DNA of 64,000 nucleotides from Allorhodopirellula solitaria (lineage in GTDB: Bacteria; Planctomycetota; Planctomycetia; Pirellulales; Pirellulaceae): assembly GCF_007859855.1 (NCBI RefSeq), contig NZ_SJPK01000004.1, positions 248,001-312,000 of the forward strand, given 5' to 3'. The first letter of the stretch is position 1. Each line of letters begins with the position of its first letter. The notes under the pieces were generated by a model. It did not search any database and was not told the origin of the DNA. It saw only the letters and a list, made by a program, of their open reading frames with translations. This document shows positions 1 through 64,000 of the stretch, piece by piece. The translations under genes and the position numbers were made by a program.

Positions 1-651
1 CTGCGGCTCCTGCACCCGATCATGCCGTTCGTCACGGAATCGGTGTGGAGCTACCTCGGTGGATTGGCGCCGCGCCGCGGGGTCCCCGAGCCTGTCAACG
101 CTGGGGCATTCGTGATGACGAGCGAGTGGCCTACCGCCCATGCCGATCATCACGACGTGAAGATCGAACGCCAATTCAGTGAGTTCCAAAAGATCATTGG
201 AGCGATCCGTCAAATCCGAGCGTCGCAGAACATCAAGCCGAGTGAAACCGTGCCGGTGGCGATCCGCTGCGATGAGTCATCGCGTGAATTGCTCGAACCG
301 ATGAAAGCGTACTTCGCGAGCCTGGCATCGGCCGACATCGTCGCCATCGGCAGCGATGCCAAACCGTTTGAAACCGACGCACACCTGGGCTTGCCCGAAG
401 TGGATGTCGATGTGCATGTGGACTTGGAAAAGTTCATCGATGTCGACGCGGAACTCGGCCGCTTGGAGAAACTACTCAGCCAGATCACGGGGCAAATTTC
501 CGGCAAGGAGAACAAGCTCAACAATGAGAGTTTCGTCAGCCGCGCCCCAGCACCGATTGTCGCCAAAGAGCGAGAATCGCTGACCGGCCTCCGCGAACAA
601 TACGCCAGTGTCCAGAACGACATCAGCCGTTTGAAGGCCAAGAAACGCTAA
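1..651 (+). CDS. valS: Valyl-tRNA synthetase, C-terminal part (5' end cut by window)
   Basis: The frame is open from the first base and ends in TAA, so this is the 3' part of a longer gene; 216 residues are visible. The start of the visible part contains HPIMPFVTESVW, the conserved segment of the anticodon-binding region of class Ia ValRS, IleRS and LeuRS enzymes. The last 70 or so residues are a charged heptad-like stretch (ELGRLEKLLSQITGQ onward, ending KAKKR), which matches the C-terminal coiled-coil arm typical of ValRS and absent from IleRS and LeuRS. The enzyme charges tRNA-Val in the cytoplasm. Identification rests on the end of the protein only; the catalytic HIGH and KMSKS motifs lie outside the window. 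Confidence 0.9.
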   Translation: MRLLHPIMPFVTESVWSYLGGLAPRRGVPEPVNAGAFVMTSEWPTAHADHHDVKIERQFSEFQKIIGAIRQIRASQNIKPSETVPVAIRCDESSRELLEPMKAYFASLASADIVAIGSDAKPFETDAHLGLPEVDVDVHVDLEKFIDVDAELGRLEKLLSQITGQISGKENKLNNESFVSRAPAPIVAKERESLTGLREQYASVQNDISRLKAKKR

Positions 652-676
652 GCACCAGCGAAACAACAGAACGCGC

Positions 677-993
677 AGTGGATGAGGCGACGAGCTGCCA
701 GTTACCCACAATTTTGCTCCCCCGTGTGCTTGTCACACGGGAAGCGACGTTTTGAAATTAGAAAACCGCGGCATCAACACGCGTTCCCCTGTCAGCTTGT
801 CTGACAGGACACCAAGCCGACAAACTTTGCTCTCATGCGGGGCAAGCCCGCACGGGATCGGGGTGAATGCTCCATCTTTATCTAATCACAAAACGGAGAT
901 TCCTGTCAGACAAGCTGACAGGGGATCTGGTTTAATGGGTAATCAACAGCAGGCGACGAGTTCTGTCTTTCGGGACTCGTCGCCTCGTCCACT
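677..993. repeat. Nested inverted repeats in the valS-mobA gap
   Basis: This 433-base gap has no convincing gene. It holds two nested inverted repeats. The outer arms are 677-694 and 976-993 (18 nt, one mismatch). The inner arms are 786-809 and 901-924 (24 nt, exact), and each inner arm is itself a small palindrome (CTGTCAG-5 nt-CTGACAG). A further perfect 11-bp hairpin, arms 951-961 and 975-985, competes with the outer pair. The right-hand hairpin could act as a terminator-like structure, but no T-run follows. The layout could also be a small non-autonomous mobile element; no target-site duplication is obvious. Confidence 0.7.
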
Positions 994-1084
994 ACATTCA
1001 GCGCGGATTATTGATTCGCGGTTGTAAAGCGTCGCGTGGTCATTCAGTAGCGCCCATTATCGCTCGGATCCATTGTTGAAAACC

Positions 1085-1675
1085 ATGTCTCGCACTCCTC
1101 TTCTCGGCACCGTGCTCGCGGGCGGACGCTCAACGCGGATGGGACGATGCAAAGCTGACTTGCCGCACGCTTCGGGCGGCAGTTTTCTCGACCATGCGAT
1201 TGCTCAACTCTCCGCTTGCTGTGATCACGTTGCTTGCTCGCTCGCCGCTGATCCAGCGGCGGCACCTTTACCAAATGGCGTTCACACCATTGTCGATGCC
1301 GCAGCCGACCGTGGGCCTGCCCAGGGCGTCTGCCAAGCGGTCGGCTTGGCGAAGTCACTTCGCTGCACCGGGGTGCTAATCACTCCGGTTGACTTGCCCG
1401 CCCTCACCTCCGAGCATCTACAACGGTTGATCATCGCTGCGGAGCGTTCGCACGATCAAGTCATCGCAGCGATTTCCGACGACGCGGCGGCTACTAAGCG
1501 TTTACAACCGCTCGTGGCGATCTACCCCGTGTCGCTACAGGGTGAGCTAAACTCACTCGCCCACTCGACGCACCGCAGCCTGTATCGATTCCTCTCGGGG
1601 GTGGACTGCCTCACAGTCGAACTCCCAACCGCTGTACTGCACAACGTCAATTCTCCGCACGATTTGCTCCCATGA
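1085..1675 (+). CDS. mobA: Molybdenum cofactor guanylyltransferase MobA
   Basis: This 196-residue protein starts with the nucleotidyltransferase signature LAGGRSTRMGRCKADLP (residues 10-26), the GTP-binding loop of MobA. It also has VDAAADRGPAQGV and ITPVDLPAL, the conserved aspartate region where metal and nucleotide bind. MobA transfers GMP from GTP to molybdopterin to make the guanine dinucleotide form of the cofactor. Start choice: a TTG lies at 1073, but ATG at 1085 sits just before the conserved strand and gives a normal length. The stop overlaps the moeA start by 4 bases (ATGA), so the two are probably translated together. No molybdoenzyme gene is in the window. Confidence 0.87.
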   Translation: MSRTPLLGTVLAGGRSTRMGRCKADLPHASGGSFLDHAIAQLSACCDHVACSLAADPAAAPLPNGVHTIVDAAADRGPAQGVCQAVGLAKSLRCTGVLITPVDLPALTSEHLQRLIIAAERSHDQVIAAISDDAAATKRLQPLVAIYPVSLQGELNSLAHSTHRSLYRFLSGVDCLTVELPTAVLHNVNSPHDLLP

Positions 1676-2934
1676 CTGAACATGCATTCGATCGGCTCGA
1701 CGACGCCATCGCCGCGCTCGCCCGTCCACTCACCGCCGTCGAGATCGAGCCCGACTGCCGCGATTACCTTGGTCGCGTACTGGCAGAACCGATTCGTTCG
1801 GATCGTGACCATCCTGCCGCAGACGTCTCCGCCATGGACGGCTACGCGGTGGCGTTGCCGGACCGAGACCGTACCAGTGAGCTCGATCGGGAAGAGGAAG
1901 TCACTGTCACGGCGGAGAGCATCCCGGGATCGCCGCCACCCGCCTTTTCGGCGACTGGGGTCATCCGCATCTTCACCGGTGGTATCGTTCCGGCAGGTTG
2001 TGACCGAGTGATCCAGCGTGAGCATTCGATCGAAAACGCAGCCTCAACCGCGCATCCGCTCGGCACCATTCGCTGGCGCGCCGCCGCATCGGGCAACCCA
2101 GCGGGCGCCAACATCCGCCGCCAGGGCGAGAACTTGGCGGCCGGTGCGGAAGCCTTGCCGGCAGGGGTCGTGATCGGGGCACCTCAAATAGCTGCGATGG
2201 CGAGCTTCGGCGTCGCATCGACTTCGGTGCATCGACAGGTGCGCGTGGCCATCATCACCACGGGAGACGAACTCAGTGGCGATGTCACTGCACCGGGGCA
2301 AGCCTTGCCGGCCTGGAAGATCCGCAACAGCAACGCCCCTGCCATTGGTGGCCTACTGACTAGCCGCCGCTTTGTCGATGCGCCCACGCTGCTGCACGCC
2401 GATGACGATCCCGAGCGTCTACAACAAACGCTTACCGCGGCAATCGACGCGCACGACATCGTGTTGTTGACCGGCGGCGTCTCGATGGGCGATCACGACT
2501 ACGTGCCGCAGGTCGTCGATCAGATCGGGGCAGAAACCGTCTTTCATAAGCTGCCTCTGCGACCTGGCAAGCCGATTCTTGGTGCCGTTCACACCGATCG
2601 AGCCACTTCCAAATCAACACCGATCATCGGTCTGCCGGGCAATCCGGTCAGCGCCACGATGGGCGCCGTGCGATTCGGCTTGCCTCTGATCGATAAGCTC
2701 GCCGGGCTATCGCGTTGGCAGTACCACCCCACCCACGTTGTGCTGGACCAGGTCGGCCCAAAGACGCTCCCGCTCGTCTGGCTCCGCGCGGTCCGCTTGA
2801 CGCAGTCCGGTCAGGCTGAGTTGGTGATCGGCAAGGGCTCGGGCGACCTGGTGTCGCTGGCCGCCAGCGACGGGTTTATCGAAATGCCGCCGGGAGCGAA
2901 CCACCCCGGTCCCTGGCCCTTCTTCGCTTGGTAA
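1672..2934 (+). CDS. moeA: Molybdopterin molybdenumtransferase MoeA
   Basis: The 420-residue product has the usual MoeA length and order of motifs: HPAADVSAMDGYAV near residue 50, FTGGIVPAGCDRVI near 100, NIRRQGENLAAGAEAL near 145, VAIITTGDEL near 190, LLTGGVSMGDHDYV near 265 and GLPGNPVSATMGAVRF near 323. MoeA inserts molybdate into adenylylated molybdopterin. The LTGGVSMGD segment is the MoCF-type substrate-binding loop, and GLPGNPVS is a family hallmark. The gene starts inside the mobA stop codon, so the pair forms a cofactor-synthesis operon. moaA-E and mogA are not nearby, so the rest of the pathway must lie elsewhere. Confidence 0.92.
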   Translation: MTEHAFDRLDDAIAALARPLTAVEIEPDCRDYLGRVLAEPIRSDRDHPAADVSAMDGYAVALPDRDRTSELDREEEVTVTAESIPGSPPPAFSATGVIRIFTGGIVPAGCDRVIQREHSIENAASTAHPLGTIRWRAAASGNPAGANIRRQGENLAAGAEALPAGVVIGAPQIAAMASFGVASTSVHRQVRVAIITTGDELSGDVTAPGQALPAWKIRNSNAPAIGGLLTSRRFVDAPTLLHADDDPERLQQTLTAAIDAHDIVLLTGGVSMGDHDYVPQVVDQIGAETVFHKLPLRPGKPILGAVHTDRATSKSTPIIGLPGNPVSATMGAVRFGLPLIDKLAGLSRWQYHPTHVVLDQVGPKTLPLVWLRAVRLTQSGQAELVIGKGSGDLVSLAASDGFIEMPPGANHPGPWPFFAW

Positions 2935-3364
2935 GTCGAGCGGCAGACAAAACCTTCCCCGCCTCGTCCATGACGGTGAATTCGATTCTGCCGCTCGCCA
3001 ATAGCCTCTCAAATGAAATAGAAGACGCTGATCGAAGCGACGAACTGGCACCGCTCGGTCCCGTTTTCGAACGGACCGGAGCCGACACCATCATCGGCAT
3101 CAAACCAGTCATAGGAGTAGCGCTGGCCTCTCTCAGGTCTAAAAAACGGGGCAACGGTGACAACTCGTCAATAGATTGGGCAAAAGTTCGTAGAAAATGC
3201 GCTCATTTGGGGCCGATTGGCGGCCTGATTGGGGGCATTCTGGCGTTCTTGGCGTGGTTTGGCTTTTCAAAAATCGCCGTAGCGGCAAGAATGCCGGTTT
3301 CGCCAGCGGCCGATCTGGGTCGCTGAACGCTTGCTCCCGCCTATCTCGATCGGCTAATAATTTC
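2935..3364. other. Intergenic region moeA-yidC
   Basis: A 430-base stretch with no supportable gene. An open frame crosses it on each strand, but neither has a recognisable domain, a plausible start or the third-position GC bias of the neighbours. I see no repeat or clear terminator. It presumably holds the yidC promoter; no good -35/-10 pair stands out. Confidence 0.4.
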
Positions 3365-5875
3365 GTGGATCGCCGCTTTTCATCCTTCCTACTCGCCTCG
3401 ACCGCCTTTTTCCTCGTCTACATGTCGCTGCGGACGATATTCGTCCCGCCTCCGGTCGATCCCGTTGCCCAGGACGACACGACCGCTGAGGTCGCCGAAG
3501 AGGAACGAGTCGCCGACCTCGAACCAACCGCTCCGGATGCGTCCACCCCCACCGCGGATGCGGATAATCCCGACGCAGAGGTTGAGACGATCGAGCGTCC
3601 TGAAACGGCACAGTGGCGGACGCTCGGATCGATGGATCCTGCCAGCGGGCATGTCATGCTCGTCACCCTCAATAGCCACGGCGGCGGGATCGAGCGAATC
3701 GAGCTCACCCAGCGCAAAGAGAATGGGCGTCTGAAATACCGCCGTGTCGATGTTCGCAGCGGGTACCTCGGCTACTTCGCCGCCGACCCGATCGCGACGA
3801 TCGACGGTGTCGCCGTCAACGTCGTCGGCCCTGGTACCCCGGCGGCGATGGCAACGGCCACCACCGCAGGTGTCCCCAACGGGCTGCAGGTTGGTGACCG
3901 GATCGTGGCCATCAATGGTGACGCAATCAGCAATGCAGACATGCTCGGTGACTGGCTCAACGGCACCGAGCCAGGCGATGAGGTGGTGCTCGATGTGATT
4001 CGCGCCACCGATCGAACGATCCAATTCCAAGCCAAACTAACCGAACATCCACTCGACCTCGTGCGTTTGGCCGATACCGCCGGTGAGGACCAAGTCCGCG
4101 GCAACCTCACCCGCCTGTCCTCGCTGCTGACGGTGAGTAAGGTCGGTCGCCGTGAGATTGAACCCGGCAAACGAACTCTCGCCTCGCTTCCAGATCCGAG
4201 CGCTTTGATTTGGAACATCACCGGCGACGCGGATCCCGCGGACGACGCTGGGCAGCCCGATTCCGACGTGCAAACCGTGTCGTTTGCACTGCAATTCAGC
4301 GAACAGGAAATGCAAGCAGCAGGCGGTCACGCGGTCGGTCTGCAGCGTTCCTATACGCTGCGACCGGGCAGCTTCGTGCTCGACATGGACGTTCAAATCG
4401 ACAACCGATCGGACGCGTCACAGGAACTCGCCTATCGACTCGAAGGCGTCAATGGCGTGACACTCGAGGGTTGGTGGTACAGTAACAAGATCAGCCCGAA
4501 CTGGGGTGGCTCGGCGGCCCGGGATCTCGTCTACAAAACCACTGCCGAAGGACACGAACTTGTCTCCGGTTATGGCTTGCTCAAACGAGCTCGAAAGGAT
4601 GCCGTCCCCGATGACCAGACACTGTTCTCGCCCAATTCCGAAGCGGCCACGCGTCAGATGAGTTATATCGGCGTCGATGCCCAGTACTTCACCGTCGCCT
4701 ACCTGCCTCCCGAAGGCGATGAAAATCTGACCACCTTCCGGCGCGCCACGGGAACCCTCGCAGCCGACCCCGCGGAAATCCCCGATAATCAAGAGCGCGC
4801 GGTCAACACGACCTTCTATCTCGATAGCGTGGTGGCGGACGTGCCAGCGGGTTCGAGTTTGAAACAAAGCCTGCGTCTTTTCGCTGGCCCGAAACAACCG
4901 GAGCTCTTCGAGCAGTACGGTCTGCAGGACTGCATCTACTACGGCTGGTTCTCTTGGCCAGCCAAGATCCTCGGCAATCTGTTGCACGTCCTCTCGGGTG
5001 TCGGAAACTATGCCTTGGCCATTTTCCTGCTGACGATCATTGTTCGGGGAGCCATGTTCCCGCTGTCGCGCAAGGCGGCCGTCAACGCGCAGCGGATGCA
5101 GGAGCTCGCTCCCGAATTGAAGAAAATCACTGAGCAGTACAAAGACGACATGGAGGGCCGCGTCAGAGCCCAGCGTGAATTGCAGCAACGCGTGGGATTC
5201 AATCCACTCTCAGGCTGTTTGCCGATGTTCCTACAGCTGCCCATTTTCATGGGGCTCTATCGCTCGCTGTCGGTCGATATCGAGCTGCGACAAGCCGCCT
5301 TTGCCTCCTGGACCACGTGGTCGTCCAACCTCGCCGCTCCCGACATGCTGTACTACTGGGGTGACTGGATGTGGGACTACATGTCAGGTCGCGGTACGGG
5401 CTGGCTTGGGCCCTACTTCAACATCCTACCCGTGATCGTGATGGTGCTTTTCCTGGCCCAACAAAAGATGTTCATGCCGCCGGCCACCGACGAACAAACT
5501 GCGATGACTCAAAAGATGATGAGCTACATGACACTGATCATGGGCCTGTTCTTCTTCCGCGTGCCCGCCGGATTGTGCATCTATTTCATCACCAGCAGTC
5601 TCTGGGGGATCGGAGAGCGAATTCTCGTGAAGAAAACGCTGCCGACATCACCGCACTTCGATAAAGCCGTACTCGAAGGCAAAGTCAATCATCGAGGCGA
5701 TGGTGGTCCCCAGGGCAATCGCTTGGCCAGTCCCAAGCCTGCGGGCGGACCGTCCGGCGGAGCGTCTGCTGAACCGAGCTGGGCGGAGAAGCTGCGGCAA
5801 CGAATGAACCCCGAAGAACCCGCCGCGCCCTTGCCGCGTGACCGCAAACGCCCCAAAACGAATAAGAAACGCTGA
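3365..5875 (+). CDS. yidC: Membrane protein insertase YidC with an embedded PDZ domain
   Basis: An 836-residue YidC/Oxa1 protein. A first membrane segment lies at about residues 5-25, followed by an acidic linker (to about 85) and a long periplasmic region. The insertase domain runs over about residues 525-755, with [19 protein letters not shown], the conserved arginine in the first core helix ([12 protein letters not shown]561) and [18 protein letters not shown]. The basic tail ends [10 protein letters not shown], suited to ribosome contact. Unusually, residues 132-228 read as a PDZ domain ([17 protein letters not shown]) within the periplasmic part. The start is taken at GTG 3365, giving [12 protein letters not shown]; the frame stays open upstream to 3197, but that extension lacks character. 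The protein inserts inner-membrane proteins. Confidence 0.9.
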
Positions 5876-5924
5876 GGCCAATCGGCGGTTGCGGATGATT
5901 CTTCACTCCATCCGAAGTTGCCTT

Positions 5925-6632
5925 TGCCGATGTTCCGCGTTTCAGCCCGGTGTGTTCTGCCAACACACGTAGGGCCGGTTCCCACCGGCCATCCACTGCC
6001 AGGGCGATCCCGCCGAAGAACGTTCAGCTCGCTCGGTGCGACGCTCGCCCAAGTCGCCGCGTAACCGACGCACGTGGCCGGTAGGAACCGGCCCTACTTA
6101 CTTCACGAACGTTCCGCGTTTCAGCCCGGTGTGTTCTGCCAATGCACGTAGGGCCGGTTCCCACCGGCCATCCGCTGCCGGAGCGATCCCGCCGAAGAAC
6201 GTTCAAGCACCTCGGTGCGACGCTCGCCCAAGTCACCGGGTAACCGGCGCACGTGGCCGGTAGGAACCGGCCCTACTTACTTCACGAACGTTCCGCGTTT
6301 CAGCCCGGTGTGTTCTGCCAACACACGTAGGGCCGGTTCCCACCGGCCATCCGCTGCCAGGGCGATCCCGCCGAAGAACGTTCAAGCACCTCGGTGCGAC
6401 GCCCACCCAAGTCACCGGGTAACCGGCGCACGTGGCCGGTAGGAACCGGCCCTACTTACTTCACGAACGTTCCGCGTTTCAGCCCGGTGTGTTCTGCCAA
6501 TGCACGTAGGGCCGGTTCCCACCGGCCATCCGCTACGGGGGCGATCCCGACGAAGAACGTTCAAGCACCTCGGTGCGACGCCCACCCAAGTCGCCGCGTA
6601 ACCGACGCACGTGGCCGGTAGGAACCGGTGGT
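5925..6632. repeat. 179-bp tandem repeat array (about 4 units)
   Basis: The sequence repeats with a period of 179 bases for almost four copies after yidC, with few differences between copies. Each unit carries GTAGGGCCGGTTCCCACCGGCC and, further on, a near inverted copy of it (GGCCGGTAGGAACCGGCCC), so each unit holds paired palindromes. Open frames of 60-75 codons recur at the same 179-base spacing on both strands; because 179 is not a multiple of three, they do not form one protein and are artefacts. The same palindromic module builds the 203-bp array at 59435-60262. Confidence 0.88.
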
Positions 6633-6788
6633 GATCCCATGCCCAAAGCCAATCGAAAACTCTAACTATCCACCACGATGGTAAAGCTTGCAAAACCAAG
6701 ACAGACGATTGAGCGGAACAGCGATCTTTCGTTTGACAACCATCCAGTACACCGGTAGCGAAAACTCTGGTCTCGTCTGGCAGCAGCC

Positions 6789-7207
6789 ATGACACTTGGG
6801 CGATTTGGATTCATTTACCTGTTCGGCGCCCTGACCATTGTCGGTACGTCCATCCAAAATTATCGTGGATTCGGTAGGATCCTCCACAAAGGAGAACCAC
6901 CATACAAAACAAAGAGCTGTATCTCCAAGTTCCATGGCTTAGCTCACCGCTTGATTACATTCCAGAGTCGGACAAAGACAAGCACGTCTGCAACGGGTTA
7001 GCCATGATGGGTGTCGGACGCAGGAAAACCTTCGACATGAACAGTTTTTCGCTGGAGCAACGGCAAGCGATTGCCGAGGGGATGAGAGCCGGCGATGCCA
7101 AGAGCCAGACTCTCGATGGTAGCAAGCACAACCGCACACTCATCTTCCCCGCTGGTTCGCTGACCGTCTACTTGCAGTCGCTAATTGCCGTTGGCCTTGG
7201 CATCTGA
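6789..7207 (+). pseudogene. Unassigned gene relic or small gene(s)
   Basis: The stretch 6640-7180 contains no clear gene. Two adjoining plus-strand frames have protein-like composition: 6789-7001 (hydrophobic start MTLGRFGFIYLFGAL) and, in another frame, 6878-7207 (with SSPLDYIPESDKDKH and SFSLEQRQAIAEGMRAGD, soluble and helix-rich). No strong start or ribosome site precedes either. A frame change between them would explain the pattern as a decayed gene, but I recognise no family. The end overlaps the 3' end of the minus-strand gene at 7181. This could equally be chance open sequence. Confidence 0.25.
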
Positions 7208-8275
7208 ACGGGATCGCTTCGGGGCTTTGATTCTGAACACGCAGGAGTGACTGCCATTTCCACCGGTTAGATTCGCTCCGGATGCGACATAGAGGTAAGT
7301 CGGTTTGCCGTCTTGCACCAGCACCTGCGGGCGTTCAAACTTCCTACCACGCATCACCTTGGCGTTGGCAACGACCTGTTGATCAAGGTAGCGGTGCATC
7401 TTGTCGTAACCCATCACTGGATCGGAGAAATCAATCCCGTTATCCGACTCCCAAAGGTATCCCGTTCCTTGGTTGTTGTGCGTGGTCAACAGGTAGACCT
7501 TGCCGTTTTCGACGAATGCATAGCCATCTTCGATCGTCGTCGAGTTGCTCGTCAACGGATCGGCGACGAATGCATAAGGTCCCTCGACCCGATCTGCAAT
7601 CGCTACTCCCATACGACGGATGCCTCCCTTTTTCATCGCCTTGTAGTAAAGAAAGAACCGACCGTCGGGATGTTCCAAGAGTGCAGGGTTGTTGACTCCC
7701 ACGGTCGATCGATAGCTCCAAATCGAAGGGTCTGCCGGAGGCGCCAGGACAAGCCCATCGTCGCCAACCGTCTTCCAGGGGCCTTCGGGACGATCGGCAA
7801 TCATCATCCCGATCCGCTGCGAAGCGACTTGTTCATTCTTCACCCCGCCTGCATTGGCGATGTAGGTGAGCACGTACCGGTCGCCTACCTTCTGGATGTT
7901 GGGATTGTGCGGCGCCTGAAAATCCCACGTTCCTTCTTTGCCGCTTCCCCGCACCACCACTTCTTGAAACGTAAAAGGGCCTGCTGGATTGTCACTCACG
8001 TAACGGGCAATCTCAGAATGGGTTAACCAAGCCTTGAATTCGTGCTCCAGTGGCCAGCGTGCTACGAAGAGGTGCGTTTTCCCGGCCGGTCCCACCACTG
8101 GACTCGATCCCCAGACATGATAGCCGGGCTCCTCCACCGCCACGCCCACGTAGTCCAAGCGATCGGCCCATGAACGATCCTTGCGATCTTGCCCAGACAC
8201 CGGGGTGGCCTCGACCGCGACGAGCAGCGCGGCGATGAGGATGCAATTCGTCAGAACAGTTGTTGTTTTTTTCAT
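7181..8275 (-). CDS. Secreted GH43-like five-bladed propeller protein
   Basis: The 364-residue product begins with a signal peptide (MKKTTTVLTNCILIAALLVAV, cleavage near residue 28). The mature part has the repeating blade pattern of GH43/GH62/GH117-type proteins: HVWGSSPVVGPAGKTHLFVARWP, SDNPAGPFTFQEVVVRG, WDFQAPHNPNIQKVGDRYVL, ADRPEGPWKTVG, VNNPALLEHPDGRFFLYYK, IADRVEGPYAF and FERPQVLVQDGKP. Enzymes of this fold cleave arabinose, xylose, fructose or anhydro-galactose linkages; the substrate cannot be read from sequence. It probably acts in the periplasm or outside the cell. It stands alone on the minus strand, divergent from the 8634 gene. The exact GH family needs a profile search. Confidence 0.72.
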   Translation of the reverse strand: MKKTTTVLTNCILIAALLVAVEATPVSGQDRKDRSWADRLDYVGVAVEEPGYHVWGSSPVVGPAGKTHLFVARWPLEHEFKAWLTHSEIARYVSDNPAGPFTFQEVVVRGSGKEGTWDFQAPHNPNIQKVGDRYVLTYIANAGGVKNEQVASQRIGMMIADRPEGPWKTVGDDGLVLAPPADPSIWSYRSTVGVNNPALLEHPDGRFFLYYKAMKKGGIRRMGVAIADRVEGPYAFVADPLTSNSTTIEDGYAFVENGKVYLLTTHNNQGTGYLWESDNGIDFSDPVMGYDKMHRYLDQQVVANAKVMRGRKFERPQVLVQDGKPTYLYVASGANLTGGNGSHSCVFRIKAPKRSRSDAKANGN

Positions 8276-8633
8276 TGCGGCATCTTGTTGTTCAAAGGTT
8301 GCTTCCGCGAACCGATCACGGAACGGTGCCCGGTATCGCTCGTCCGATTCGTCCTTGGCTGTCTACGAGCCACAGGGTTGATGCTCATCCTGAGAGGCTG
8401 TCAATCTGTTGGCTCCAAGTCTAATAAAATCGATTGCGACATGGGGGGCCAATCGATGCTCCGGCGGATCGGACAGGACGAGACTCCCATTTCACTTCCG
8501 CGACGCTTCGGCCGAACGTGTTATTGGCAGAAAAACTGAAAAATTCGCGATTGGGTGCACGAAATCGGTGCTCGGGCGTCACTATTGTACTGACCTGATC
8601 ACTTCCGACCTGGAAAACTCACGAGAAAATCGC
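8276..8633. other. Divergent intergenic region
   Basis: 358 bases between the minus-strand GH43-like gene and the plus-strand gene at 8634. The plus-strand frame stays open back to 8409, but that extension has no recognisable protein character, so the region is taken as non-coding. It should hold both promoters; no convincing consensus boxes, repeats or hairpins were found. Confidence 0.35.
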
Positions 8634-11354
8634 ATGCGTCTGACCCTTCGCACTCTGTTAGCCTACCTCGACGACATTCTCGAAGACGACGATGCCAATG
8701 CTTTGAAGGCAAAAATCGACGAGAGCGGGATCGCCACGGCGCTGATTTCTCGGATTCAGAATTCGGTAGACAAGCGAGAGATTGGCGCGATTTCTCCGGA
8801 TGCCATCGGTCCGCTTGAGAACGCCAACGTGATGGGCGAGTATCTCGACAGCACCCTATCGCCGGAACAGATTGCGGAGATCGAGCGACTGTGCTTGGAA
8901 TCGGATGCTTCGTTGTCCGAAGCAGCCGCCTGTCACCAGATCTTGACGGTGGTGCTCGGCCAACCCGCTCAGGTCAGCGACCGACTGCGTAAGCGGATCT
9001 ACGCCCTGCCCAACAGTGACGAGTTGAAGGCGATGGAGCAGCAATCTCCGCCGGCCGCCGACACGCACTCGGCCAAGCCCAATTTGCCTGAGCCGGCAAC
9101 TTACTCCGGCGTCGAGATTCCGCAGAATGCTGCCGATGCGGATCCGCCCCCGCGAAGCAACTATGCACTCGCCAACGCCTCAGCAGCCGATCTCGATCGA
9201 GGGGCGGATGATTTTGAACGAGATGCAGCGACGGTGATTCGTCCCGTTGGCCCGAAGGACTCCGGTGTCGCCAACGCTTCGGAGCGGATGCGGAAATCGG
9301 CTCGTTCCGGTGACGGTCCCGGACGCAGCGAGGCGGAAATCGTGGCGGGTGCAACCCGCGCGATGATGGGACGAACGGACGGCTATGGCGGTAGCATTCG
9401 GCCTTCGCGAATCACACCCTGGTTGGTCGCCTTGGCGTTAGCCGGTGTGCTCTTCTATGCACTTGCTCAAGTCTTCTCGCCGCTGACCGAACAGGACGCC
9501 GAAGGTGATGTCTCCGTCGCCCAGCGCGACAGCGACGGTACAGCGATACCGGTTGCCGACCCGGCTACTGAGTCAGGCGCAGCGGATTCCGCCGCCGCGG
9601 TTGCCGACGATCTCGACGAAACCAACATACCCGCGACGGATGTTGGTAGTGATGCCAGTCCGGCGGCGCAACCCGATATGAACGACACGGATGCTGCCGA
9701 CAACACAGCAGGTGACAGCGCAGCGGCAGTCGACTCAGCAGCAGCGGACGATGAGCTCGCGGTGGACGAATCCGTGCCAACGGAACCGGTACCCGCCGGC
9801 GCAGGCGCGATGCCTACCGCGGGAGGGGATTCGCCCGGAGAACCTGGCGAGGCGGAGGATCCCCAAGGAGTTGTCCCGGAATCAACAAGCGACTCGCCGA
9901 CCGATCCCGCATCCGAGTCCACGGGAGACTCGCCAGTCGATGAGATGGCCCCGGGCGAGGCGGACGGAGAACCGGCTCCCGCGGCTGACAACGTCGACTC
10001 CGACGAGGGCAATCAAGAGCCAGCGACAGAGGACGACGCAATGGATGCCGATGCTCCGGCGCCAGATGACGCGACACCCGCCGATGCCAACTCATCGGGT
10101 CCGACTCCGGTCGTTGCCGAAATGACTCAACCGGGGAATTTGGTCATTGTGCGCTCTGGCGATGTCTGGAAGCGGCTGGTGGTTCCCGAGCCGGAACCGG
10201 ATTCGGACGCCGCCACCGCTGAGCAACCGGCCGACCAACCAACCCCCCCACAGCCACCTGCAACCGCCGAGCCCAACATGACCGTTGCGAGCGTCCATGC
10301 AGGCCAGACCATTGTAGCCCCCGCTTTGTTTCGACCGACCCTGGTGAATCCGAGCGGGATCGAATGGACGCTGGCGGGACCAACACGAATGAGGATCGGC
10401 CGCAATGACGCGTTCGGTGCGGTCACCCAGGTGGTCGAGGGGCGTCTACTCCTGGCGTCGACACAACCGGACGTGACGACCCTGGTGATGCTCGGCCAGC
10501 GTCAACTCAAGATCGCGATGCCTGAATCTCAAACCGTATTGGCGATTGAGATGAATCACTTCCGACCGCTTGGGGCCAATCCGCTGGTGCCCGGGAATCG
10601 ATTGGCGACCTACCGAGTAATCTCGGTGCAAGGCACTGTCAAGATTCAAGCGGTGGGGTTGCCCGACGATCCCAATCCAGCCGTGAACGAGACGCTGACG
10701 CTTGGACCGAACGAACAGTACCAGGGCGAGGGGGTCCAACCTGCCACGATTGCTCCCATTGATCGGCTTCCCGCGTGGATCGATGCGGCCGCCAAGAGGG
10801 ACGTGCTCGCTGACTCGGCCCGAGATGGATTGATGGAATTCACAACGGGGGACGAACCGATCGAGAAGTCACTACGAGAGGGAATGACGTTTCGCCGGGT
10901 GGAGGTCGCCGCGTTGGCAGCGGAAACGCTGCTCCTGCTCGGTCGCGCAGATGTGTACTTTGGCGCCGATGGGATTCTCCACCGGCCTCGCCAACGACTT
11001 TACTGGGAAGAGCATGTCGATATGCTGCGGCAACATATCGATTCCGATTCCCAGGCGGCCGAAGCGGTGCGGGTCGCAATCGAACGCGCCGAACTCGCCG
11101 ACAGCCAGCGGCTCTTCAAGTTGCTCGTGGGATTCACGCCCGATGAATTGGCGGCGGGCGCCGATGCCGAACTCGTCCAACTGCTGGACTCACCCTCGAT
11201 GGCAGTACGGGTGCTCACGATCGAAAACTTACGCGAAATCGTCGGCGACACCCTCGCGTATCGAGCCGATCAAGAGAATGCCAACGCCCGCAAGAGCGAT
11301 ATCAAGAAGTGGGAAACCCGCCTCCGCCGTGGCGATATTCGCTACGAGCAGTAA
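8634..11354 (+). CDS. Planctomycete membrane protein with anti-sigma-like N-terminus and FecR-like C-terminus
   Basis: A 906-residue protein. The start at ATG 8634 gives MRLTLRTLLAYLDDILE, an N-terminus I recognise from many planctomycete proteins and similar in layout to small helical anti-sigma or zinc-finger-like domains, although the cysteines are missing. Residues 60-125 form a second helical block. A single membrane segment sits at about 260-282 (ITPWLVALALAGVLFYALAQVF). It is followed by about 200 residues of acidic, Ala/Asp/Glu/Pro-rich low complexity. The region from about residue 550 has beta-rich FecR-like text (ATYRVISVQGTVKIQAV), and the last 200 residues are helical. A membrane-spanning signalling or scaffold role is a guess; no sigma factor gene is adjacent. 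Confidence 0.6.
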   Translation: MRLTLRTLLAYLDDILEDDDANALKAKIDESGIATALISRIQNSVDKREIGAISPDAIGPLENANVMGEYLDSTLSPEQIAEIERLCLESDASLSEAAACHQILTVVLGQPAQVSDRLRKRIYALPNSDELKAMEQQSPPAADTHSAKPNLPEPATYSGVEIPQNAADADPPPRSNYALANASAADLDRGADDFERDAATVIRPVGPKDSGVANASERMRKSARSGDGPGRSEAEIVAGATRAMMGRTDGYGGSIRPSRITPWLVALALAGVLFYALAQVFSPLTEQDAEGDVSVAQRDSDGTAIPVADPATESGAADSAAAVADDLDETNIPATDVGSDASPAAQPDMNDTDAADNTAGDSAAAVDSAAADDELAVDESVPTEPVPAGAGAMPTAGGDSPGEPGEAEDPQGVVPESTSDSPTDPASESTGDSPVDEMAPGEADGEPAPAADNVDSDEGNQEPATEDDAMDADAPAPDDATPADANSSGPTPVVAEMTQPGNLVIVRSGDVWKRLVVPEPEPDSDAATAEQPADQPTPPQPPATAEPNMTVASVHAGQTIVAPALFRPTLVNPSGIEWTLAGPTRMRIGRNDAFGAVTQVVEGRLLLASTQPDVTTLVMLGQRQLKIAMPESQTVLAIEMNHFRPLGANPLVPGNRLATYRVISVQGTVKIQAVGLPDDPNPAVNETLTLGPNEQYQGEGVQPATIAPIDRLPAWIDAAAKRDVLADSARDGLMEFTTGDEPIEKSLREGMTFRRVEVAALAAETLLLLGRADVYFGADGILHRPRQRLYWEEHVDMLRQHIDSDSQAAEAVRVAIERAELADSQRLFKLLVGFTPDELAAGADAELVQLLDSPSMAVRVLTIENLREIVGDTLAYRADQENANARKSDIKKWETRLRRGDIRYEQ

Positions 11355-11370
11355 GGCCCGCTTCTGGAAT

Positions 11371-11396
11371 AGTAGCCAGACGACTCCGCTCGTCTG
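11371..11396. repeat. Single copy of the GACG-CTCCGC-CGTC palindrome, then a degenerate short repeat
   Basis: The sequence AGTAGCCAGACGACTCCGC followed by TCGTCTG is the reverse complement, with two changes, of the second palindrome in the 77-bp units at 36462-36846. It forms a hairpin with stem CAGACGA/TCGTCTG. From 11391 to about 11470 follows a degenerate run of roughly 20-25-base units of the type TCGTCTGAACTGGACTGG. It lies between the 3' end of the 8634 gene and tRNA-Ser. Confidence 0.65.
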
Positions 11397-11541
11397 AACT
11401 GGACTGGGCTCGCCTCGTCTGGACTGGACTCGCCTCGTCTGAACTGGGCTTGCCCTGCCTGGACTGGGTGCGTCTGACTGTAGTGAGAGCGTTGTCCGCT
11501 CACAGGTGCCGCCCGCAGCGACGCGAAAGCCACCGCTTCAG

Positions 11542-11628
11542 CGGATGGGGTGGGATTCGAACCCACGGTAGAGTCACCCCTACGCTAGTTTTCAAGACTA
11601 GAGCCTTCGTCCACTCGGCCACCCATCC
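11542..11628 (-). tRNA. tRNA-Ser (anticodon UGA)
   Basis: Read on the minus strand the 87 bases fold as a class II tRNA. The acceptor stem is GGATGGG with CCCATCC. The anticodon stem is CTAGT/ACTAG around loop CTTGAAA, giving anticodon TGA. A long variable arm (GTAG...CTAC) and the T-arm GTGGG-TTCGAAT-CCCAC follow. The long variable arm plus the UGA anticodon identify a serine tRNA reading UCA and UCG codons. The discriminator base is G and the 3' CCA is not encoded. It stands alone between the 8634 gene and glgC. Confidence 0.97.
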
Positions 11629-11838
11629 GTCGCCGTTTTTCCTATAAGGAAAACGGCTGGATTGCTCCGCAATCCTTGCTATCGCAATATGTTCTACCCC
11701 TTTTGATACCCTGCAGTAGCAGAGCCGGAGATGCGAGGGATTTCGCAAAACTCTCAACCGCGTTGCTCCGGCGTGATGATTGGCCGGGCAACGCGCTGCT
11801 CAGTCTACGTCGAAGACGCAATAGCGCAAAGTCCCTTG

Positions 11839-11862
11839 CCAGCATGTTCGGCAACATGCTGG
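11839..11862 (-). terminator. Hairpin directly after the glgC stop
   Basis: CCAGCATGTT, loop CGGC, AACATGCTGG: a perfect 10-bp stem starting on the base next to the glgC stop codon. On the minus strand it is the first structure after translation ends. No T-run follows, so it may be a weak terminator or an mRNA-stabilising hairpin rather than a classic intrinsic terminator. The rest of 11645-11838 shows no gene. Confidence 0.5.
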
Positions 11863-13146
11863 TTAACTCTGGTGACCGCTCTCGATTTGGCCTTCTTTGA
11901 TGACGATACTGATCCCTTCGCGGATCTGCAGGGGTTCCTCTTCGCCTTGGTGGTCCACGCCCGCGGCGTTGCGGATGCGCACGTTAGTCCCAATACGACA
12001 ATTCTTGTCGAGAATAGCTCCTGAGATGTAGCTGCCGCTGCCGATTCCCAGGGGCAGTTTTCCTTCGCGAGCCTTGTCTTTCATTTCGATGAAATCCGCT
12101 CCCATCACCACACTGTCTTTGATGGTGACGTTATCACCGATAACGGTGCGCAGGCCGATGACGCTGTTCTCGATCGTGACGTTCTCGCCAATCCGGCACC
12201 CGTCGGCAATCAGACTGCCGCTGATATTGGATTTCCCCATGATCGTTGGCGGCAGGAAACGGGGGCGGCTGTAGATCGGCGCGTGTCGGTTACGAATATC
12301 GAAGGGAGGGTTCTGGCCCGCCAAGGACAGGTTGGCTTCGTAGAACGACCGAATCGTACCGATATCTTCCCAGTACCCATCGAAGAGGTGCAGCTGCACT
12401 TTGTGGGTCTTGATCGCTTCGGGAAAGACCTCTTTACCAAAATCGCTGTGCAGACTGCTTTCGAGCAGGTCAACCATCAGGTCCTTATCGAAGATATACA
12501 AGCCCATGCTGGCGAGCAGATCGCGTCCGTGGCTGGGAATGCCACGTTCATCGATCCAGCTCGGTTCCATCCTGACCTTGGCGATTTCTTCCTCGGTCTG
12601 CGGTTTCTCGACGAAGCCACGGACTTGACCGCTCTCATCAACCTGCATGATCCCGAGCGAGGAGGCATCCTTGCGTGTGACGGGGATGCCCGCGATCGTA
12701 GCAGCGGCTCCCGATTCGATGTGGGTTTTCATCATCTCGCGAAAATCCATCCGGTAGAGTTGATCGCCCGAGAGAATCAAAACGTGTTTGATCCAACTCT
12801 CCCGCAGGTGCACGAGATTTTTGCGTACAGCGTCGGCGGTACCTTGGTACCAATCGGTCTCCGAATCCACCGTCTGCTGGGCGGCGAGGAGTTCGACGAA
12901 CCCGCCGTTGAAATGGTCAAAGGTGTAGGTTTGCCGCAGGTGACGGTGCAGGCTTTCAGAGAGAAACTGGGTCAACACATAAGCGCGATTCAAACCGCTA
13001 TTGATGCAGTTGCTGATCGGGATATCGATCAAGCGGTACTTCGCCGCCAATGGCACAGCTGGTTTGGCACGGATCTTCGTCAGAGGAAACAGTCGCGTGC
13101 CGCGTCCGCCACCGAGGATCAACGCAATTGTATTACTCAGGTCCAT
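11863..13146 (-). CDS. glgC: Glucose-1-phosphate adenylyltransferase GlgC
   Basis: The 427-residue enzyme starts [23 protein letters not shown], the sugar-nucleotide transferase signature, followed by [19 protein letters not shown] and [14 protein letters not shown]. The C-terminal third is a left-handed beta-helix of hexapeptide repeats ([22 protein letters not shown]) typical of ADP-glucose pyrophosphorylases. It makes ADP-glucose from glucose-1-phosphate and ATP, the committed step of bacterial glycogen synthesis. ATG 13146 is preferred to an upstream TTG at 13161. It follows the FNR gene by 27 bases on the same strand, so the two are probably co-transcribed. No glgA, glgB or glgP lies nearby. 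Confidence 0.93.
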
Positions 13147-13173
13147 GTTGTTTCGCCTCAATCAAAAGGATGC

Positions 13174-14208
13174 TCACCAGTACTTTTCAAAGCGGACCGT
13201 TCCCGCGTGATGCTCCTGCACATCATCGTGAAAACCAGCAGCTCGTAACAAGGGTAGCATACCAGGATTCTCAGGTGCGTCGGCGCCCGGTGGAACATAT
13301 CCAATCATCGCTGGATTGCCACACAGGAAAACATGCGTGTTCATCGGTGCCAGCGGATCGCCGGCGAGTTCAGCGAGTCTTCCACTGGTGAACAGTGCCT
13401 GCAGGTACTGTTTGCCCACAAAGTTTGGATGATCGGTACGGATGTTCTCTTCCTCACGCGTTGTTAACGCGAGGTACACATAATTATCGTACTGCTGCAT
13501 CAGTACTTCGTGTTCATTGCGATAGGCACAATCACGTCGATACCGCACACTGGTCGCTATGATGATGCGTCCTCGATGACCGGTAGCCAGTAGCTTCGCA
13601 GCCATCGCGTTGTGAGGTGCCTCGCCGGTGCCGGTACCCAGGAACAACATGGTGTCGTCGGGATCGTAGCTACCGAGCAGGTACTTTCCGGTGACCTTTC
13701 TTTCCATCACCACTCGATCGCCCGCGTTCTTGCCAAACAATCGAGGCGTGAGTGCCGGCGCTTTGCTGGCGGCGTTCTCTCCGTGACGAACCAGGGTGAT
13801 GTAGAACTCGAGATAGTCGACACTGTCCTGGGTGGCGAGCGTCCCATCGGCGTGCAGCAGTGGACACGAGATCGAATAGGCGCGGCGGACAATCTTTCTC
13901 GCTTTCTTAATCGGAAGTTCTTCTTCCTGCGTGCCGCTGAGACGTTTTTCCCAGTTTCCCAACCCGATGGCGAGATATTGGCCCGGTTCGAAGGGTGGCA
14001 GTGGCTCATCGGGCCGGATGCGAAACTTCGCTAAATCCTCCGTCAGGTCGATTCGCTCGACAATGGTCGCATTGTAGTACTGGTCGCGGAGTTGCTGCTG
14101 TTCCTCGGCTCCGGGCGGCGATAGCAGCGCGGCCTGGCCTGAGGGCGATTCTGACTGGGGCGACGCAGGGCTTTTCTTGGAAGGGATGGAGGCGCTCACG
14201 AAGATCAT
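13174..14208 (-). CDS. Ferredoxin--NADP+ reductase (Fpr type)
   Basis: A 344-residue flavoprotein. After a low-complexity leader of about 35 residues comes the FAD-binding barrel with RRAYSISCP (residues about 108-116, the RxYS flavin motif) and [12 protein letters not shown]. The NADP domain follows, with [20 protein letters not shown] and [11 protein letters not shown]. The chain ends RFEKYW, matching the VEKYW ending of bacterial FNRs. It moves electrons between NADPH and ferredoxin or flavodoxin. Start: ATG 14208 directly abuts an AAGGA; GTG 14199, nine bases downstream of that site, is an equally good start. It is upstream of glgC; the metabolic link between them is unclear. Confidence 0.85.
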
Positions 14209-14228
14209 TCCTTTTGCGATGCTTGCCG

Positions 14229-14258
14229 CGGACAGAGTCTCGATAGAGTTACTATAAT
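14229..14258 (+). promoter_or_regulatory. Candidate sigma-70-type promoter for the SHD1-like gene
   Basis: A perfect -10 box TATAAT at 14253-14258 has CGGACA at 14229-14234, 18 bases upstream, as a weak -35. It reads rightward and would give a leader of about 105 bases before the ATG at 14372. Planctomycete promoter consensus is not well known, so this rests on the -10 box alone. Confidence 0.4.
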
Positions 14259-14371
14259 GAACTATGACTCCCCCATGGTGTGTCGCCAGCGACGATTTCC
14301 GCTTCCTTAGCGAAACCTGCCGATCGCTCCGACTTCACCGCTGCAATCATTTTTTTCCCAACGGTTTGCCC

Positions 14372-15970
14372 ATGTTTACCCTCTCTTGCCTGCGAGTATG
14401 CTGCCATCGAAGCGAACGCTTCGGAGGTTCGATTCCCTCGATCCGTACCATGGCTTGCTTGATCGTGGTGCTCTTGCTCTCGGCCGATACGAAGGAAAGC
14501 TGCGCCGAGACGTGGACCAACCTCGGCGGGGATCGATCGATCCAAGCGAAGATGATTGGTATGTGGAACAATCAGGTCGTCCTGCAGCTCGCCGATGGTC
14601 GCAGCGTCAATGTGCCGATGGATAAGCTGATCGCGGCCAGTCGAATCCAGGCGGGAAAAATTGCTGAACAACTGAAGGAAGACCGCACCCGGCTGACCGA
14701 CGAGATCAAAGCGGCCGCGGCACAAGCGGCCGCAGCGGCCCCGGATCCATTGCCCGTCCCGCCTGCAGCACCAGCCTACCAGGCCCCCGCCCCCGGGATG
14801 TCGCCTGATCAGGTTCTGGAATCGGTTCGTGAACAGTTCCAGAATGGGCACCTGGTGGTGATCTACGATGCACTGCCACCAAAATACCGTAAACAGCTCG
14901 ATGATCTCGTCGGACTGACACTCACGAAATTGGACCCGAACACCCTCATCGCGCCTCTCGAACAGCTCCATGGGTTGGCCGATCTGATCGTGACTCGGCA
15001 GAACTGGATCCTCTCGCAGCCGCGTCTACACCGAGATGCCGACGCCAACGCTGACCTCAACGCGACCGGCGAGTTGGTCGAGCAATTTTTGCTGCCGGCT
15101 GCTGGATTGGTCCGCGCCGCACTGGTTACCGACCAGGCAGGTTTGATCGAAATTCAAGAGATGGGATTTGGCAATTGGCTGCACCAGAATGATGAAATCG
15201 TATCGCCCTTTGCCGCCGTGCTCCTGGAGGGATTCAGCTCGCCTGGATCGCAGTGGGCGGTTGTCGAGAGCGACGAAGAGACCGCGTTGCTACAGGAACC
15301 CGGGGCCGCAGGAGCATCCACGACGGGTGCAGGTGACCCCTACGGGTCGTCGTATCCCGGCCAAAACAACGCCTCATCCATTCCAACGGTGGCCTTTCAA
15401 AAGGTCGACGGCTATTGGCTGCCTGCTGGCGTGGCCGAAGGATTTGAAGGTTGGGTTCAAGAGCAAACTGCTGCACTGGAGAAATACGATGACGCCAGCA
15501 TGACGCTAACTGATTGGCTGGGCGGCCAGTTCGTCTCGGTGCCGACCGTGACCCGCGCGCCCGCTGCCGAGACTCGCTCAGACTACCCCGGTTCAGACTA
15601 CCCCGGTTCAGACTACCCCGGTTCAGAAGGGTATGATGATCAATACGGCTCACCGAGTTCCTCCGAATCCTACGAATCGGCAGGATACCCTAGCACGTCG
15701 TCCTCCTACGGACCGCCCGATTCCCCTGAAATGTCCTCCTATGGCTCGACGGAATCGTATGGCACTTCGGAACGTTACGGTGGCGCTCCCGCGAAAGAGC
15801 TCGAACCGATTGCGATCACGCCGGCAATGGTTGGCAGTATCTTGCAATCGGTCGGTGACTACGGATCCATGTTTCGTCCCCTCGAAGCGGCAGAGGACGA
15901 GGCGAGTTTCCATGCTGCTGTTGATCAACTGGTCGGTTCGATCGAAGGACTGGTATCACTGATCCCCTGA
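14372..15970 (+). CDS. Secreted SHD1-like domain protein, unknown function
   Basis: About 532 residues. The N-terminus has a hydrophobic segment ([19 protein letters not shown]) that works as a signal peptide whether the start is ATG 14372 or ATG 14450. The segment [16 protein letters not shown] through VNVPMDKLI, at about residues 48-90, matches the SHD1-like module common in planctomycete exported proteins. Then come an Ala/Pro-rich linker, a helical domain (about 145-370) and a Ser/Tyr/Gly/Pro-rich region with three exact SDYPG repeats (15584-15625). The chain ends with a short helical block. The 3' end overlaps the convergent sulfatase gene by 15 bases. The role is unknown; SHD1 modules elsewhere bind peptides. 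Confidence 0.6.
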
Positions 15971-17395
15971 ACCTTGTTCAGCCTGCGGACTGGCGAGACG
16001 GGACTGCATGGTTTGCACCAATCGCTCGGCAACCTCCTGTTGAGTGGCAGCGACGTTATTGGTCTCATCCGGGTTGCTGCGATGATCGTAGAGTTCGAGA
16101 AAACCGTTCTTGTGGCGAATCAATCGAAATGAGGAGGTGCGAATGGTATTCGCATCCGATTTGTAACTGATCGCTCCGTGATCTTCGCGGTCGGTGTCGC
16201 TGCCTACCGGAACGAGTGCCCCACCATCGAGAAATTCTGGTGTCGGTAGACCGGCCAGACGACAGAGCGTGGGGAAGATATCGATGCTCTCGACGATGGC
16301 GTCAGTCGAGGTTCCCGCCTCGTCCATCTCAGGGTATCGGATGACGAGCGGCGACCGGAGCGACTCGTCAAACAAGGCATGCTTGCCCCAAATCGCGTGC
16401 TCGCCGAGATGCCAACCGTGATCTCCCCAGAGCACGACGATGGTGTTGTCGGCCTGCCCGGACTGTTCCAATCGGTCGAGAACCTGTCCCACCTGAGCAT
16501 CTGCATAACTAACACACGCCGCGTAGTGCTTTCGTACGGCCGTGGCAAACTCGCTGTCGGTGTTGGGGTCTTTCCCCCCACGGTTGTACTTCATGAATTC
16601 ACCCGAACGATGCCAGGTGGTTTTTCCACTTGGTTTCTCGGGATGCTCAATCGGTGGCAGTGTCACGTCGGCATAGGGAGCCATGTACTTCGCCGGCGCG
16701 CCGAAGGGCAGGTGCGGACGGATGATGCCAACAGCTAGAAAGAACGGAGATTCCTCGTCCGCCGCCAACGCATCGAGCTGACGCAAGGCTTCCTCGGTCG
16801 TCTGCCCATCGGGATAGATGTCGTCGCCACCGGCAGTCGACTGGTAGACGTCCATCGCTTTCGCATCGCCACGAATTTCTCCATTGGCCAAACCATGCAT
16901 GATGCCCCGGGGATGCTGCCAAGGCCCAGACGGCATTAGGTGTCGGTCCCATGAGTTGGGCATCTCGGGAATGGATTCGTCGTCCCAGTTGCGGCCTCCA
17001 CGGCCACCGGGATGATGGGAGACTTTGCCCACCGATACCGTCGTGTAGCCACGCTCGCGAAACCAAGCTGGCATGCTCGGCGGCACCGTGGCGGGATCCT
17101 TCGCTACCCGCTCAGCCCGCTGAAACAAGGCATGGTTGCCCGCTGGACCGTACGTGCCCGTCAGCATGGCGTAGCGTGACGCGCCGCATGTCGGCGCCTG
17201 AACGTAGTGCTGCTCGAACGTGACGCCGCTCTTGGCGAGCCGGTCAATGTTCGGCGACTCGATGTAGGATTTACCAAAACAATTCAGTTCCGGCCGCAAA
17301 TCGTCCACACAAAGCAGTAGCACGTTGGGGGGCTCAGCGCTCGCGGCGGTCGCCTGGATCAAGAGAAGAAAAACCAGTGAGCAAAGTTTGTGCAT
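15956..17395 (-). CDS. Secreted sulfatase, iduronate-2-sulfatase-like
   Basis: A 479-residue sulfatase with a signal peptide (about 1-20) followed by the metal-binding start [18 protein letters not shown]. The active-site signature is [11 protein letters not shown], with Cys70 as the residue expected to be converted to formylglycine (C-x-P/A-S-R). The later motif [18 protein letters not shown] provides metal and sulfate ligands and is typical of the iduronate-2-sulfatase-like S1 branch. Such enzymes remove sulfate esters from algal or animal polysaccharides in the periplasm. It needs the formylglycine-generating or anaerobic maturase enzyme, which is not in the window. It is 247 bases downstream of the ankyrin gene on the same strand. 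Confidence 0.9.
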
Positions 17396-17535
17396 GGTGA
17401 GGGAATGTCTGGAGAGAAGGTGAGGGGGAGCTGTCGAGAGACAGTGTAGTTCGGTGGCTGGGTTCGTCCGAGTCGACGAGAGTCGACGATTCGGGAGGAA
17501 CGCTCGGTGAAGGGCCCGTGATGGGTGTGGCTGGT

Positions 17536-17632
17536 GGGGATGGGGACTGGTAAGGGGGTTGCTGGTGGTGGGGTGGCTAATAGGGGGTGGCTGGTGGTGG
17601 GGAGCTCGCGACGGGCGGAGCCGTCGGTCGAC
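17536..17632 (+). repeat. G-run tract (quadruplex-prone) plus one palindromic repeat copy
   Basis: Between the ankyrin gene and the sulfatase the plus strand carries six runs of four or five G (17536, 17542, 17554, 17570, 17583, 17599) separated by 2-11 bases, with a repeated GTGGCTGGTGGTGGGG motif. This could form a G-quadruplex in single-stranded DNA. The genes here are on the minus strand, so their RNA would be C-rich. At 17608-17632 lies a reverse-strand copy of the GTCGACCGACGGCTCCG palindrome found at 36462 and in recQ. Confidence 0.6.
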
Positions 17633-17642
17633 TATGGCGGGG

Positions 17643-19091
17643 CTATGGTTTTTTGGGGAGCAGCTCTTCGATGGCCTTGATGGTGGCCGGGTCGGGCTTG
17701 AACGAACCGGGGCGGTGGCCGTGGGCGATGTCTAGCGGTGTCCAACCGTATTTGTTCTCGTGGTTGAAGTGTTCGGCTTTCGCACCGAGTAGGGCGAGCA
17801 AGCGGACCGTTTCGGGAAAGCACCGATAGGCGGCCCCGTGCATGGCCGTTTCTTTGCTGTTGGCGACGGCGTTGATATCGAGCCCCCGCTCGACGAGCAT
17901 TCGCACGGCCTCGTCGACTTCTGCCGGGGTTCCTTCGTGCTCACCGACGAAGTTGTTGCCCACACCGGCAGCTGCCATCAGAGCCGTGCAACCATCGGCA
18001 TTGGCGATGGCGGGATCAGCGCCGAGCTCCAAGAGCAGTTTCATGTAGGGGAGATCGACCGTTTGGCTGGCCAGTAAGAACGGCGTCGCTCCGCGTGGAT
18101 TGATCAATCCTTTGCCTGCCCGTCCGCGTCGCAACTCGAGATTCACGTCGGCCCCGGCATCGACGATTTCGACAACAAACTGCAGCGCGGTCATGTCACC
18201 GCTTCGTCGCGGTGGCGGATCGCCTGCAGGATTATCGCCCTTGGACGGGCGGCGGACCCAACTCAGCGCGTGCAGCGGCGTGAATCCGCTGGTTTGCTCG
18301 TTCGGGTCAGCGCCGCGTCTCACCAGTTCCATCGCGAGCTTGTAGTGCGCACTCTCCACAGCCAGCATCAGCGGGCTCATGCCGGCGCGTGGGTTGCGCC
18401 CGGAAGTTCGCTTGGGATCCATGGTTTCGTTGAGCGACGCACCGTGATCGAGCAGTGTAACGACAGCGTCGATATGACCTTGGCGGGCGGCGAAACACAG
18501 CGGTGTGAACCCGGAGGCCAGCGATCGATGCAAATCCGCCCCGGCATCCAACAGCGTGTTGATCGCCTCGACGTTTCCTTCGGCGGCAGCAAACATCAGC
18601 GCAGTCTGTCCGCTGCGCTGTGCCGCCTCGACGGCGGCATCGTGCTCAAGGAGCAGTCGGCAAAGCTCGGGGTTTCCCACTCGCGCGGCCAGCATCAGGG
18701 GCGTGACCTTGCCCGCGAGGCGGCCGTTGGCATCGGCGCCGTGGTCGAGCAACTGCGCCGCACATTCGGGCGATCCCTTTCGGCAAGCAATCGCGAGCGG
18801 CGTGACGCCGTAGAGTGTGGTGGCATTGGGATCGGCGCCGCCCTGCAAAAGACGCTCGGTCCAATCCGTGTTCTGGTGAAACACAGCCCAGTGCAACGGT
18901 GACATCCCGTCGGGCTGGGTCTGGGTTGCCGGCGGTCTCTCGCTGTCGGCGTGCGAGAACATCTCACTCGCACGATCCCAATCTGCCTTCTCGACCGCGT
19001 CGACGAATCGCAGCGGTGTCGCGGCTACGGAAATCGAGCTGGTCGCCGCGGAGACGCTGAACACAGCAATGAAAAAAAGAATCCGATTCAT
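17643..19091 (-). CDS. Secreted ankyrin-repeat protein
   Basis: The product (482 residues from ATG 19091; ATG 19118 would add nine) has a signal peptide [19 protein letters not shown]. Ankyrin repeats then run through nearly the whole chain: [126 protein letters not shown] and [11 protein letters not shown], at least ten repeats. Ankyrin repeats bind protein partners. It is the last gene of the DUF1592-DUF1552 operon, starting within about 20 bases of the DUF1552 stop, so its partner is likely one of those exported proteins. Confidence 0.88.
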
Positions 19092-19110
19092 TAAATTGAT
19101 CGTGCGTTGT

Positions 19111-20448
19111 TTAAACATCAAACAGAGCGTTCACATGGCCGGTGCTGTCGGCAAACTTCTCCAACGGCACGCCGACTTTGTTGAGCAGCGTCAGGTGCAA
19201 ATTGGATAGCGGTTCGGGCGTCTCGTAACGGATGTGGCGACCGCCGCGCATGTTACCGGCCGCGCCCCCAGCGACGAGGATCGGCAAGTCTTTATGGTCG
19301 TGCGCATCGGAATCACCCATGCCGCTGCCGTAGAGATACAGCGAGTGATCGAGCAGCGTTCCGTTGCCCTCGGAGATCGAGTCCATTTTCTCCAGGAACT
19401 CGGCGAATAGTGAGACGTGGAACTGGTTGATCTTGGCGATCTTGGCGAGCTTTTCAGGGTTGCCGCCGTGGTGCGTCACGGGATGGTGAGGCTCGGGGAC
19501 ACCGATCTCAGGATAGGTTCGTGTGCTCGCCTCGCGAGCCAATTGAAAGGTGACGATCCGAGTGATGTCACCTTGGAAAGCGAGTAGCTGCAGGTCAAAC
19601 ATGAGCCGGGCGTGATCGGCGTAGGCTGCCGGGACGCCGACCGGGCGATCGAGGTCGGGCAGCGGATTGTCAGCCGTGGTCTGCACAGCATGTTCGATTC
19701 TCCGCTCGACCTCGCGGATGCTTTCGACATATTGATCAATCTTGTTGCGATCGCTACTGCCGAGTCGCTGTTGGAGTCGTTTGATCTCCAAAGTGACACT
19801 GTCGAGCAAACTCGAACGCCTGCGGAGGGCTGCGACCCGCTGTGCCGGTGTACCGCCCTCACCAAAGAGCTGTTCAAAGACGATGCGTGGGTGAGCCTCG
19901 GACGGCAACGGCGTGGTCGGCGAAGACCACGAGAGATTGTTCTGGTAGACACACGCGTAACCATTGTCACACTGTCCCACGGTAGACAACAAATCCATCG
20001 CCAGCTCGAGCGATGGCAACTGCGTTTCGTGCCCGAAATGTTTCGCCGCGATTTGGTCGGCGGTCGTGCCAAGGTAGTAGTCGCTGCTCTCGGTCAACTT
20101 GGCCTGCGCGGCGCTCAGAAAGGCAGCGTTGGAGGTCGCGTGAGAACCAGGGTAGGCATTCTGTAGATCCATTCCGGAGAGCACACAGAGTTGATCCTGC
20201 ATCGATTGCAGCGGCGAGAGGCTCGAGGGCAGGTTGTCGAGTCGATCACCACGCGGCGTCCATTCGGCGGGATTGAATCCCATCGGTGTGTAGATGTATC
20301 CGATCCGGCGCAGATTCGCATCGGCCGCAGGCGTCGCCTCAGCCGCAGTCAGAGACGGGATCATCGCATCGAGTAGCGGCAATGAAATGGCAGTGCCGAG
20401 ACCGCGAAGCATGGTCCGGCGCGGCAAAGATTTCTTGGTAATAAACAT
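19111..20448 (-). CDS. DUF1552 family exported protein
   Basis: A 445-residue protein matching the DUF1552 family of planctomycetes and related bacteria: RRTMLRGLGTAISLPLLDAM (Tat-like leader), RIGYIYTPMGFNPAEWTP, LCVLSGMDLQN and a C-terminal part with VTHHGGNPEKLAKIAKIN, HSLYLYGSGMGDSDAHDHKDLPILVAGG and NLHLTLLNKVGVPLEKFADS. The last region resembles the sulfatase/alkaline-phosphatase fold of the related DUF1501 proteins. The function is not established. It sits 5 bases downstream of the DUF1592 gene, the standard pairing for these families, and 19-20 bases upstream of the ankyrin gene. It probably acts outside the cytoplasm with the heme protein. Confidence 0.88.
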   Translation of the reverse strand: MFITKKSLPRRTMLRGLGTAISLPLLDAMIPSLTAAEATPAADANLRRIGYIYTPMGFNPAEWTPRGDRLDNLPSSLSPLQSMQDQLCVLSGMDLQNAYPGSHATSNAAFLSAAQAKLTESSDYYLGTTADQIAAKHFGHETQLPSLELAMDLLSTVGQCDNGYACVYQNNLSWSSPTTPLPSEAHPRIVFEQLFGEGGTPAQRVAALRRRSSLLDSVTLEIKRLQQRLGSSDRNKIDQYVESIREVERRIEHAVQTTADNPLPDLDRPVGVPAAYADHARLMFDLQLLAFQGDITRIVTFQLAREASTRTYPEIGVPEPHHPVTHHGGNPEKLAKIAKINQFHVSLFAEFLEKMDSISEGNGTLLDHSLYLYGSGMGDSDAHDHKDLPILVAGGAAGNMRGGRHIRYETPEPLSNLHLTLLNKVGVPLEKFADSTGHVNALFDV

Positions 20449-20453
20449 AGCCT

Positions 20454-22952
20454 TTAATGCTCCGTGAGAAGGGCAGACGATTGCGTACTGCGATACTGAA
20501 AAGGTTCGCTCGCGACGATCCCCTGGATGATCGATGAGATCCGGTAGTCATCGATCTTGGCTTTCCGGACGATTTCGCGGATCGCGGGTGCGTCGCGGTA
20601 GTCCACGAGCCGGCCCAAAGCGAAGGTCATCATTTTTTCGCTTAAGCAACCGACGAACATTTCGGGGTGGGCGAGCAAGCTCGCCTCGAGATCCGAGACG
20701 CCACCGACCTCGGTCCCATCAGGCAGCACACCGGAGGCATCGATGGGGTTCTCGCCGTCATACTCGCGATACTGCCCCAGTGCATCATAGTGATCGAGCG
20801 CGAAGCCGATGGGGTCGATCAAGTCATGACAGGATGCACAGGATTCATTCTCGCGGTGCATCGCCAAGCGTTCTCGTAGTGAGGTCGCCGTCAATGTCGA
20901 CTTTTCTTGGAGTGCCGGGATGTCGGGCGGCGGCGGGGGAGGCGCATTGCCGATAATGTTCTCGAGCACCCAGTTCCCGCGGACGGTGGGTGAGGTGCGT
21001 GTGGAGTACGAGGTAACGCTCAAAATGCTGCCATGGCGAAGCAAACCGCCCCGATGCCAATCCGGCGACAGCGTCACCTGGCGAAACTCGTCACCGAGCA
21101 CACCGGGGATGCGGTAGTGTCGTGCCAAACGCTCATTGAGATAGGTGAAGTCACTATCGATCAGCCCCATCACGCTCGCATCGTGTTGGAGCACATGCGT
21201 AAAGAGCAGCTCGGTCTCACGACGCATGGCCATCCGCAAGTTCTCGTCGAAATCGGGGAATTGCCGCAGGTTAGGCGTGATTCCATCGAGATTTCGCAGG
21301 TAAAGCCACTGGGCGGCGAAGTGATCGACGAGACTCTGCGAGCGTTCATCCGAGAGCATCCGAGTGACCTGGCCGCGCAGGACAGCGGGATCGCTGAGCT
21401 GATCAGCCGCCGCCAGGTCGAGGAGCTCATCGTCGGGCAGACTGCTCCATAAGAACGCAGCGAGTCGCGAAGCGAGTTCCCAATCGCTGATGCGGATGAC
21501 CGGTTCACTGGCATCCGATTGAACAGGCTGTTCGACATGGAACAAGAAATTGGGATTCACCAGGATAGCCGCCAGCCCTCGTTCAATGCCCAGTTCAAAA
21601 CGCGACTCCCAGCTGTCGGTAGATTCACCACGGAGAACCTCGTCAACGAACGCGAGTGGCGTGGCAAGATCTGCGGGTGTGACGTCGCGGCGGAAGGCAA
21701 CGCGGGCGATCTCGCCGAGGATCTGTTGAGCCGCAACCTGTTGGTCCGGCAGCGACGAGGATTCCGGCCAGGCGGTAAAGATGCGTTGGCGGCTAGGTGT
21801 TTCGATCGTAGGGGTCGAGGTTTCGGTTGCAGCAGGATCGGCATCGGCAAACGGGCCAACTATCGAGACCTCGAGCAATGCCGGTTGCTGTCGCGGATGG
21901 CGATGGCGATTGTATGCCGCTAGGAAAGGTTGCCGTTTGATCTCGAGCAACGATTCGCCCTGGCTGACAAAGGTCACGGCGATGTCGTGTGGGCCAGCCG
22001 TGATGGGAATTCGCACCTTCAGATTGGCATCGATCAGGGTATCGTCGCGGCCTCGTTTGGGAGGTTCGATCGTCCAGCGATGTTGTTTTTGGCGATCAAC
22101 AAGAACGTCGAGGTCATGGGGACGCGACAATCCTTCGATCATCTCATCGCGGTCACGGGTCAATCGAACCGCGATCTCATATTCGCCTGTTTCGGCAAAG
22201 GTGTGATGGATATTGGTGCCGCCCCGAGTGCCCAGGGGCAGCCCGGCAACATGTTTTTCCTGGGTCAGGTCGGCTGGCAGTCGCACGTTCAGCCCCATTG
22301 GGGTGTGGGTGAAGCGGCCCACCGCGATGCGACTGATTTTTTCGGCCGCGCTCAAGTAACGATTCATCAGCGAAGCAGAAAGGTCACCGACCGTAATATT
22401 GTCGAATCCTCCGCTCGATTCGTCCTTGGGTAACCAGGTCGTGATATCCAGTTCCAGCCCCAATAGATCGCGGACACTGTTTTGATATTCGGTTCGGGTC
22501 AAACGGCGAAGCGAATCGGTTGGTGGGATCACGGGGTTTTGCCTGGCGACGTGATCGAGGGTGTGACCGAGCTGTTGGACCACAGCACGGTACTCCGACT
22601 CATCCGGACGCTCGGCGTCCAACGGCGGCATCTGCCGCGAGGCGATCCGCCGCAGGACGGTTTCCCAGGTTGCCCGCGGGTCGGTAGTGGGCGTCTTGGT
22701 AGCCTCCGCCCATCGGACTTCCGCGAGCAGCGTCGTCTCCAGGTCGAGATCGGACACCGTATCGGCCGCGTTATGGCAGTCCATGCAGTAGCGATCGACG
22801 AAGGCCTCGATGCGTTCCACTGCGCCGTTCCGGTGTTCCGCTGCGCTGTTGTGAATTGGCGGTTCCGCTACGACTGCGGCGGTCATCGCGAGCGTGATCA
22901 GGAGCCAAGTCGCTCCGATCGAGCAAGCAGAGAGCGGTCTTGAATGGCACAT
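20454..22952 (-). CDS. DUF1592-type planctomycete cytochrome c protein
   Basis: About 832 residues with a signal peptide (MCHSRPLSACSIGATWLLI) and a c-type heme site CMDCH near residue 55 in the N-terminal planctomycete cytochrome c domain. Then come DUF1587 (LTRTEYQNSVRDLLGLEL), a carbohydrate-binding-like beta region (about 220-370), DUF1595/DUF1592 (FRRDVTPAD, ILVNPNFLFHVE, LAAFLWSSLPDDELL, YLRNLDGITPN), DUF1588 with a second heme-like motif CASCHDLIDPIGFALDHYD, and DUF1585 at the end. This is the full known domain set. The electron partner is unknown. ATG 22952 is chosen over GTG 22991 because it begins the signal peptide cleanly. First gene of a three-gene operon. Confidence 0.9.
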   Translation of the reverse strand: MCHSRPLSACSIGATWLLITLAMTAAVVAEPPIHNSAAEHRNGAVERIEAFVDRYCMDCHNAADTVSDLDLETTLLAEVRWAEATKTPTTDPRATWETVLRRIASRQMPPLDAERPDESEYRAVVQQLGHTLDHVARQNPVIPPTDSLRRLTRTEYQNSVRDLLGLELDITTWLPKDESSGGFDNITVGDLSASLMNRYLSAAEKISRIAVGRFTHTPMGLNVRLPADLTQEKHVAGLPLGTRGGTNIHHTFAETGEYEIAVRLTRDRDEMIEGLSRPHDLDVLVDRQKQHRWTIEPPKRGRDDTLIDANLKVRIPITAGPHDIAVTFVSQGESLLEIKRQPFLAAYNRHRHPRQQPALLEVSIVGPFADADPAATETSTPTIETPSRQRIFTAWPESSSLPDQQVAAQQILGEIARVAFRRDVTPADLATPLAFVDEVLRGESTDSWESRFELGIERGLAAILVNPNFLFHVEQPVQSDASEPVIRISDWELASRLAAFLWSSLPDDELLDLAAADQLSDPAVLRGQVTRMLSDERSQSLVDHFAAQWLYLRNLDGITPNLRQFPDFDENLRMAMRRETELLFTHVLQHDASVMGLIDSDFTYLNERLARHYRIPGVLGDEFRQVTLSPDWHRGGLLRHGSILSVTSYSTRTSPTVRGNWVLENIIGNAPPPPPPDIPALQEKSTLTATSLRERLAMHRENESCASCHDLIDPIGFALDHYDALGQYREYDGENPIDASGVLPDGTEVGGVSDLEASLLAHPEMFVGCLSEKMMTFALGRLVDYRDAPAIREIVRKAKIDDYRISSIIQGIVASEPFQYRSTQSSALLTEH

Positions 22953-23064
22953 GGAAGGCCTGGAAGGTGTCTTGAAACGCCGCAAAGGCACTGGGCGAGA
23001 CCACCCAGCATACCACGATTTGGTGAGCAGATGCGGTGTTTCTTCGCGCTGGGGTGCATTGATT

Positions 23065-23073
23065 TGCTATAAT
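23065..23073 (+). promoter_or_regulatory. Extended -10 promoter upstream of recQ
   Basis: TGCTATAAT is a perfect extended -10 element (TGnTATAAT) on the plus strand, 51 bases before the recQ ATG at 23124. The -35 position has only TTCGCG-like sequence, which is tolerated by extended -10 promoters. It lies in the divergent gap between recQ and the DUF1592 operon. Confidence 0.5.
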
Positions 23074-23123
23074 TTCCTAGGCTGCTGGATTGGCTCACTC
23101 ACCCGGCGGGTTCGAAACCGCCG

Positions 23124-26100
23124 ATGACTCCTTTTGTTTCTATTCTTTTCGCATTCAGGCGTATCCGGATGACACCGCCCGCGAGTTCCTCGCTCTCCTC
23201 CACGTCACCGGTGGCTGCCGATTCGGTGTCATCGACAGCCCGATCGAGGAAGGTACGCCTCCAAACAAACGATCCTGAATCGCTATTGCCGAATTTTGGT
23301 CTGCAGTCGTTTCGACCTGGACAACGCGGCGTTGTCGACGCCTTGGCGGCGGGAGAGGATTGCTTGTGCGTGATGCCGACCGGTGGTGGGAAAAGCCTCT
23401 GTTATCAACTGCCTGCGCTCGCCCGTGAGGGGACCACGATCGTGGTTTCGCCCCTGATTGCATTGATGAAAGACCAGGTCGATACGTTGGTGAGGCGAGG
23501 CATCCACGCGAAACTGATCAACAGTTCACTGTCCCAAGGGCAGCAGGAATCGGTCATGGAGGCCATGGCTCGGGGCGAACTCGACATGATCTACGTGGCG
23601 CCCGAGCGTCTGCGTAACGGGCGTTTCCTCGATGCGGTCGCGAAGGCGGACATCACCTTGCTCGCGGTAGACGAGGCACACTGCGTGAGCGAGTGGGGGC
23701 ACGACTTTCGTCCTGATTACTCGCGTCTGGGCGGTTTCCGCGATCGCTATCTCGGCGGTGTGCAGACGATTGCACTCACCGCGACTGCCACGCCGACGGT
23801 GCGTGATGACATCAGCGAGCTGTTGAAGCTGAAGGAGCCACGGGTTTTTGTCACCGGATTCGCTCGAACCAACCTCCGCTTCGCTGTCGAGTCTTGCAAT
23901 AACGACGCAGCCAAACGGGCGACACTCGAGAAATACCTCCGGGGCCGCGATGGGACGGGAATCATTTATGCCGCGACACGCAAACGCTGCGAAGAGATTG
24001 CCGAATGGCTGCCTGAGAAAACAGGTCGCAAGGTCGGTGTCTACCACGCGGGTCTGCACCCCGACGAACGTCGCCGCGTGCAGGAGGCGTTCATGAAAGG
24101 CGATCTCTCAGCGATCGTCGCCACCAATGCCTTCGGGATGGGGATCGATAAGTCTGACATTCGCTTTGTCGTGCATTTCAATATGCCCGGGTCGCTCGAA
24201 GCCTACTACCAGGAAGCAGGGCGGGCCGGCCGCGACGGCGAGATGAGTGATTGTCTTTTGCTGTTCGCCTATTTCGATCGGCAGATTCAAGAGTTTTTTA
24301 TCGAGAACCGTTACCCTTCCCGCGCGACGGTCAAGAAAGTTTACGAGTACCTGCTCTCCTGCGATGAAGACCCGATCGAATTGACTCTCGACCAAGTTCG
24401 TACGGCGATCGATGTCCGCGATGGGACCGAGGCGGTGAGCACTGCCGAAACACTGCTGGCACGTGCGGGCGTGCTCAAACGACTCGACGCGGGTTCCAAC
24501 CAAGCCGTGGTGCGAATCGACAGCGATGCCGCGACAATGCTCGATTTCCTACCCCGCGAAGCGAAAATCAAACGCCGTGTGATGACGGCCGTGGAGAAAG
24601 TCATCGGGCGGCGGCGGGGAGAAGACGTCTATGTTCGCCCCGATACGCTGGCGAAACTCGCCGACATGGACCGTACGAAACTCGCCACGCAGCTGCGTGA
24701 GCTGACAAAACTGAGAGCGTTTGACTACGTCCCCCCCTTTCGTGGTCGCGCCGTGCACATCACTCGTCGCGATCTGCCGTTTGCTGAACTGAACATTGAT
24801 TTCGACGAACTCGATCGGCGAAAGGCGGCTGAATACGAGAAGCTCGAAGCCGTGATCGGGTTTGCTCGAGCTGCGTCCTGTCGTCAACGCGTGATCCTCG
24901 ATTACTTCGGTGACCCCAACGCGGCCGATTGCACCCGGTGCGATCGATGCGACCCAGTCGGCGGCAAGCTGATTCGCAGTGGTGATTGGAACGGCAGTCT
25001 GACGACAGCCGACGCCATCGCAGCGGGCGGCGCAGTCCCGGCCGCAATCGCTCATCCCGATATCGATGAGCGTTCCCTGCTCACGGGCATCCGAGTCGTC
25101 CTGTCGGGTGTCGTGCGGACGCATGGTCGACTCGGCAAGAACTTGATCGCTCAGATGCTGGTGGGGTCTAAAAACAAACGTGTCACGCAGCTGCGGTTGG
25201 ATCGGTTGAGCACCTACGGAATGCTCCGAGGTTTGACCCAAACCGATGTCGCCGACGTAATGGACTCACTGCTTGGGGCAGGCCTGCTCGAGCAGAAGGA
25301 GATTAGCGAACGACGCCCCACCGTTCACATGACCGACATGGGGCGGCGAATCATGAACTGTACCGATCCCTTGCCAGCAGCTTTTCAGTTAAAGCACCGG
25401 GTGGCCAAAAAGGTCGCAAAGGTGTCCGCGAAGATCGAGTCCGGAGATGTCGAAGGCGACGAGACACCGAACACAGTCGACCAACGCAGCCACTCGTCAG
25501 ATGAGAAAACAACCGACCACCGCCCCCGCTCGTCGGATGAAACAAGTGCCGACCAACGCCCCCACTCGTCAGACGAAACAAATGTCGACCGACGACTCCG
25601 TTCGTCGGATGAAAAAATAGTCGACCGACGACTCCGCTCGTCGGATGAAAAAATAGTCGACCGACCACTCCGCTCGTCGGATGAAAAAACAGTCGACCGA
25701 CGACTCCGCTCGTCGGATGAGAAGACAAGCAGCACGGCTCCGAGCGCAGAGGACGATCAAGGTTTGACCCGAGAGCTCACCGACCGGATCAAGCGGTTTC
25801 GCCGCAAACGGGCTGCGGCACTGGGCTTGGCACCCCACCAAATCCTCACCGGTTCCACGATCCAACGACTCGCCGAGAGCCATCCCGCCAACGCCACGGA
25901 ACTGGAACAGGTGCCTGGGATTGGCAACGAGTTTATCGACACGTATGGGCATGATCTGTTGGACCTGATTGCGACGACGCTATCGCAACACGAATCGTCT
26001 CGCAGCAGCGATTCGGCCGACCAAGTCGCACCGACGCCCGAACCCGCGGTAGACGACCAGGTTTTGCGTGTCGACGAAGCGATCCCCGCCGATCAAGATT

Positions 26101-26297
26101 CTTGGCGAACCGACTATTGGACGTGGCGATTGTGTCGCGACGGCTACACGATTGATCAGATCAGCGAGATTCGAGGGGTCAGTGTCGAGGGATTACTAGC
26201 CCATCTCGTCGCTGCGGCGCGAGCAGGTCACAGCGTGGACGCGGATTGGGGTGGGTCACCCCAACGCATTGAGAAACTGCGCCGGGCGCTAGGGTAA
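23124..26297 (+). CDS. recQ: RecQ-family ATP-dependent DNA helicase with a repeat-expanded linker
   Basis: 1057 residues (about 1042 if ATG 23169 is used). The helicase core has MPTGGGKSLCYQLP (Lys90), DEAHCVSEWGHDFRP (183 onward), ATATPTVRDDI, GIIYAATRKRCEE, YHAGLHPDERRRVQEAF, ATNAFGMGIDKSDIRFVVHF and QEAGRAGRDG. The RecQ zinc site is C-x17-C-x2-C-x2-C (about 586-609). A winged helix follows, then a linker (about 785-868) of seven 12-residue repeats of the type VDRRLRSSDEKI, an HRDC domain (LTRELTDRIKRFRRKRAAAL, about 880-950) and a C-terminal helix-turn-helix region. It unwinds DNA during recombination and repair. The linker repeats come from an in-frame DNA repeat (see 25476-25727) and look like an insertion. 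Confidence 0.92.
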   Translation: MTPFVSILFAFRRIRMTPPASSSLSSTSPVAADSVSSTARSRKVRLQTNDPESLLPNFGLQSFRPGQRGVVDALAAGEDCLCVMPTGGGKSLCYQLPALAREGTTIVVSPLIALMKDQVDTLVRRGIHAKLINSSLSQGQQESVMEAMARGELDMIYVAPERLRNGRFLDAVAKADITLLAVDEAHCVSEWGHDFRPDYSRLGGFRDRYLGGVQTIALTATATPTVRDDISELLKLKEPRVFVTGFARTNLRFAVESCNNDAAKRATLEKYLRGRDGTGIIYAATRKRCEEIAEWLPEKTGRKVGVYHAGLHPDERRRVQEAFMKGDLSAIVATNAFGMGIDKSDIRFVVHFNMPGSLEAYYQEAGRAGRDGEMSDCLLLFAYFDRQIQEFFIENRYPSRATVKKVYEYLLSCDEDPIELTLDQVRTAIDVRDGTEAVSTAETLLARAGVLKRLDAGSNQAVVRIDSDAATMLDFLPREAKIKRRVMTAVEKVIGRRRGEDVYVRPDTLAKLADMDRTKLATQLRELTKLRAFDYVPPFRGRAVHITRRDLPFAELNIDFDELDRRKAAEYEKLEAVIGFARAASCRQRVILDYFGDPNAADCTRCDRCDPVGGKLIRSGDWNGSLTTADAIAAGGAVPAAIAHPDIDERSLLTGIRVVLSGVVRTHGRLGKNLIAQMLVGSKNKRVTQLRLDRLSTYGMLRGLTQTDVADVMDSLLGAGLLEQKEISERRPTVHMTDMGRRIMNCTDPLPAAFQLKHRVAKKVAKVSAKIESGDVEGDETPNTVDQRSHSSDEKTTDHRPRSSDETSADQRPHSSDETNVDRRLRSSDEKIVDRRLRSSDEKIVDRPLRSSDEKTVDRRLRSSDEKTSSTAPSAEDDQGLTRELTDRIKRFRRKRAAALGLAPHQILTGSTIQRLAESHPANATELEQVPGIGNEFIDTYGHDLLDLIATTLSQHESSRSSDSADQVAPTPEPAVDDQVLRVDEAIPADQDSWRTDYWTWRLCRDGYTIDQISEIRGVSVEGLLAHLVAAARAGHSVDADWGGSPQRIEKLRRALG
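25476..25727. repeat. Seven in-frame 36-bp repeats inside recQ
   Basis: Units start at 25476, 25512, 25548, 25584, 25620, 25656 and 25692, each exactly 36 bases (12 codons). The first three are diverged and the last four nearly identical. The core GTCGACCGACGACTCCGC with TCGTCG after it forms a hairpin (CGACGA-CTCCGC-TCGTCG) and matches the first palindrome of the non-coding 77-bp array at 36462-36846. The encoded linker is hydrophilic and probably unstructured, so the helicase reading frame is kept. Confidence 0.9.
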
Positions 26298-26315
26298 ACA
26301 ACGAAGGTCTCCATC

Positions 26316-29141
<2,826 letters not shown>

Positions 29142-29145
29142 CCGG

Positions 29146-29190
29146 CCGCCGGATCGTGGTGCCGGATCGTGGTGCCGGATCGTCTTGCCG
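29146..29190. repeat. 13-bp tandem repeat between convergent kinases
   Basis: Three to four copies of GTGCCGGATCGTG in the 72 bases between the histidine kinase stop and the Ser/Thr kinase stop. It is too short to be a gene and is not a clear terminator. Confidence 0.6.
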
Positions 29191-29213
29191 GATCCAACGC
29201 CGGGATGCTCGAA

Positions 29214-31472
29214 TTATTCATCCATCGTTTGGTCGAAAGCACTTCGGTCAATCGTTTGCTCTAGATTGACGCTGGCTTTGGCGGGGGCCCCGGTAGCAGT
29301 CGGGGGCGGATCGGAGACCTCCGGCTGCGACCCACGTTCGTGCCGACCCCACCAACGGTCACCGTGTGCGATAGACCATTTTCCGGCTGCGGGGCAGGCG
29401 GCGAGCAAGAGCGAAAGATCACGAGCAGTTTGTGGCCGCTTTGCCCGCGATTTCTCTAAACAACACATCAGGGCGTCTTCCAATTGGCTCGAGACCTGGG
29501 AGCCACCACGCTGGGACGGAGCAACCGGTAGTTCATCAATGTGCTTGTGACAGAGCTGGGCGAGATTATCAGCCTCGAATACGGGGCTCCCGGTCAACAG
29601 GAAATAACCGATGGCACCGACCGCATAGATGTCCGAGCGGGCATCGACCGAATTCGGTGCCTGAATCGATTCCGGCGACATATAAAGCGGCGTCCCGGCG
29701 AGCGAGCTATCTTTCTTTTGTTGCGGATCGCTCGACGAATCCACTGCTCGGACCAAGCCAAAATCAAGAACCTTAACCACGTCGGGTTCGCAGCCACGAC
29801 GATTCAGCATCACGTTGGCGGGTTTGATATCGCGATGAACCAGGCCTTGCGAGTGAGCTTCGTAGAGCGAGCCACAAACCTGCAATAGGATATGAATCAC
29901 CCGCTCTTCAGATTGTGGCCCATAGTCGCTGACGAGATCTTGCAGGTCGATGCCATCGAGATATTCCATCGCGTAGTAGAAAACGCCTTCGGGTGTCCGC
30001 CCGTAGTCATAGATGGCAATCGTATTGGCATGATTGAGCTGGCACGTGATCTGAACCTCCTGTTCAAAACGAGCAATCGAGGACTCGTTGACTTTCTCGG
30101 CGTGCAGCAACTTGATCGCTGTTGGACGTCGAAGCATCGAATGATGGCCCTTGTAGACGACTCCCATTCCGCCCTCGCCGATCTTATCGTCGAGGGTGTA
30201 TTGCCCGAGCTGTTGGGCTTCGATAACGGCCTCGCGCGAAAGGCGTTGCAAACGGGCGACGACCAGCGTGAAAACGAAGATCGCGATCGCACTGAGAATC
30301 AATAATCCATAGATGAACCAAAATGCCCGTTTCAGAATCACCAGCGGCCGAAAGGCATGGGCCGAATCGATTTCAGTCGCCACGCCGATATGGTATTTCG
30401 GCATCCACCGCCATGCCCCGATCACGGAAACACCCCGATAGTTGCGGTAACCATCCACGTTGATATTCGCATTCCCTTCAATCGCATCGGACGCCATCAC
30501 GGTCAGCGGCAATTGAGCGCGGCGAACCCCCGGACGGTATCCCGTGGTCATGTCGCCCCCTGGATCGCGAACCGTCAGTTGCAGCATCGATCGTGAACCG
30601 GGTTGATCGGGCAACAAGCCGAGCAGGATCAATGCCTCGTCAAACCGGCTGTTGCTGATCATCAACCCATCGGCATTGAAGGCATACGTCTCTCCTGAGT
30701 TGGCGACTTGGCCTAGCTCCAGGATCTGAGTGAACTCGAGCTCGGGGCGTATCTGCAGACAGAGGGCGGCGACCACTTGAAAGGACTCGTTGCGGACAGG
30801 AGCGCAGGCATACATGGTGGGCACGCCCATGCGAGAGCGGCCATCGGAGTCCTTCATCATCACCACGCTGGGAAACGGAGGCGACACGAATGCTTCCCCT
30901 TGGATCACCCGTTCTGTCATGGTTTCGTATTCGGGGATTTCCTTTTCTCCCACGATGGCCGTGTGAGACGATGCGATCACACGATGGGACTTATCAATTA
31001 ATAAGAACCCTGGATAACGGTGGGCCGCCAAGGCAGGCGAGAGTTCATCGGTGAGGTCGCGGCGGGCTTCCACGGGCGTGACGAGAAGCGAATCGTCTGC
31101 AGGAGGATCCCGACTCTCATGAGCCAGGATCGTGGCAACTGACTCGCGGACGGTTTCGTCATTGGCGAGCGACTGGGCCGTCGATTCCTGGACCGCGAAC
31201 CACTTCTGAAGCATCTCCGTTTCCATATTGACGAAGCTCAGCAGTCCAGCGTGCACGTTGCCTTTAATGGTTGACTCGATCGCGCGCTGCACGAAGTACC
31301 CGATCGTCGCCAGTAAAACGACTGCCACGATCGGCCAAATCCACAACTGTCGCTTGAGAAACAGCCCCGTGCGGGCAACCGTTTGCGACATGCTCCGGGA
31401 AGCCCAGGTCATATGCGCTTGCGGATGTGCTTTGGCTCGCCCGGAGCGGCGAAAAAGATGCAGCGGATTCAT
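29214..31472 (-). CDS. Membrane Ser/Thr protein kinase with extracytoplasmic sensor domain
   Basis: 752 residues from ATG 31472. A membrane segment lies at about 44-65, followed by a large extracytoplasmic region (to about 380) with Cache-like features (YPGFLLIDKSHRVIASSH, GVPTMYACAPVRN, GETYAFNADGLMISNSRF). A second membrane segment (about 388-410) precedes the kinase domain. The kinase is complete: GEGGMGVVYKGH (P-loop), AIKLL lysine, HRDIKPANVML (Asp548), DFGLVRA and GTPLYMSPE. The C-terminal tail is Pro/Thr-rich. In bacterial Hanks-type kinases the sensor usually follows the kinase, so this sensor-first layout resembles a histidine kinase with the catalytic part exchanged. It converges on the hybrid kinase gene. 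Confidence 0.9.
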   Translation of the reverse strand: MNPLHLFRRSGRAKAHPQAHMTWASRSMSQTVARTGLFLKRQLWIWPIVAVVLLATIGYFVQRAIESTIKGNVHAGLLSFVNMETEMLQKWFAVQESTAQSLANDETVRESVATILAHESRDPPADDSLLVTPVEARRDLTDELSPALAAHRYPGFLLIDKSHRVIASSHTAIVGEKEIPEYETMTERVIQGEAFVSPPFPSVVMMKDSDGRSRMGVPTMYACAPVRNESFQVVAALCLQIRPELEFTQILELGQVANSGETYAFNADGLMISNSRFDEALILLGLLPDQPGSRSMLQLTVRDPGGDMTTGYRPGVRRAQLPLTVMASDAIEGNANINVDGYRNYRGVSVIGAWRWMPKYHIGVATEIDSAHAFRPLVILKRAFWFIYGLLILSAIAIFVFTLVVARLQRLSREAVIEAQQLGQYTLDDKIGEGGMGVVYKGHHSMLRRPTAIKLLHAEKVNESSIARFEQEVQITCQLNHANTIAIYDYGRTPEGVFYYAMEYLDGIDLQDLVSDYGPQSEERVIHILLQVCGSLYEAHSQGLVHRDIKPANVMLNRRGCEPDVVKVLDFGLVRAVDSSSDPQQKKDSSLAGTPLYMSPESIQAPNSVDARSDIYAVGAIGYFLLTGSPVFEADNLAQLCHKHIDELPVAPSQRGGSQVSSQLEDALMCCLEKSRAKRPQTARDLSLLLAACPAAGKWSIAHGDRWWGRHERGSQPEVSDPPPTATGAPAKASVNLEQTIDRSAFDQTMDE

Positions 31473-31723
31473 AGGTGCCACGGTGGAGGAATCAGAGAAC
31501 GGCCCAGTCGATGCTCAGCATAATTGCTGGCCTGAGTTCACGCCCCCATTTTGAACCGGTTTTTAGTTCACAGCAGCAAGCTGCCAGCATATGATAGGCA
31601 TAGAAACCGGATCTGCCTTCCTAAATCAATCTCGCCTAACAGGATGCGATTGGGAGTGCCCGGTTTCCAAACGCCAGCCCATTTTCATTGCACGGAAGCA
31701 TTCAAGCCGAGACGTAGACAACG

Positions 31724-32710
31724 ATGAGTGTACACCCTATGCGATGTTTGACCCTGCTCAGTTTCCTGCTTTTGATCCCCCCGCCTGCCTGGGGGCAAGA
31801 TCAAGCGGGTCAGCCCCCAGTAACTGATTCAGAAACAGTAGCTGATGCAGAAACGGCTGAGACAGCGACACAGCAGCCCGCGGCGCTGGCGCCGGAGCTG
31901 TCTGCTGTTCAGGCCCAGTCCCAAGCCTTCGTGGCGGCCTTCAATCAACACGACGCCGAGGCGGTCGCGGCGTTGTGGACCGAGAACGCAGAGTACATCA
32001 GTCATTTGGGCACTGCCGTTCAGGGCCGCGAAGCTATCGAGCAGGCCTATGCTCAGTTTTTCGCAGATCACCCGGAAACAAAGATTCAGGTTGTGATCGA
32101 TTCGCTGCGGCAGGTCGGTGAAGGGCTGGTCATTGAAGATGGCCGCGCCTTGGTCTCGCCCCCGCCCGGCGGTGCCGCTGGGATCAGTAAGTACACAGCC
32201 GTGCACACGCAGGACGATGGTCAGTGGCGAATGGCTTCGGTCCGTGATGTTTGGGTTGACGCAGCAGCCACGCGAGAAAGTACAGATGACCTGGAATTCC
32301 TGATCGGGGATTGGGTTGCCGAAGAACACGGCATTCAGTTGCACTCGGTCTGCCGATGGGTCGCTGGCGGGCATTTCGTTGCCCGCACCTACACAACCAC
32401 ACAGGTCGATGGATCGCAGTCCTCCGGGCTGCAATTGATCGGTTGGAACCCTGTGGATAACCGCATTCAATCGTGGATGTTTAGTCCCGATGGCGGCCAT
32501 GCCATGGGGGTGTGGTCGATCACAGCAACGGGCTGGATTGCCGAGACCCGAGGTGCCACCGGAGACGGGACACCGACGACATCCCTGAATCGGCTTAGCC
32601 GCCTCGATGAGAACGCCTACGTTTGGCAATCGATTCAACGGACCGTTGGTGGCGTCGCGGTGCCGGACACCGATGAAGTGGTGATCAAACGCAAGCCCAC
32701 CGAAAAATGA
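31724..32710 (+). CDS. Secreted NTF2-like (SnoaL/DUF4440) two-domain protein
   Basis: 328 residues with a signal peptide (MRCLTLLSFLLLIPPPAWG, ending near residue 25). Residues 60-180 have the NTF2-like pattern: SQAFVAAFNQHDAEAVAALW, YISHLGTAVQGREAIEQAY and a buried-strand end WRMASVRDVWV. Residues 190-328 begin LEFLIGDWVAEE, the start motif of DUF1579-like beta-barrel proteins, with strands such as GLQLIGWNPVDNRIQSWMF. NTF2-like domains act as small-molecule pockets or enzymes; this one has no identified substrate. The stop overlaps an in-frame ATG of the next gene, but that gene's likely start is 62 bases further on. The two may share a transcript. Confidence 0.65.
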   Translation: MSVHPMRCLTLLSFLLLIPPPAWGQDQAGQPPVTDSETVADAETAETATQQPAALAPELSAVQAQSQAFVAAFNQHDAEAVAALWTENAEYISHLGTAVQGREAIEQAYAQFFADHPETKIQVVIDSLRQVGEGLVIEDGRALVSPPPGGAAGISKYTAVHTQDDGQWRMASVRDVWVDAAATRESTDDLEFLIGDWVAEEHGIQLHSVCRWVAGGHFVARTYTTTQVDGSQSSGLQLIGWNPVDNRIQSWMFSPDGGHAMGVWSITATGWIAETRGATGDGTPTTSLNRLSRLDENAYVWQSIQRTVGGVAVPDTDEVVIKRKPTEK

Positions 32711-32772
32711 TTCATTCGCCGCCACGCTACCCACTCTCTTCCAAAAAATCTCACGATCAGAGGCCCAGTCTC

Positions 32773-34809
32773 ATGCCTGTCAAAAAATTTCAAAGCGTTC
32801 TCGCGATTACCTTGGTTCTTTTCTTGCCTTTGAGTGATTGCTGGGGCCGCGGCTTCGGCGGTGGTGGCCGGAGTTTTGGCGGCGGAGGCGGACGCAGCTT
32901 CGGCGGCGGAGGCCGCAGCATGGGTGGCGGTGGTTTCAGTGGCGGTGGTTTCAGTGGCGGCGGGCATAGCTTTGGCGGCGGCGGTTTTAGCGGCGGTGGA
33001 TTCAGCGGCGGTGGCAGCCACAACTTTGGTGGCGGCGGATTCAGCGGCGGCAGTCACAGTTTCAGCGGTGGTGGTTTGTCCGGTGGCAACCACAACTTCG
33101 GAAGCGGCGGGTTCAGTGGTAGTGGACTCAGCCGTAGCGGACTCAGCGGGGGAAGCCACAACCTCGGCGGCGGGCTGAGCGGAGGAAGCCATAACCTGGG
33201 CGGTGGTGGACTCAGCGGCGGCGGTCATAACCTCGGCGGAGGCGGGTTGAGCGGACGCGGAGGCGGCCTGAGTGGCGGAGCGGCACACAACCGCTTTTCC
33301 ACTCCGAGTCGCAGCCAACTCGATGGTTTCTTGGGGCTTCCCTCCGATGCTGGGATGGGAGGGCTCGGAGGCGGCGGCAGCTCCCGCAATCGAGGTGGGC
33401 TCAGTGGTGATCATTTTGACGTCAACCACGGCTCGATCAGTGGCGATAATGGCGGCAAAGCGGCTGGGATTTCTGTCACTGGCCCCCGCGGCAATACCAA
33501 GGGAACTGCGGTAGGCGTCGGTGGCGAAGGCGCGGTCGCCCGCGTTCGCGGCAGCGAAGGCTCGCGTGGCGCAGGAACCGCTTCGGGATCCGTCAAAGGT
33601 CCCGATGGAGGCATGGCCGCAGGCACTGCGTCTCGCGGACCTGCGGGAGGCGCTTCGGCTCGAGGTGCGGCCGTCGGCCCCGACGGCGGCGCGGCCGCAG
33701 GCACCGCTTCCCGCGGACCTGCTGGAGGTGGATCGGCCAGCGGAGCGGCAGTGGGTAGAAATGGTGGCGCTGCGGCGGGCACGATGAATCGCGATCGAGA
33801 CGGCAGTGGAACCGCCCGCGGAGCCGTCGTTGGTCCCAATGGCGGAGTCGCCGCAGGCGGCGCCGCACGGGGCCCCGGTGGTGGCGAAGCCGCCCGCGGA
33901 GCCGTCGTTGGCCCCAATGGCGGAGTCGCTGCAGGCGGCGCCGCACGGGGCCCCGGTGGTGGTGCCGCTGCTCGCGGGGCGGCTGTCGGACCCGGTGGAC
34001 GTGCAGCTGCCGGCGGGGTCGCTCGTGGACCGGCCGGCGGTGCAGCAGCTCGCGGTATTGCTGTCGGACCCGGTGGTGCCGCCGCAGGATTCGCAAGAGT
34101 GACCCCCTCGGGACGTTACACCAGCGCCGTTGCCGTCCGCAACCACTACAACCACTGGGATGTCTACGGCCGCGGTTGGTACACAAACCACCCCGGGGCC
34201 TGGTTTGCTGCAGGGTGGACCGCCGGGGCGATCTGGCGGTCGGCGACCTGGTTCTCCGTCGGCGCCTGGCTGCCCTACGCATGGACCACACCGGTCTACT
34301 ACGACTACGGCAACAACGTCGTCTACAACGAGGGCGATGTCTATGTTGACGGTGACAACGTAGGAACCTGCCAGGAATACTATCAGCAAGCGAGCGATCT
34401 CGCGCAGGTTGGTGTGGAAGCCGATGCACCCGATGACGGCGATTGGTTACCCCTGGGTGTTTTCGCCTTAACCAAAGTCGACAGCGAAAATGCGGACGAC
34501 GCGACCTCCGATGTCACCATCCAACTCGCCGTCAACAAATCCGGAGTCATTCGTGGCAACTATACCGATACGAAAACCGAAAAGACGATGGTGGTGCAAG
34601 GTTCCGTCGACAAGGACACTCAGCGAGTAGCGTTCACCGTCGGCGATAAAGATACCAACCTGATCGAAACGGGACTCTACAACCTCACCAAGGACGAAGC
34701 CCCCGCGCTGGTACATATCGGTCCCGATAAAACCGAACAGTGGCTTCTGGTGCGTCTGCACAATGAGGACGCCGAGACGGACGAAGAGTCCAATGCGGAT
34801 GTCAGCTAG
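32773..34809 (+). CDS. Glycine-rich secreted surface protein (mu-protocadherin-type)
   Basis: 678 residues. Signal peptide MPVKKFQSVLAITLVLFLPL, then about 150 residues of Gly/Ser/Phe repeats (GGGGFSGGGFSGGG), a conserved-looking segment PSRSQLDGFLGLPSDAGM, and collagen-like repeats of the type VGPNGGVAAGGAARGPGGG (about 240-440). The C-terminal domain is aromatic-rich (NHYNHWDVYGRGWYTNHPG, AIWRSATWFSVGAWLPYAW) and ends with a small beta domain. The protein resembles the large Gly-rich proteins annotated in Rhodopirellula as mu-protocadherin or cell-surface proteins; their function is not settled. The start is ATG 32773 rather than ATG 32707 because of the signal peptide. Repetition makes strand slippage likely. 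The long antisense frame is a codon-bias artefact. Confidence 0.7.
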   Translation: MPVKKFQSVLAITLVLFLPLSDCWGRGFGGGGRSFGGGGGRSFGGGGRSMGGGGFSGGGFSGGGHSFGGGGFSGGGFSGGGSHNFGGGGFSGGSHSFSGGGLSGGNHNFGSGGFSGSGLSRSGLSGGSHNLGGGLSGGSHNLGGGGLSGGGHNLGGGGLSGRGGGLSGGAAHNRFSTPSRSQLDGFLGLPSDAGMGGLGGGGSSRNRGGLSGDHFDVNHGSISGDNGGKAAGISVTGPRGNTKGTAVGVGGEGAVARVRGSEGSRGAGTASGSVKGPDGGMAAGTASRGPAGGASARGAAVGPDGGAAAGTASRGPAGGGSASGAAVGRNGGAAAGTMNRDRDGSGTARGAVVGPNGGVAAGGAARGPGGGEAARGAVVGPNGGVAAGGAARGPGGGAAARGAAVGPGGRAAAGGVARGPAGGAAARGIAVGPGGAAAGFARVTPSGRYTSAVAVRNHYNHWDVYGRGWYTNHPGAWFAAGWTAGAIWRSATWFSVGAWLPYAWTTPVYYDYGNNVVYNEGDVYVDGDNVGTCQEYYQQASDLAQVGVEADAPDDGDWLPLGVFALTKVDSENADDATSDVTIQLAVNKSGVIRGNYTDTKTEKTMVVQGSVDKDTQRVAFTVGDKDTNLIETGLYNLTKDEAPALVHIGPDKTEQWLLVRLHNEDAETDEESNADVS

Positions 34810-35427
34810 AAGCTCGTCTCATCGAAGAGGCCGTGCAGTTGCCAATGAATGACCTCCTTCACCCTCCCGGCGATTTCTTCACCCGCCCGGCGAAGCTGGG
34901 AGGGTCCGAAGACGAGCCTTTCGCGAGTCTTCCGGGGGGGCCGAAAACGCAACGGGATCTCCCAAACCAGCGTAATCCCCCCTCCCCGAACTTCGGAGAC
35001 TGCTGAATCAACCCCCGACGCGCAAGCGAGGGTTTACCTGACTCCGCTCGCTAGCGTTTCGGGCTTGTATGGCGGGAGAGAAACCTGGGGCACCGACTAT
35101 TTCAGCAGCCTCCTTTGTTGGGGGCGGGTGAAGTCCTGTGGACGCTTGCCAGTAAGCAACTTAACGTTCGCACAATCTTTGGGGCTTTGCCCCGTTGTGA
35201 ATCACGCCCCTTCCGGGTTGGCTCTGTTTAAACTGGTGCTCCGTTTTAACTGGACTCCGATTGACCCCAACGGTCACGTGACGGAGCAAGCCGTCGGTCG
35301 GCGTTGGCCCCTCTTGCCGATCGGGCCGCAAAAGGCCACGATATGCGACCGTTTTGAGCTGGCTTGATCGCTTCGATTTTGCCAGATTTTGCTATTCCGT
35401 TCGCGTGTTCCCTGAGGGGCAAAACCG
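34810..35427. other. Intergenic region upstream of bioB, repeat-derived
   Basis: 618 bases with no supportable gene. It contains an inverted repeat ACCCTCCC (34861-34868) / GGGAGGGT (34898-34905), a stretch with GCAAGCGAGGG and CTCGCTAGCG that looks like a degenerate dispersed element (about 35020-35060), and a weak palindrome GACGGAGCAAGCCGTC at 35280-35295 related to the 77-bp repeat. A 172-codon plus-strand frame crosses it but has no domain and a basic, repeat-derived composition. The bioB promoter is probably in the last 100 bases. Confidence 0.45.
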
Positions 35428-36459
35428 ATGAGTGTCGCCACTGCTGCTCCAACTTCATTCTCGCCTGCAGGCACCTTCGACGCGATGGCATCCCAAGTGC
35501 TCGAGGGGCGGCCGATCTCGCGTGAACAGGCGCTGTCGATCGTCGAGGCGTCCGATCTCGATCTGCCTGCGATCCTGGCCGCTGGATACCGCATCCGCCA
35601 CCACTACTTTGCCAACTCGGTCCAGCTCTACTTTCTGATGAACGCCAAGAGCGGATTGTGCCCAGAGGATTGCCATTATTGCAGTCAGTCGAAGGTCTCC
35701 GAGGCCCCTGTGCCCAAGTACAACATCCTCAAGCGGGATGACCTGATGGCCGCCGCCGGTGTGGCTGCCGAGCGGGGGGCGAAGACCTATTGTCTCGTCA
35801 TCAGCGCACGAGGTCCTAACGAGCGTGAGATGGTTGCGGTCGAAACGATCGTGCCGGAGATCAAGCAAAAGTACGACCTGGATATCTGTGCGTGCCTGGG
35901 GTTGTTGACTGCTGATCAGGCCCAGCGACTCAAGGCCTGCGGGGTCGACCGAGTCAACCACAACCTAAATTCGAGCGAGATGCATTACGCGAAAATTTGC
36001 ACCACGCACACCTACGCTGACCGCGTTCAAACGCTTCGCAACGTCCGTGACGCCGGGATGGAGATGTGCAGCGGCGGGATCATCGGTATGGGCGAATCGC
36101 GAGCGGATATCGTCTCGATGGCCTTTGACCTCGCTGAGTTGGAAGTGGAATCGATTCCCGTCAATATTCTCAATGCGATCGATGGCACACCGCTCGAAGG
36201 CACCGACTCACTGTCACCCCAAGACGCTCTGAAGGCGCTGGCGATGTTCCGCTTCGTCGCGCCCGACAAAGAACTGCGTATCGCCGGCGGGCGGGAACTG
36301 CACCTGCGTTCGCTCCAGCCGATGGGATTGTACGTCGCCAATAGCTTGTTCGTTGGCGATTACTTGACGACCCAGGGTCAGGCTCCCCAAGCCGACTATG
36401 ACATGATCACCGACCTCGGATTTGAAATCACCGGGTCGTGTGAAGAAGTCAGCGGATGA
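35428..36459 (+). CDS. bioB: Biotin synthase BioB
   Basis: 343 residues with the radical-SAM motif CPEDCHYC (C-x3-C-x2-C) at about residues 77-84. Biotin synthase segments follow: SGLCPEDCHYCSQSK, DICACLGLLTADQAQRLKACGVDRVNHNLN, GMEMCSGGIIGMGES, NILNAIDGTPLEG and GGRELHLRSLQPMGLY with the conserved arginine that binds the [2Fe-2S] cluster. It inserts sulfur into dethiobiotin, the last step of biotin synthesis. Other bio genes are not in the window. It ends 2 bases before the 77-bp repeat array starts. Confidence 0.95.
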   Translation: MSVATAAPTSFSPAGTFDAMASQVLEGRPISREQALSIVEASDLDLPAILAAGYRIRHHYFANSVQLYFLMNAKSGLCPEDCHYCSQSKVSEAPVPKYNILKRDDLMAAAGVAAERGAKTYCLVISARGPNEREMVAVETIVPEIKQKYDLDICACLGLLTADQAQRLKACGVDRVNHNLNSSEMHYAKICTTHTYADRVQTLRNVRDAGMEMCSGGIIGMGESRADIVSMAFDLAELEVESIPVNILNAIDGTPLEGTDSLSPQDALKALAMFRFVAPDKELRIAGGRELHLRSLQPMGLYVANSLFVGDYLTTQGQAPQADYDMITDLGFEITGSCEEVSG

Positions 36460-36461
36460 TA

Positions 36462-36846
36462 GTCGACCGACGGCTCCGACCGTCGCGAGATGGGTAGGTT
36501 GGTTCGAGCTCAGACGGGCGGAGCAGTCTGGCTACTTTGTCGACCGATGGCACCGACCGTCGCGAGATGGGTAGGTTGGTTTGAGCTCAGACGGGCGGAG
36601 CCGTCTGGCTACTTTGTCGACCGACGGCTCCGACCGTCGCGAGATGGGTAGGTTGGTTCGAGCTCAGACGGGCGGAGCCGTCTGGCTACTTTGTCGACCG
36701 ACGGCTCCGACCGTCGCGAGAAAGGTAGGTTGGCTTGAGCTCAGACGGGCGGAGCCGTCTGGCTACTTTGTCGACCGACGGCTCCGACCGTCGCGAGAAG
36801 AGTAGGTTGGTTTGAGCTCTGACGGGCGGAGCCGTCTGGCTACTTT
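36462..36846. repeat. 77-bp tandem palindromic repeat array (5 units)
   Basis: Units start at 36462, 36539, 36616, 36693 and 36770 and are exactly 77 bases with only a few substitutions. Each has two hairpins: CGACGG-CTCCGA-CCGTCG and CAGACGG-GCGGAG-CCGTCTG, separated by a spacer containing TAGGTTGG and GAGCTC. The array fills nearly all of the 407 bases between bioB and the SDR gene. Open frames through it are artefacts because 77 is not a multiple of three. Single or partial copies lie at 11371, 17608 and, in coding form, 25476. Confidence 0.93.
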
Positions 36847-36866
36847 GATCCATGTTGGGAGAGATC

Positions 36867-37676
36867 ATGACGACACCTCTGCAGCTGACGTTCGATTGCG
36901 ATGCCCCGGTGGCACTTGTCACCGGCAGCGGTGCACCGCGTGTCGGCCGGGCCATCGCCGAAGAGTTGTCGCGATTGGGATGCCATGTCGCGTTGCATGC
37001 AAACTCCAGTTCAGCCGAGGCAACCGAGGCGGCTCGCCACTGGCCGAGACAATTCCAAAGGGATGCGATCGTTGTCGCCGGCTCACTCGAGCAGGACGAA
37101 ACCTGTGACCGCATTGTGGAAGAAACCGCGCAGCACTTCGGCCGCTTAGATATTCTCGTCAATAGCGCTGCGATCTGGGCACCGACTTCGCTCGACGCGA
37201 TCACCGGTGATGAGATCCGACGATACTTCCAAGTCAACTCAGTCGCCTCGCTGCTGTGCGCTCGTGCTGCTGGGCGGATCATGTTGACGCAGCCACGCGG
37301 TGGTTCGATTGTCAATATGGGCGATTGGGCGACGCAGCGTCCCTATGCGGATCACGCGGCGTATTTCCCTAGCAAAGGGGCGATCGAGACGATGACCCGT
37401 TCGCTCGCTGTGGAGCTGGGCAGTCGCCATGGCGGTGTGCGGGTGAACTGCGTACAGCCGGGGCCCGTGATGTTAGCGGACGACGTCGATGAGGAAACCC
37501 GCCAGCGACTGGTCGCCAGCACCTTGGCGGGGAGAATTGGAGAGCCCGCCGATGTCGCCACGGCAGTCGCGTTTCTCTGTCAGAGCACCTTCATTACCGG
37601 CGTCTGCCTCCCCGTCGACGGCGGACGGCAAATTTTCGCTCCCGATGATCTCCAAGTCGGACGCAACACGGGGTGA
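36867..37676 (+). CDS. SDR-family oxidoreductase
   Basis: 269 residues from ATG 36867, which has GGGAGA six bases upstream; ATG 36852 is the alternative. Short-chain dehydrogenase motifs are present: VTGSGAPRVGRAIAEELSR (nucleotide-binding loop), DILVNSAA (NNAG equivalent), and YFPSKGA with the catalytic Tyr-x3-Lys. The C-terminus has GEPADVATAVAFLCQSTFITGVCLPVDGG, the usual SDR ending. The HANSSSAEA segment after strand 2 suggests NADPH preference and resembles FolM/pteridine reductases, but that is a weak indication. The substrate is unknown. It stands between the repeat array and moxR on the same strand. Confidence 0.82.
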   Translation: MTTPLQLTFDCDAPVALVTGSGAPRVGRAIAEELSRLGCHVALHANSSSAEATEAARHWPRQFQRDAIVVAGSLEQDETCDRIVEETAQHFGRLDILVNSAAIWAPTSLDAITGDEIRRYFQVNSVASLLCARAAGRIMLTQPRGGSIVNMGDWATQRPYADHAAYFPSKGAIETMTRSLAVELGSRHGGVRVNCVQPGPVMLADDVDEETRQRLVASTLAGRIGEPADVATAVAFLCQSTFITGVCLPVDGGRQIFAPDDLQVGRNTG

Positions 37677-37729
37677 TCGGTTATCATTTTTGCTGCCTGT
37701 TGAACTTTCCGCTTGTCTGAGTTGTACCG

Positions 37730-38752
37730 TTGAGTGATTCGTCCCTGCCGCCCGTCTTGCCGCCCGCACCCGGCGAGGGCCCCGTGGTCGACCCCGAATT
37801 CGCTGCCGTTGGAGAACTGTTTGAGCGAATCCAAGCGGAGGTCGCGAAACTCTATGTCGGCCAAGATGAACTCGTGCTCGGGACATTAACGGCCCTCTTC
37901 GCGGGCGGGCATGTCTTGATCGAATCGGTACCGGGGCTCGGCAAAACGTTGTTCGTCCGCACGCTCGGGCGAATTTTAGGCTGCGAGTTCGGACGCGTTC
38001 AGTTCACGGCTGACTTGATGCCCTCGGATATCACAGGAGCACCTGTCTTTGACATGCAAAAAAGCGAGTTTCGCTTTCGCCCTGGTCCCGTCTTCACGCA
38101 GTTGTTGTTGGCCGATGAGATCAACCGTTCGCCAGCGAAGACGCATGCGGCGTTGTTGGAGATCATGCAAGAATACAGCGTCACGATCGATGGTGTGACG
38201 CATGCCGTCCCTCGCCCATTCCTGGTCCTGGCCACCCAGAACCCGCTCGAGAGCGAAGGCACCTATAACTTGCCCGAAGCTCAGTTGGATCGGTTCATGT
38301 TCAAATTGAACGTCGACTATCCAACCGCGGAGGAGGAGACCGAAATCCTAAAACTGCATTCGCAGCAAGTGGATTTCAACAAGCGGTTGGAAGAAGAGGT
38401 CAACCGTGTCACGGATCCGGACATGGTGAATCAAACCATCCAAACATGCGGTCGGGTGCGGATCGAAGATAGCCTGGTGACCTACATCAGCACACTGGTT
38501 CGAGCGACCCGCGACTGGCCCGGTTTCCATATCGGTGCCTCGCCGCGAGCGGGCATTTCGCTGATGCAAGCCGCCCGAACGCTGGCGGCATTTTCAGCCC
38601 GCGACTTCGCCGTCCCCGACGACGTTACCCGCATCGCCCTGCCAGTCCTCCGTCACCGCGTTCAGTTGACGGCGGAAGCGGAGATCGAAGGCAAGGAAGT
38701 CGACGAAGAACTACGGGCCATGATGCGTGGTATCGAAGTCCCTCGCTCCTGA
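37730..38752 (+). CDS. MoxR-family AAA+ ATPase
   Basis: 340 residues with Walker A SVPGLGKTLFVRTL, Walker B LLLADEINRSP, sensor 1 LATQNPLESEGTYNLPEAQLDRFMF and the C-terminal lid with HIGASPRAGISLMQAARTLAAF. These are the defining MoxR motifs. MoxR ATPases act as chaperones for metal-cofactor insertion or complex assembly and are usually followed by DUF58 and von Willebrand-A genes. Here none follows on this strand, so it is an orphan copy. The likely start is TTG 37730; no in-frame ATG precedes the conserved region closely. It lies 53 bases after the SDR gene and could share its transcript. Confidence 0.88.
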   Translation: MSDSSLPPVLPPAPGEGPVVDPEFAAVGELFERIQAEVAKLYVGQDELVLGTLTALFAGGHVLIESVPGLGKTLFVRTLGRILGCEFGRVQFTADLMPSDITGAPVFDMQKSEFRFRPGPVFTQLLLADEINRSPAKTHAALLEIMQEYSVTIDGVTHAVPRPFLVLATQNPLESEGTYNLPEAQLDRFMFKLNVDYPTAEEETEILKLHSQQVDFNKRLEEEVNRVTDPDMVNQTIQTCGRVRIEDSLVTYISTLVRATRDWPGFHIGASPRAGISLMQAARTLAAFSARDFAVPDDVTRIALPVLRHRVQLTAEAEIEGKEVDEELRAMMRGIEVPRS

Positions 38753-38974
38753 ACCGCCGCGACTCTCCAAGACGCTACGACATCGCGTTTGGCATTGGTG
38801 TTGAGACTGCTCGGTTGATCTGAGGGCCGATCAACTGCCTGTTAAACCTTGTGGGTATTGATAGCCATTCTGATGCCTTAAGGTTTGCTGGCGCGTCCCC
38901 CCCAAACGCGTCGAAAATGAAGTAGCACGGGTCCAACGGTGGATCGTCTACCCAGCCCACATCGTAAGGATGGA

Positions 38975-40177
38975 ATGATGTCTCTTTGCCTTCGTCGCTG
39001 GCTCTCTGCCAGCGCTCTATTGATCTTCGGTCCATCCGCCTTTGCCGACGATCCAACGAACGCGTCGTCTAACCAGAGCCTCACTGCGTCTCCTGTTTCA
39101 TCGGCTTCCAGTCGGGGGCCGGTTACCGATCTTCAGCCTGGATCCACTGTTAGTTCGAACACCGCCGCGCCTCCCCAATTCTCCTTCTTCCCATCGGACA
39201 AATCGACTGGCCGGGTTGCGTTGGTGAGTGACCAGTTTCCATCGCAGGATAACGTGACCATAGGAGCGGGCACATCCTGTTCGACACCAGACGCCAATTG
39301 TTGCCCTCCGCCGTGGGTGCATCGGTCGGGAGTGTTCGGCGAGGTTCTGCTATGGCGTGCTCGCAATACCGATACCGCCTACGCAGCTCCCGTCAATGGA
39401 ACGGTACCGGCCGGCAGCGTCGGCACGCTCCATAGCGAATTTGATTTTGGCTACCGTATCGGTTTGACAAAAGCCTTCGATAGTTGTCACAGCATTGTCG
39501 CGACTTACACGGGATTCATCAGTGAGAACGATGACCAGGTCTCGGGGACGGCCTTGAGCAAATTATTGATTCACCCCGGCGCGTTCAATGCGGCGTCGGA
39601 CGCCCTGACAGCATCGGGGAATACGGCACTGGATTTCCATGTCTTCGACCTCGATTACCGCTTCCTACTGCGTGGCGGTGATTGCAGTGCCATCAACATG
39701 CTCATTGGAGCCCGCTACGCACACATGGAACAAGAGATTGGTGCGATCTATCAGCCCGTTGGAATCGTTGACGCTGTATCGTCCGATATCGATTTCGACG
39801 GGGCTGGCCTTCGCCTGGGACTCGATGCTGAACATCACGTCGGGCATGGTCTGTACGGCTACGGAAAAGCTAACGCCAGCTTCCTCGCCGGTGAGTTTGA
39901 CGCGAGCTACTTGAATACTCGCGACGGTGCCTATGTGTCGTCCTCGGACTTCAATGCCGCACGCTTAGTAACGATTCTCGATCTGGAGGTTGGGGCTGGC
40001 TGGCAGGCGACGGAGAACTGTCGCCTCTCAGCTGGATACTCCGTCAGTGGTTGGTTCAACAGCGTCACGACCGCGGACTGGATCGACGGCGTTCGTGACG
40101 ACAACAATCACTTCGCCGACATGAGCCAAGCGATCACCTTCGACGGCTTCAATGCCCGTGCTGAAATGCGATTCTAG
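38975..40177 (+). CDS. Outer-membrane beta-barrel protein, Lpg1974-like
   Basis: About 400 residues. ATG 38975 is preferred because AAGGA lies five bases upstream and a signal peptide follows (LRRWLSASALLIFGPSAFADD). After a low-complexity stretch (to about 110) comes a barrel-like region of alternating strands with many Gly and aromatic residues: GVFGEVLLWRARNTD, FDFGYRIGLTKAFD, FDLDYRFLLRGGDCSAINMLIGARYAHMEQ and GYGKANASFLAG, ending NARAEMRF with a terminal Phe as in outer-membrane barrels. The start VFGEVLLW and the overall plan match the Legionella major-outer-membrane-protein-like (Lpg1974) family expanded in planctomycetes. Probably a porin or structural barrel; transport specificity is unknown. 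Confidence 0.7.
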   Translation: MMSLCLRRWLSASALLIFGPSAFADDPTNASSNQSLTASPVSSASSRGPVTDLQPGSTVSSNTAAPPQFSFFPSDKSTGRVALVSDQFPSQDNVTIGAGTSCSTPDANCCPPPWVHRSGVFGEVLLWRARNTDTAYAAPVNGTVPAGSVGTLHSEFDFGYRIGLTKAFDSCHSIVATYTGFISENDDQVSGTALSKLLIHPGAFNAASDALTASGNTALDFHVFDLDYRFLLRGGDCSAINMLIGARYAHMEQEIGAIYQPVGIVDAVSSDIDFDGAGLRLGLDAEHHVGHGLYGYGKANASFLAGEFDASYLNTRDGAYVSSSDFNAARLVTILDLEVGAGWQATENCRLSAGYSVSGWFNSVTTADWIDGVRDDNNHFADMSQAITFDGFNARAEMRF

Positions 40178-40261
40178 TCGCCTGACGGAAAACACCCGGT
40201 GGATTGATTGCAAGCGAATACCACCGGAAACGTCCTTGGTTAATTCAACGACGAGACTTGG

Positions 40262-40885
40262 TTACTCTCGGACGATCTCGACCAATTCGATAGCGGGCTG
40301 GTCGTTGCAGCGGATCAATGCGGTGCGGCCGTAGATGACTTCGTTGGGGGCGGTACCCAGGAAGGAAGCAAGAGTTTGATTGGGGGTGATCCTCCAGAGT
40401 CGGTCGAGCTCGACCGAGCGGAGGACGTTGTGGTTGATCAGCGCGCGGCCCAGTGGGATGCCCTCGCCAGCAATCTCCATCCAGACTTCTTGGCCGATCG
40501 TCGATGGGTCGAGCCGCACGAGGCCGTACTGGACGATCTTCCTCGCCGCGTGGGTCACGAGGGTAATCTCGCGAGAGTAGGAAGCAGTCTGCTCGGCAAT
40601 CAAACGGCGGCCTTCTCCTTGCAGGGCGGGGTCGTCTTGCCAGATCGTCCGACCGTCGCGTAGATGATTGCAACTACGATGCACCACCACATCGACTTTC
40701 TCCCCGTGAAACGCTTCGACAGTCACAGTCATGTGGCTGTTGTGATCGAGCAGTTGATCAAAGGGGGGCGGGCACATGGCGACTTCTTCGAATGTCGCGA
40801 GGGTATCGGAATCGCTATAGAACTGCGAGATCAGCGATTCGATGTCAATTTGGCGGCGCAGCGGCGGATCGGATGGGGTGAGCAT
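40262..40885 (-). CDS. Chorismate-lyase-like (DUF98/UbiC-fold) protein
   Basis: 207 residues. The core resembles the chorismate lyase fold: an early MTVTVEAFHGEKVDVVV strand, then SREITLVTHAARKIVQYGLVRLD and GIPLGRALINHNVLRSVELDRLWRI. In the UbiC/DUF98 family this order is strand pair, 'arginine-x-glutamate' strand and the GxxLG loop. UbiC releases 4-hydroxybenzoate from chorismate; DUF98 relatives have mixed or unknown activities. Key residues cannot be assigned with certainty from sequence alone. It is the last gene of the minus-strand terpenoid-like block, 27 bases after the DUF116-prenyl synthase gene. If it does make an aromatic acid, a prenylated aromatic product would follow. Confidence 0.5.
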   Translation of the reverse strand: MLTPSDPPLRRQIDIESLISQFYSDSDTLATFEEVAMCPPPFDQLLDHNSHMTVTVEAFHGEKVDVVVHRSCNHLRDGRTIWQDDPALQGEGRRLIAEQTASYSREITLVTHAARKIVQYGLVRLDPSTIGQEVWMEIAGEGIPLGRALINHNVLRSVELDRLWRITPNQTLASFLGTAPNEVIYGRTALIRCNDQPAIELVEIVRE

Positions 40886-40912
40886 GAGGCGGTCCGGGTG
40901 AGGTGGGGCTTG

Positions 40913-42877
40913 TCAGGCAACCGGCATCGCTGCTGACAAGGTGACCGTGGCAGGGGTGGGCATCTCAGGACGTTCGAGCACCGTGTCGACAAGAAAGTAG
41001 AATAGCCGACGAAGCGGTTCGCTCTCCAACTCATCGGCAACCTGCTCAGCACGGGCTTGGTGCTTATCCACCAATTGCAGCGACAAGTCAAACACACCGG
41101 CTTTGCGGTACAGCGACTCGGCCGTCCGCAATCGCTCGCGAACGCTCATGTCACATTCATCCGTGGCGAGACCCAACAGTGTTTCCTGGTCCGCTTCATC
41201 GAGATGCTGTAGAGCCAACGCCCACAGCAACGTCGGCCGGCCCGCGATCACGTCCGCTCCGGCGGTGAGTTTATTGGAGTCATCTCCGATCCAGTCATTG
41301 AGGTCATTGATGATCTGGAAGGCGACACCAAGATTGCGTGAAAACCGGCGGATGGGTTCGACGAGCTCAGAGGCGTCTCCGGCAATCCGCACGCCACTGT
41401 AGAGAGCGGCCTCGAACGCAGGCGATGTTTTCAACGCATAGATTTTCAGCGCATCGATTGGTTGCAGTCGTCGGTCTTTGGCATCTCGCCACAACAACTC
41501 AGCTCCCTGGCCCTCGGACAAACGGACGTGGGCGGCGGCGAGGGAATCGAGCAAGTCCACCCGTGTCGCGGGGTCCACTTGGTCCCCGACCATGTCGCGG
41601 CTGAGCAAGCGATACCCCAGGCCGATCAGGTAATCACCGACGTTGATCGCCGATGCGATCCCGAAGCGATGATGGACGGCGGGTTGGCCGTACCGGTAGG
41701 CGTCGTCATCCTCGATGTCATCGTGCACGAGGCTGGCTTTGTGAAACGTCTCAATACTCAGTGCCGCCCGCCGCACAGCATCGGGTACTTCACTTGCTTT
41801 AATTTCACCATCACTGCAAGTCGCTTCGCCCCCCGTGGCCGCGTCGTAGGCGGCCAAGGTGATGAACGGACGCGAGTGCTTGCCGCCCCGCGCCAAGAAG
41901 TCATAAGCAATGGCCTCGGTCGCGGCGATCGGATCGACACCTGCGAGCTGGCCGGGAGTGATCGCGTCGGCGGCGTGATCCGGCGCCGAACCCTGAAGTC
42001 GCTGCACGGCACCATCCACGCCCGCATCCTGTGAGATCGACGCAGGACGGTCGGTGGCGTGATCCTTGGGATCTGCCAACCCCAATCCACGCAGCGGTGG
42101 TGCGAGTCGATGCAGCGTATCGCGAGAAAACAACTGGCCAGCCGCTCGCATCAAATGCACGTAACTGCGGGTCTTAGCTTTGGCGGGTACGTAAGGCGTG
42201 CGGATCATCTCCTCGACCCAGGGCTCGTCGACCTTCGTATTGCGGCAATCGCTCGATAGCAACGGCACAGCCATGCAGGGTATGCCCGCCAAGAGAACTT
42301 TATCGATCGCTTTCTCGAGCACGTTCAAGCAGGCCACGCCGACAACGGCATCGACGTACCCACCCACGATGATCTTCATCACCACCGGCGAGCCTTCGGC
42401 GACAAGCACCCGGTAACCCATCTCCTCGGCAATGCTGCGAAAGTCCGCGATGCTGCAGGCACCACACTGTTTGCAGTTCATGCCGAACTGGTCGTAATCG
42501 GCGGGGCAGCCCTCGGCGTGCTTCAGGCAGTGCGGCAATAGAAACAGCCGTCGCTCAGGCGGTACTGAGGAAAGTTGGTGTCGCCAGAACGCGCTGCTAA
42601 TGTTGACCATCGTCCAGCCCAAAAAGCCCTCCGGCAGATCGGCTTCGACGAGCATCTGGCGAGCGACCTGCTCCATCTCATCCTTGGTCAAAGGATGATC
42701 ACGATCGAGCCGATCGGCGACCTCGCGACAGCGATCGCGCAAGCTCTCCCGCATCGCGAGGGTATCGGGAACGTCCTTCAATTGGCTCGTATTGCGGCGC
42801 TGACGACGCGAAGAATTGCTGCGAGACGGATCGTTTCGCTGCGCATCGCTGCGAGTGGTGGGATGTCCAGTCGACAA
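40913..42877 (-). CDS. Fusion of DUF116 domain and polyprenyl diphosphate synthase
   Basis: About 654 residues from TTG 42877; GTG 42940 and ATG 42754 are other possible starts. The N-terminal half has a DUF116 domain (about residues 60-225): FLLPHCLKHAEGCPADYD, CKQCGACSI and a run of conserved cysteines suggesting a metal or Fe-S site. The C-terminal half (about 310-640) is a trans-isoprenyl diphosphate synthase: GGKHSRPFITLAAY, first aspartate-rich motif LVHDDIEDDD and second motif FQIINDLNDWIGDD, where the usual DDxxD reads NDLND. These enzymes chain isopentenyl units to C15-C50 diphosphates. The fusion joins an unknown redox-like domain to prenyl synthesis. It starts 10 bases after the class II cyclase gene ends. 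Confidence 0.82.
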   Translation of the reverse strand: MSTGHPTTRSDAQRNDPSRSNSSRRQRRNTSQLKDVPDTLAMRESLRDRCREVADRLDRDHPLTKDEMEQVARQMLVEADLPEGFLGWTMVNISSAFWRHQLSSVPPERRLFLLPHCLKHAEGCPADYDQFGMNCKQCGACSIADFRSIAEEMGYRVLVAEGSPVVMKIIVGGYVDAVVGVACLNVLEKAIDKVLLAGIPCMAVPLLSSDCRNTKVDEPWVEEMIRTPYVPAKAKTRSYVHLMRAAGQLFSRDTLHRLAPPLRGLGLADPKDHATDRPASISQDAGVDGAVQRLQGSAPDHAADAITPGQLAGVDPIAATEAIAYDFLARGGKHSRPFITLAAYDAATGGEATCSDGEIKASEVPDAVRRAALSIETFHKASLVHDDIEDDDAYRYGQPAVHHRFGIASAINVGDYLIGLGYRLLSRDMVGDQVDPATRVDLLDSLAAAHVRLSEGQGAELLWRDAKDRRLQPIDALKIYALKTSPAFEAALYSGVRIAGDASELVEPIRRFSRNLGVAFQIINDLNDWIGDDSNKLTAGADVIAGRPTLLWALALQHLDEADQETLLGLATDECDMSVRERLRTAESLYRKAGVFDLSLQLVDKHQARAEQVADELESEPLRRLFYFLVDTVLERPEMPTPATVTLSAAMPVA

Positions 42878-42887
42878 AATGATTACC

Positions 42888-44951
42888 CTAGGGAGTGTCG
42901 TCGTGGTCGGCACCGCTAACAAATGGCAACGTGGCAACACGGCCGAGCGCAGCGGTGGTGAAAATCAGGGGGTACAGGCGTTCGTGATACCACAATTTGG
43001 CAAAATAAAAACCGATCGGCCACGCGATTCGATGCTGCTCAGCGGCAACGGCTCGAACCAGCCATTCGGAGCCTGCCAGTATAGCGTCTCGGGTCGACGC
43101 AGTCAGGGAAGGGGATTGAGACGCAAATCCGCTGCTTTCTGAGAATTCGGGCCCGCTGATGGAACCCCACAAACTGGCTAAAGACTCGATCGCCAGAGCA
43201 GTTTCCTCGACCGTACTGGTGGTGACACCCCCCCTCTCGCCGCCCCCATTGGGCGGCCCGCCCGAAGAGCGCAGTCCGCCGGCATGGTGCAGCCGGGCGA
43301 CCGAGTCGCCCCCGCCCCAGCCACCGTCAGCATTCTGGCTACCGAGCAGGTAAGCGATCCCCTGGCTAATGCAATCCACCCCCAGTTCCGCGGGCGCGTC
43401 AACGAGCACCTTGGCGGTTCCGTAGACCGGATTGTCCTCGGCCGGCCGATCTTGGTTGCCAAACCAGAGCGGCAACCAAGACCCATCGGGCTGCTGAGCG
43501 GCACGCAGAAATCTCAATCCCTTCCGCGTGGCCGTCTCGCTGCGGGGGCAGGTCGGCATGGTCGCCATGGCGCGAAGCGCATGAGCGGTTAGATCTGTGC
43601 TGCTGCGATCAAACGGCAGCTTGCCCCACCCGCGACAGAAAGTTGGCCAGCCGCCGTCGCGGTTCTGGAGACCGAGCAACCACTCCTTGGCGTCCGCACA
43701 GGCCGCATCAATGCGCGCCAATCGCTGCGCGCCGGCAACATCTCGAAGTTTGCCAAGTGCCACGATCGCACCGGGAGTGTCGTCGGCATCAGGGACCGCT
43801 CCCGATAGGTCGGTCCACCCCCAGCCGCCGGGATCCGCGCCCGTGAAGGGATGGCGGCGAGTGTGTTGGCAGGACAGCAGCCAATCGATCATCGCGTCGC
43901 TCGACCAATCCCGCTGGTCGGCCGGATCACTGGCGAGTGCGGCCACCGACAGCGAGGTCACCCAGGTGGCGAGGTTGGTGTCGATTGGCCAGCTGCCCTC
44001 CTCGTCGACCGATTCTTGCAGAAAACGCAGGCCTTGCTCAATGATTCGGTCGCGGGCCCCGTTGGGCTGTGGTGACGTGCTCAGCGTATCGACGAGAGAC
44101 ATCACCACGAAGGCAGTCAGTGGCGTTGCTTCCAAGTAGCCGCCACTCCCGGGCTGCATCTTCTCGAGTACTTTCAGCGATGGCTCGATCGCCGATCGCC
44201 GTACCCAGGACCAAGGGGGAAGGCAGCCGGAACGACAGAACTTGGCTTGCCCAATCGCAACGAGGGCTGGCACCGCGTAACTGACCACGGGCATCCCCAA
44301 AAATCGGTACATCGATTGGGGGAACACCGCCGCTTCAAAGGGGAGAGCCGCCACATCGGACCACGGCACCAAACCGGCGACTGCGAGATTGTTCAGGATC
44401 GGCACAACAAACGTCTTGTCCGTTCCATATCGCTCGCGGAGGGCTGGAATGCCGCCCGCCGTTTCAAGATAGGCTCGTAGCGACTCCTGCGAGGCCGACA
44501 ACCGCGGATCCGCCGCCAAGTCTTCCAACAGGTCGGCTGCCAGTGTCCGAGCCGCCAGCACCAAGTAGCTCGTCGCGATGTTGGAATGGCTCAAATCGGT
44601 ATCACCGAAACCTCCGTCAGCATTCTGTTGGCCGAGCAACCATTCGCAACCACGCCGAACCAGCATCAGATAGCGATCGTTGTCTTGCGGCGCAGTATCG
44701 AGCGACGGCGAAATGTCGCCCTCAGGCTCCGCCCGCGGTGCGACACGATCGCTACCGCAAGGTTCCCCCGACGTCGCGGCCCCCCTACTACGGCAGGCAA
44801 CACTCAATGCACTGATCGCCGTTGCCGTGCTCAAGGCGGATGCGGATAGCCGGCCCGTCCAATGAGGGGCGCCTCCTCGATCAGCGATCAATTCGCGTCG
44901 CAGTTGGTCAAGAGTTTGCCGCACACGTGCCTGAAATTCGGTACGGTCCAT
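42888..44951 (-). CDS. Class II terpene cyclase (squalene-hopene-cyclase-like)
   Basis: 687 residues. The acid-catalysis motif of class II cyclases is present as VPDADDTPGAI (DADDT at 388-392, matching DxDDT). QW-type repeats line the chain: LLGQQNADGGFGD, LQNRDGGWPTFCRGWG, AAQQPDGSWLPLWFGNQ and GSQNADGGWGGGDS. These define the alpha-alpha barrel of squalene/hopene cyclases. Such enzymes protonate a terminal double bond and fold a linear polyprene into rings. The first 90 residues are atypical, with a small hydrophobic stretch (SASALSTATAISALSVAC) that may attach it to the membrane. Known SHC sequences are about 630-720 residues. It overlaps the regulator stop (TGATG), so translation is coupled. 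Product unknown. Confidence 0.8.
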   Translation of the reverse strand: MDRTEFQARVRQTLDQLRRELIADRGGAPHWTGRLSASALSTATAISALSVACRSRGAATSGEPCGSDRVAPRAEPEGDISPSLDTAPQDNDRYLMLVRRGCEWLLGQQNADGGFGDTDLSHSNIATSYLVLAARTLAADLLEDLAADPRLSASQESLRAYLETAGGIPALRERYGTDKTFVVPILNNLAVAGLVPWSDVAALPFEAAVFPQSMYRFLGMPVVSYAVPALVAIGQAKFCRSGCLPPWSWVRRSAIEPSLKVLEKMQPGSGGYLEATPLTAFVVMSLVDTLSTSPQPNGARDRIIEQGLRFLQESVDEEGSWPIDTNLATWVTSLSVAALASDPADQRDWSSDAMIDWLLSCQHTRRHPFTGADPGGWGWTDLSGAVPDADDTPGAIVALGKLRDVAGAQRLARIDAACADAKEWLLGLQNRDGGWPTFCRGWGKLPFDRSSTDLTAHALRAMATMPTCPRSETATRKGLRFLRAAQQPDGSWLPLWFGNQDRPAEDNPVYGTAKVLVDAPAELGVDCISQGIAYLLGSQNADGGWGGGDSVARLHHAGGLRSSGGPPNGGGERGGVTTSTVEETALAIESLASLWGSISGPEFSESSGFASQSPSLTASTRDAILAGSEWLVRAVAAEQHRIAWPIGFYFAKLWYHERLYPLIFTTAALGRVATLPFVSGADHDDTP

Positions 44952-46282
44952 CACGGTGTTTCACTTTCGCTCGACTCCAAGCGTCCGAGAGCCTCATCGG
45001 CCCAGGGGCTTCCGGGGGCGAGTTCGAGGAACCGCCGCCAGTGCGGCTCAGCTTCGCTCGGTCGATCGAGCTGATCGAGCAGCCGCGCTAGGTCGTACTG
45101 CACGTCGGCGTAGTCATCGTGCAAGGCCAGGGTTCCCTGATACGCGGCTACGGCGAGGTCGAGTTGGTTTGTCTCGGCCAACACACCGGCGAGGCTCGAA
45201 CGCGCCTCGACGAAATCCGGGTCAACTTCAATCGCAGCATAGTATCGCTCTCGCGCCGCCGTTATTTCTCCCATGCGGTAGAGCAGTTCACCAATCTGAA
45301 AGTGCCACTCGGCGCGGCTACCATCCCGAGCCAGCAACGCGTGATAGCAATCGACAGCGTACTCGAGGTCACCATCGTCTTCGGCCGTGTATGCCGACAT
45401 CAACAACTCATCGTCACCCTCGTCATGGATTCGCGACGAATCCGCTGGCGGGAAAGCCAGCGAGTCGTCATCGGCAGTTCCTGGAAAACGAATCGAAACC
45501 GTCGGATCTGCATCGATGTGGTGCGAATCAGCGTCGTCGGTGGTCTCGCCGAGATGATCAAAATCGAAACGCAACTGCCCTCCCGGCTCGATCAATCCCT
45601 CCCCCTGCCGCAGCAGCACATGCTTGCCCTCGACCAAGATTGAGAGTTGATCCAAAGGTCGGCGGAGATCGGGAACGATCTCAATCAACTGCAGCAACCG
45701 CCGCTCGATCGCCTCGGGGCTGGCACCCGAGGCCACCCAAGCTGCCAATCGCCTCGCGGTGGCCACCTCTTGAAAATCGAAATAGGGCAACCGGTGTAGC
45801 GTGCGGACCGGTTTGATCAAGCCACGCCGGTGCCATCGCCGGATCACTCGCACCGAAACGCCGAGCAGATGAGCCAACATCGCGGGCGTATGAAGTTTGC
45901 GGATCGAGTGCTCGCTATCGACCAGACCGAGTCGCTGCCAGAGTTCGGTTTCATGCAAAATCTGCGATTGGCTGGGCAGTCCCCGGCGACGAGTCGCTGC
46001 CTCGATCAATTCCGCTTCGGCTAGCGGTGACTCTTCGGCGCCGATCACGATCCAGTCCACGGCAGCGGAATCCGATTCGACCACGACCGCTCCATAAGAA
46101 CGCAGCAGGTTGGTGGCTTCGCGGCGACTCATGCCGCCGAGCCGCCCCGCGATGGTCACCCGCCGCCCACGAATGGCCGCCTCCCCGGAAAGCTCGTCCG
46201 CTGGCAACACATCCTCCTCACCAGCGAGCGTTACATCGCCCGGCTCATCGAGGTCATCGGTATCGATCTCAAAATCATCCAT
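44951..46282 (-). CDS. BRCT-MerR-TPR regulatory protein
   Basis: 443 residues from ATG 46282 (the frame extends to 46336, without support). Order: acidic leader; BRCT-like domain (about 36-115: IRGRRVTIAGRLGGMSRREATNLL, GAVVVESDSAAVDWIVIG); MerR-type winged helix (about 120-200: HTPAMLAHLLGVSVRVIRRWHRRGLI with YFDFQEVATARRLAAWV); a variable middle; and TPR repeats at the C-terminus (about 320-440: EYAVDCYHALLARDGSRAEWHFQIGELLYRMGE onward). MerR domains bind promoters and BRCT and TPR domains bind proteins, so this is probably a regulator. It heads the terpenoid-like block, suggesting it controls it. This order of domains occurs in planctomycete proteins, with no known target. Confidence 0.75.
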   Translation of the reverse strand: MDDFEIDTDDLDEPGDVTLAGEEDVLPADELSGEAAIRGRRVTIAGRLGGMSRREATNLLRSYGAVVVESDSAAVDWIVIGAEESPLAEAELIEAATRRRGLPSQSQILHETELWQRLGLVDSEHSIRKLHTPAMLAHLLGVSVRVIRRWHRRGLIKPVRTLHRLPYFDFQEVATARRLAAWVASGASPEAIERRLLQLIEIVPDLRRPLDQLSILVEGKHVLLRQGEGLIEPGGQLRFDFDHLGETTDDADSHHIDADPTVSIRFPGTADDDSLAFPPADSSRIHDEGDDELLMSAYTAEDDGDLEYAVDCYHALLARDGSRAEWHFQIGELLYRMGEITAARERYYAAIEVDPDFVEARSSLAGVLAETNQLDLAVAAYQGTLALHDDYADVQYDLARLLDQLDRPSEAEPHWRRFLELAPGSPWADEALGRLESSESETP

Positions 46283-46590
46283 GGTCGGTATGTTAGCAAA
46301 AAACCCGTGATGGGGATGCCACACCGATGCAAGCACGGCAGTATCTCACCGATCAGACAACGTCATCCGTCCGCTCCGCCAGTCACTCCTATCCGATCGA
46401 CGATCCTGGCACGCGAGCAAGACCCGAGTGACGGTGAAAGCAAAAACCCATCATTCAATTAACTCGAACAAAGAAACGAAATTATACAATGGAACCGTCG
46501 ATTCGTCTCGGTTAGAGTTCTCCAGTCACGTTCAATGGCGGGCCCCCGAGCCCACTGCATTTTTTCCGCTTGATTCATGAGTCGTCCTGG
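46283..46590. other. Divergent regulatory gap, regulator vs MFS operon
   Basis: 308 bases between two divergent operons: the terpenoid-like block on the minus strand and the acid-sugar block on the plus strand. No gene is supportable. The AT-rich part around 46440-46495 holds the best promoter candidate (see 46459-46488). A shared regulator-binding region is possible, but no repeated operator was seen. Confidence 0.4.
46459..46488 (+). promoter_or_regulatory. Candidate promoter of the MFS/acid-sugar operon
   Basis: TTAACT (46459-46464), 18-base spacer, TATACA (46483-46488), in the most AT-rich part of the gap. It reads rightward toward the MFS gene with a leader of about 95 bases. Moderate match to a sigma-70 promoter; there is no experimental support. 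Confidence 0.3.
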
Positions 46591-47880
46591 ATGCGATTAC
46601 CTGCACGATCGATCTTGGTTGCGGCAACGTTCCTGTTGTCGGTGTTGCTGTACGTCGATCGTGTCTGCATCTCGGCGGCGAAGCAGGACGTGGCGGATGA
46701 TCTCCTGCTCAGTGACCAGCAGATGGGCTGGGTCTTTGCTGCGTTTTCACTCGGCTACGCCCTCTTTCAAACGCCTGCTGGTTCGTTCGCCGACCGTTTG
46801 GGACCGCGCCGGGTGTTGGCATCAATCGTGGCGATTTGGTCAGTCTTCACAGGATTAACGGCAGCGGCAGGTTCATTCGCGACGATGTTGATTGTCCGCT
46901 TTTTGTTTGGGGCGGGCGAGGCGGGAGCGTTCCCCGGGATGGCTCGAGCGATGTATTCTTGGATCCCCATGCAGGAACGGGGATTGGTCCAGGGGATCAA
47001 CTTCTCCGGTTCACGAATCGGTGCCGCGGTGACCTTGCCATTGGTAGCTGGATTAATCTCCGCCTGGGGTTGGCGGCCCACCTTCGTGATCCTGATGTTT
47101 GTGGGGTTCGTATGGGCAATTTTTTGGTTGCTGTGTTTTCGTGACGACCCGGCCGACGCCACCTGGCTGAGTGAGGAAGAACGCAACTACATACTGGCCA
47201 ATCGGCAGAGTGATTCGTTGGCTCCCGATTCGGTCGTCTCAACGGACCCAGCGGTCCCCGCAGCCTCGCTTGGGAAAACGCTGTTTCGCTCAGGCAATGT
47301 CCGGGCACTGTGTGTGCAGTATTTCGCGTCGAACTTCATCTTCTTCTTTGGACTGACATGGTTTTTCCCGCAGCTGATGACACGATACGGCTTGACGGGC
47401 ATGCAGGCGAGTCTTTTCACGGCCGTACCAATGGTCTGTGGCGCGATTGGGAACTGGACCGCTGGTTGGTGGGTTGATCGTTTGTACTCGCAGGGCAAGT
47501 GGCGCTGGTCGCGTCGCTTGCCGGCATGCGTCGGATTTGGATTAGCGGGGATTGGGATTGTCGGCAGCGCCTACGCATCAACGCCCCTGTCGTCATCGAT
47601 GTGGTTCAGTCTCTGTATTTTTGGAGCGGACATGACGCTCTCTCCTTCGTGGAGCACCTGTGTGGACATCGGCCGATCGAGATCGGGGGTAGTGTCGGGA
47701 ACAATGAATATGGCAGGCAATATCGGTGCCTTCATGACCTCGCTCGCATTTCCGTACCTCTTGGCCTGGACCGGTTCTCCGCTGCCGTTTTTCTACATCG
47801 CTGCGGCACTGAACGTCGCCGCCATCGTGATGTGGTTTCGGATTGACCCCACCACCGCGCTGCAGGAGGCAACCGAATGA
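46591..47880 (+). CDS. MFS transporter, anion:cation symporter (ACS) type
   Basis: 429 residues with twelve predicted membrane segments. The start (ATG 46591) gives MRLPARSILVAATFLLSVLLYVDRVCISAAKQDV, close to the ACS-family opening with a Tyr/Asn-Leu/Val-Asp-Arg motif in helix 1. The loop motif after helix 2 is GSFADRLGPRRVL (GxxxDRxGxR/K), and helix 4 has RFLFGAGEAGAFPGM. ACS transporters take up hexuronates, glucarate, tartrate and similar sugar acids with protons. It is the first gene of an operon, overlapping the next gene by 4 bases (ATGA), which suits uptake of an acid sugar for the enzymes downstream. Confidence 0.88.
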   Translation: MRLPARSILVAATFLLSVLLYVDRVCISAAKQDVADDLLLSDQQMGWVFAAFSLGYALFQTPAGSFADRLGPRRVLASIVAIWSVFTGLTAAAGSFATMLIVRFLFGAGEAGAFPGMARAMYSWIPMQERGLVQGINFSGSRIGAAVTLPLVAGLISAWGWRPTFVILMFVGFVWAIFWLLCFRDDPADATWLSEEERNYILANRQSDSLAPDSVVSTDPAVPAASLGKTLFRSGNVRALCVQYFASNFIFFFGLTWFFPQLMTRYGLTGMQASLFTAVPMVCGAIGNWTAGWWVDRLYSQGKWRWSRRLPACVGFGLAGIGIVGSAYASTPLSSSMWFSLCIFGADMTLSPSWSTCVDIGRSRSGVVSGTMNMAGNIGAFMTSLAFPYLLAWTGSPLPFFYIAAALNVAAIVMWFRIDPTTALQEATE

Positions 47881-49655
47881 GTTCACAGTGTTCAGTCTCA
47901 CAGTCATCTTCCTCACCGAATCACCGCAACGGGCTTCTCATCGGCGCAGGATATTTCAGTGAATTTCACCTCGATGCTTGGCAACGAACGAATCGAGCGA
48001 GCATCGTGGCGGTGTGCGACCGCGATGAAGCGAGAGCCAATGCGGCGGCCGAGAAGTTTGGGATCCAGCGTGTTTTCACCGATGTCAGCGATGCTCTTGC
48101 TCAGCACGATATTGACTTTGTCGATATCGCGACGGGCCCAACCGATCGCTTGGAGCTGATCGAGCAGGTGGTCCAACGTCGATTGCCGATCATCTGTCAA
48201 AAGCCGCTGGCGAACGATTTTTCGGAAGCCACGCAAATACTGGACCTGGTGTCGGCAACCGATATCACGTTCATGGTCCACGAAAACTTTCGTTTTCAAC
48301 CCTGGTATCGAGAGATTCATTCGTTGCTCGAGTCTGGTGTCATCGGCCGCAGGGTGCACACGATCACGATGCGAACACGGATGGGTGATGGCTGGGGAGA
48401 CGACGCGTATCTGGGGCGTCAACCGTACTTCCGCACGATGCCCCGATTGCTGGTGCACGAAACCGGCGTGCACTTCATCGATACCTTCCGCTATCTCGCA
48501 GGCGAGGTCACTGATTGTTCGGCAGAACTTCGCCGGCTCAACGAAGTGATCGCGGGCGAAGATGCCTGTCTATTGAGATTGCAGATGGATAGCGGCGTGA
48601 CAGCAGTCTGGGATGCCAATCGCTACAACGAACCGGATTGTGACGACCCGCGGTACACCTTCGGTCGGCTCAGCGTGGAGGCCGATGGGGGTGCGATCGC
48701 CCTGGCTCCCGACGGCGTGATCACGATCGCGCCGCTGGGCAAGACCGCCTATCGTCACGACTACACCCCGCCGCGAACCGGCTTCGCTGGCGATTGCGTG
48801 TTCGCCTGCCAAGAACATTTTCTCGAGGTCCTCGATGGACAGGTCGCCTGCGAGACCTCACCGGCGCAGTATCGCAGAACGCTGCAGGTGGTCGAGGCGG
48901 CTTACGAGTCGAATCGGCTTCGTCAGCCGGTAAGCGTGGCAGGCCGAGACGTCTCGCTTGCCGAGGCCTCGCGTGATTCGGGCAAGCGCGATTGGAACAA
49001 GTCAGGTGCGCGGCGGGTGATCGATCTGAGCTTGAAGGTCACCAACGAGATGCCTGGTGTCGAGATGACGCCGTGTAAAACGATTCCGACCGATGGCTGG
49101 AATGCGACAACGCTCTCACTGTATTCCCACGCCGGGACGCACATGGATGCCCCCAGGCACTTTCTGCCGAGCGGGCAGACTCTTGACGCCCAAGACCTAT
49201 CGGTGTGCTGCGGCGTCGCGAGGTTAGTGAATTTGCCTGACACGGCGCCACGGCACTTGATCACCGTCAGCGACGTGGTGGATTGCATTGGCGAGGTTTT
49301 CCCGGGGGATCGATTGATCTTTCGCACCGACTGGCACCGCCGGTTTGGGACCGCCGCCTATCGTGACGAATTGCCACGGATTTCGATCGAGTTGGCCGAG
49401 TGGCTCGTTGAGAAGGCAGTTAGCTTGATAGGCGTCGAACCGCCTTCGGTCGCCGACGTCAACAATCCGGTGGAGCTGACCGACGTGCATCAGACGTTGT
49501 TTCGAGGCGGCGTCGTGATCGTGGAAGGGTTGGCGAACCTGAACCAAATTAAACAATCCGAGTTCGAATTCATCGCCTTGCCGCTGAACCTGGAAGGCGG
49601 AGACGGTTGCCCGCTAAGGGCGATCGCGATAGTTGATCAGGAGGGAGCGTCGTGA
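47877..49655 (+). CDS. Fusion of Gfo/Idh/MocA oxidoreductase and metal-dependent cyclase-family hydrolase
   Basis: 592 residues in one uninterrupted frame. Residues 15-365 are a Gfo/Idh/MocA dehydrogenase: NAD-binding start GLLIGAGYFSEFHLDAW, then VAVCDRDEARANAAAEKFG, ICQKPLANDFSEA with the catalytic lysine (KP), and VHENFRFQPWYREI. Residues 385-592 are a cyclase-type (PF04199, kynurenine-formamidase-like) domain: RVIDLSLKVTNEMPGVEM and HAGTHMDAPRHFLPSG, the H-x-G-T-H-x-D zinc-binding motif, then GDRLIFRTDWHRRFG. The first part oxidises a sugar-derived hydroxyl with NAD(P); the second hydrolyses an amide or lactone-like bond. Fusing them suggests consecutive steps, for example oxidation then lactone opening. 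Overlaps neighbours by 4 bases on each side. Confidence 0.85.
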   Translation: MSSQCSVSQSSSSPNHRNGLLIGAGYFSEFHLDAWQRTNRASIVAVCDRDEARANAAAEKFGIQRVFTDVSDALAQHDIDFVDIATGPTDRLELIEQVVQRRLPIICQKPLANDFSEATQILDLVSATDITFMVHENFRFQPWYREIHSLLESGVIGRRVHTITMRTRMGDGWGDDAYLGRQPYFRTMPRLLVHETGVHFIDTFRYLAGEVTDCSAELRRLNEVIAGEDACLLRLQMDSGVTAVWDANRYNEPDCDDPRYTFGRLSVEADGGAIALAPDGVITIAPLGKTAYRHDYTPPRTGFAGDCVFACQEHFLEVLDGQVACETSPAQYRRTLQVVEAAYESNRLRQPVSVAGRDVSLAEASRDSGKRDWNKSGARRVIDLSLKVTNEMPGVEMTPCKTIPTDGWNATTLSLYSHAGTHMDAPRHFLPSGQTLDAQDLSVCCGVARLVNLPDTAPRHLITVSDVVDCIGEVFPGDRLIFRTDWHRRFGTAAYRDELPRISIELAEWLVEKAVSLIGVEPPSVADVNNPVELTDVHQTLFRGGVVIVEGLANLNQIKQSEFEFIALPLNLEGGDGCPLRAIAIVDQEGAS

Positions 49656-50917
49656 AATCCAAACAACTCGGTTGTATTGCCGACGACTACACCGGCGCCA
49701 CCGACCTCAGCTCGATGTTGGTCCGCACCGGCAGGCGAGTGATTCAGTGTTTCGGAGTTCCTGACTCCGATCAGCGTGTTGGTATCGAGGAAGCGGATGC
49801 TGTCGTGGTGGCTTTGAAGTCGCGTTCGATTGATTCCGAACAAGCAGTGAAGTTGTCGCTGGCCGCGTTGGAGTTCCTGCAGTCCTGGGGAGCGGATCGC
49901 TTCTTCTTTAAGTACTGTTCCACATTTGATTCGACCGAGCACGGCAACATCGGCCAGGTGGCCGATGGTTTAGCTGATGAACTCGGCGCGGAGTCGTTGT
50001 TGTTTTGCCCTGGATTCCCTGAGAATGGCCGCACGGTCCATTGCGGGCATTTGTTCGTGGACGGGGTGCCGTTGAGCGAGAGCGGGATGCGGAATCATCC
50101 ACTCAATCCGATGCGAGATAGTAACCTCGTTCGGGTGTTGCAAGCCCAGACACCGCACCGAGTGGGCTGGCGGTCACCGCGTGAGCTAACGGGTGACGGG
50201 GAACCATCACGCTGGATCGTCGATGCTGTCGACGACGATGACTTGCGTGCGGCGACCGATCTCGCCAGCGAGCACATGCTGTTGACGGGCGGATCCGCCG
50301 TGGCGGGTTATTGGGCGGATGCGATCGGGGTGCGTCGCTCGGTCAGCCCGCCGGACCTCGAGCCGCCGGGCTCCGAGCCGCCGGCAGGTTCAACGCGTCC
50401 CTGCGTGATTCTGGCAGGCAGCTGCTCGGAGGCGACCCGCGAACAAGCGGCCCTCTTTGAGAAAAAACACCCGGCTCTGCATCTCGTTGTTGCCGATTCC
50501 GCAACGCCGGAATCGCTTGCTGAAGACGCTCTCCGTTGGTGCAGCGAACATTGGTCTCGGTCCGAACAGGGATCGCAACCCTTGTTGATCAGCTCGGGAT
50601 CATGTCCACAAGCCGTGGAAGCGGCGCGCCAACGCTGGGGCGATCGGGAAGCTGCCGCGAGAACCGAGTCCGTCTTCGCGTCCATTGCCACTGGGCTACG
50701 TGATCGCGGCGTCCGCAGAATGATCATCGCGGGTGGAGAAACATCCGGGACCGTCGTCGGTGCACTGGGGGTGACTGCGGTGCGGATCGGCAGAGAGATT
50801 GCCCCAGGCGTGCCCTGGGTAACGTCGATCGGAGATACCACGATGAGTCTAGCATTGAAGTCGGGCAATTTCGGCGGCCCCAGGTTTTTCTTCGATGCAA
50901 TGGAGTCCGCACCATGA
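49652..50917 (+). CDS. otnK: Four-carbon acid sugar kinase family (DUF1537)
   Basis: 421 residues, GTG start with AGGAGGG nine bases upstream, the best ribosome site in the region. Motifs of the DUF1537 kinase family: IADDYTGATDLSSMLVRTGRRV at the start, FFKYCSTFDSTEHGNIG, CPGFPENGRTVHCGHLFVDG and, near the C-terminus, RMIIAGGETSGTVVGALG with the nucleotide-binding glycines. OtnK-type members phosphorylate 3-oxo-tetronates such as 3-dehydro-L-erythronate; others use threonate or erythronate directly. Neighbours (aldolase-type decarboxylase next door, overlapping by 4 bases) fit OtnK-OtnC. The symbol is by family and context; the exact substrate is inferred. Confidence 0.83.
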   Translation: MKSKQLGCIADDYTGATDLSSMLVRTGRRVIQCFGVPDSDQRVGIEEADAVVVALKSRSIDSEQAVKLSLAALEFLQSWGADRFFFKYCSTFDSTEHGNIGQVADGLADELGAESLLFCPGFPENGRTVHCGHLFVDGVPLSESGMRNHPLNPMRDSNLVRVLQAQTPHRVGWRSPRELTGDGEPSRWIVDAVDDDDLRAATDLASEHMLLTGGSAVAGYWADAIGVRRSVSPPDLEPPGSEPPAGSTRPCVILAGSCSEATREQAALFEKKHPALHLVVADSATPESLAEDALRWCSEHWSRSEQGSQPLLISSGSCPQAVEAARQRWGDREAAARTESVFASIATGLRDRGVRRMIIAGGETSGTVVGALGVTAVRIGREIAPGVPWVTSIGDTTMSLALKSGNFGGPRFFFDAMESAP

Positions 50918-51528
50918 GCGAGCGAGAACTGCGGCAGCGAATGTCCGAACACGGCCGCTCACTCTACGAGCGCGGATTGACGGCGGGCAGTTCGGGTAAC
51001 CTGAGTGTGCGGTTACCCGACGGTATCCTGGTGACACCGACGAACTGCTGCTTGGGACGGTTGGATCCAGACGAAATTTCTCGATTGGATTCGGTCGGCA
51101 ACCTGCTCTCGGGCAAACCGCCCTCCAAGGAATCATTTCTGCATCTTGCCTACTACCGCTCGCGGTCGAACGAGCAAGCGGTTGTGCACCTGCACTCAAC
51201 ATGGTCGGTCGCGGTTAGCTGTCTGGCCGATGTTGACCCCGAAAACGTGATCCCCCCGATCACCGCCTACTTTGTCATGCGGGTCGGCAAACTGCCACTG
51301 GTTCCGTACTTTCCGCCCGGCGATGAGCAATTGGCGGATGCCGTCGCCAAATCGGCGCGGTCCTCACGCGGTGCCCTGCTCGCCAATCACGGTCCTGTGA
51401 TCGGCGCAGCCGACCTGGACCAAGCTGTTTACGCCATCGAAGAGCTCGAAGAAACTGCCAAGCTATTTTTGATGCTTCGCGGTCTCCCCACCCGTTATCT
51501 CACTGCCGAACAGGCTGCCAACCTGTGA
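50914..51528 (+). CDS. otnC: Class II aldolase/adducin family, OtnC-like decarboxylase
   Basis: 204 residues. Class II aldolase motifs: LTAGSSGNLSVRLPDGILVTPT (phosphate-binding start), PSKESFLHLAYYRS (Glu of the active site) and the zinc ligands in VVHLHSTWSV plus LLANHGPVIGA (His). OtnC decarboxylates 3-oxo-tetronate 4-phosphate to dihydroxyacetone phosphate. It overlaps the DUF1537 kinase gene by 4 bases (ATGA), the same order as in known threonate and erythronate operons. Alternatives are fuculose- or ribulose-phosphate aldolase types, less likely with the kinase present. Confidence 0.82.
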   Translation: MSERELRQRMSEHGRSLYERGLTAGSSGNLSVRLPDGILVTPTNCCLGRLDPDEISRLDSVGNLLSGKPPSKESFLHLAYYRSRSNEQAVVHLHSTWSVAVSCLADVDPENVIPPITAYFVMRVGKLPLVPYFPPGDEQLADAVAKSARSSRGALLANHGPVIGAADLDQAVYAIEELEETAKLFLMLRGLPTRYLTAEQAANL

Positions 51529-51568
51529 GCATTTTCTATTCCCCGTTTCCGACCTTTTGAAAATCAAC

Positions 51569-51871
51569 ATGAGCCAACCCACCTTCGCGATCTCGGTCGC
51601 CTTTCACATCAAGACCGAACACGTCGATTCCTTTCGAACGCGTGTACTGCAGCAGGCAAGCGAATCTCTTGAGAAAGAACCAGGTTGCTATCAGTTCGAC
51701 GTGCTCAATGACGAGTCCGATGCATCTCTATTCGCTTTGTATGAAACCTACGCCGACGCAGCAGCATTTGCTGATCACAAACAGACACCTCACTTCCTTG
51801 ACTTCGATGCTACGGTCGCCCCGTGGATCGAATCGAAAGAAGTTCGCCGCTTGGTATTGCTGAGGAACTAG
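51569..51871 (+). CDS. Antibiotic biosynthesis monooxygenase (ABM) domain protein
   Basis: 100 residues from ATG 51569; a TTG four codons upstream is weaker. The single domain has the ABM/YgiN ferredoxin-like fold pattern: FAISVAFHIKTEHVDSFRTRVLQQASESLEKEPGCYQFDVL, then LFALYETYADAAAFADHKQTPHFLDFDATV. The conserved EPGC-x-x-F and Y-E-x-Y motifs are typical. Small ABM proteins oxidise quinols or act as isomerase-like partners in sugar catabolism (LsrG is an example). In this operon it sits between the decarboxylase and the dehydrogenase, 3 bases before the latter, so it probably acts on a pathway intermediate. Confidence 0.8.
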   Translation: MSQPTFAISVAFHIKTEHVDSFRTRVLQQASESLEKEPGCYQFDVLNDESDASLFALYETYADAAAFADHKQTPHFLDFDATVAPWIESKEVRRLVLLRN

Positions 51872-51874
51872 GCA

Positions 51875-53008
51875 ATGAAGACATATCAAATCGCCGCATT
51901 GCCCGGAGACGGGATTGGCCCGGAATGCATGGATGCCACCTGCATCGTGCTGGACCGCCTTCAATCTGAAACCCCGGGCCTGCAGTTTGCCATCACGTCT
52001 CATCGGGCGGGAGCGGAATTGTATCGCGAATCCGGTGTGACCCTTCCCGATCCCGTTGTGGCCGCCTGCGTCGACGCCGACGCCGTGCTGTTGTCGGCAA
52101 TTGGTCTACCCGATGTGCGGTTTCCCGACGGCACCGAGGTGCAGCCGACGATGATGGTGGGACTGCGCCGAGCACTTGACGTCCATTCGGCGGTGCGACC
52201 GGTCAAGCTCTATCCTGGTGCCCCGGGCGTCCTGAAAGACAATGGTCCGGGGATTGACTTCGTTGTCATCCGAGAAAATCTCGAAGGTTTGTTCGCCTCC
52301 TTTGGCGGCGGCGCCAAGGTCGGCCGCGAGGTTGCCACCGATACCATGGTGATCACCCGCGGGGGAACCTCACGCGTCACTGATTTCGCTTTTCGCTTGG
52401 CCCAGCGCCGCAGCGGACGTCCGAGCGACGGGAAAAAGATGGTCACGTGCGTGGACAAAGCGAACGTATTTCGCAGCATGGCGTTCTTTCGCGAAGTCTT
52501 CATGGACGTGGCCGAGTCGTATCCCGACATTGCTAGCGACGCGGTGTACGTCGACGCCATGAGCCTCTACATGGTGCAGAATCCCTGGGATTTCGATGTA
52601 CTCGTCATGGAAAATCAATTCGGCGATATCCTCTCCGATCTCGGCGCCGGCCTTGTCGGCGGACTGGGACTCGGGCCGTCCGGAGAGATTGGTGAAGACC
52701 ACGCCCTGTTCCAACCGTCCCATGGCACCGCGCCGCAGATCGCTGGCAAGAACGTAGCCAATCCGATGGCCACGATTCTCTCAGCGGCCATGATGCTCGA
52801 TTGGTTGGGAGACCGCCATCAGGACCCTGTCTGCAGCGACGCTGCGGTGCGGCTCGAAGATGCCGTCGCCCGTGTTTTAGCAAATGGTCACATCCGCACG
52901 CCTGACATCCGTGGAACCGCGTCGACGACTGACGTTGCCCATGCGATTGCCGACGCGATTGCCGCCCCAGCGACATCACTCGGCGCACCGAAGCACTCAG
53001 TGACTTGA
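51875..53008 (+). CDS. Isocitrate/isopropylmalate/tartrate dehydrogenase-family enzyme
   Basis: 377 residues. Motifs of decarboxylating 3-hydroxyacid dehydrogenases: IAALPGDGIGPECMDATCIVL at the start, DFVVIRENLEGLFA, KKMVTCVDKANVFRSMAFFREVF with the catalytic lysine, DAMSLYMVQNPWDFDVLVMENQFGDILSDLGAGLVGGLGLGPSGEIG with metal-binding aspartates, and the NAD-binding FQPSHGTAPQIAGKNVANPMA. Paralogues act on isopropylmalate, isocitrate, tartrate or malate. Other leu genes are absent here and the gene lies in an acid-sugar operon, so a tartrate/malate-like or tetronate substrate is more likely. It may supply the oxidation that LtnD or DenD gives elsewhere. Confidence 0.85.
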   Translation: MKTYQIAALPGDGIGPECMDATCIVLDRLQSETPGLQFAITSHRAGAELYRESGVTLPDPVVAACVDADAVLLSAIGLPDVRFPDGTEVQPTMMVGLRRALDVHSAVRPVKLYPGAPGVLKDNGPGIDFVVIRENLEGLFASFGGGAKVGREVATDTMVITRGGTSRVTDFAFRLAQRRSGRPSDGKKMVTCVDKANVFRSMAFFREVFMDVAESYPDIASDAVYVDAMSLYMVQNPWDFDVLVMENQFGDILSDLGAGLVGGLGLGPSGEIGEDHALFQPSHGTAPQIAGKNVANPMATILSAAMMLDWLGDRHQDPVCSDAAVRLEDAVARVLANGHIRTPDIRGTASTTDVAHAIADAIAAPATSLGAPKHSVT

Positions 53009-53083
53009 AAACTTAAACTGAAAGACTCGTCTCACTATTTCGTCCCCACACCTCCTTCCCTCCCCACCGCTGTGAGATCCATC

Positions 53084-56000
53084 ATGAATCGCATGACCTT
53101 TAACTTCATCCTGCTGATGGCGGCGTGTTGCCCGCCGACGTTCGCCCAGAAACCGATAGCCGATGAAAGCCTCGTCTTCGCCGAAAAAGACGGCATGGTT
53201 GCTGTCGAAGCGGAACACTTTTTCGACCAAACCAAGACGGATGTCCGCGCCTTCTATCTGACGCACCAAGACGCCGTCGCCGACGTCCAACCCGACGGAG
53301 ACCCGAGTCATCTCGACGGCGCCAGCGGTGGTGCTTACCTGGAGATCCTGCCGGACTCGCGTCGCACGCACGCGGATAAACTGATCAAAGGCACCAACTT
53401 TTCACCCCAGCCCGGTAAGATGGCGGTGCTCTCATACAAGGTCCACTTTGAAACCCCCGGCCGATATTACGTTTGGGCGCGAGCATTCTCCACCGGCAGT
53501 GAAGACAACGGACTGCATGTTGGATTGAACGGACAATGGCCTGAGAGTGGCCAGAGATTGCAGTGGTGCCAAGGCAAGAACGGTTGGCGTTGGGAGAGCA
53601 AGCAACGCACCGACAAAGTGCATTGTGGAGAACCACACAAAATCTTTCTCGATATCCCCGAGGCCGGTGAGCATACGATTGAGTTCTCGATGCGAGAAGA
53701 CGGTTTTGAGTTTGACAAATGGCTGATGACCCAGAACCGAGATTTCCAGCGTCCAGAACAGAGCGGGCCAGAAACCGAAATGAAAGCTGGGTCGCTCCCT
53801 TCTATCAAAGCTGCCGCAGCCAAATCGTCGCCGCCAGCTAAGCAACAGCGTGGGGCTCCGAGCGCCCTGAATATGCCAGCGACAATGTTCGCCGATGGCA
53901 AGGTGAGCGAGTACTACCTGGATCGGGGGAAATGGATGGCGATCAATCCCGACCACGCCGAGAAAGGTTCGGCAGCCCGCACGTTTCCATACCCCACGGG
54001 TAGCTACGATGTGACACTCAAAACCGTCGGCGAGAATGACGGGCGATCGATGTACGTCGTCCGCGTCGATGACGACGAGATCGGAGAGTATCACTCGCCA
54101 CTCGCGACAGGAACGACTCAGGAAGGCAAGAAATTTCACACCACCTGGAAGAACGTGAACATCACCGAAGGGGCGATCGTCACGGTCGCATCGACGATAG
54201 GCAGTGTGGGCGGCGACCAGCACAGCCGTGCTCGTTGGAGTGGAGTCATCTTCACTCCAGCTGACGCTGAGACTCGCAAAGCCGCGCAACCCTATCTCGC
54301 TGAGCAGAAGGCACGTGCCCAAGCGAAGCCGTCACGTACTGCCCGCACGAGCCCCACGACGCCGGTCAGCTCTAAACCGCTGCATCAACCACGCAAGCCC
54401 GATGGCGACGCAAGCGTGCAGATCAGTGGCGAACTGAAAACGTGGCACAAGGTGACGCTGGATCTCAAGGGCCCCTATGCTCACGAGCAAGACAATGCGC
54501 CCAATCCTTTTACCGACAATCGCATGACAGTGACGTTTACGCACCCCAGCGGCAAACACGTCACTGTCCCAGGCTACTTTGCCGCCGACGGAAACGCAGC
54601 GGAGACCTCCGCCCAAGATGGAACGGTATGGCGGGCGTTGTTCGCTCCGGACCAACCCGGCGAGTGGACCTACGAGGTTTCGTTCGTCCAAGGCGATCAG
54701 GCGGCTCTCGATGCCGGTGCACCTGCCAAGCCGCTCGCTAGCTTTAATGGCAAACGGGGCAGTTTTGCCGTGACCGCATCGGATAAACAGGGACGCGACC
54801 TCCGCGCCCACGGCCGGCTGAAATATGTCGGCAAACACTACCTCCAGTTCGCTGGATCGAAAGAGTATTTTCTCAAAGCCGGTGCCGACGCGCCGGAAAC
54901 ACTTCTTGCCTATGCTGACTTTGACAACACCATCGCAGGCAACGCCAGAAAGGCCCCCCTGAAAACCTGGTCCGCTCATGTTCAAGACTGGAAGCAAGGA
55001 GACCCCACATGGCAGGACGGCAAAGGCAAGGGATTGATCGGTGCCGTGAACTACTTGTCGGGCAAAGGCTGTAACGCGTTTTCGTTCTTGACCTACAACG
55101 CCGGTGGCGATGGCGACAATGTTTGGCCATTCATTCATCGCGATGACAAACTGCATTATGACTGCAGCAAGCTCGATCAGTGGGGAACCGTCTTTGATCA
55201 CGGGACCGCCATGGGAATGTACCTGCACTTCAAGATGCAGGAGACCGAAATCGATGACCACACACGTGGTACCGGCAAGAACGGTGGCCGTGTTCCTGAA
55301 TCGCTCGATGGCGGTGAACTAGGGGTCCAGCGAAAGCTGTACTGCCGCGAACTGATCGCTCGGTTCGGCCACAACCTGGCACTGAACTGGAACCTGGGCG
55401 AAGAGAACACCCAGACGACGGACCAAGTCAATGCGATGATGGACTACATCGTTGAGCTGGATCCGTATGGTCACAACATCGTCATCCACACTTTCCCCAA
55501 TCAACAGGACAAGGTTTACGAGCCGTTGCTCGGCGACCAGTCCCAGCTAACCGGGGTGTCGCTGCAGAACAGCAGCTTGGAGACAACCCACGCGCAAACC
55601 ATTCGATGGGTTGAGGCGTCGGCAGCGGCGGGCAAACCTTGGGTGGTGGCGTTCGACGAGTCCGGTACTGCGGCTCATGCCCAGTGTCCTGACCTCGGCT
55701 ACAACGGCTTCGACGGTCATGACCGCTCGGGCAAGATGGTCTACACCCAGCACAAGGTGCGCAAGCAAACCCTCTGGGGCACGCTCATGGGCGGCGGCGC
55801 AGGTTGCGAATATTACTTTGGATACCAGTTCGACCAGAATGACATCGTCTGCGAGGATTGGCGGAGCCGCGACCAGAGCTGGGACTATTGCCGCATCGCG
55901 ATCGAGTTCTTTCACGACCACGACATCCCGTTCTGGGAGATGCGCAGCGCCGACGAACTCGTCGGCAACGCCAAGCATGCCCCTACCCGATTCTGTTTCG

Positions 56001-56233
56001 CCAAAGAGGATGAGCTTTATCTCGTTTATCTCGCCAGTGGTGGTGAAGCTGAATTGGATTTGAGTAGCACCCAAGGTGAATTCAGTGTGTCCTGGTTCAA
56101 CCCACGCACCGGTGGCGAGCTCTCAAGCGGCAGTGTTGAGAAGGTCGAAGGCGGCCAGAATGTGTCGCTGGGAATGCCGCCTGAGGACGCGGCTGAAGAT
56201 TGGTTGGTCGTGGTGCAGCGGGAGCAGAACTAG
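53084..56233 (+). CDS. Large secreted glycoside hydrolase with DUF5060
   Basis: 1049 residues with a signal peptide ([21 protein letters not shown]). The N-terminal part (about 30-240) is a carbohydrate-binding-like beta domain ([33 protein letters not shown]) and a second such domain follows (about 265-410). A DUF5060 domain comes next (about 440-560: [23 protein letters not shown]). The catalytic-looking TIM barrel covers about 570-950, with [17 protein letters not shown]-like start text, [34 protein letters not shown] with a candidate acid Glu, and [11 protein letters not shown] with a candidate nucleophile Glu. A short beta domain ends it. Family resemblance is to GH140-type enzymes. It lies 75 bases after the dehydrogenase and may supply the operon's sugar. 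Confidence 0.75.
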
Positions 56234-56346
56234 GTTCCCGAGCATCCTCTGATGCTGGCGCGACGCGCTCACGACGTCGCGCCAGCCGTACCGATCGCTA
56301 TGCACGATTATTCGAACCTCCCATTGCAGGTTCAGCTTAGTCCTGC

Positions 56347-57612
56347 TCACCCGGCCGCGACTCGGGTGAGATGCCTGTACCGACGGCCGGCGGACTCCGG
56401 TGCAAACGTTTGCTTGAGTTCGCCGCGATGTTTTCGGAACCAAGATGCGACAATCGAAACTGTGTAGGGGTAGTCAGAAACCGTGCGACTGCTCGGGGCT
56501 GTCAGCCGCACCGCCCACTGTTTCAGACGCGGTTTGAGATTTCGGTACGCTGCCGTGTCCGTGGGCGCGGCAGCAACATCGACCACCTCGCCGCGGCGGA
56601 TCAGGTACCAGATCGCGCGGCCGTCGTAGCCGGTCGCGGCATAGATGAATGAGTAGTGTTCTCGCGCCTCCGCCAGATTCCCAAGTTTTTTCTGGGCATA
56701 GTTGAGTGACCGTAGCGTGTCACGGGCTCGCGCGGCGAGTTCGTATTGGCGATTCGCCGCCGCCGCTTCCATGATCTCTTGAGTGGCTGTGATGGGTTCG
56801 CTGTGGAACCCATCGAGAAAGCTCTCAGCTTCGTTGACACGCTGGAGATACTCTTGCCGTGAGCAGGCAGCGGCACAGGGGCCGAGGCAGGTTCCGATCT
56901 CCAGCCGCAGACAGCCCGCTCGCGGCTGCAGGTCGAACAGTGACATTTGGTCCGCGTAGAGAAACGGGGTCTGATTGCTGCAGTCTCGCAGGCGGAAAGT
57001 TTTGTTGAGGGCGTCGACCACCCGGCTCATCCGCCCGACGCCATAGAATGGTCCTTCGACTGCGACGAGGTCCTTCTCGGGGGGTGAGTTGGCGAGAAAG
57101 AATGTCTCAGCGGGTTTTCGGCCCAAGCATAAATAGACAGGCCGTTGCCGCTGGGGGACCCCCTGCACATTGAATCGGGGAATGAAGCGGCGGATCAACT
57201 CCAGTTCCCGGAGCTGGGCAGCGAAATCGCTGGGCTGCGTCTCCCACTCGATCGCGCGGGCATTCTCGATAATTCGGCCCGCCTTTTCGCCTGCCGCCGA
57301 TTGGCCGAAGTAGCTCAACAACCGATTCCTCAGCGAGCTGCTCTTGCCGACGTAAATCAGTTCGCCGGTGCGATCGAACATGCCATACACTCCCGGCACC
57401 GGCGGGCACAATGCCTGGACTTGTTCGCGTAGCTCCCGGCGGGAATCCCCGCCGATGATCTCATTCGGACGACTCTGGAGGCCGCCGCTGACGGCGTCCT
57501 CAGCAGCGTAGGGGTCCAGCGGATTGGTACCGAAACCGCTGCCAGCGACGGGCGACTGATCGCTCGCCGGATCGAAAATGGGTCGCGATTGGGATGTCCG
57601 TTTCCGTGCCAT
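56347..57612 (-). CDS. UvrC-like GIY-YIG nuclease, short form
   Basis: 421 residues from ATG 57612. A GIY-YIG domain starts near residue 72 (VPGVYGMFDRTGELIYVGKSSSLRNRLLSYF). The middle has RLEIGTCLGPCAAACS, corresponding to the cysteine cluster that binds [4Fe-4S] in UvrC. A UVR-type helix pair follows (EPITATQEIMEAAAANRQYELAARARDTL). The C-terminal RNase-H-like nuclease and helix-hairpin-helix domains of full UvrC (about 600 residues) are missing; about 110 residues of unrelated sequence follow. It resembles Cho, the UvrC homologue that makes only the 3' incision. A real uvrC is presumably elsewhere. Confidence 0.8.
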   Translation of the reverse strand: MARKRTSQSRPIFDPASDQSPVAGSGFGTNPLDPYAAEDAVSGGLQSRPNEIIGGDSRRELREQVQALCPPVPGVYGMFDRTGELIYVGKSSSLRNRLLSYFGQSAAGEKAGRIIENARAIEWETQPSDFAAQLRELELIRRFIPRFNVQGVPQRQRPVYLCLGRKPAETFFLANSPPEKDLVAVEGPFYGVGRMSRVVDALNKTFRLRDCSNQTPFLYADQMSLFDLQPRAGCLRLEIGTCLGPCAAACSRQEYLQRVNEAESFLDGFHSEPITATQEIMEAAAANRQYELAARARDTLRSLNYAQKKLGNLAEAREHYSFIYAATGYDGRAIWYLIRRGEVVDVAAAPTDTAAYRNLKPRLKQWAVRLTAPSSRTVSDYPYTVSIVASWFRKHRGELKQTFAPESAGRRYRHLTRVAAG

Positions 57613-57805
57613 CGGCGCAGTTGCCAAATCCGTGGGGGCTTGCCGTGCGAGTGTCCAAAGTGACCTCAGCAACGTCTGATTATGCCGTGTCCGGGCGAGA
57701 ATGCCAAGTTGAATTGGGGCGGGGGCTTCTCGCGGAGACGTTTTTTGCCTCTAATTAGCTTTCGAATCCCTCGCACCTTCCCCTCGATGAGTGTTTTCAG
57801 ACGAT

Positions 57806-58249
57806 ATGACCACCGAGCCGACCGAAGAAGCTGAAAAGAGCGAAGTCGTTCCCGAAGTCACGCTTCAATACAATAAAGATGACGTCGACGAGCATGGTTT
57901 TACCTCCGTGTGGAACGTTGCGTCGGCAACCTGCGATGGGGATCAAGCACGCACCCGCGAGATGGCGGGCCGGATGCTTGGATTTCTGTGCAAAAAGGAA
58001 TACGAACATGTCGTCGTCAGTTCCACCGATGCCCAATACCTCGACGAATGGTTCGAACGCGAAAAAGCGATCCTCTACAACTGGAAACCCGACGCGGAAA
58101 CCACTGACGCGATCACGCAGCATGCACAGGTTCCCGCTGCGTCCATGATCAGTTTCCTCAAGCGAGAGAAATTCAAGCCGACCGCGAACTACAGCCCCCG
58201 TCGAGCTGACCGGGTGGCGTGGTTCCAAGAGAAATGGGGCGTGGGTTGA
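57806..58249 (+). CDS. Conserved-looking cytoplasmic protein, unknown function
   Basis: 147 residues from ATG 57806; an in-frame GTG lies at 57791. The protein is acidic at the N-terminus (MTTEPTEEAEKSEVVPEV) and mixed alpha/beta afterwards, with EYEHVVVSSTDAQYLDEWFEREKAILYNW and a basic C-terminus (SPRRADRVAWFQEKWGVG). I recognise no family. It has no signal peptide or membrane segment. The DUF4272 gene starts within its last codons or directly after its stop, so they are translationally coupled and probably work together. It is divergent from the UvrC-like gene. Confidence 0.6.
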   Translation: MTTEPTEEAEKSEVVPEVTLQYNKDDVDEHGFTSVWNVASATCDGDQARTREMAGRMLGFLCKKEYEHVVVSSTDAQYLDEWFEREKAILYNWKPDAETTDAITQHAQVPAASMISFLKREKFKPTANYSPRRADRVAWFQEKWGVG

Positions 58250-59418
58250 GCGTGAGCGCTGAACAATTGCCAGCAGTTGTTCCCCAAGTCCGCGAAACCC
58301 TCGCATTCTCCACCCTGGTGGCTCCGCCCGAGCCGCCTGGAGGGCTCCGCCGAGCCCATCCAGATGCCGCACTCGATCGCGCGGGCGAAATCGTACAGTG
58401 GCTGTCGCAGCCGCCACGCCGTGACCAAGCGATCGTGCACCCGATCTGCGAGCATCTGCAGCGGTGCCAGCACGTGTACCCGCTTGCAGATCAGAGCGAT
58501 GTTGACCGGGCAAACTGCGAATCCTGGGCATGGCAAGCCAACGTGATTTGGGTCACCCCAGATCTACGCATCCTCGACCCTGCCGGCCGCGTCCTGTTCG
58601 AAGAACCGTCGGCCAGCCCCGATCCACTCGCGGTGATCCCGTTTCCAGTCGATGCACGCCAGCGACAAGGCGAAGCGGCGATGATGCTGCGGAACCGAAT
58701 GGTCGAGCCGGTCGAGGGTTTTCTGCCCGTGCGGGGCGAGCACGAGATCACACCCGTCGATCCTGCCGAGGTGGCGCGGCGGGCCTTAGCCCTCTTTCTG
58801 GTAGCGACCCGAGGCGAGTCCATTCTCAGCGGGCAACCAATCGATGCACTGCGGATGCGAAAACGCTGCCCGTTGGGCTACGACGCCATGTCGCCCCAGG
58901 AAAGAGTCTTTTTCGACGATGCACCTGGCTCGCCAACAACCGCTGCCACGCATCAAGCAAACGCGTCCGCTGCAGCGCAATCCATGATCTGGCGGTACGA
59001 AGGTTTGGCGACATTGCAATGGGCACTGTCGATGCAATTCGAATTGCCATGGCCCGATGAGCGTGCCGACCTCACCGCGACGACGCGATTGATGATTGAT
59101 CTCCCCGATGTCGAAATCGTTGAGCAAGCCAGACTTCGGAGCACCTCCGAGCTACTCGACGCCGCCGAACTGCACTATCAGGCGCTGCAGGCGATTGTCG
59201 CAATCCAGCAGGGCGGCCAGGAACCATCCCAGATCGCTAATGCACAGGTCTTGGATCCCGGCATCGTCTGTGAAAGGCTGACGGCCCTGGCATGGATCTG
59301 TCGATTGGCTCCAGCGACTCCGAACCGCGTTGCGAATCCAGAGTCATCCGACGTGGTCGATCCCTCGCGATCAAACTGGGACGCAACCGTGGACTGGGTC
59401 GAGAGCGGCTGCGCCTGA
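58234..59418 (+). CDS. DUF4272 domain protein
   Basis: 394 residues from ATG 58234, overlapping the previous gene by 16 bases; GTG 58252 is an alternative start. The middle and C-terminal part match DUF4272: EVARRALALFLVATRGESIL, LRMRKRCPLGYDAMSPQERVFFDDA, SMIWRYEGLATLQWALSMQFELPWPDE and LLDAAELHYQALQAIVAI. DUF4272 proteins have no established function, and many occur singly in operons of unknown role. No catalytic motif is evident. The 3' end abuts the 203-bp repeat array. Confidence 0.7.
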   Translation: MGRGLSVSAEQLPAVVPQVRETLAFSTLVAPPEPPGGLRRAHPDAALDRAGEIVQWLSQPPRRDQAIVHPICEHLQRCQHVYPLADQSDVDRANCESWAWQANVIWVTPDLRILDPAGRVLFEEPSASPDPLAVIPFPVDARQRQGEAAMMLRNRMVEPVEGFLPVRGEHEITPVDPAEVARRALALFLVATRGESILSGQPIDALRMRKRCPLGYDAMSPQERVFFDDAPGSPTTAATHQANASAAAQSMIWRYEGLATLQWALSMQFELPWPDERADLTATTRLMIDLPDVEIVEQARLRSTSELLDAAELHYQALQAIVAIQQGGQEPSQIANAQVLDPGIVCERLTALAWICRLAPATPNRVANPESSDVVDPSRSNWDATVDWVESGCA

Positions 59419-59434
59419 GCCCCGCCAGCGCGCC

Positions 59435-60262
59435 TGGCCGGTGGGAACCGCATCCTCGCCCGACTGCGATTGTCAGATCAAGGAGGCCTGTCCGTTCAGG
59501 CCATCGTCGCCGTCGAAAACGCCGATGTGCACGTAGGGCCGGTTCCCACCGGACATCCGCTGCGGGTGTTCCCATCGAGCAACGAGCACACTCCTTGGCA
59601 TCGTCACCCCCGAAATGCGTTGAAACACCGGCGCGTGTGGCCGGTAGGAACCGCACCCTTGCCCGACCGCGATTGTCAGATCAACGAGGCCTGTCCGTTC
59701 AGGCCATCGTCGCCGTCGAAAACGCCGATGTGCACGTAGGGCCGGTTCCCACCGGCCATCCGCTGCGGGTGTTCCCATCGAGCAACGCTCACACTCCTTG
59801 GCATCGTCACCCCCGAAATGCGTTGAAACACCGGCGCGTGTGGCCGGTAGGAACCGCACCCTTGCCCGACCGCGATTGTCAGATCAACGAGGCCTGTCCG
59901 TTCAGGCCATCGTCGCCGTCGAAAACGCCGATGTGCACGTAGGGCCGGTTCCCACCGGCCATCCGCTGCGGGTGTTCCCATCGAGCAACGCTCACACTCC
60001 TTGGCATCGTCACCCCCGAAATGCGTTGAAACACCGGCGCGCGTGGCCGGTAGGAACCGCACCCTTGCCCGACCGCGATTGTTGGATCAAGGAGGCCTGT
60101 CCGTTCAGGCCGTCGACAACGCCGATGTGCACGTAGGGCCGGTTCCCACCGGCCATCCGCTGCAGGTGCTCCCATCGAGCAACGCTCACACTCCTTGGCA
60201 TCGTCACCCCCGAAATGCGTTGAAACGCCGGCGCGTGTGGCCGGTAGGAACCGGCCCTACTT
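59435..60262. repeat. 203-bp tandem repeat array (about 4 units)
   Basis: Units of 203 bases recur from about 59435, at 59638, 59841 and 60044, the last shortened by 9 bases. Each unit has GTAGGGCCGGTTCCCACCGGCC and the near-inverse GGCCGGTAGGAACCG, the same module as the 179-bp array at 5925-6632, with a different spacer. Open frames of up to 216 codons run through on both strands, but they are repetitive, encode no domain and shift with the unit, so they are not genes. The array fills the gap between the convergent DUF4272 and AGE genes. Confidence 0.9.
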
Positions 60263-60269
60263 ACTCAAC

Positions 60270-61463
60270 TCACCCGTCCGAGCTTTCCGCGTCGCTTGCT
60301 TTAGCAAGCATTTGCCAGCAGGTAAGTTGCATGCGTGGCATGTGAAAGGGGCCTTTCCAGAGGTTGCCTTTGAGTTCTGAGCTGATGCGGCCGTCGCGAT
60401 GGAGATATCCGTACCATTCGCCATGCTCTCGATCCGGGAAACGCTCATGCGTCCAGTCGTGAATCATTCGGTGCCAGTTGGCATACTTAGTTTCACCGGT
60501 GAGCTCATGGGCGAGCAGTGTGGCGATGATCGTCTCGTTTTGTGGCCACCAAAATTTCATGTCGTGCCAGTACTCCTGAACCGGACGACCGTTGACGTCG
60601 ACAAAGTACAGCATACCGCCGTACTTCTGATCCCAACCTCGGTGCCACATCCAATCGAGCATCTGGCAACCGGTATGGATGAGTGAGGCGTCTCCTCGGA
60701 GCTTTCCTTCTTGCATGATGAACCATGCACCCTCGATCGCGTGCCCAGGATTGAGCAGGCGACCGTCGAAGTGGTCGATCATATCACCGGTCGGGCTGAC
60801 GGTTTCCATGACGCAATGAATGTCTTCCTTTAAATGAAAACGGCGGACATCTTCAATGCTACGGTCGATCCACGCATCGGCATCGGGCAGGCCAATCGAT
60901 TCTCGAAGCTCTTGCGCGGTTACGAGCGCAATCATCGGAAACCCGATACTGCGAGTAGGCCTTGTCGAAGTGAATTTTGGCTCGACACCCTGAGGATGGA
61001 GGTTGTGATCGACAAATCGCTGGAAGGTGCGTCTTGCTTTTTCCGCGTATTGCTCATCGCCGGTCGCCCGGAAGAGCTCACCGTAGGCGATCGATGCGAA
61101 ACTTTCTGAAAACGCATAGCGGCGTTTGCGAATTGGTTTTCCTTCTCGAGTGACGTGGAACCACATCCGACCGTCTGACGGATCAAAACAACAATCATCG
61201 AGAAATCGAGCGCCGTGCTTGGCTAGTTCGAGCCACTGCTCACGCGGCTCAACATTGTTGTACAACTCGCCGAGCAACCAGGTGAAGCGGGCCTGTTGCC
61301 AGATCCCCTTGTCGGTATCGATCACGGTTCCGTCTCGATCGAGCGACATCATGAAACCGCCATGTTCGCGATCAACACAATGATTGATCCAAAACGGCAG
61401 CGTGTCGTTCAGCAATCCATCACGATAAATGGCAACGAGCTCTTTTCGCCGAGATTCATTCAT
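60270..61463 (-). CDS. N-acylglucosamine 2-epimerase (AGE) family protein
   Basis: 397 residues, full length for the AGE/RnBP family. The (alpha/alpha)6 barrel motifs are present: LPFWINHCVDREHGGFMMSLDRDGTVID at the start, KGIWQQARFTWLLGELYN, RYAFSESFASIAYGELFRAT, LLNPGHAIEGAWFIMQEG with the catalytic histidine, HDMKFWWPQNETIIATLLA and CWQMLAKA. Family members interconvert N-acetylglucosamine/N-acetylmannosamine or act on mannose and cellobiose. It starts 10 bases after the last codon of the symporter relic, in the same operon as the sialidase, which fits sialic-acid (N-acetylmannosamine) catabolism. No nanA or nanE homologue is in the window. Confidence 0.88.
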   Translation of the reverse strand: MNESRRKELVAIYRDGLLNDTLPFWINHCVDREHGGFMMSLDRDGTVIDTDKGIWQQARFTWLLGELYNNVEPREQWLELAKHGARFLDDCCFDPSDGRMWFHVTREGKPIRKRRYAFSESFASIAYGELFRATGDEQYAEKARRTFQRFVDHNLHPQGVEPKFTSTRPTRSIGFPMIALVTAQELRESIGLPDADAWIDRSIEDVRRFHLKEDIHCVMETVSPTGDMIDHFDGRLLNPGHAIEGAWFIMQEGKLRGDASLIHTGCQMLDWMWHRGWDQKYGGMLYFVDVNGRPVQEYWHDMKFWWPQNETIIATLLAHELTGETKYANWHRMIHDWTHERFPDREHGEWYGYLHRDGRISSELKGNLWKGPFHMPRMQLTCWQMLAKASDAESSDG

Positions 61464-61473
61464 TCAGGTTCTC

Positions 61474-61740
61474 TCAATTAGAAACAGTATCGTCGATCAG
61501 GTCGCCAACGGGTTTTTGTGAAACGAGACTTGTCATGCAACCGACGACAAATCACGTTGTGATTCCACATGCCGTGTACAGGTACCCGTTGACTGCGGTG
61601 AATTTCCAGAGGCCGAACATGACCGCCGCGCCGACCAACGCACCCGTCAAGGCGCCAGTGGAGTTGGCTCGCGTTGTTGTACCACCTAGCACAAACAGTC
61701 CACCGAGCACGCCCATGAACAAACTGCATTGAACTCCCAC
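61474..61740 (-). pseudogene. C-terminal relic of a sodium:solute symporter (SSS), with in-frame stop
   Basis: The frame 61552-61740 encodes [20 protein letters not shown], then [19 protein letters not shown] and [12 protein letters not shown], the last two membrane helices of an SSS-family transporter. A TGA at 61554-61552 interrupts it. Reading through in the same frame gives FVVGCMTSLVSQKPVGDL and a normal-looking end at TGA 61476-61474, 10 bases before the AGE start. Everything N-terminal of this piece is missing; the upstream DNA is the kelch relic in another frame. In related planctomycetes kelch mutarotase and SSS parts form one fused protein, so this is its surviving tail. Confidence 0.8.
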
Positions 61741-62486
61741 ACGTCGCGAAGGAATTCATAGCTGGATTGCTCTTCCGCTGGCCCATTCTGACGCCGCCCA
61801 CTGATAACGTACACGCAGTCGTTGTACCCATCGCGCTGGCTGACGGTTAGGTTCAACGCTCGCGGTGGCCCAGGCCACGCCGGCAGTCCTTTCCAAACGA
61901 ACTCGTCTTCCGATCGCTTCTTAGATAGATCGAGCGACCAGAAATTCGTCATGGCTGTTTCCAGCGATTGGCCACTTTGTCCTCCCGCCAGATAAATCAC
62001 ATCGCCGATCCTCGTGGCCGCAGTAAACGCGCACGGTTTGGGTAGCGACGGATACACTGTCGTCCCAATCTGTTCGGTCTCAGGGTCCCAGCTCAACAGA
62101 AAGACGTCGTCCAACGTTTCTTCGGCATCATTCCCACCAAAGCAGACTAACCCCTCACTCGTAGAAACGGATGTCCCGTAGGCGATTGCACGATCGAGTG
62201 TGCCGCCGTCCTTCCACGTGTAGCCGTCTCCGTCTCGCGCCATCACGAAGATACGATCATGCCAGACCTTGTCGCTCTCCCAAACTGGCTTGGGAAAGTT
62301 GGCACCTCCAGCCACGATCATCGCATCGTTTTGAACCCCAACAAACGGACCTGCAAAGCCAAGCTCATCTGGCATCGATGGTAGTTCGCTCCACGACAGC
62401 AAATCCTCAGCGGTCGCGAGTGTGGATGTCGTGACCGCTGCGAGCAAGAGCAGGATATGCAGGGATTGCTTCATCGTCTCTTTCAT
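61686..62486 (-). pseudogene. Kelch/NanM-like mutarotase, truncated (5' half of a kelch-SSS fusion)
   Basis: From ATG 62486 (or 62474) the frame gives a signal peptide (MKQSLHILLLLAAVTTSTLATA) and kelch blades of a cyclically permuted mutarotase: LGFAGPFVGVQNDAMIVAGG, IAYGTSVSTSEGLVCFGGND, CAFTAATRIGDVIYLAGGQ and LRDVWEFN. About 245 codons in, near 61735, the frame leaves the family and ends within 15 codons. The sequence beyond the break continues in a different frame as the SSS tail. An internal deletion of perhaps 1.5 kb with a frame change explains this. The truncated product lacks the last blades, so it is unlikely to fold. NanM-type proteins convert N-acetylneuraminate anomers. Confidence 0.8.
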
Positions 62487-62527
62487 GAATGTGGCAGGCA
62501 GGGTGCCTGCATTGAGGGGTTCAATTT

Positions 62528-62864
62528 TCATTCCTGTTTTCCGTCTAGCCTGTGCCATGGGACGACGCCAATCCATTCGGCCGACGTCTCGTAGCTCGCA
62601 ACCATCTCCGTCAAGGTCTCAGGTTCTGTGCCGGATAGATCGTGTTTGCAAAAGACCTTCATTTGAACCGCCATTGTCTGAAACGAATACCAAGAGCGTG
62701 TTGTCGATCGAACCGGCATCCTCGAGGGCCGACACGACTCGACCAATCGCCATATCCATTTCCGTCACCATCGCCGCAAACACTTCCATGCGAAGGGCCT
62801 GCGCACATAACGTTACCGTCCACGCGATGCAAATCACTGCATGAAAAACACTTGGCCGCTTCAT
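62528..62864 (-). pseudogene. Gutted sulfatase relic
   Basis: ATG 62864 overlaps the sialidase stop by 4 bases (ATGA) and starts a signal peptide (MKRPSVFHAVICIAWTVTLCAQA). It then jumps straight to a mid-sulfatase segment (MVTEMDMAIGRVVSALED, then TLLVFVSDNGGSNEG). In a second frame, ending at TGA 62528, is the sulfatase C-terminus (SGTEPETLTEMVASYETSAEW, PWHRLDG). The formylglycine region and most of the catalytic domain are missing. At least two deletions and a frame change are needed. A normal sulfatase is about 480-520 residues, so roughly three quarters has been lost. It was probably a functional sulfatase of the sialidase operon. Confidence 0.82.
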
Positions 62865-64000
62865 CGCGTTTGCTTACTATTCTGGGCTTCGTTCATCGTC
62901 ACTTGCGATTGTGTCACGACCGCGAAGACAATCGATTCGTAAGGGTTGTCTTTTCCCGCTTCAAACAGAACACCGTATTGATCTGCATCGAGCCGAACCA
63001 AGTCACTGTAGGCAGCCGGCCCGGTATGAATCAGCGGACCGTCGTGCCAGGTCTTTGTCTCATCGACTGAATACCGAATCCGCAGATCGCTACGACCTTT
63101 GCCACTGGGGCCATTCTCGTCGGGGCCAGCAAACAGGATCAAATCGATCGCGTCACCGCTAAGTGTCGATCCCGCGCGTAGCAACGAACATTGAACGACC
63201 GGCGGGTCGAGAACCCGCGACGACGGTTGAAAGTACAGGTATTCAGCATCTGGCGAATGGTCAAACGTCGTGCCCCCGTCACTGCTGAACGCGTCACCGC
63301 GTGAGCCCCGAGCCGCTCCGTTGTGATCGCGGGTGTTGAAATACAGTCGCCCATCGTTCAGCTCAACGACCGTCGTCTCGTTGGCATGCAGATCATCTTC
63401 GTAGGTATCGTCAACCGCTCCGATCTGCCACGTCTTGCCGTGGTCGTCACTCAAAATTGCATGAACACCGTTGGCACCCCTGTCGGCCCCGTCGTCACCG
63501 AGGCGATGGTCGCAGGGAACGACAAGCCGTCCTTTGTGCGTTCCGCGTTGGATTTGAATTGCGTGCACCGGCCCCGGAGCGTACCACCCCCACTCCGGCC
63601 TTTTGACTTTCTCGGTCAGCTCGACGTGATCCGCCCAAGTCCTCCCATGGTCATCGCTGTAGGTCACAAAGACGCGATCATTCTCGACCGTGAACGGCAG
63701 CCAGACACGGCCTGCGTGTTCGGGGTCCAGATGATCGACTACTGGTGTAGGATTGCCGACACTGATCTCTCGTGACGGATCCTCGTACAAGCTACGAAAA
63801 CCATCGCTCCGCTGGACGACCTCAATTGCCCCCCATGTCTTACCACGGTCGCTGGAGCGTTTCAGAACAAGATCAATCTCGCTCGCATCGCCTCCTTGCC
63901 GAGCTTCGCAGAACGCCAATAAATCACCGTTGGCGGCAGCGACAATGGCCGGAATACGAAATACGTTGTAGCCTTCGTTGCCACTACGGAAAACCGTGAC
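62861..64000 (-). CDS. Sialidase (GH33-like, BNR/Asp-box), N-terminus outside window
   Basis: 379 codons are visible and the frame is open to the window end, so the N-terminus is cut off. The visible start YNVFRIPAIV holds the FRIP arginine motif that binds the sialic-acid carboxylate. Asp boxes (SxDxGxxW) follow: SSDRGKTWG, SDDHGRTWA, SDDHGKTWQ, SSDGGTTFD and SVDETKTWH. Other catalytic elements such as GRLVVPCDHR and SDLVRLDADQYGVLFEAG (with the Glu partner) fit a six-bladed sialidase. It removes terminal sialic acids from glycans, presumably outside the cytoplasm. It overlaps the sulfatase relic by 4 bases, so it led an operon with sulfatase, kelch-SSS and AGE. It shows no internal damage. 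Confidence 0.88.
   Translation of the reverse strand, partial: VTVFRSGNEGYNVFRIPAIVAAANGDLLAFCEARQGGDASEIDLVLKRSSDRGKTWGAIEVVQRSDGFRSLYEDPSREISVGNPTPVVDHLDPEHAGRVWLPFTVENDRVFVTYSDDHGRTWADHVELTEKVKRPEWGWYAPGPVHAIQIQRGTHKGRLVVPCDHRLGDDGADRGANGVHAILSDDHGKTWQIGAVDDTYEDDLHANETTVVELNDGRLYFNTRDHNGAARGSRGDAFSSDGGTTFDHSPDAEYLYFQPSSRVLDPPVVQCSLLRAGSTLSGDAIDLILFAGPDENGPSGKGRSDLRIRYSVDETKTWHDGPLIHTGPAAYSDLVRLDADQYGVLFEAGKDNPYESIVFAVVTQSQVTMNEAQNSKQTR

Follow-up and report, generated by a model that had tools for sequence, protein, structure and literature searches.

The pairing of a trans-prenyl synthase with a class II cyclase is classic in diterpene clusters, and bacterial class II diterpene pairs (ent-CPS, PDB 5bp8) share this adjacency with a locus that lies within a 64 kb stretch of the Allorhodopirellula solitaria genome, the whole of which was analysed (the window). 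The relation to ent-CPS is weak, however (32.8 bits, E 2.7e-7), and the locus belongs to a module in which Fe-S proteins, a radical SAM enzyme and a lipoyl carrier are conserved as partners. Squalene-hopene cyclases (SHCs) and hopanoid clusters are similar in other respects, in that the window cyclase (CYC) has both SHC toroid domains, the DxDDT acid and a DVTAH-type histidine; CYC differs in forming a clade of its own far below the SHC cut-off, in its linkage to a prenyl synthase, and in being linked to a radical SAM enzyme other than HpnH. Among protein prenyltransferases, the beta subunits (Rab GGTase-II beta) have a toroid like that of a second module protein, TOR2, which lacks the conserved Cys/His zinc ligands. 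UbiC and DUF98 proteins resemble another window protein in fold, a PLGR motif and an aligned arginine, whereas that protein has no Pfam match and is not a core module gene. The same fusion of DUF116 to a polyprenyl synthase as in the window has been noted in Pirellula staleyi (Psta_0175), its authors suggesting electron transfer for DUF116, and the account in section 3.6 of that paper (PMC5898192) mentions no cyclase, module or terpenoid role. LbpA of Hdr-like sulfur oxidation, like a GcvH-like carrier of the module, has an invariant lysine and is encoded near Fe-S proteins; it is described as having in addition two cysteines absent from GcvH, some archaeal LbpAs excepted (PMC6067878), and these two cysteines are not conserved in the module carrier.

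Four co-directional open reading frames on the minus strand (46336-44951, 44951-42888, 42877-40913 and 40885-40262) encode, in that order, a MerR-TPR protein (44951..46336), CYC (42888..44951), the DUF116-polyprenyl diphosphate synthase fusion (40913..42877) and a UbiC-like protein (40262..40885). They bear out the initial annotation, which had placed four same-strand genes here with a 1-base overlap and gaps of 10 and 27 bases: the TGA of the regulator gene (44953-44951) shares one base with the ATG of CYC (44951), ten bases separate the TAG of CYC from the TTG of the fusion at 42877, and the 27-base gap lies between the fusion and the UbiC-like gene. CYC has an alternative start (GTG at 44954) one codon before the ATG, and the start of the fusion is uncertain, a GTG at 42940 that would overlap CYC also being possible. 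No Rfam RNA feature reaches gathering scores near the four-gene block; the window contains one tRNA-Ser (11542-11628).

The first gene had been labelled BRCT-MerR-TPR, and of these domains MerR_1 (38.6 bits) and TPR_16 (44 bits) are matched in Pfam and BRCT stays below its cut-off (12.9 bits, cut-off 21.3). The regulator was found at none of the loci of the 80 named relatives (phmmer, E 1e-10), at none of the first 20 of these on a repeat search with tblastn, and at none of the 60 loci of other planctomycete genomes. A four-gene operon that includes the regulator was accordingly rejected, and the four-gene order is not conserved; on these comparisons we judge the MerR-TPR gene to be a neighbour in this genome only, outside the module.

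CYC matches both the N- and C-terminal SHC domains of Pfam (SQHop_cyclase_C, 98.8 bits, cut-off 26.1), and its description as a class II cyclase with DADDT and QW repeats stands. The DADDT motif (residues 389-393; 43776..43790, minus strand) aligns with the DVDDT of SHC, and the aspartates of DxDD (D389, D391 and D392) are present in 61/61 family members. His458 (43581..43583, minus strand), kept in 60/60, lies opposite the DVTAH histidine of SHC, which we take to be the residue with a role in that enzyme, and several QxxDGxW-type repeats are evident by eye. A profile search of solved structures has SHC as the top match (125.7 bits), with ent-CPS far under it. Against the curated NCBIfam SHC equivalog (TIGR01507) CYC scores 68.7 bits where the cut-off is 431.1, and it is also far under the NCBIfam cut-offs for OSC and tetrahymanol synthase. 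An unrooted tree, made up of the CYC family, SHCs and SHC-like cyclases and no CPS, is divided by a branch with support 100/99 into 21 CYC-family rows and a group of four annotated SHCs with 15 SHC-like cyclases of planctomycetes; of the cyclase comparison that had been called for, it covers the SHCs and leaves CYC apart from them. As judged from sequence, the CYC family is a clade outside the SHCs, and five CYC genomes (G107, G056, G235, G171 and G130) also encode an SHC-like cyclase from across the branch. CYC was found at E < 1e-35 in 65 of 294 genomes searched, and matches to CYC number at least 579, of which the 80 highest-scoring are covered here. Relatives on plasmids account for 59 records; the 40 of these that are listed have 26-31% identity over at most half of the protein, and several are annotated as SHC.

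The fusion scores 145.8 bits with polyprenyl_synt (PF00348) and 136.7 bits with DUF116. Both of the Asp-rich motifs that mark a trans-polyprenyl diphosphate synthase are found in it: DDIED (41708..41722, minus strand), with DDxxD in 51/51, and NDLND (41294..41308, minus strand), which is (N/D)DxxD in relatives, the first position being N in 29 and D in 23 and the second and last D in 52/52. Small residues ahead of the first motif allow chains beyond C15, and here A and S occupy positions -5 and -4 in 51/51. The DUF116 domain (42203..42643, minus strand, by Pfam) has seven conserved cysteines (C78, C85, C96, C99, C102, C144 and C172 in aligned-fragment numbering), each in 51/51 or 52/52 sequences. 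At E <= 0.001 nothing in the PDB matches the DUF116 model; for this reason the fold was dropped as a clue to function, and the role of the domain, perhaps in support of the radical SAM enzyme, is a guess.

A search for 16 window genes covered the first 20 loci of the 80 named ones: CYC and the fusion were each found at 20/20 and the UbiC-like gene at 19/20; the other 13, regulator included, were found at none. The fusion lies on the same strand and within 6 kb of CYC at 44 of 49 other planctomycete loci and 45 of 46 named loci, counting those where 4 kb or more of sequence was available to either side (49 of 60 and 46 of 80), and its adjacency to CYC is more than chance. The two genes belong, almost certainly as parts of one module, to a larger Planctomycetota set of at least seven co-inherited genes, which no title among the open-licence papers listed describes, though a subscription paper might have been missed. 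The further partners are TOR2 (a second Prenyltrans toroid), a ferredoxin protein (FD), the GcvH-like carrier, a CobW GTPase and the radical SAM enzyme. At 20 of the 60 loci CYC has all six partners next to it, and at the other 40 the cluster is not complete. A cysteine desulfurase is present at 11 of the 20 complete clusters; among 185 loci searched it occurs at 15 CYC loci, always on the CYC strand, and at L249, a cluster without CYC.

Co-inheritance was surveyed in 67 Planctomycetota genomes picked by hand from the 294, mostly for completeness: 32 of the 65 CYC carriers and 35 of the rest. Among genomes with CYC, strong matches to FD and TOR2 and a DUF116 domain within a reading frame of 580 aa or more are each present in 32/32, the GTPase and radical SAM enzyme in 31/32 and the GcvH-like carrier in 30/32, and every one of these is found in 0/35 genomes without CYC. 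G284 has no strong GcvH-like, GTPase or radical SAM match, and G167 no strong GcvH-like match. The thresholds were fixed after two separated score groups were visible (FD at least 160 vs at most 37.4 bits; TOR2 250 vs 29.6; GcvH-like 150 vs 100.8; GTPase 350 vs 76.6; radical SAM 600 vs 222.9). The profiles were seeded from CYC-linked loci and matches at such loci are therefore partly circular, a limit that does not apply where the partner is unlinked (G000, G274, G024, G137, G291, G283 and others). Against shared ancestry as the source of these counts, the chief safeguard is that the whole set switches together inside three families (G187 vs G009; G220 vs G077 and G198; G183 vs G030). In A. 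solitaria itself (G000) the five further partners are on five other contigs, unlinked to the window; with the greater part of the set dispersed in this way, the module is seen incompletely in the window. Of the pathway block originally proposed, the CYC-fusion linkage holds, and the block is incomplete in that five co-inherited genes are outside the window.

TOR2 is a toroid of ~310 aa whose top solved relative is Rab geranylgeranyltransferase beta (6o60, 73.6 bits), and its DxEYT lies in a pattern of helices that resembles the setting of DxDDT in cyclases. No Cys or His is conserved at 93% or more among 35 sequences, and in local alignments, where one segment maps to several repeats, Tyr is found at the zinc Cys and His positions; the Asp/Cys/His positions compared are presumably the zinc ligands of protein prenyltransferase beta. 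A link of TOR2 to SufU/SufS-like genes seen in the window's genome was rejected, being absent at 12 other TOR2 loci with one exception, L219, which has a 43-bit desulfurase match ~5 kb away. FD is a 4Fe-4S protein, and the radical SAM enzyme carries extra SPASM-like cysteines. The one member of the latter scanned (L039) scores 42.7 bits with HpnH (TIGR03470; cut-off 225.05), and the enzyme was rejected as an HpnH adenosylhopane synthase. The GcvH-like carrier has the lipoylation lysine in 31/31 and no conserved Cys, and the one member scanned (L073) scores 64.5 bits with the glycine cleavage H equivalog (cut-off 115.85). No Hdr genes were recognised on inspection, made without profiles, of the module neighbours.

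Neither Pfam nor NCBIfam matches the UbiC-like protein at E <= 1. Its AF2 model (mean pLDDT 94.2) has as its top Foldseek match the DUF98 protein 2nwi (E 2.0e-7, TM to query 0.56), and matches chorismate lyase 1g81 (E 6.6e-6, TM 0.50) with UTRA ligand-binding domains, to which the fold is common, close behind; the model thus predicts a DUF98/chorismate-lyase-type fold. Arg105 (52/53) is opposite the YWLRE arginine of UbiC with an alignment probability of 58, and Glu203 (52/52) falls beyond the end of the UbiC alignment; we take the Arg and Glu compared here to be the catalytic residues of UbiC. The gene adjoins the fusion at 52 of the 80 named loci, mostly Pirellulaceae, and at 5 of the 60 other planctomycete loci. 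In a survey of 47 genomes there is no match in 6 of 33 with CYC and a match in 4 of 14 without. The chorismate-lyase-like assignment is therefore upheld as to fold and not as to core membership, and the protein is best read as a lineage-specific extra, encoded by an accessory gene of Pirellulaceae-type loci.

On balance we favour the reading, drawn from gene content and linkage, that the prenyl synthase and cyclase in the window form the core of a planctomycete isoprenoid pathway, with its remaining genes dispersed over this genome; the module's product is probably a cyclised isoprenoid that is not a hopanoid. The early proposal that a polyprenyl chain is made and cyclised here gains support from the linkage, which points to a pathway in which the class II cyclase has a prenyl synthase of its own. 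The synthase part of the fusion would make a polyprenyl diphosphate in the all-trans form, with a chain of probably at least C20, and the DxDD aspartate of CYC would protonate its far end, cyclisation proceeding without oxygen; polyprenyl diphosphate and not squalene is quite likely the substrate of CYC. TOR2 would work together with CYC or be a second cyclase in its own right. Modification of the ring compound would fall to the radical SAM enzyme, with FD and the cysteine-rich DUF116 domain serving it, and the chances that this enzyme tailors the terpenoid itself are evenly poised. The CobW-type GTPase may be a metal chaperone, and desulfurase sulfur would go to Fe-S proteins or, perhaps via the lipoyl carrier, into the product, the latter outcome being one we consider rather doubtful. 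The module could also comprise two linked processes, for instance a terpenoid pathway together with the maturation of Fe-S or lipoyl proteins. A bolder and somewhat improbable extension is a dedicated route by which Planctomycetota make, without oxygen, polycyclic isoprenoids of a new class as membrane lipids or cofactors, with a DUF116-coupled synthase and two different toroid cyclases, in which the radical SAM enzyme, ferredoxin, lipoyl carrier and desulfurase sulfur add S or new C-C bonds. If there is such a pathway, genes filed as squalene-hopene cyclases in many planctomycetes would point to its compound instead of to hopanoids. That at least seven genes are inherited together so widely and almost without exception suggests an overlooked basic lipid or cofactor in a phylum known for unusual membranes, and planctomycete hopanoid potential, with its bearing on hopanoid biomarkers, is not readable from cyclase-domain matches alone. 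The module also provides exact deletion targets in genetically tractable planctomycetes.

A plain hopanoid locus had been discounted from the start, a position that the 100/99 branch, the missed NCBIfam cut-offs and the tight synthase linkage sustain. The lack of hpnCDE nearby holds within the window, but an SQS_PSY pair is present on another contig (C10) of the same genome; squalene is more tellingly opposed by the lack of any SQS_PSY match in 5 of 32 CYC genomes (90-99% complete), two of them 99% complete, and on this, the NCBIfam scores and the tree a plain hopanoid locus was rejected as the main reading. A subtler form, in which CYC is a divergent squalene-hopene-type cyclase acting on HpnCDE squalene made elsewhere and the linked genes modify a hopanoid-like triterpene, we regard as unlikely. 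The C10 pair, the 27 of 32 CYC genomes with SQS_PSY (G000 included), SHC as top solved relative and the description of Gemmata's relatives as potentially hopanoid producers (2019, PMC6606645) are consistent with it; the five genomes without SQS_PSY, the tree, the separate SHC-like cyclases, the SHC equivalog score and the HpnH score of the radical SAM enzyme argue against it. A labdane-like secondary metabolite locus, with a GGPP synthase, a CPS-like class II cyclase and other genes co-inherited for unrelated reasons, would account for the classic enzyme pair and for the small residues that permit chains above C15. It has little probability given near-perfect phylum-wide co-inheritance with the other genes, unlike a secondary metabolite cluster, the ent-CPS score much under that of SHC, and the absence of any class I terpene synthase recognised among recurrent neighbours by inspection, without a profile.

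The invariant lysine of the carrier, the ferredoxin, radical SAM enzyme, DUF116 cysteines and desulfurase would also suit a lipoyl or Fe-S maturation system with accessory isoprenoid enzymes, for example for prenyl anchoring of the GcvH-like carrier, and TOR2 has a protein prenyltransferase subunit as its top solved match; yet TOR2 lacks conserved Cys/His able to form the zinc site and such a system offers no evident task for a DxDD cyclase, making this very improbable. The prenylated aromatic first suggested, in which the UbiC-like protein makes 4-hydroxybenzoate that is joined to the cyclised chain, draws on the predicted fold, the aligned arginine and the position beside the fusion at 19/20 of the first named loci. 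Against it are the gene's absence from some CYC genomes and presence without CYC, the fold shared with UTRA domains, such that the protein may bind and not cleave, and the lack of a UbiA-type prenyltransferase recognised among recurrent neighbours (by inspection, without a profile); the idea is improbable and survives only as a side branch of the favoured isoprenoid pathway.

Among 13 loci where the UbiC-like gene lies away from the cyclase, its commonest neighbour, besides reverse-strand shadows, is a HemN-like radical SAM gene (5/13).

Reading of the open reading frames confirms that the window (64 kb from contig C4 in the 6.8 Mb planctomycete genome G000) contains the four minus-strand genes described in the initial annotation. 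Pfam supports SQHop_cyclase_C in the class II cyclase (CYC; 42888-44951), DUF116 and polyprenyl_synt in the adjacent fusion protein (40913-42877), and MerR and TPR in the regulator (44951-46336). The BRCT domain also attributed to the regulator scores below the Pfam cut-off, and the fourth, UbiC-like protein (40262-40885) has no family match in the Pfam or NCBIfam scan.

CYC relatives are present at E < 1e-35 in 65 of 294 genomes of the phylum, and we took loci from 60 of the 64 besides G000 (leaving out G010, G036, G243 and G279). Forty-nine of these loci have both flanks of at least 4 kb; 44 of them carry the fusion gene on the same strand as CYC and no more than 6 kb away, as do 45 of 46 such loci in a named set (the best 80 of at least 579 CYC matches, including Rhodopirellula rubra and Aporhodopirellula aestuarii). 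DUF116 and the polyprenyl diphosphate synthase (PPS) share one frame at 50/60 and 68/80 loci, respectively. When 16 window genes were compared by tblastn (E 1e-8) with the first 20 named loci, each 6 to 21.5 kb, all 20 had CYC and the fusion, 19 had the UbiC-like gene, and none had any of the remaining 13 genes; the sole locus lacking the UbiC-like gene, L115, stops 1.9 kb past the CYC frame. Searches for the regulator gave no match at the 80 named loci or at the 60 others, and the proposed four-gene block thus does not hold as a unit, only CYC, the fusion and the UbiC-like gene recurring. Because this cassette is kept while all tested surroundings have changed, there is strong evidence from these comparisons that selection maintains it, and the regulator lies outside it. 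A gene reading like biotin synthase (a radical SAM enzyme; 35428-36459, plus strand) is located about 4 kb from the cassette; the first 20 named loci gave no match to it, and its nearness is therefore taken as chance.

Clustering of CYC neighbours at the 60 loci, with family scans of single members, identifies a larger set of partners: a 4Fe-4S dicluster ferredoxin protein (FD; 41 loci), a second prenyltransferase-type toroid (TOR2; PF00432, ~310 aa; 35 loci), a GcvH-like carrier (31 loci), a radical SAM enzyme (28 loci) and a CobW-type GTPase (22 loci). At 20 of the 60 loci CYC and all six partners, counting the fusion, lie side by side. These genes are also co-inherited. Among 67 genomes chosen mostly for completeness and scored for strong matches, FD, TOR2 and DUF116 within a frame ≥580 aa long are each present in 32/32 genomes with CYC and 0/35 without; the GTPase and the radical SAM enzyme are each in 31/32 and 0/35, and the GcvH-like protein in 30/32 and 0/35. 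Fourteen of the 35 have DUF116 solely in frames of 151-310 aa. The exceptions are G284, without strong GcvH-like, GTPase or radical SAM matches, and G167, without the GcvH-like protein. In three families the genes are gained or lost as a set, being present in G187 and absent from G009 of the same genus (family f12), present in G220 and absent from G077 and G198 (f58), and present in G183 and absent from G030 (f32). In G000 the five partners are dispersed away from CYC: FD at C9:213608-214549, TOR2 at C12:97284-98165, the radical SAM gene at C6:77511-78701, the GcvH-like gene at C3:360232-360699 and the GTPase gene at C2:104949-106034. Distant homologues of the radical SAM enzyme occur without the cyclase in G032 (contig C14, 222.9 bits) and in five f44 genomes (162-178 bits).

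Among 185 loci searched, a cysteine desulfurase is encoded at 15 with CYC, including 11 of the 20 complete clusters, and also at L249, where the cluster lacks CYC; that of L082 matches PF00266, its desulfurase identity being a reading of the sequence. FD is encoded by two genes in at least nine loci (e.g. L071:15451-15999), one for a small N-terminal part whose start is rich in Cys and one for the dicluster ferredoxin; the small part in L071 has no Pfam match. The PPS first Asp-rich motif is DDxxD in 51/51 sequences, preceded by A-S, and the second is (N/D)DxxD, which by the usual motif rules fits an active enzyme whose product is longer than C15. Seven cysteines of the DUF116 domain are each kept in 51/51 or 52/52 sequences, and the model of this domain (mean pLDDT 79.1) matches no PDB entry at E ≤ 0.001; PMC5898192 notes the DUF116-PPS fusion from Pirellula staleyi, with electron transfer as the proposed function. 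The lipoyl lysine is kept in 31/31 GcvH-like proteins, but these lack the two cysteines by which LbpA is defined in PMC6067878, and we therefore do not class them as LbpA. The best solved relative of TOR2 is Rab GGTase-II beta (73.6 bits). The 35 TOR2 sequences share no conserved Cys or His, and Tyr aligns at the zinc Cys and His positions. TOR2 has a stretch D-x-E-Y-T-x-Y (D, E and both Y in 35/35, T in 33/35) that we read as a helix pattern resembling the cyclase D-x-D-D-T. On contig C12 of G000 (L195:6264-9379) TOR2 is divergent to genes that read as NifU/SufU-like and SufS-like cysteine desulfurase; this pair was not found at 12 other TOR2 loci, save a weak desulfurase match in L219.

Each module enzyme is from a known superfamily, and we claim novelty for the module as a pathway and not for its folds; we know of no pathway with this gene combination, and no title on it is among the literature matches listed. 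If the product were a hopanoid-type triterpene, the novelty would shrink to a variation on something known. The DADDT aspartates of CYC (D389, D391, D392; 61/61 family sequences) and His458 (60/60) both align with squalene-hopene cyclase (SHC). A cyclase tree, as proposed in the initial annotation (46 sequences, none CPS-type, six rows in no group), separates the family from annotated SHCs: a branch (100/99) divides all 21 CYC-family rows from four annotated SHCs plus 15 SHC-like cyclases of planctomycetes, five of the latter from CYC-bearing genomes (G107, G056, G235, G171, G130). The placement of two rows on long branches, Halorussus and a Streptomyces protein, is uncertain. CYC scores far below the thresholds of the NCBIfam SHC, OSC and tetrahymanol synthase models, and is the sole strong SQHop_cyclase_C match in G000 (82.9 bits; four others 22.8-27.8). 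SQS_PSY, the family making squalene or phytoene, has matches in 14 of the 35 genomes without CYC and in 27 of the 32 with it, G000 among them, and none in G284, G200, G057, G025 and G183 (96%, 99%, 99%, 90% and 90% complete). Since these five CYC genomes lack a match, squalene is unlikely to be the general CYC substrate, with room for it in the other 27. What the data show is that the genes are linked and inherited together, that their motifs are kept, that the cyclase branches apart and that the UbiC-like protein has the fold predicted below; the substrate, the order of steps, any radical or sulfur tailoring and the role of each Fe-S part are what we infer for this pathway.

The UbiC-like protein is predicted to have a chorismate lyase-like fold: its AF2 model (34 sequences, mean pLDDT 94.2) has best Foldseek matches to the DUF98 protein AF1396 (E 2.0e-7) and E. 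coli chorismate lyase (E 6.6e-6), followed by UTRA-type effector domains of GntR regulators. Its profile matches E. coli UbiC at E 9.9e-5 (probability 58), and only 3 of the 34 sequences match the Rv2949c-like chorismate-lyase family in Pfam (best E 0.052). The gene adjoins the fusion at 52/80 named loci versus 5/60 others. It is accessory, as its presence follows CYC imperfectly, with matches in 27/33 CYC genomes (20 at ≥150 bits) versus 4/14 without CYC (one at ≥150 bits). Of 13 loci where it stands away from the cyclase, five (L252, L253, L257, L259, L263) have a HemN-like radical SAM gene at a distance of about 1 kb; HemN_C is below cut-off in the L253 protein, which matches PF04055 at 86.4 bits.
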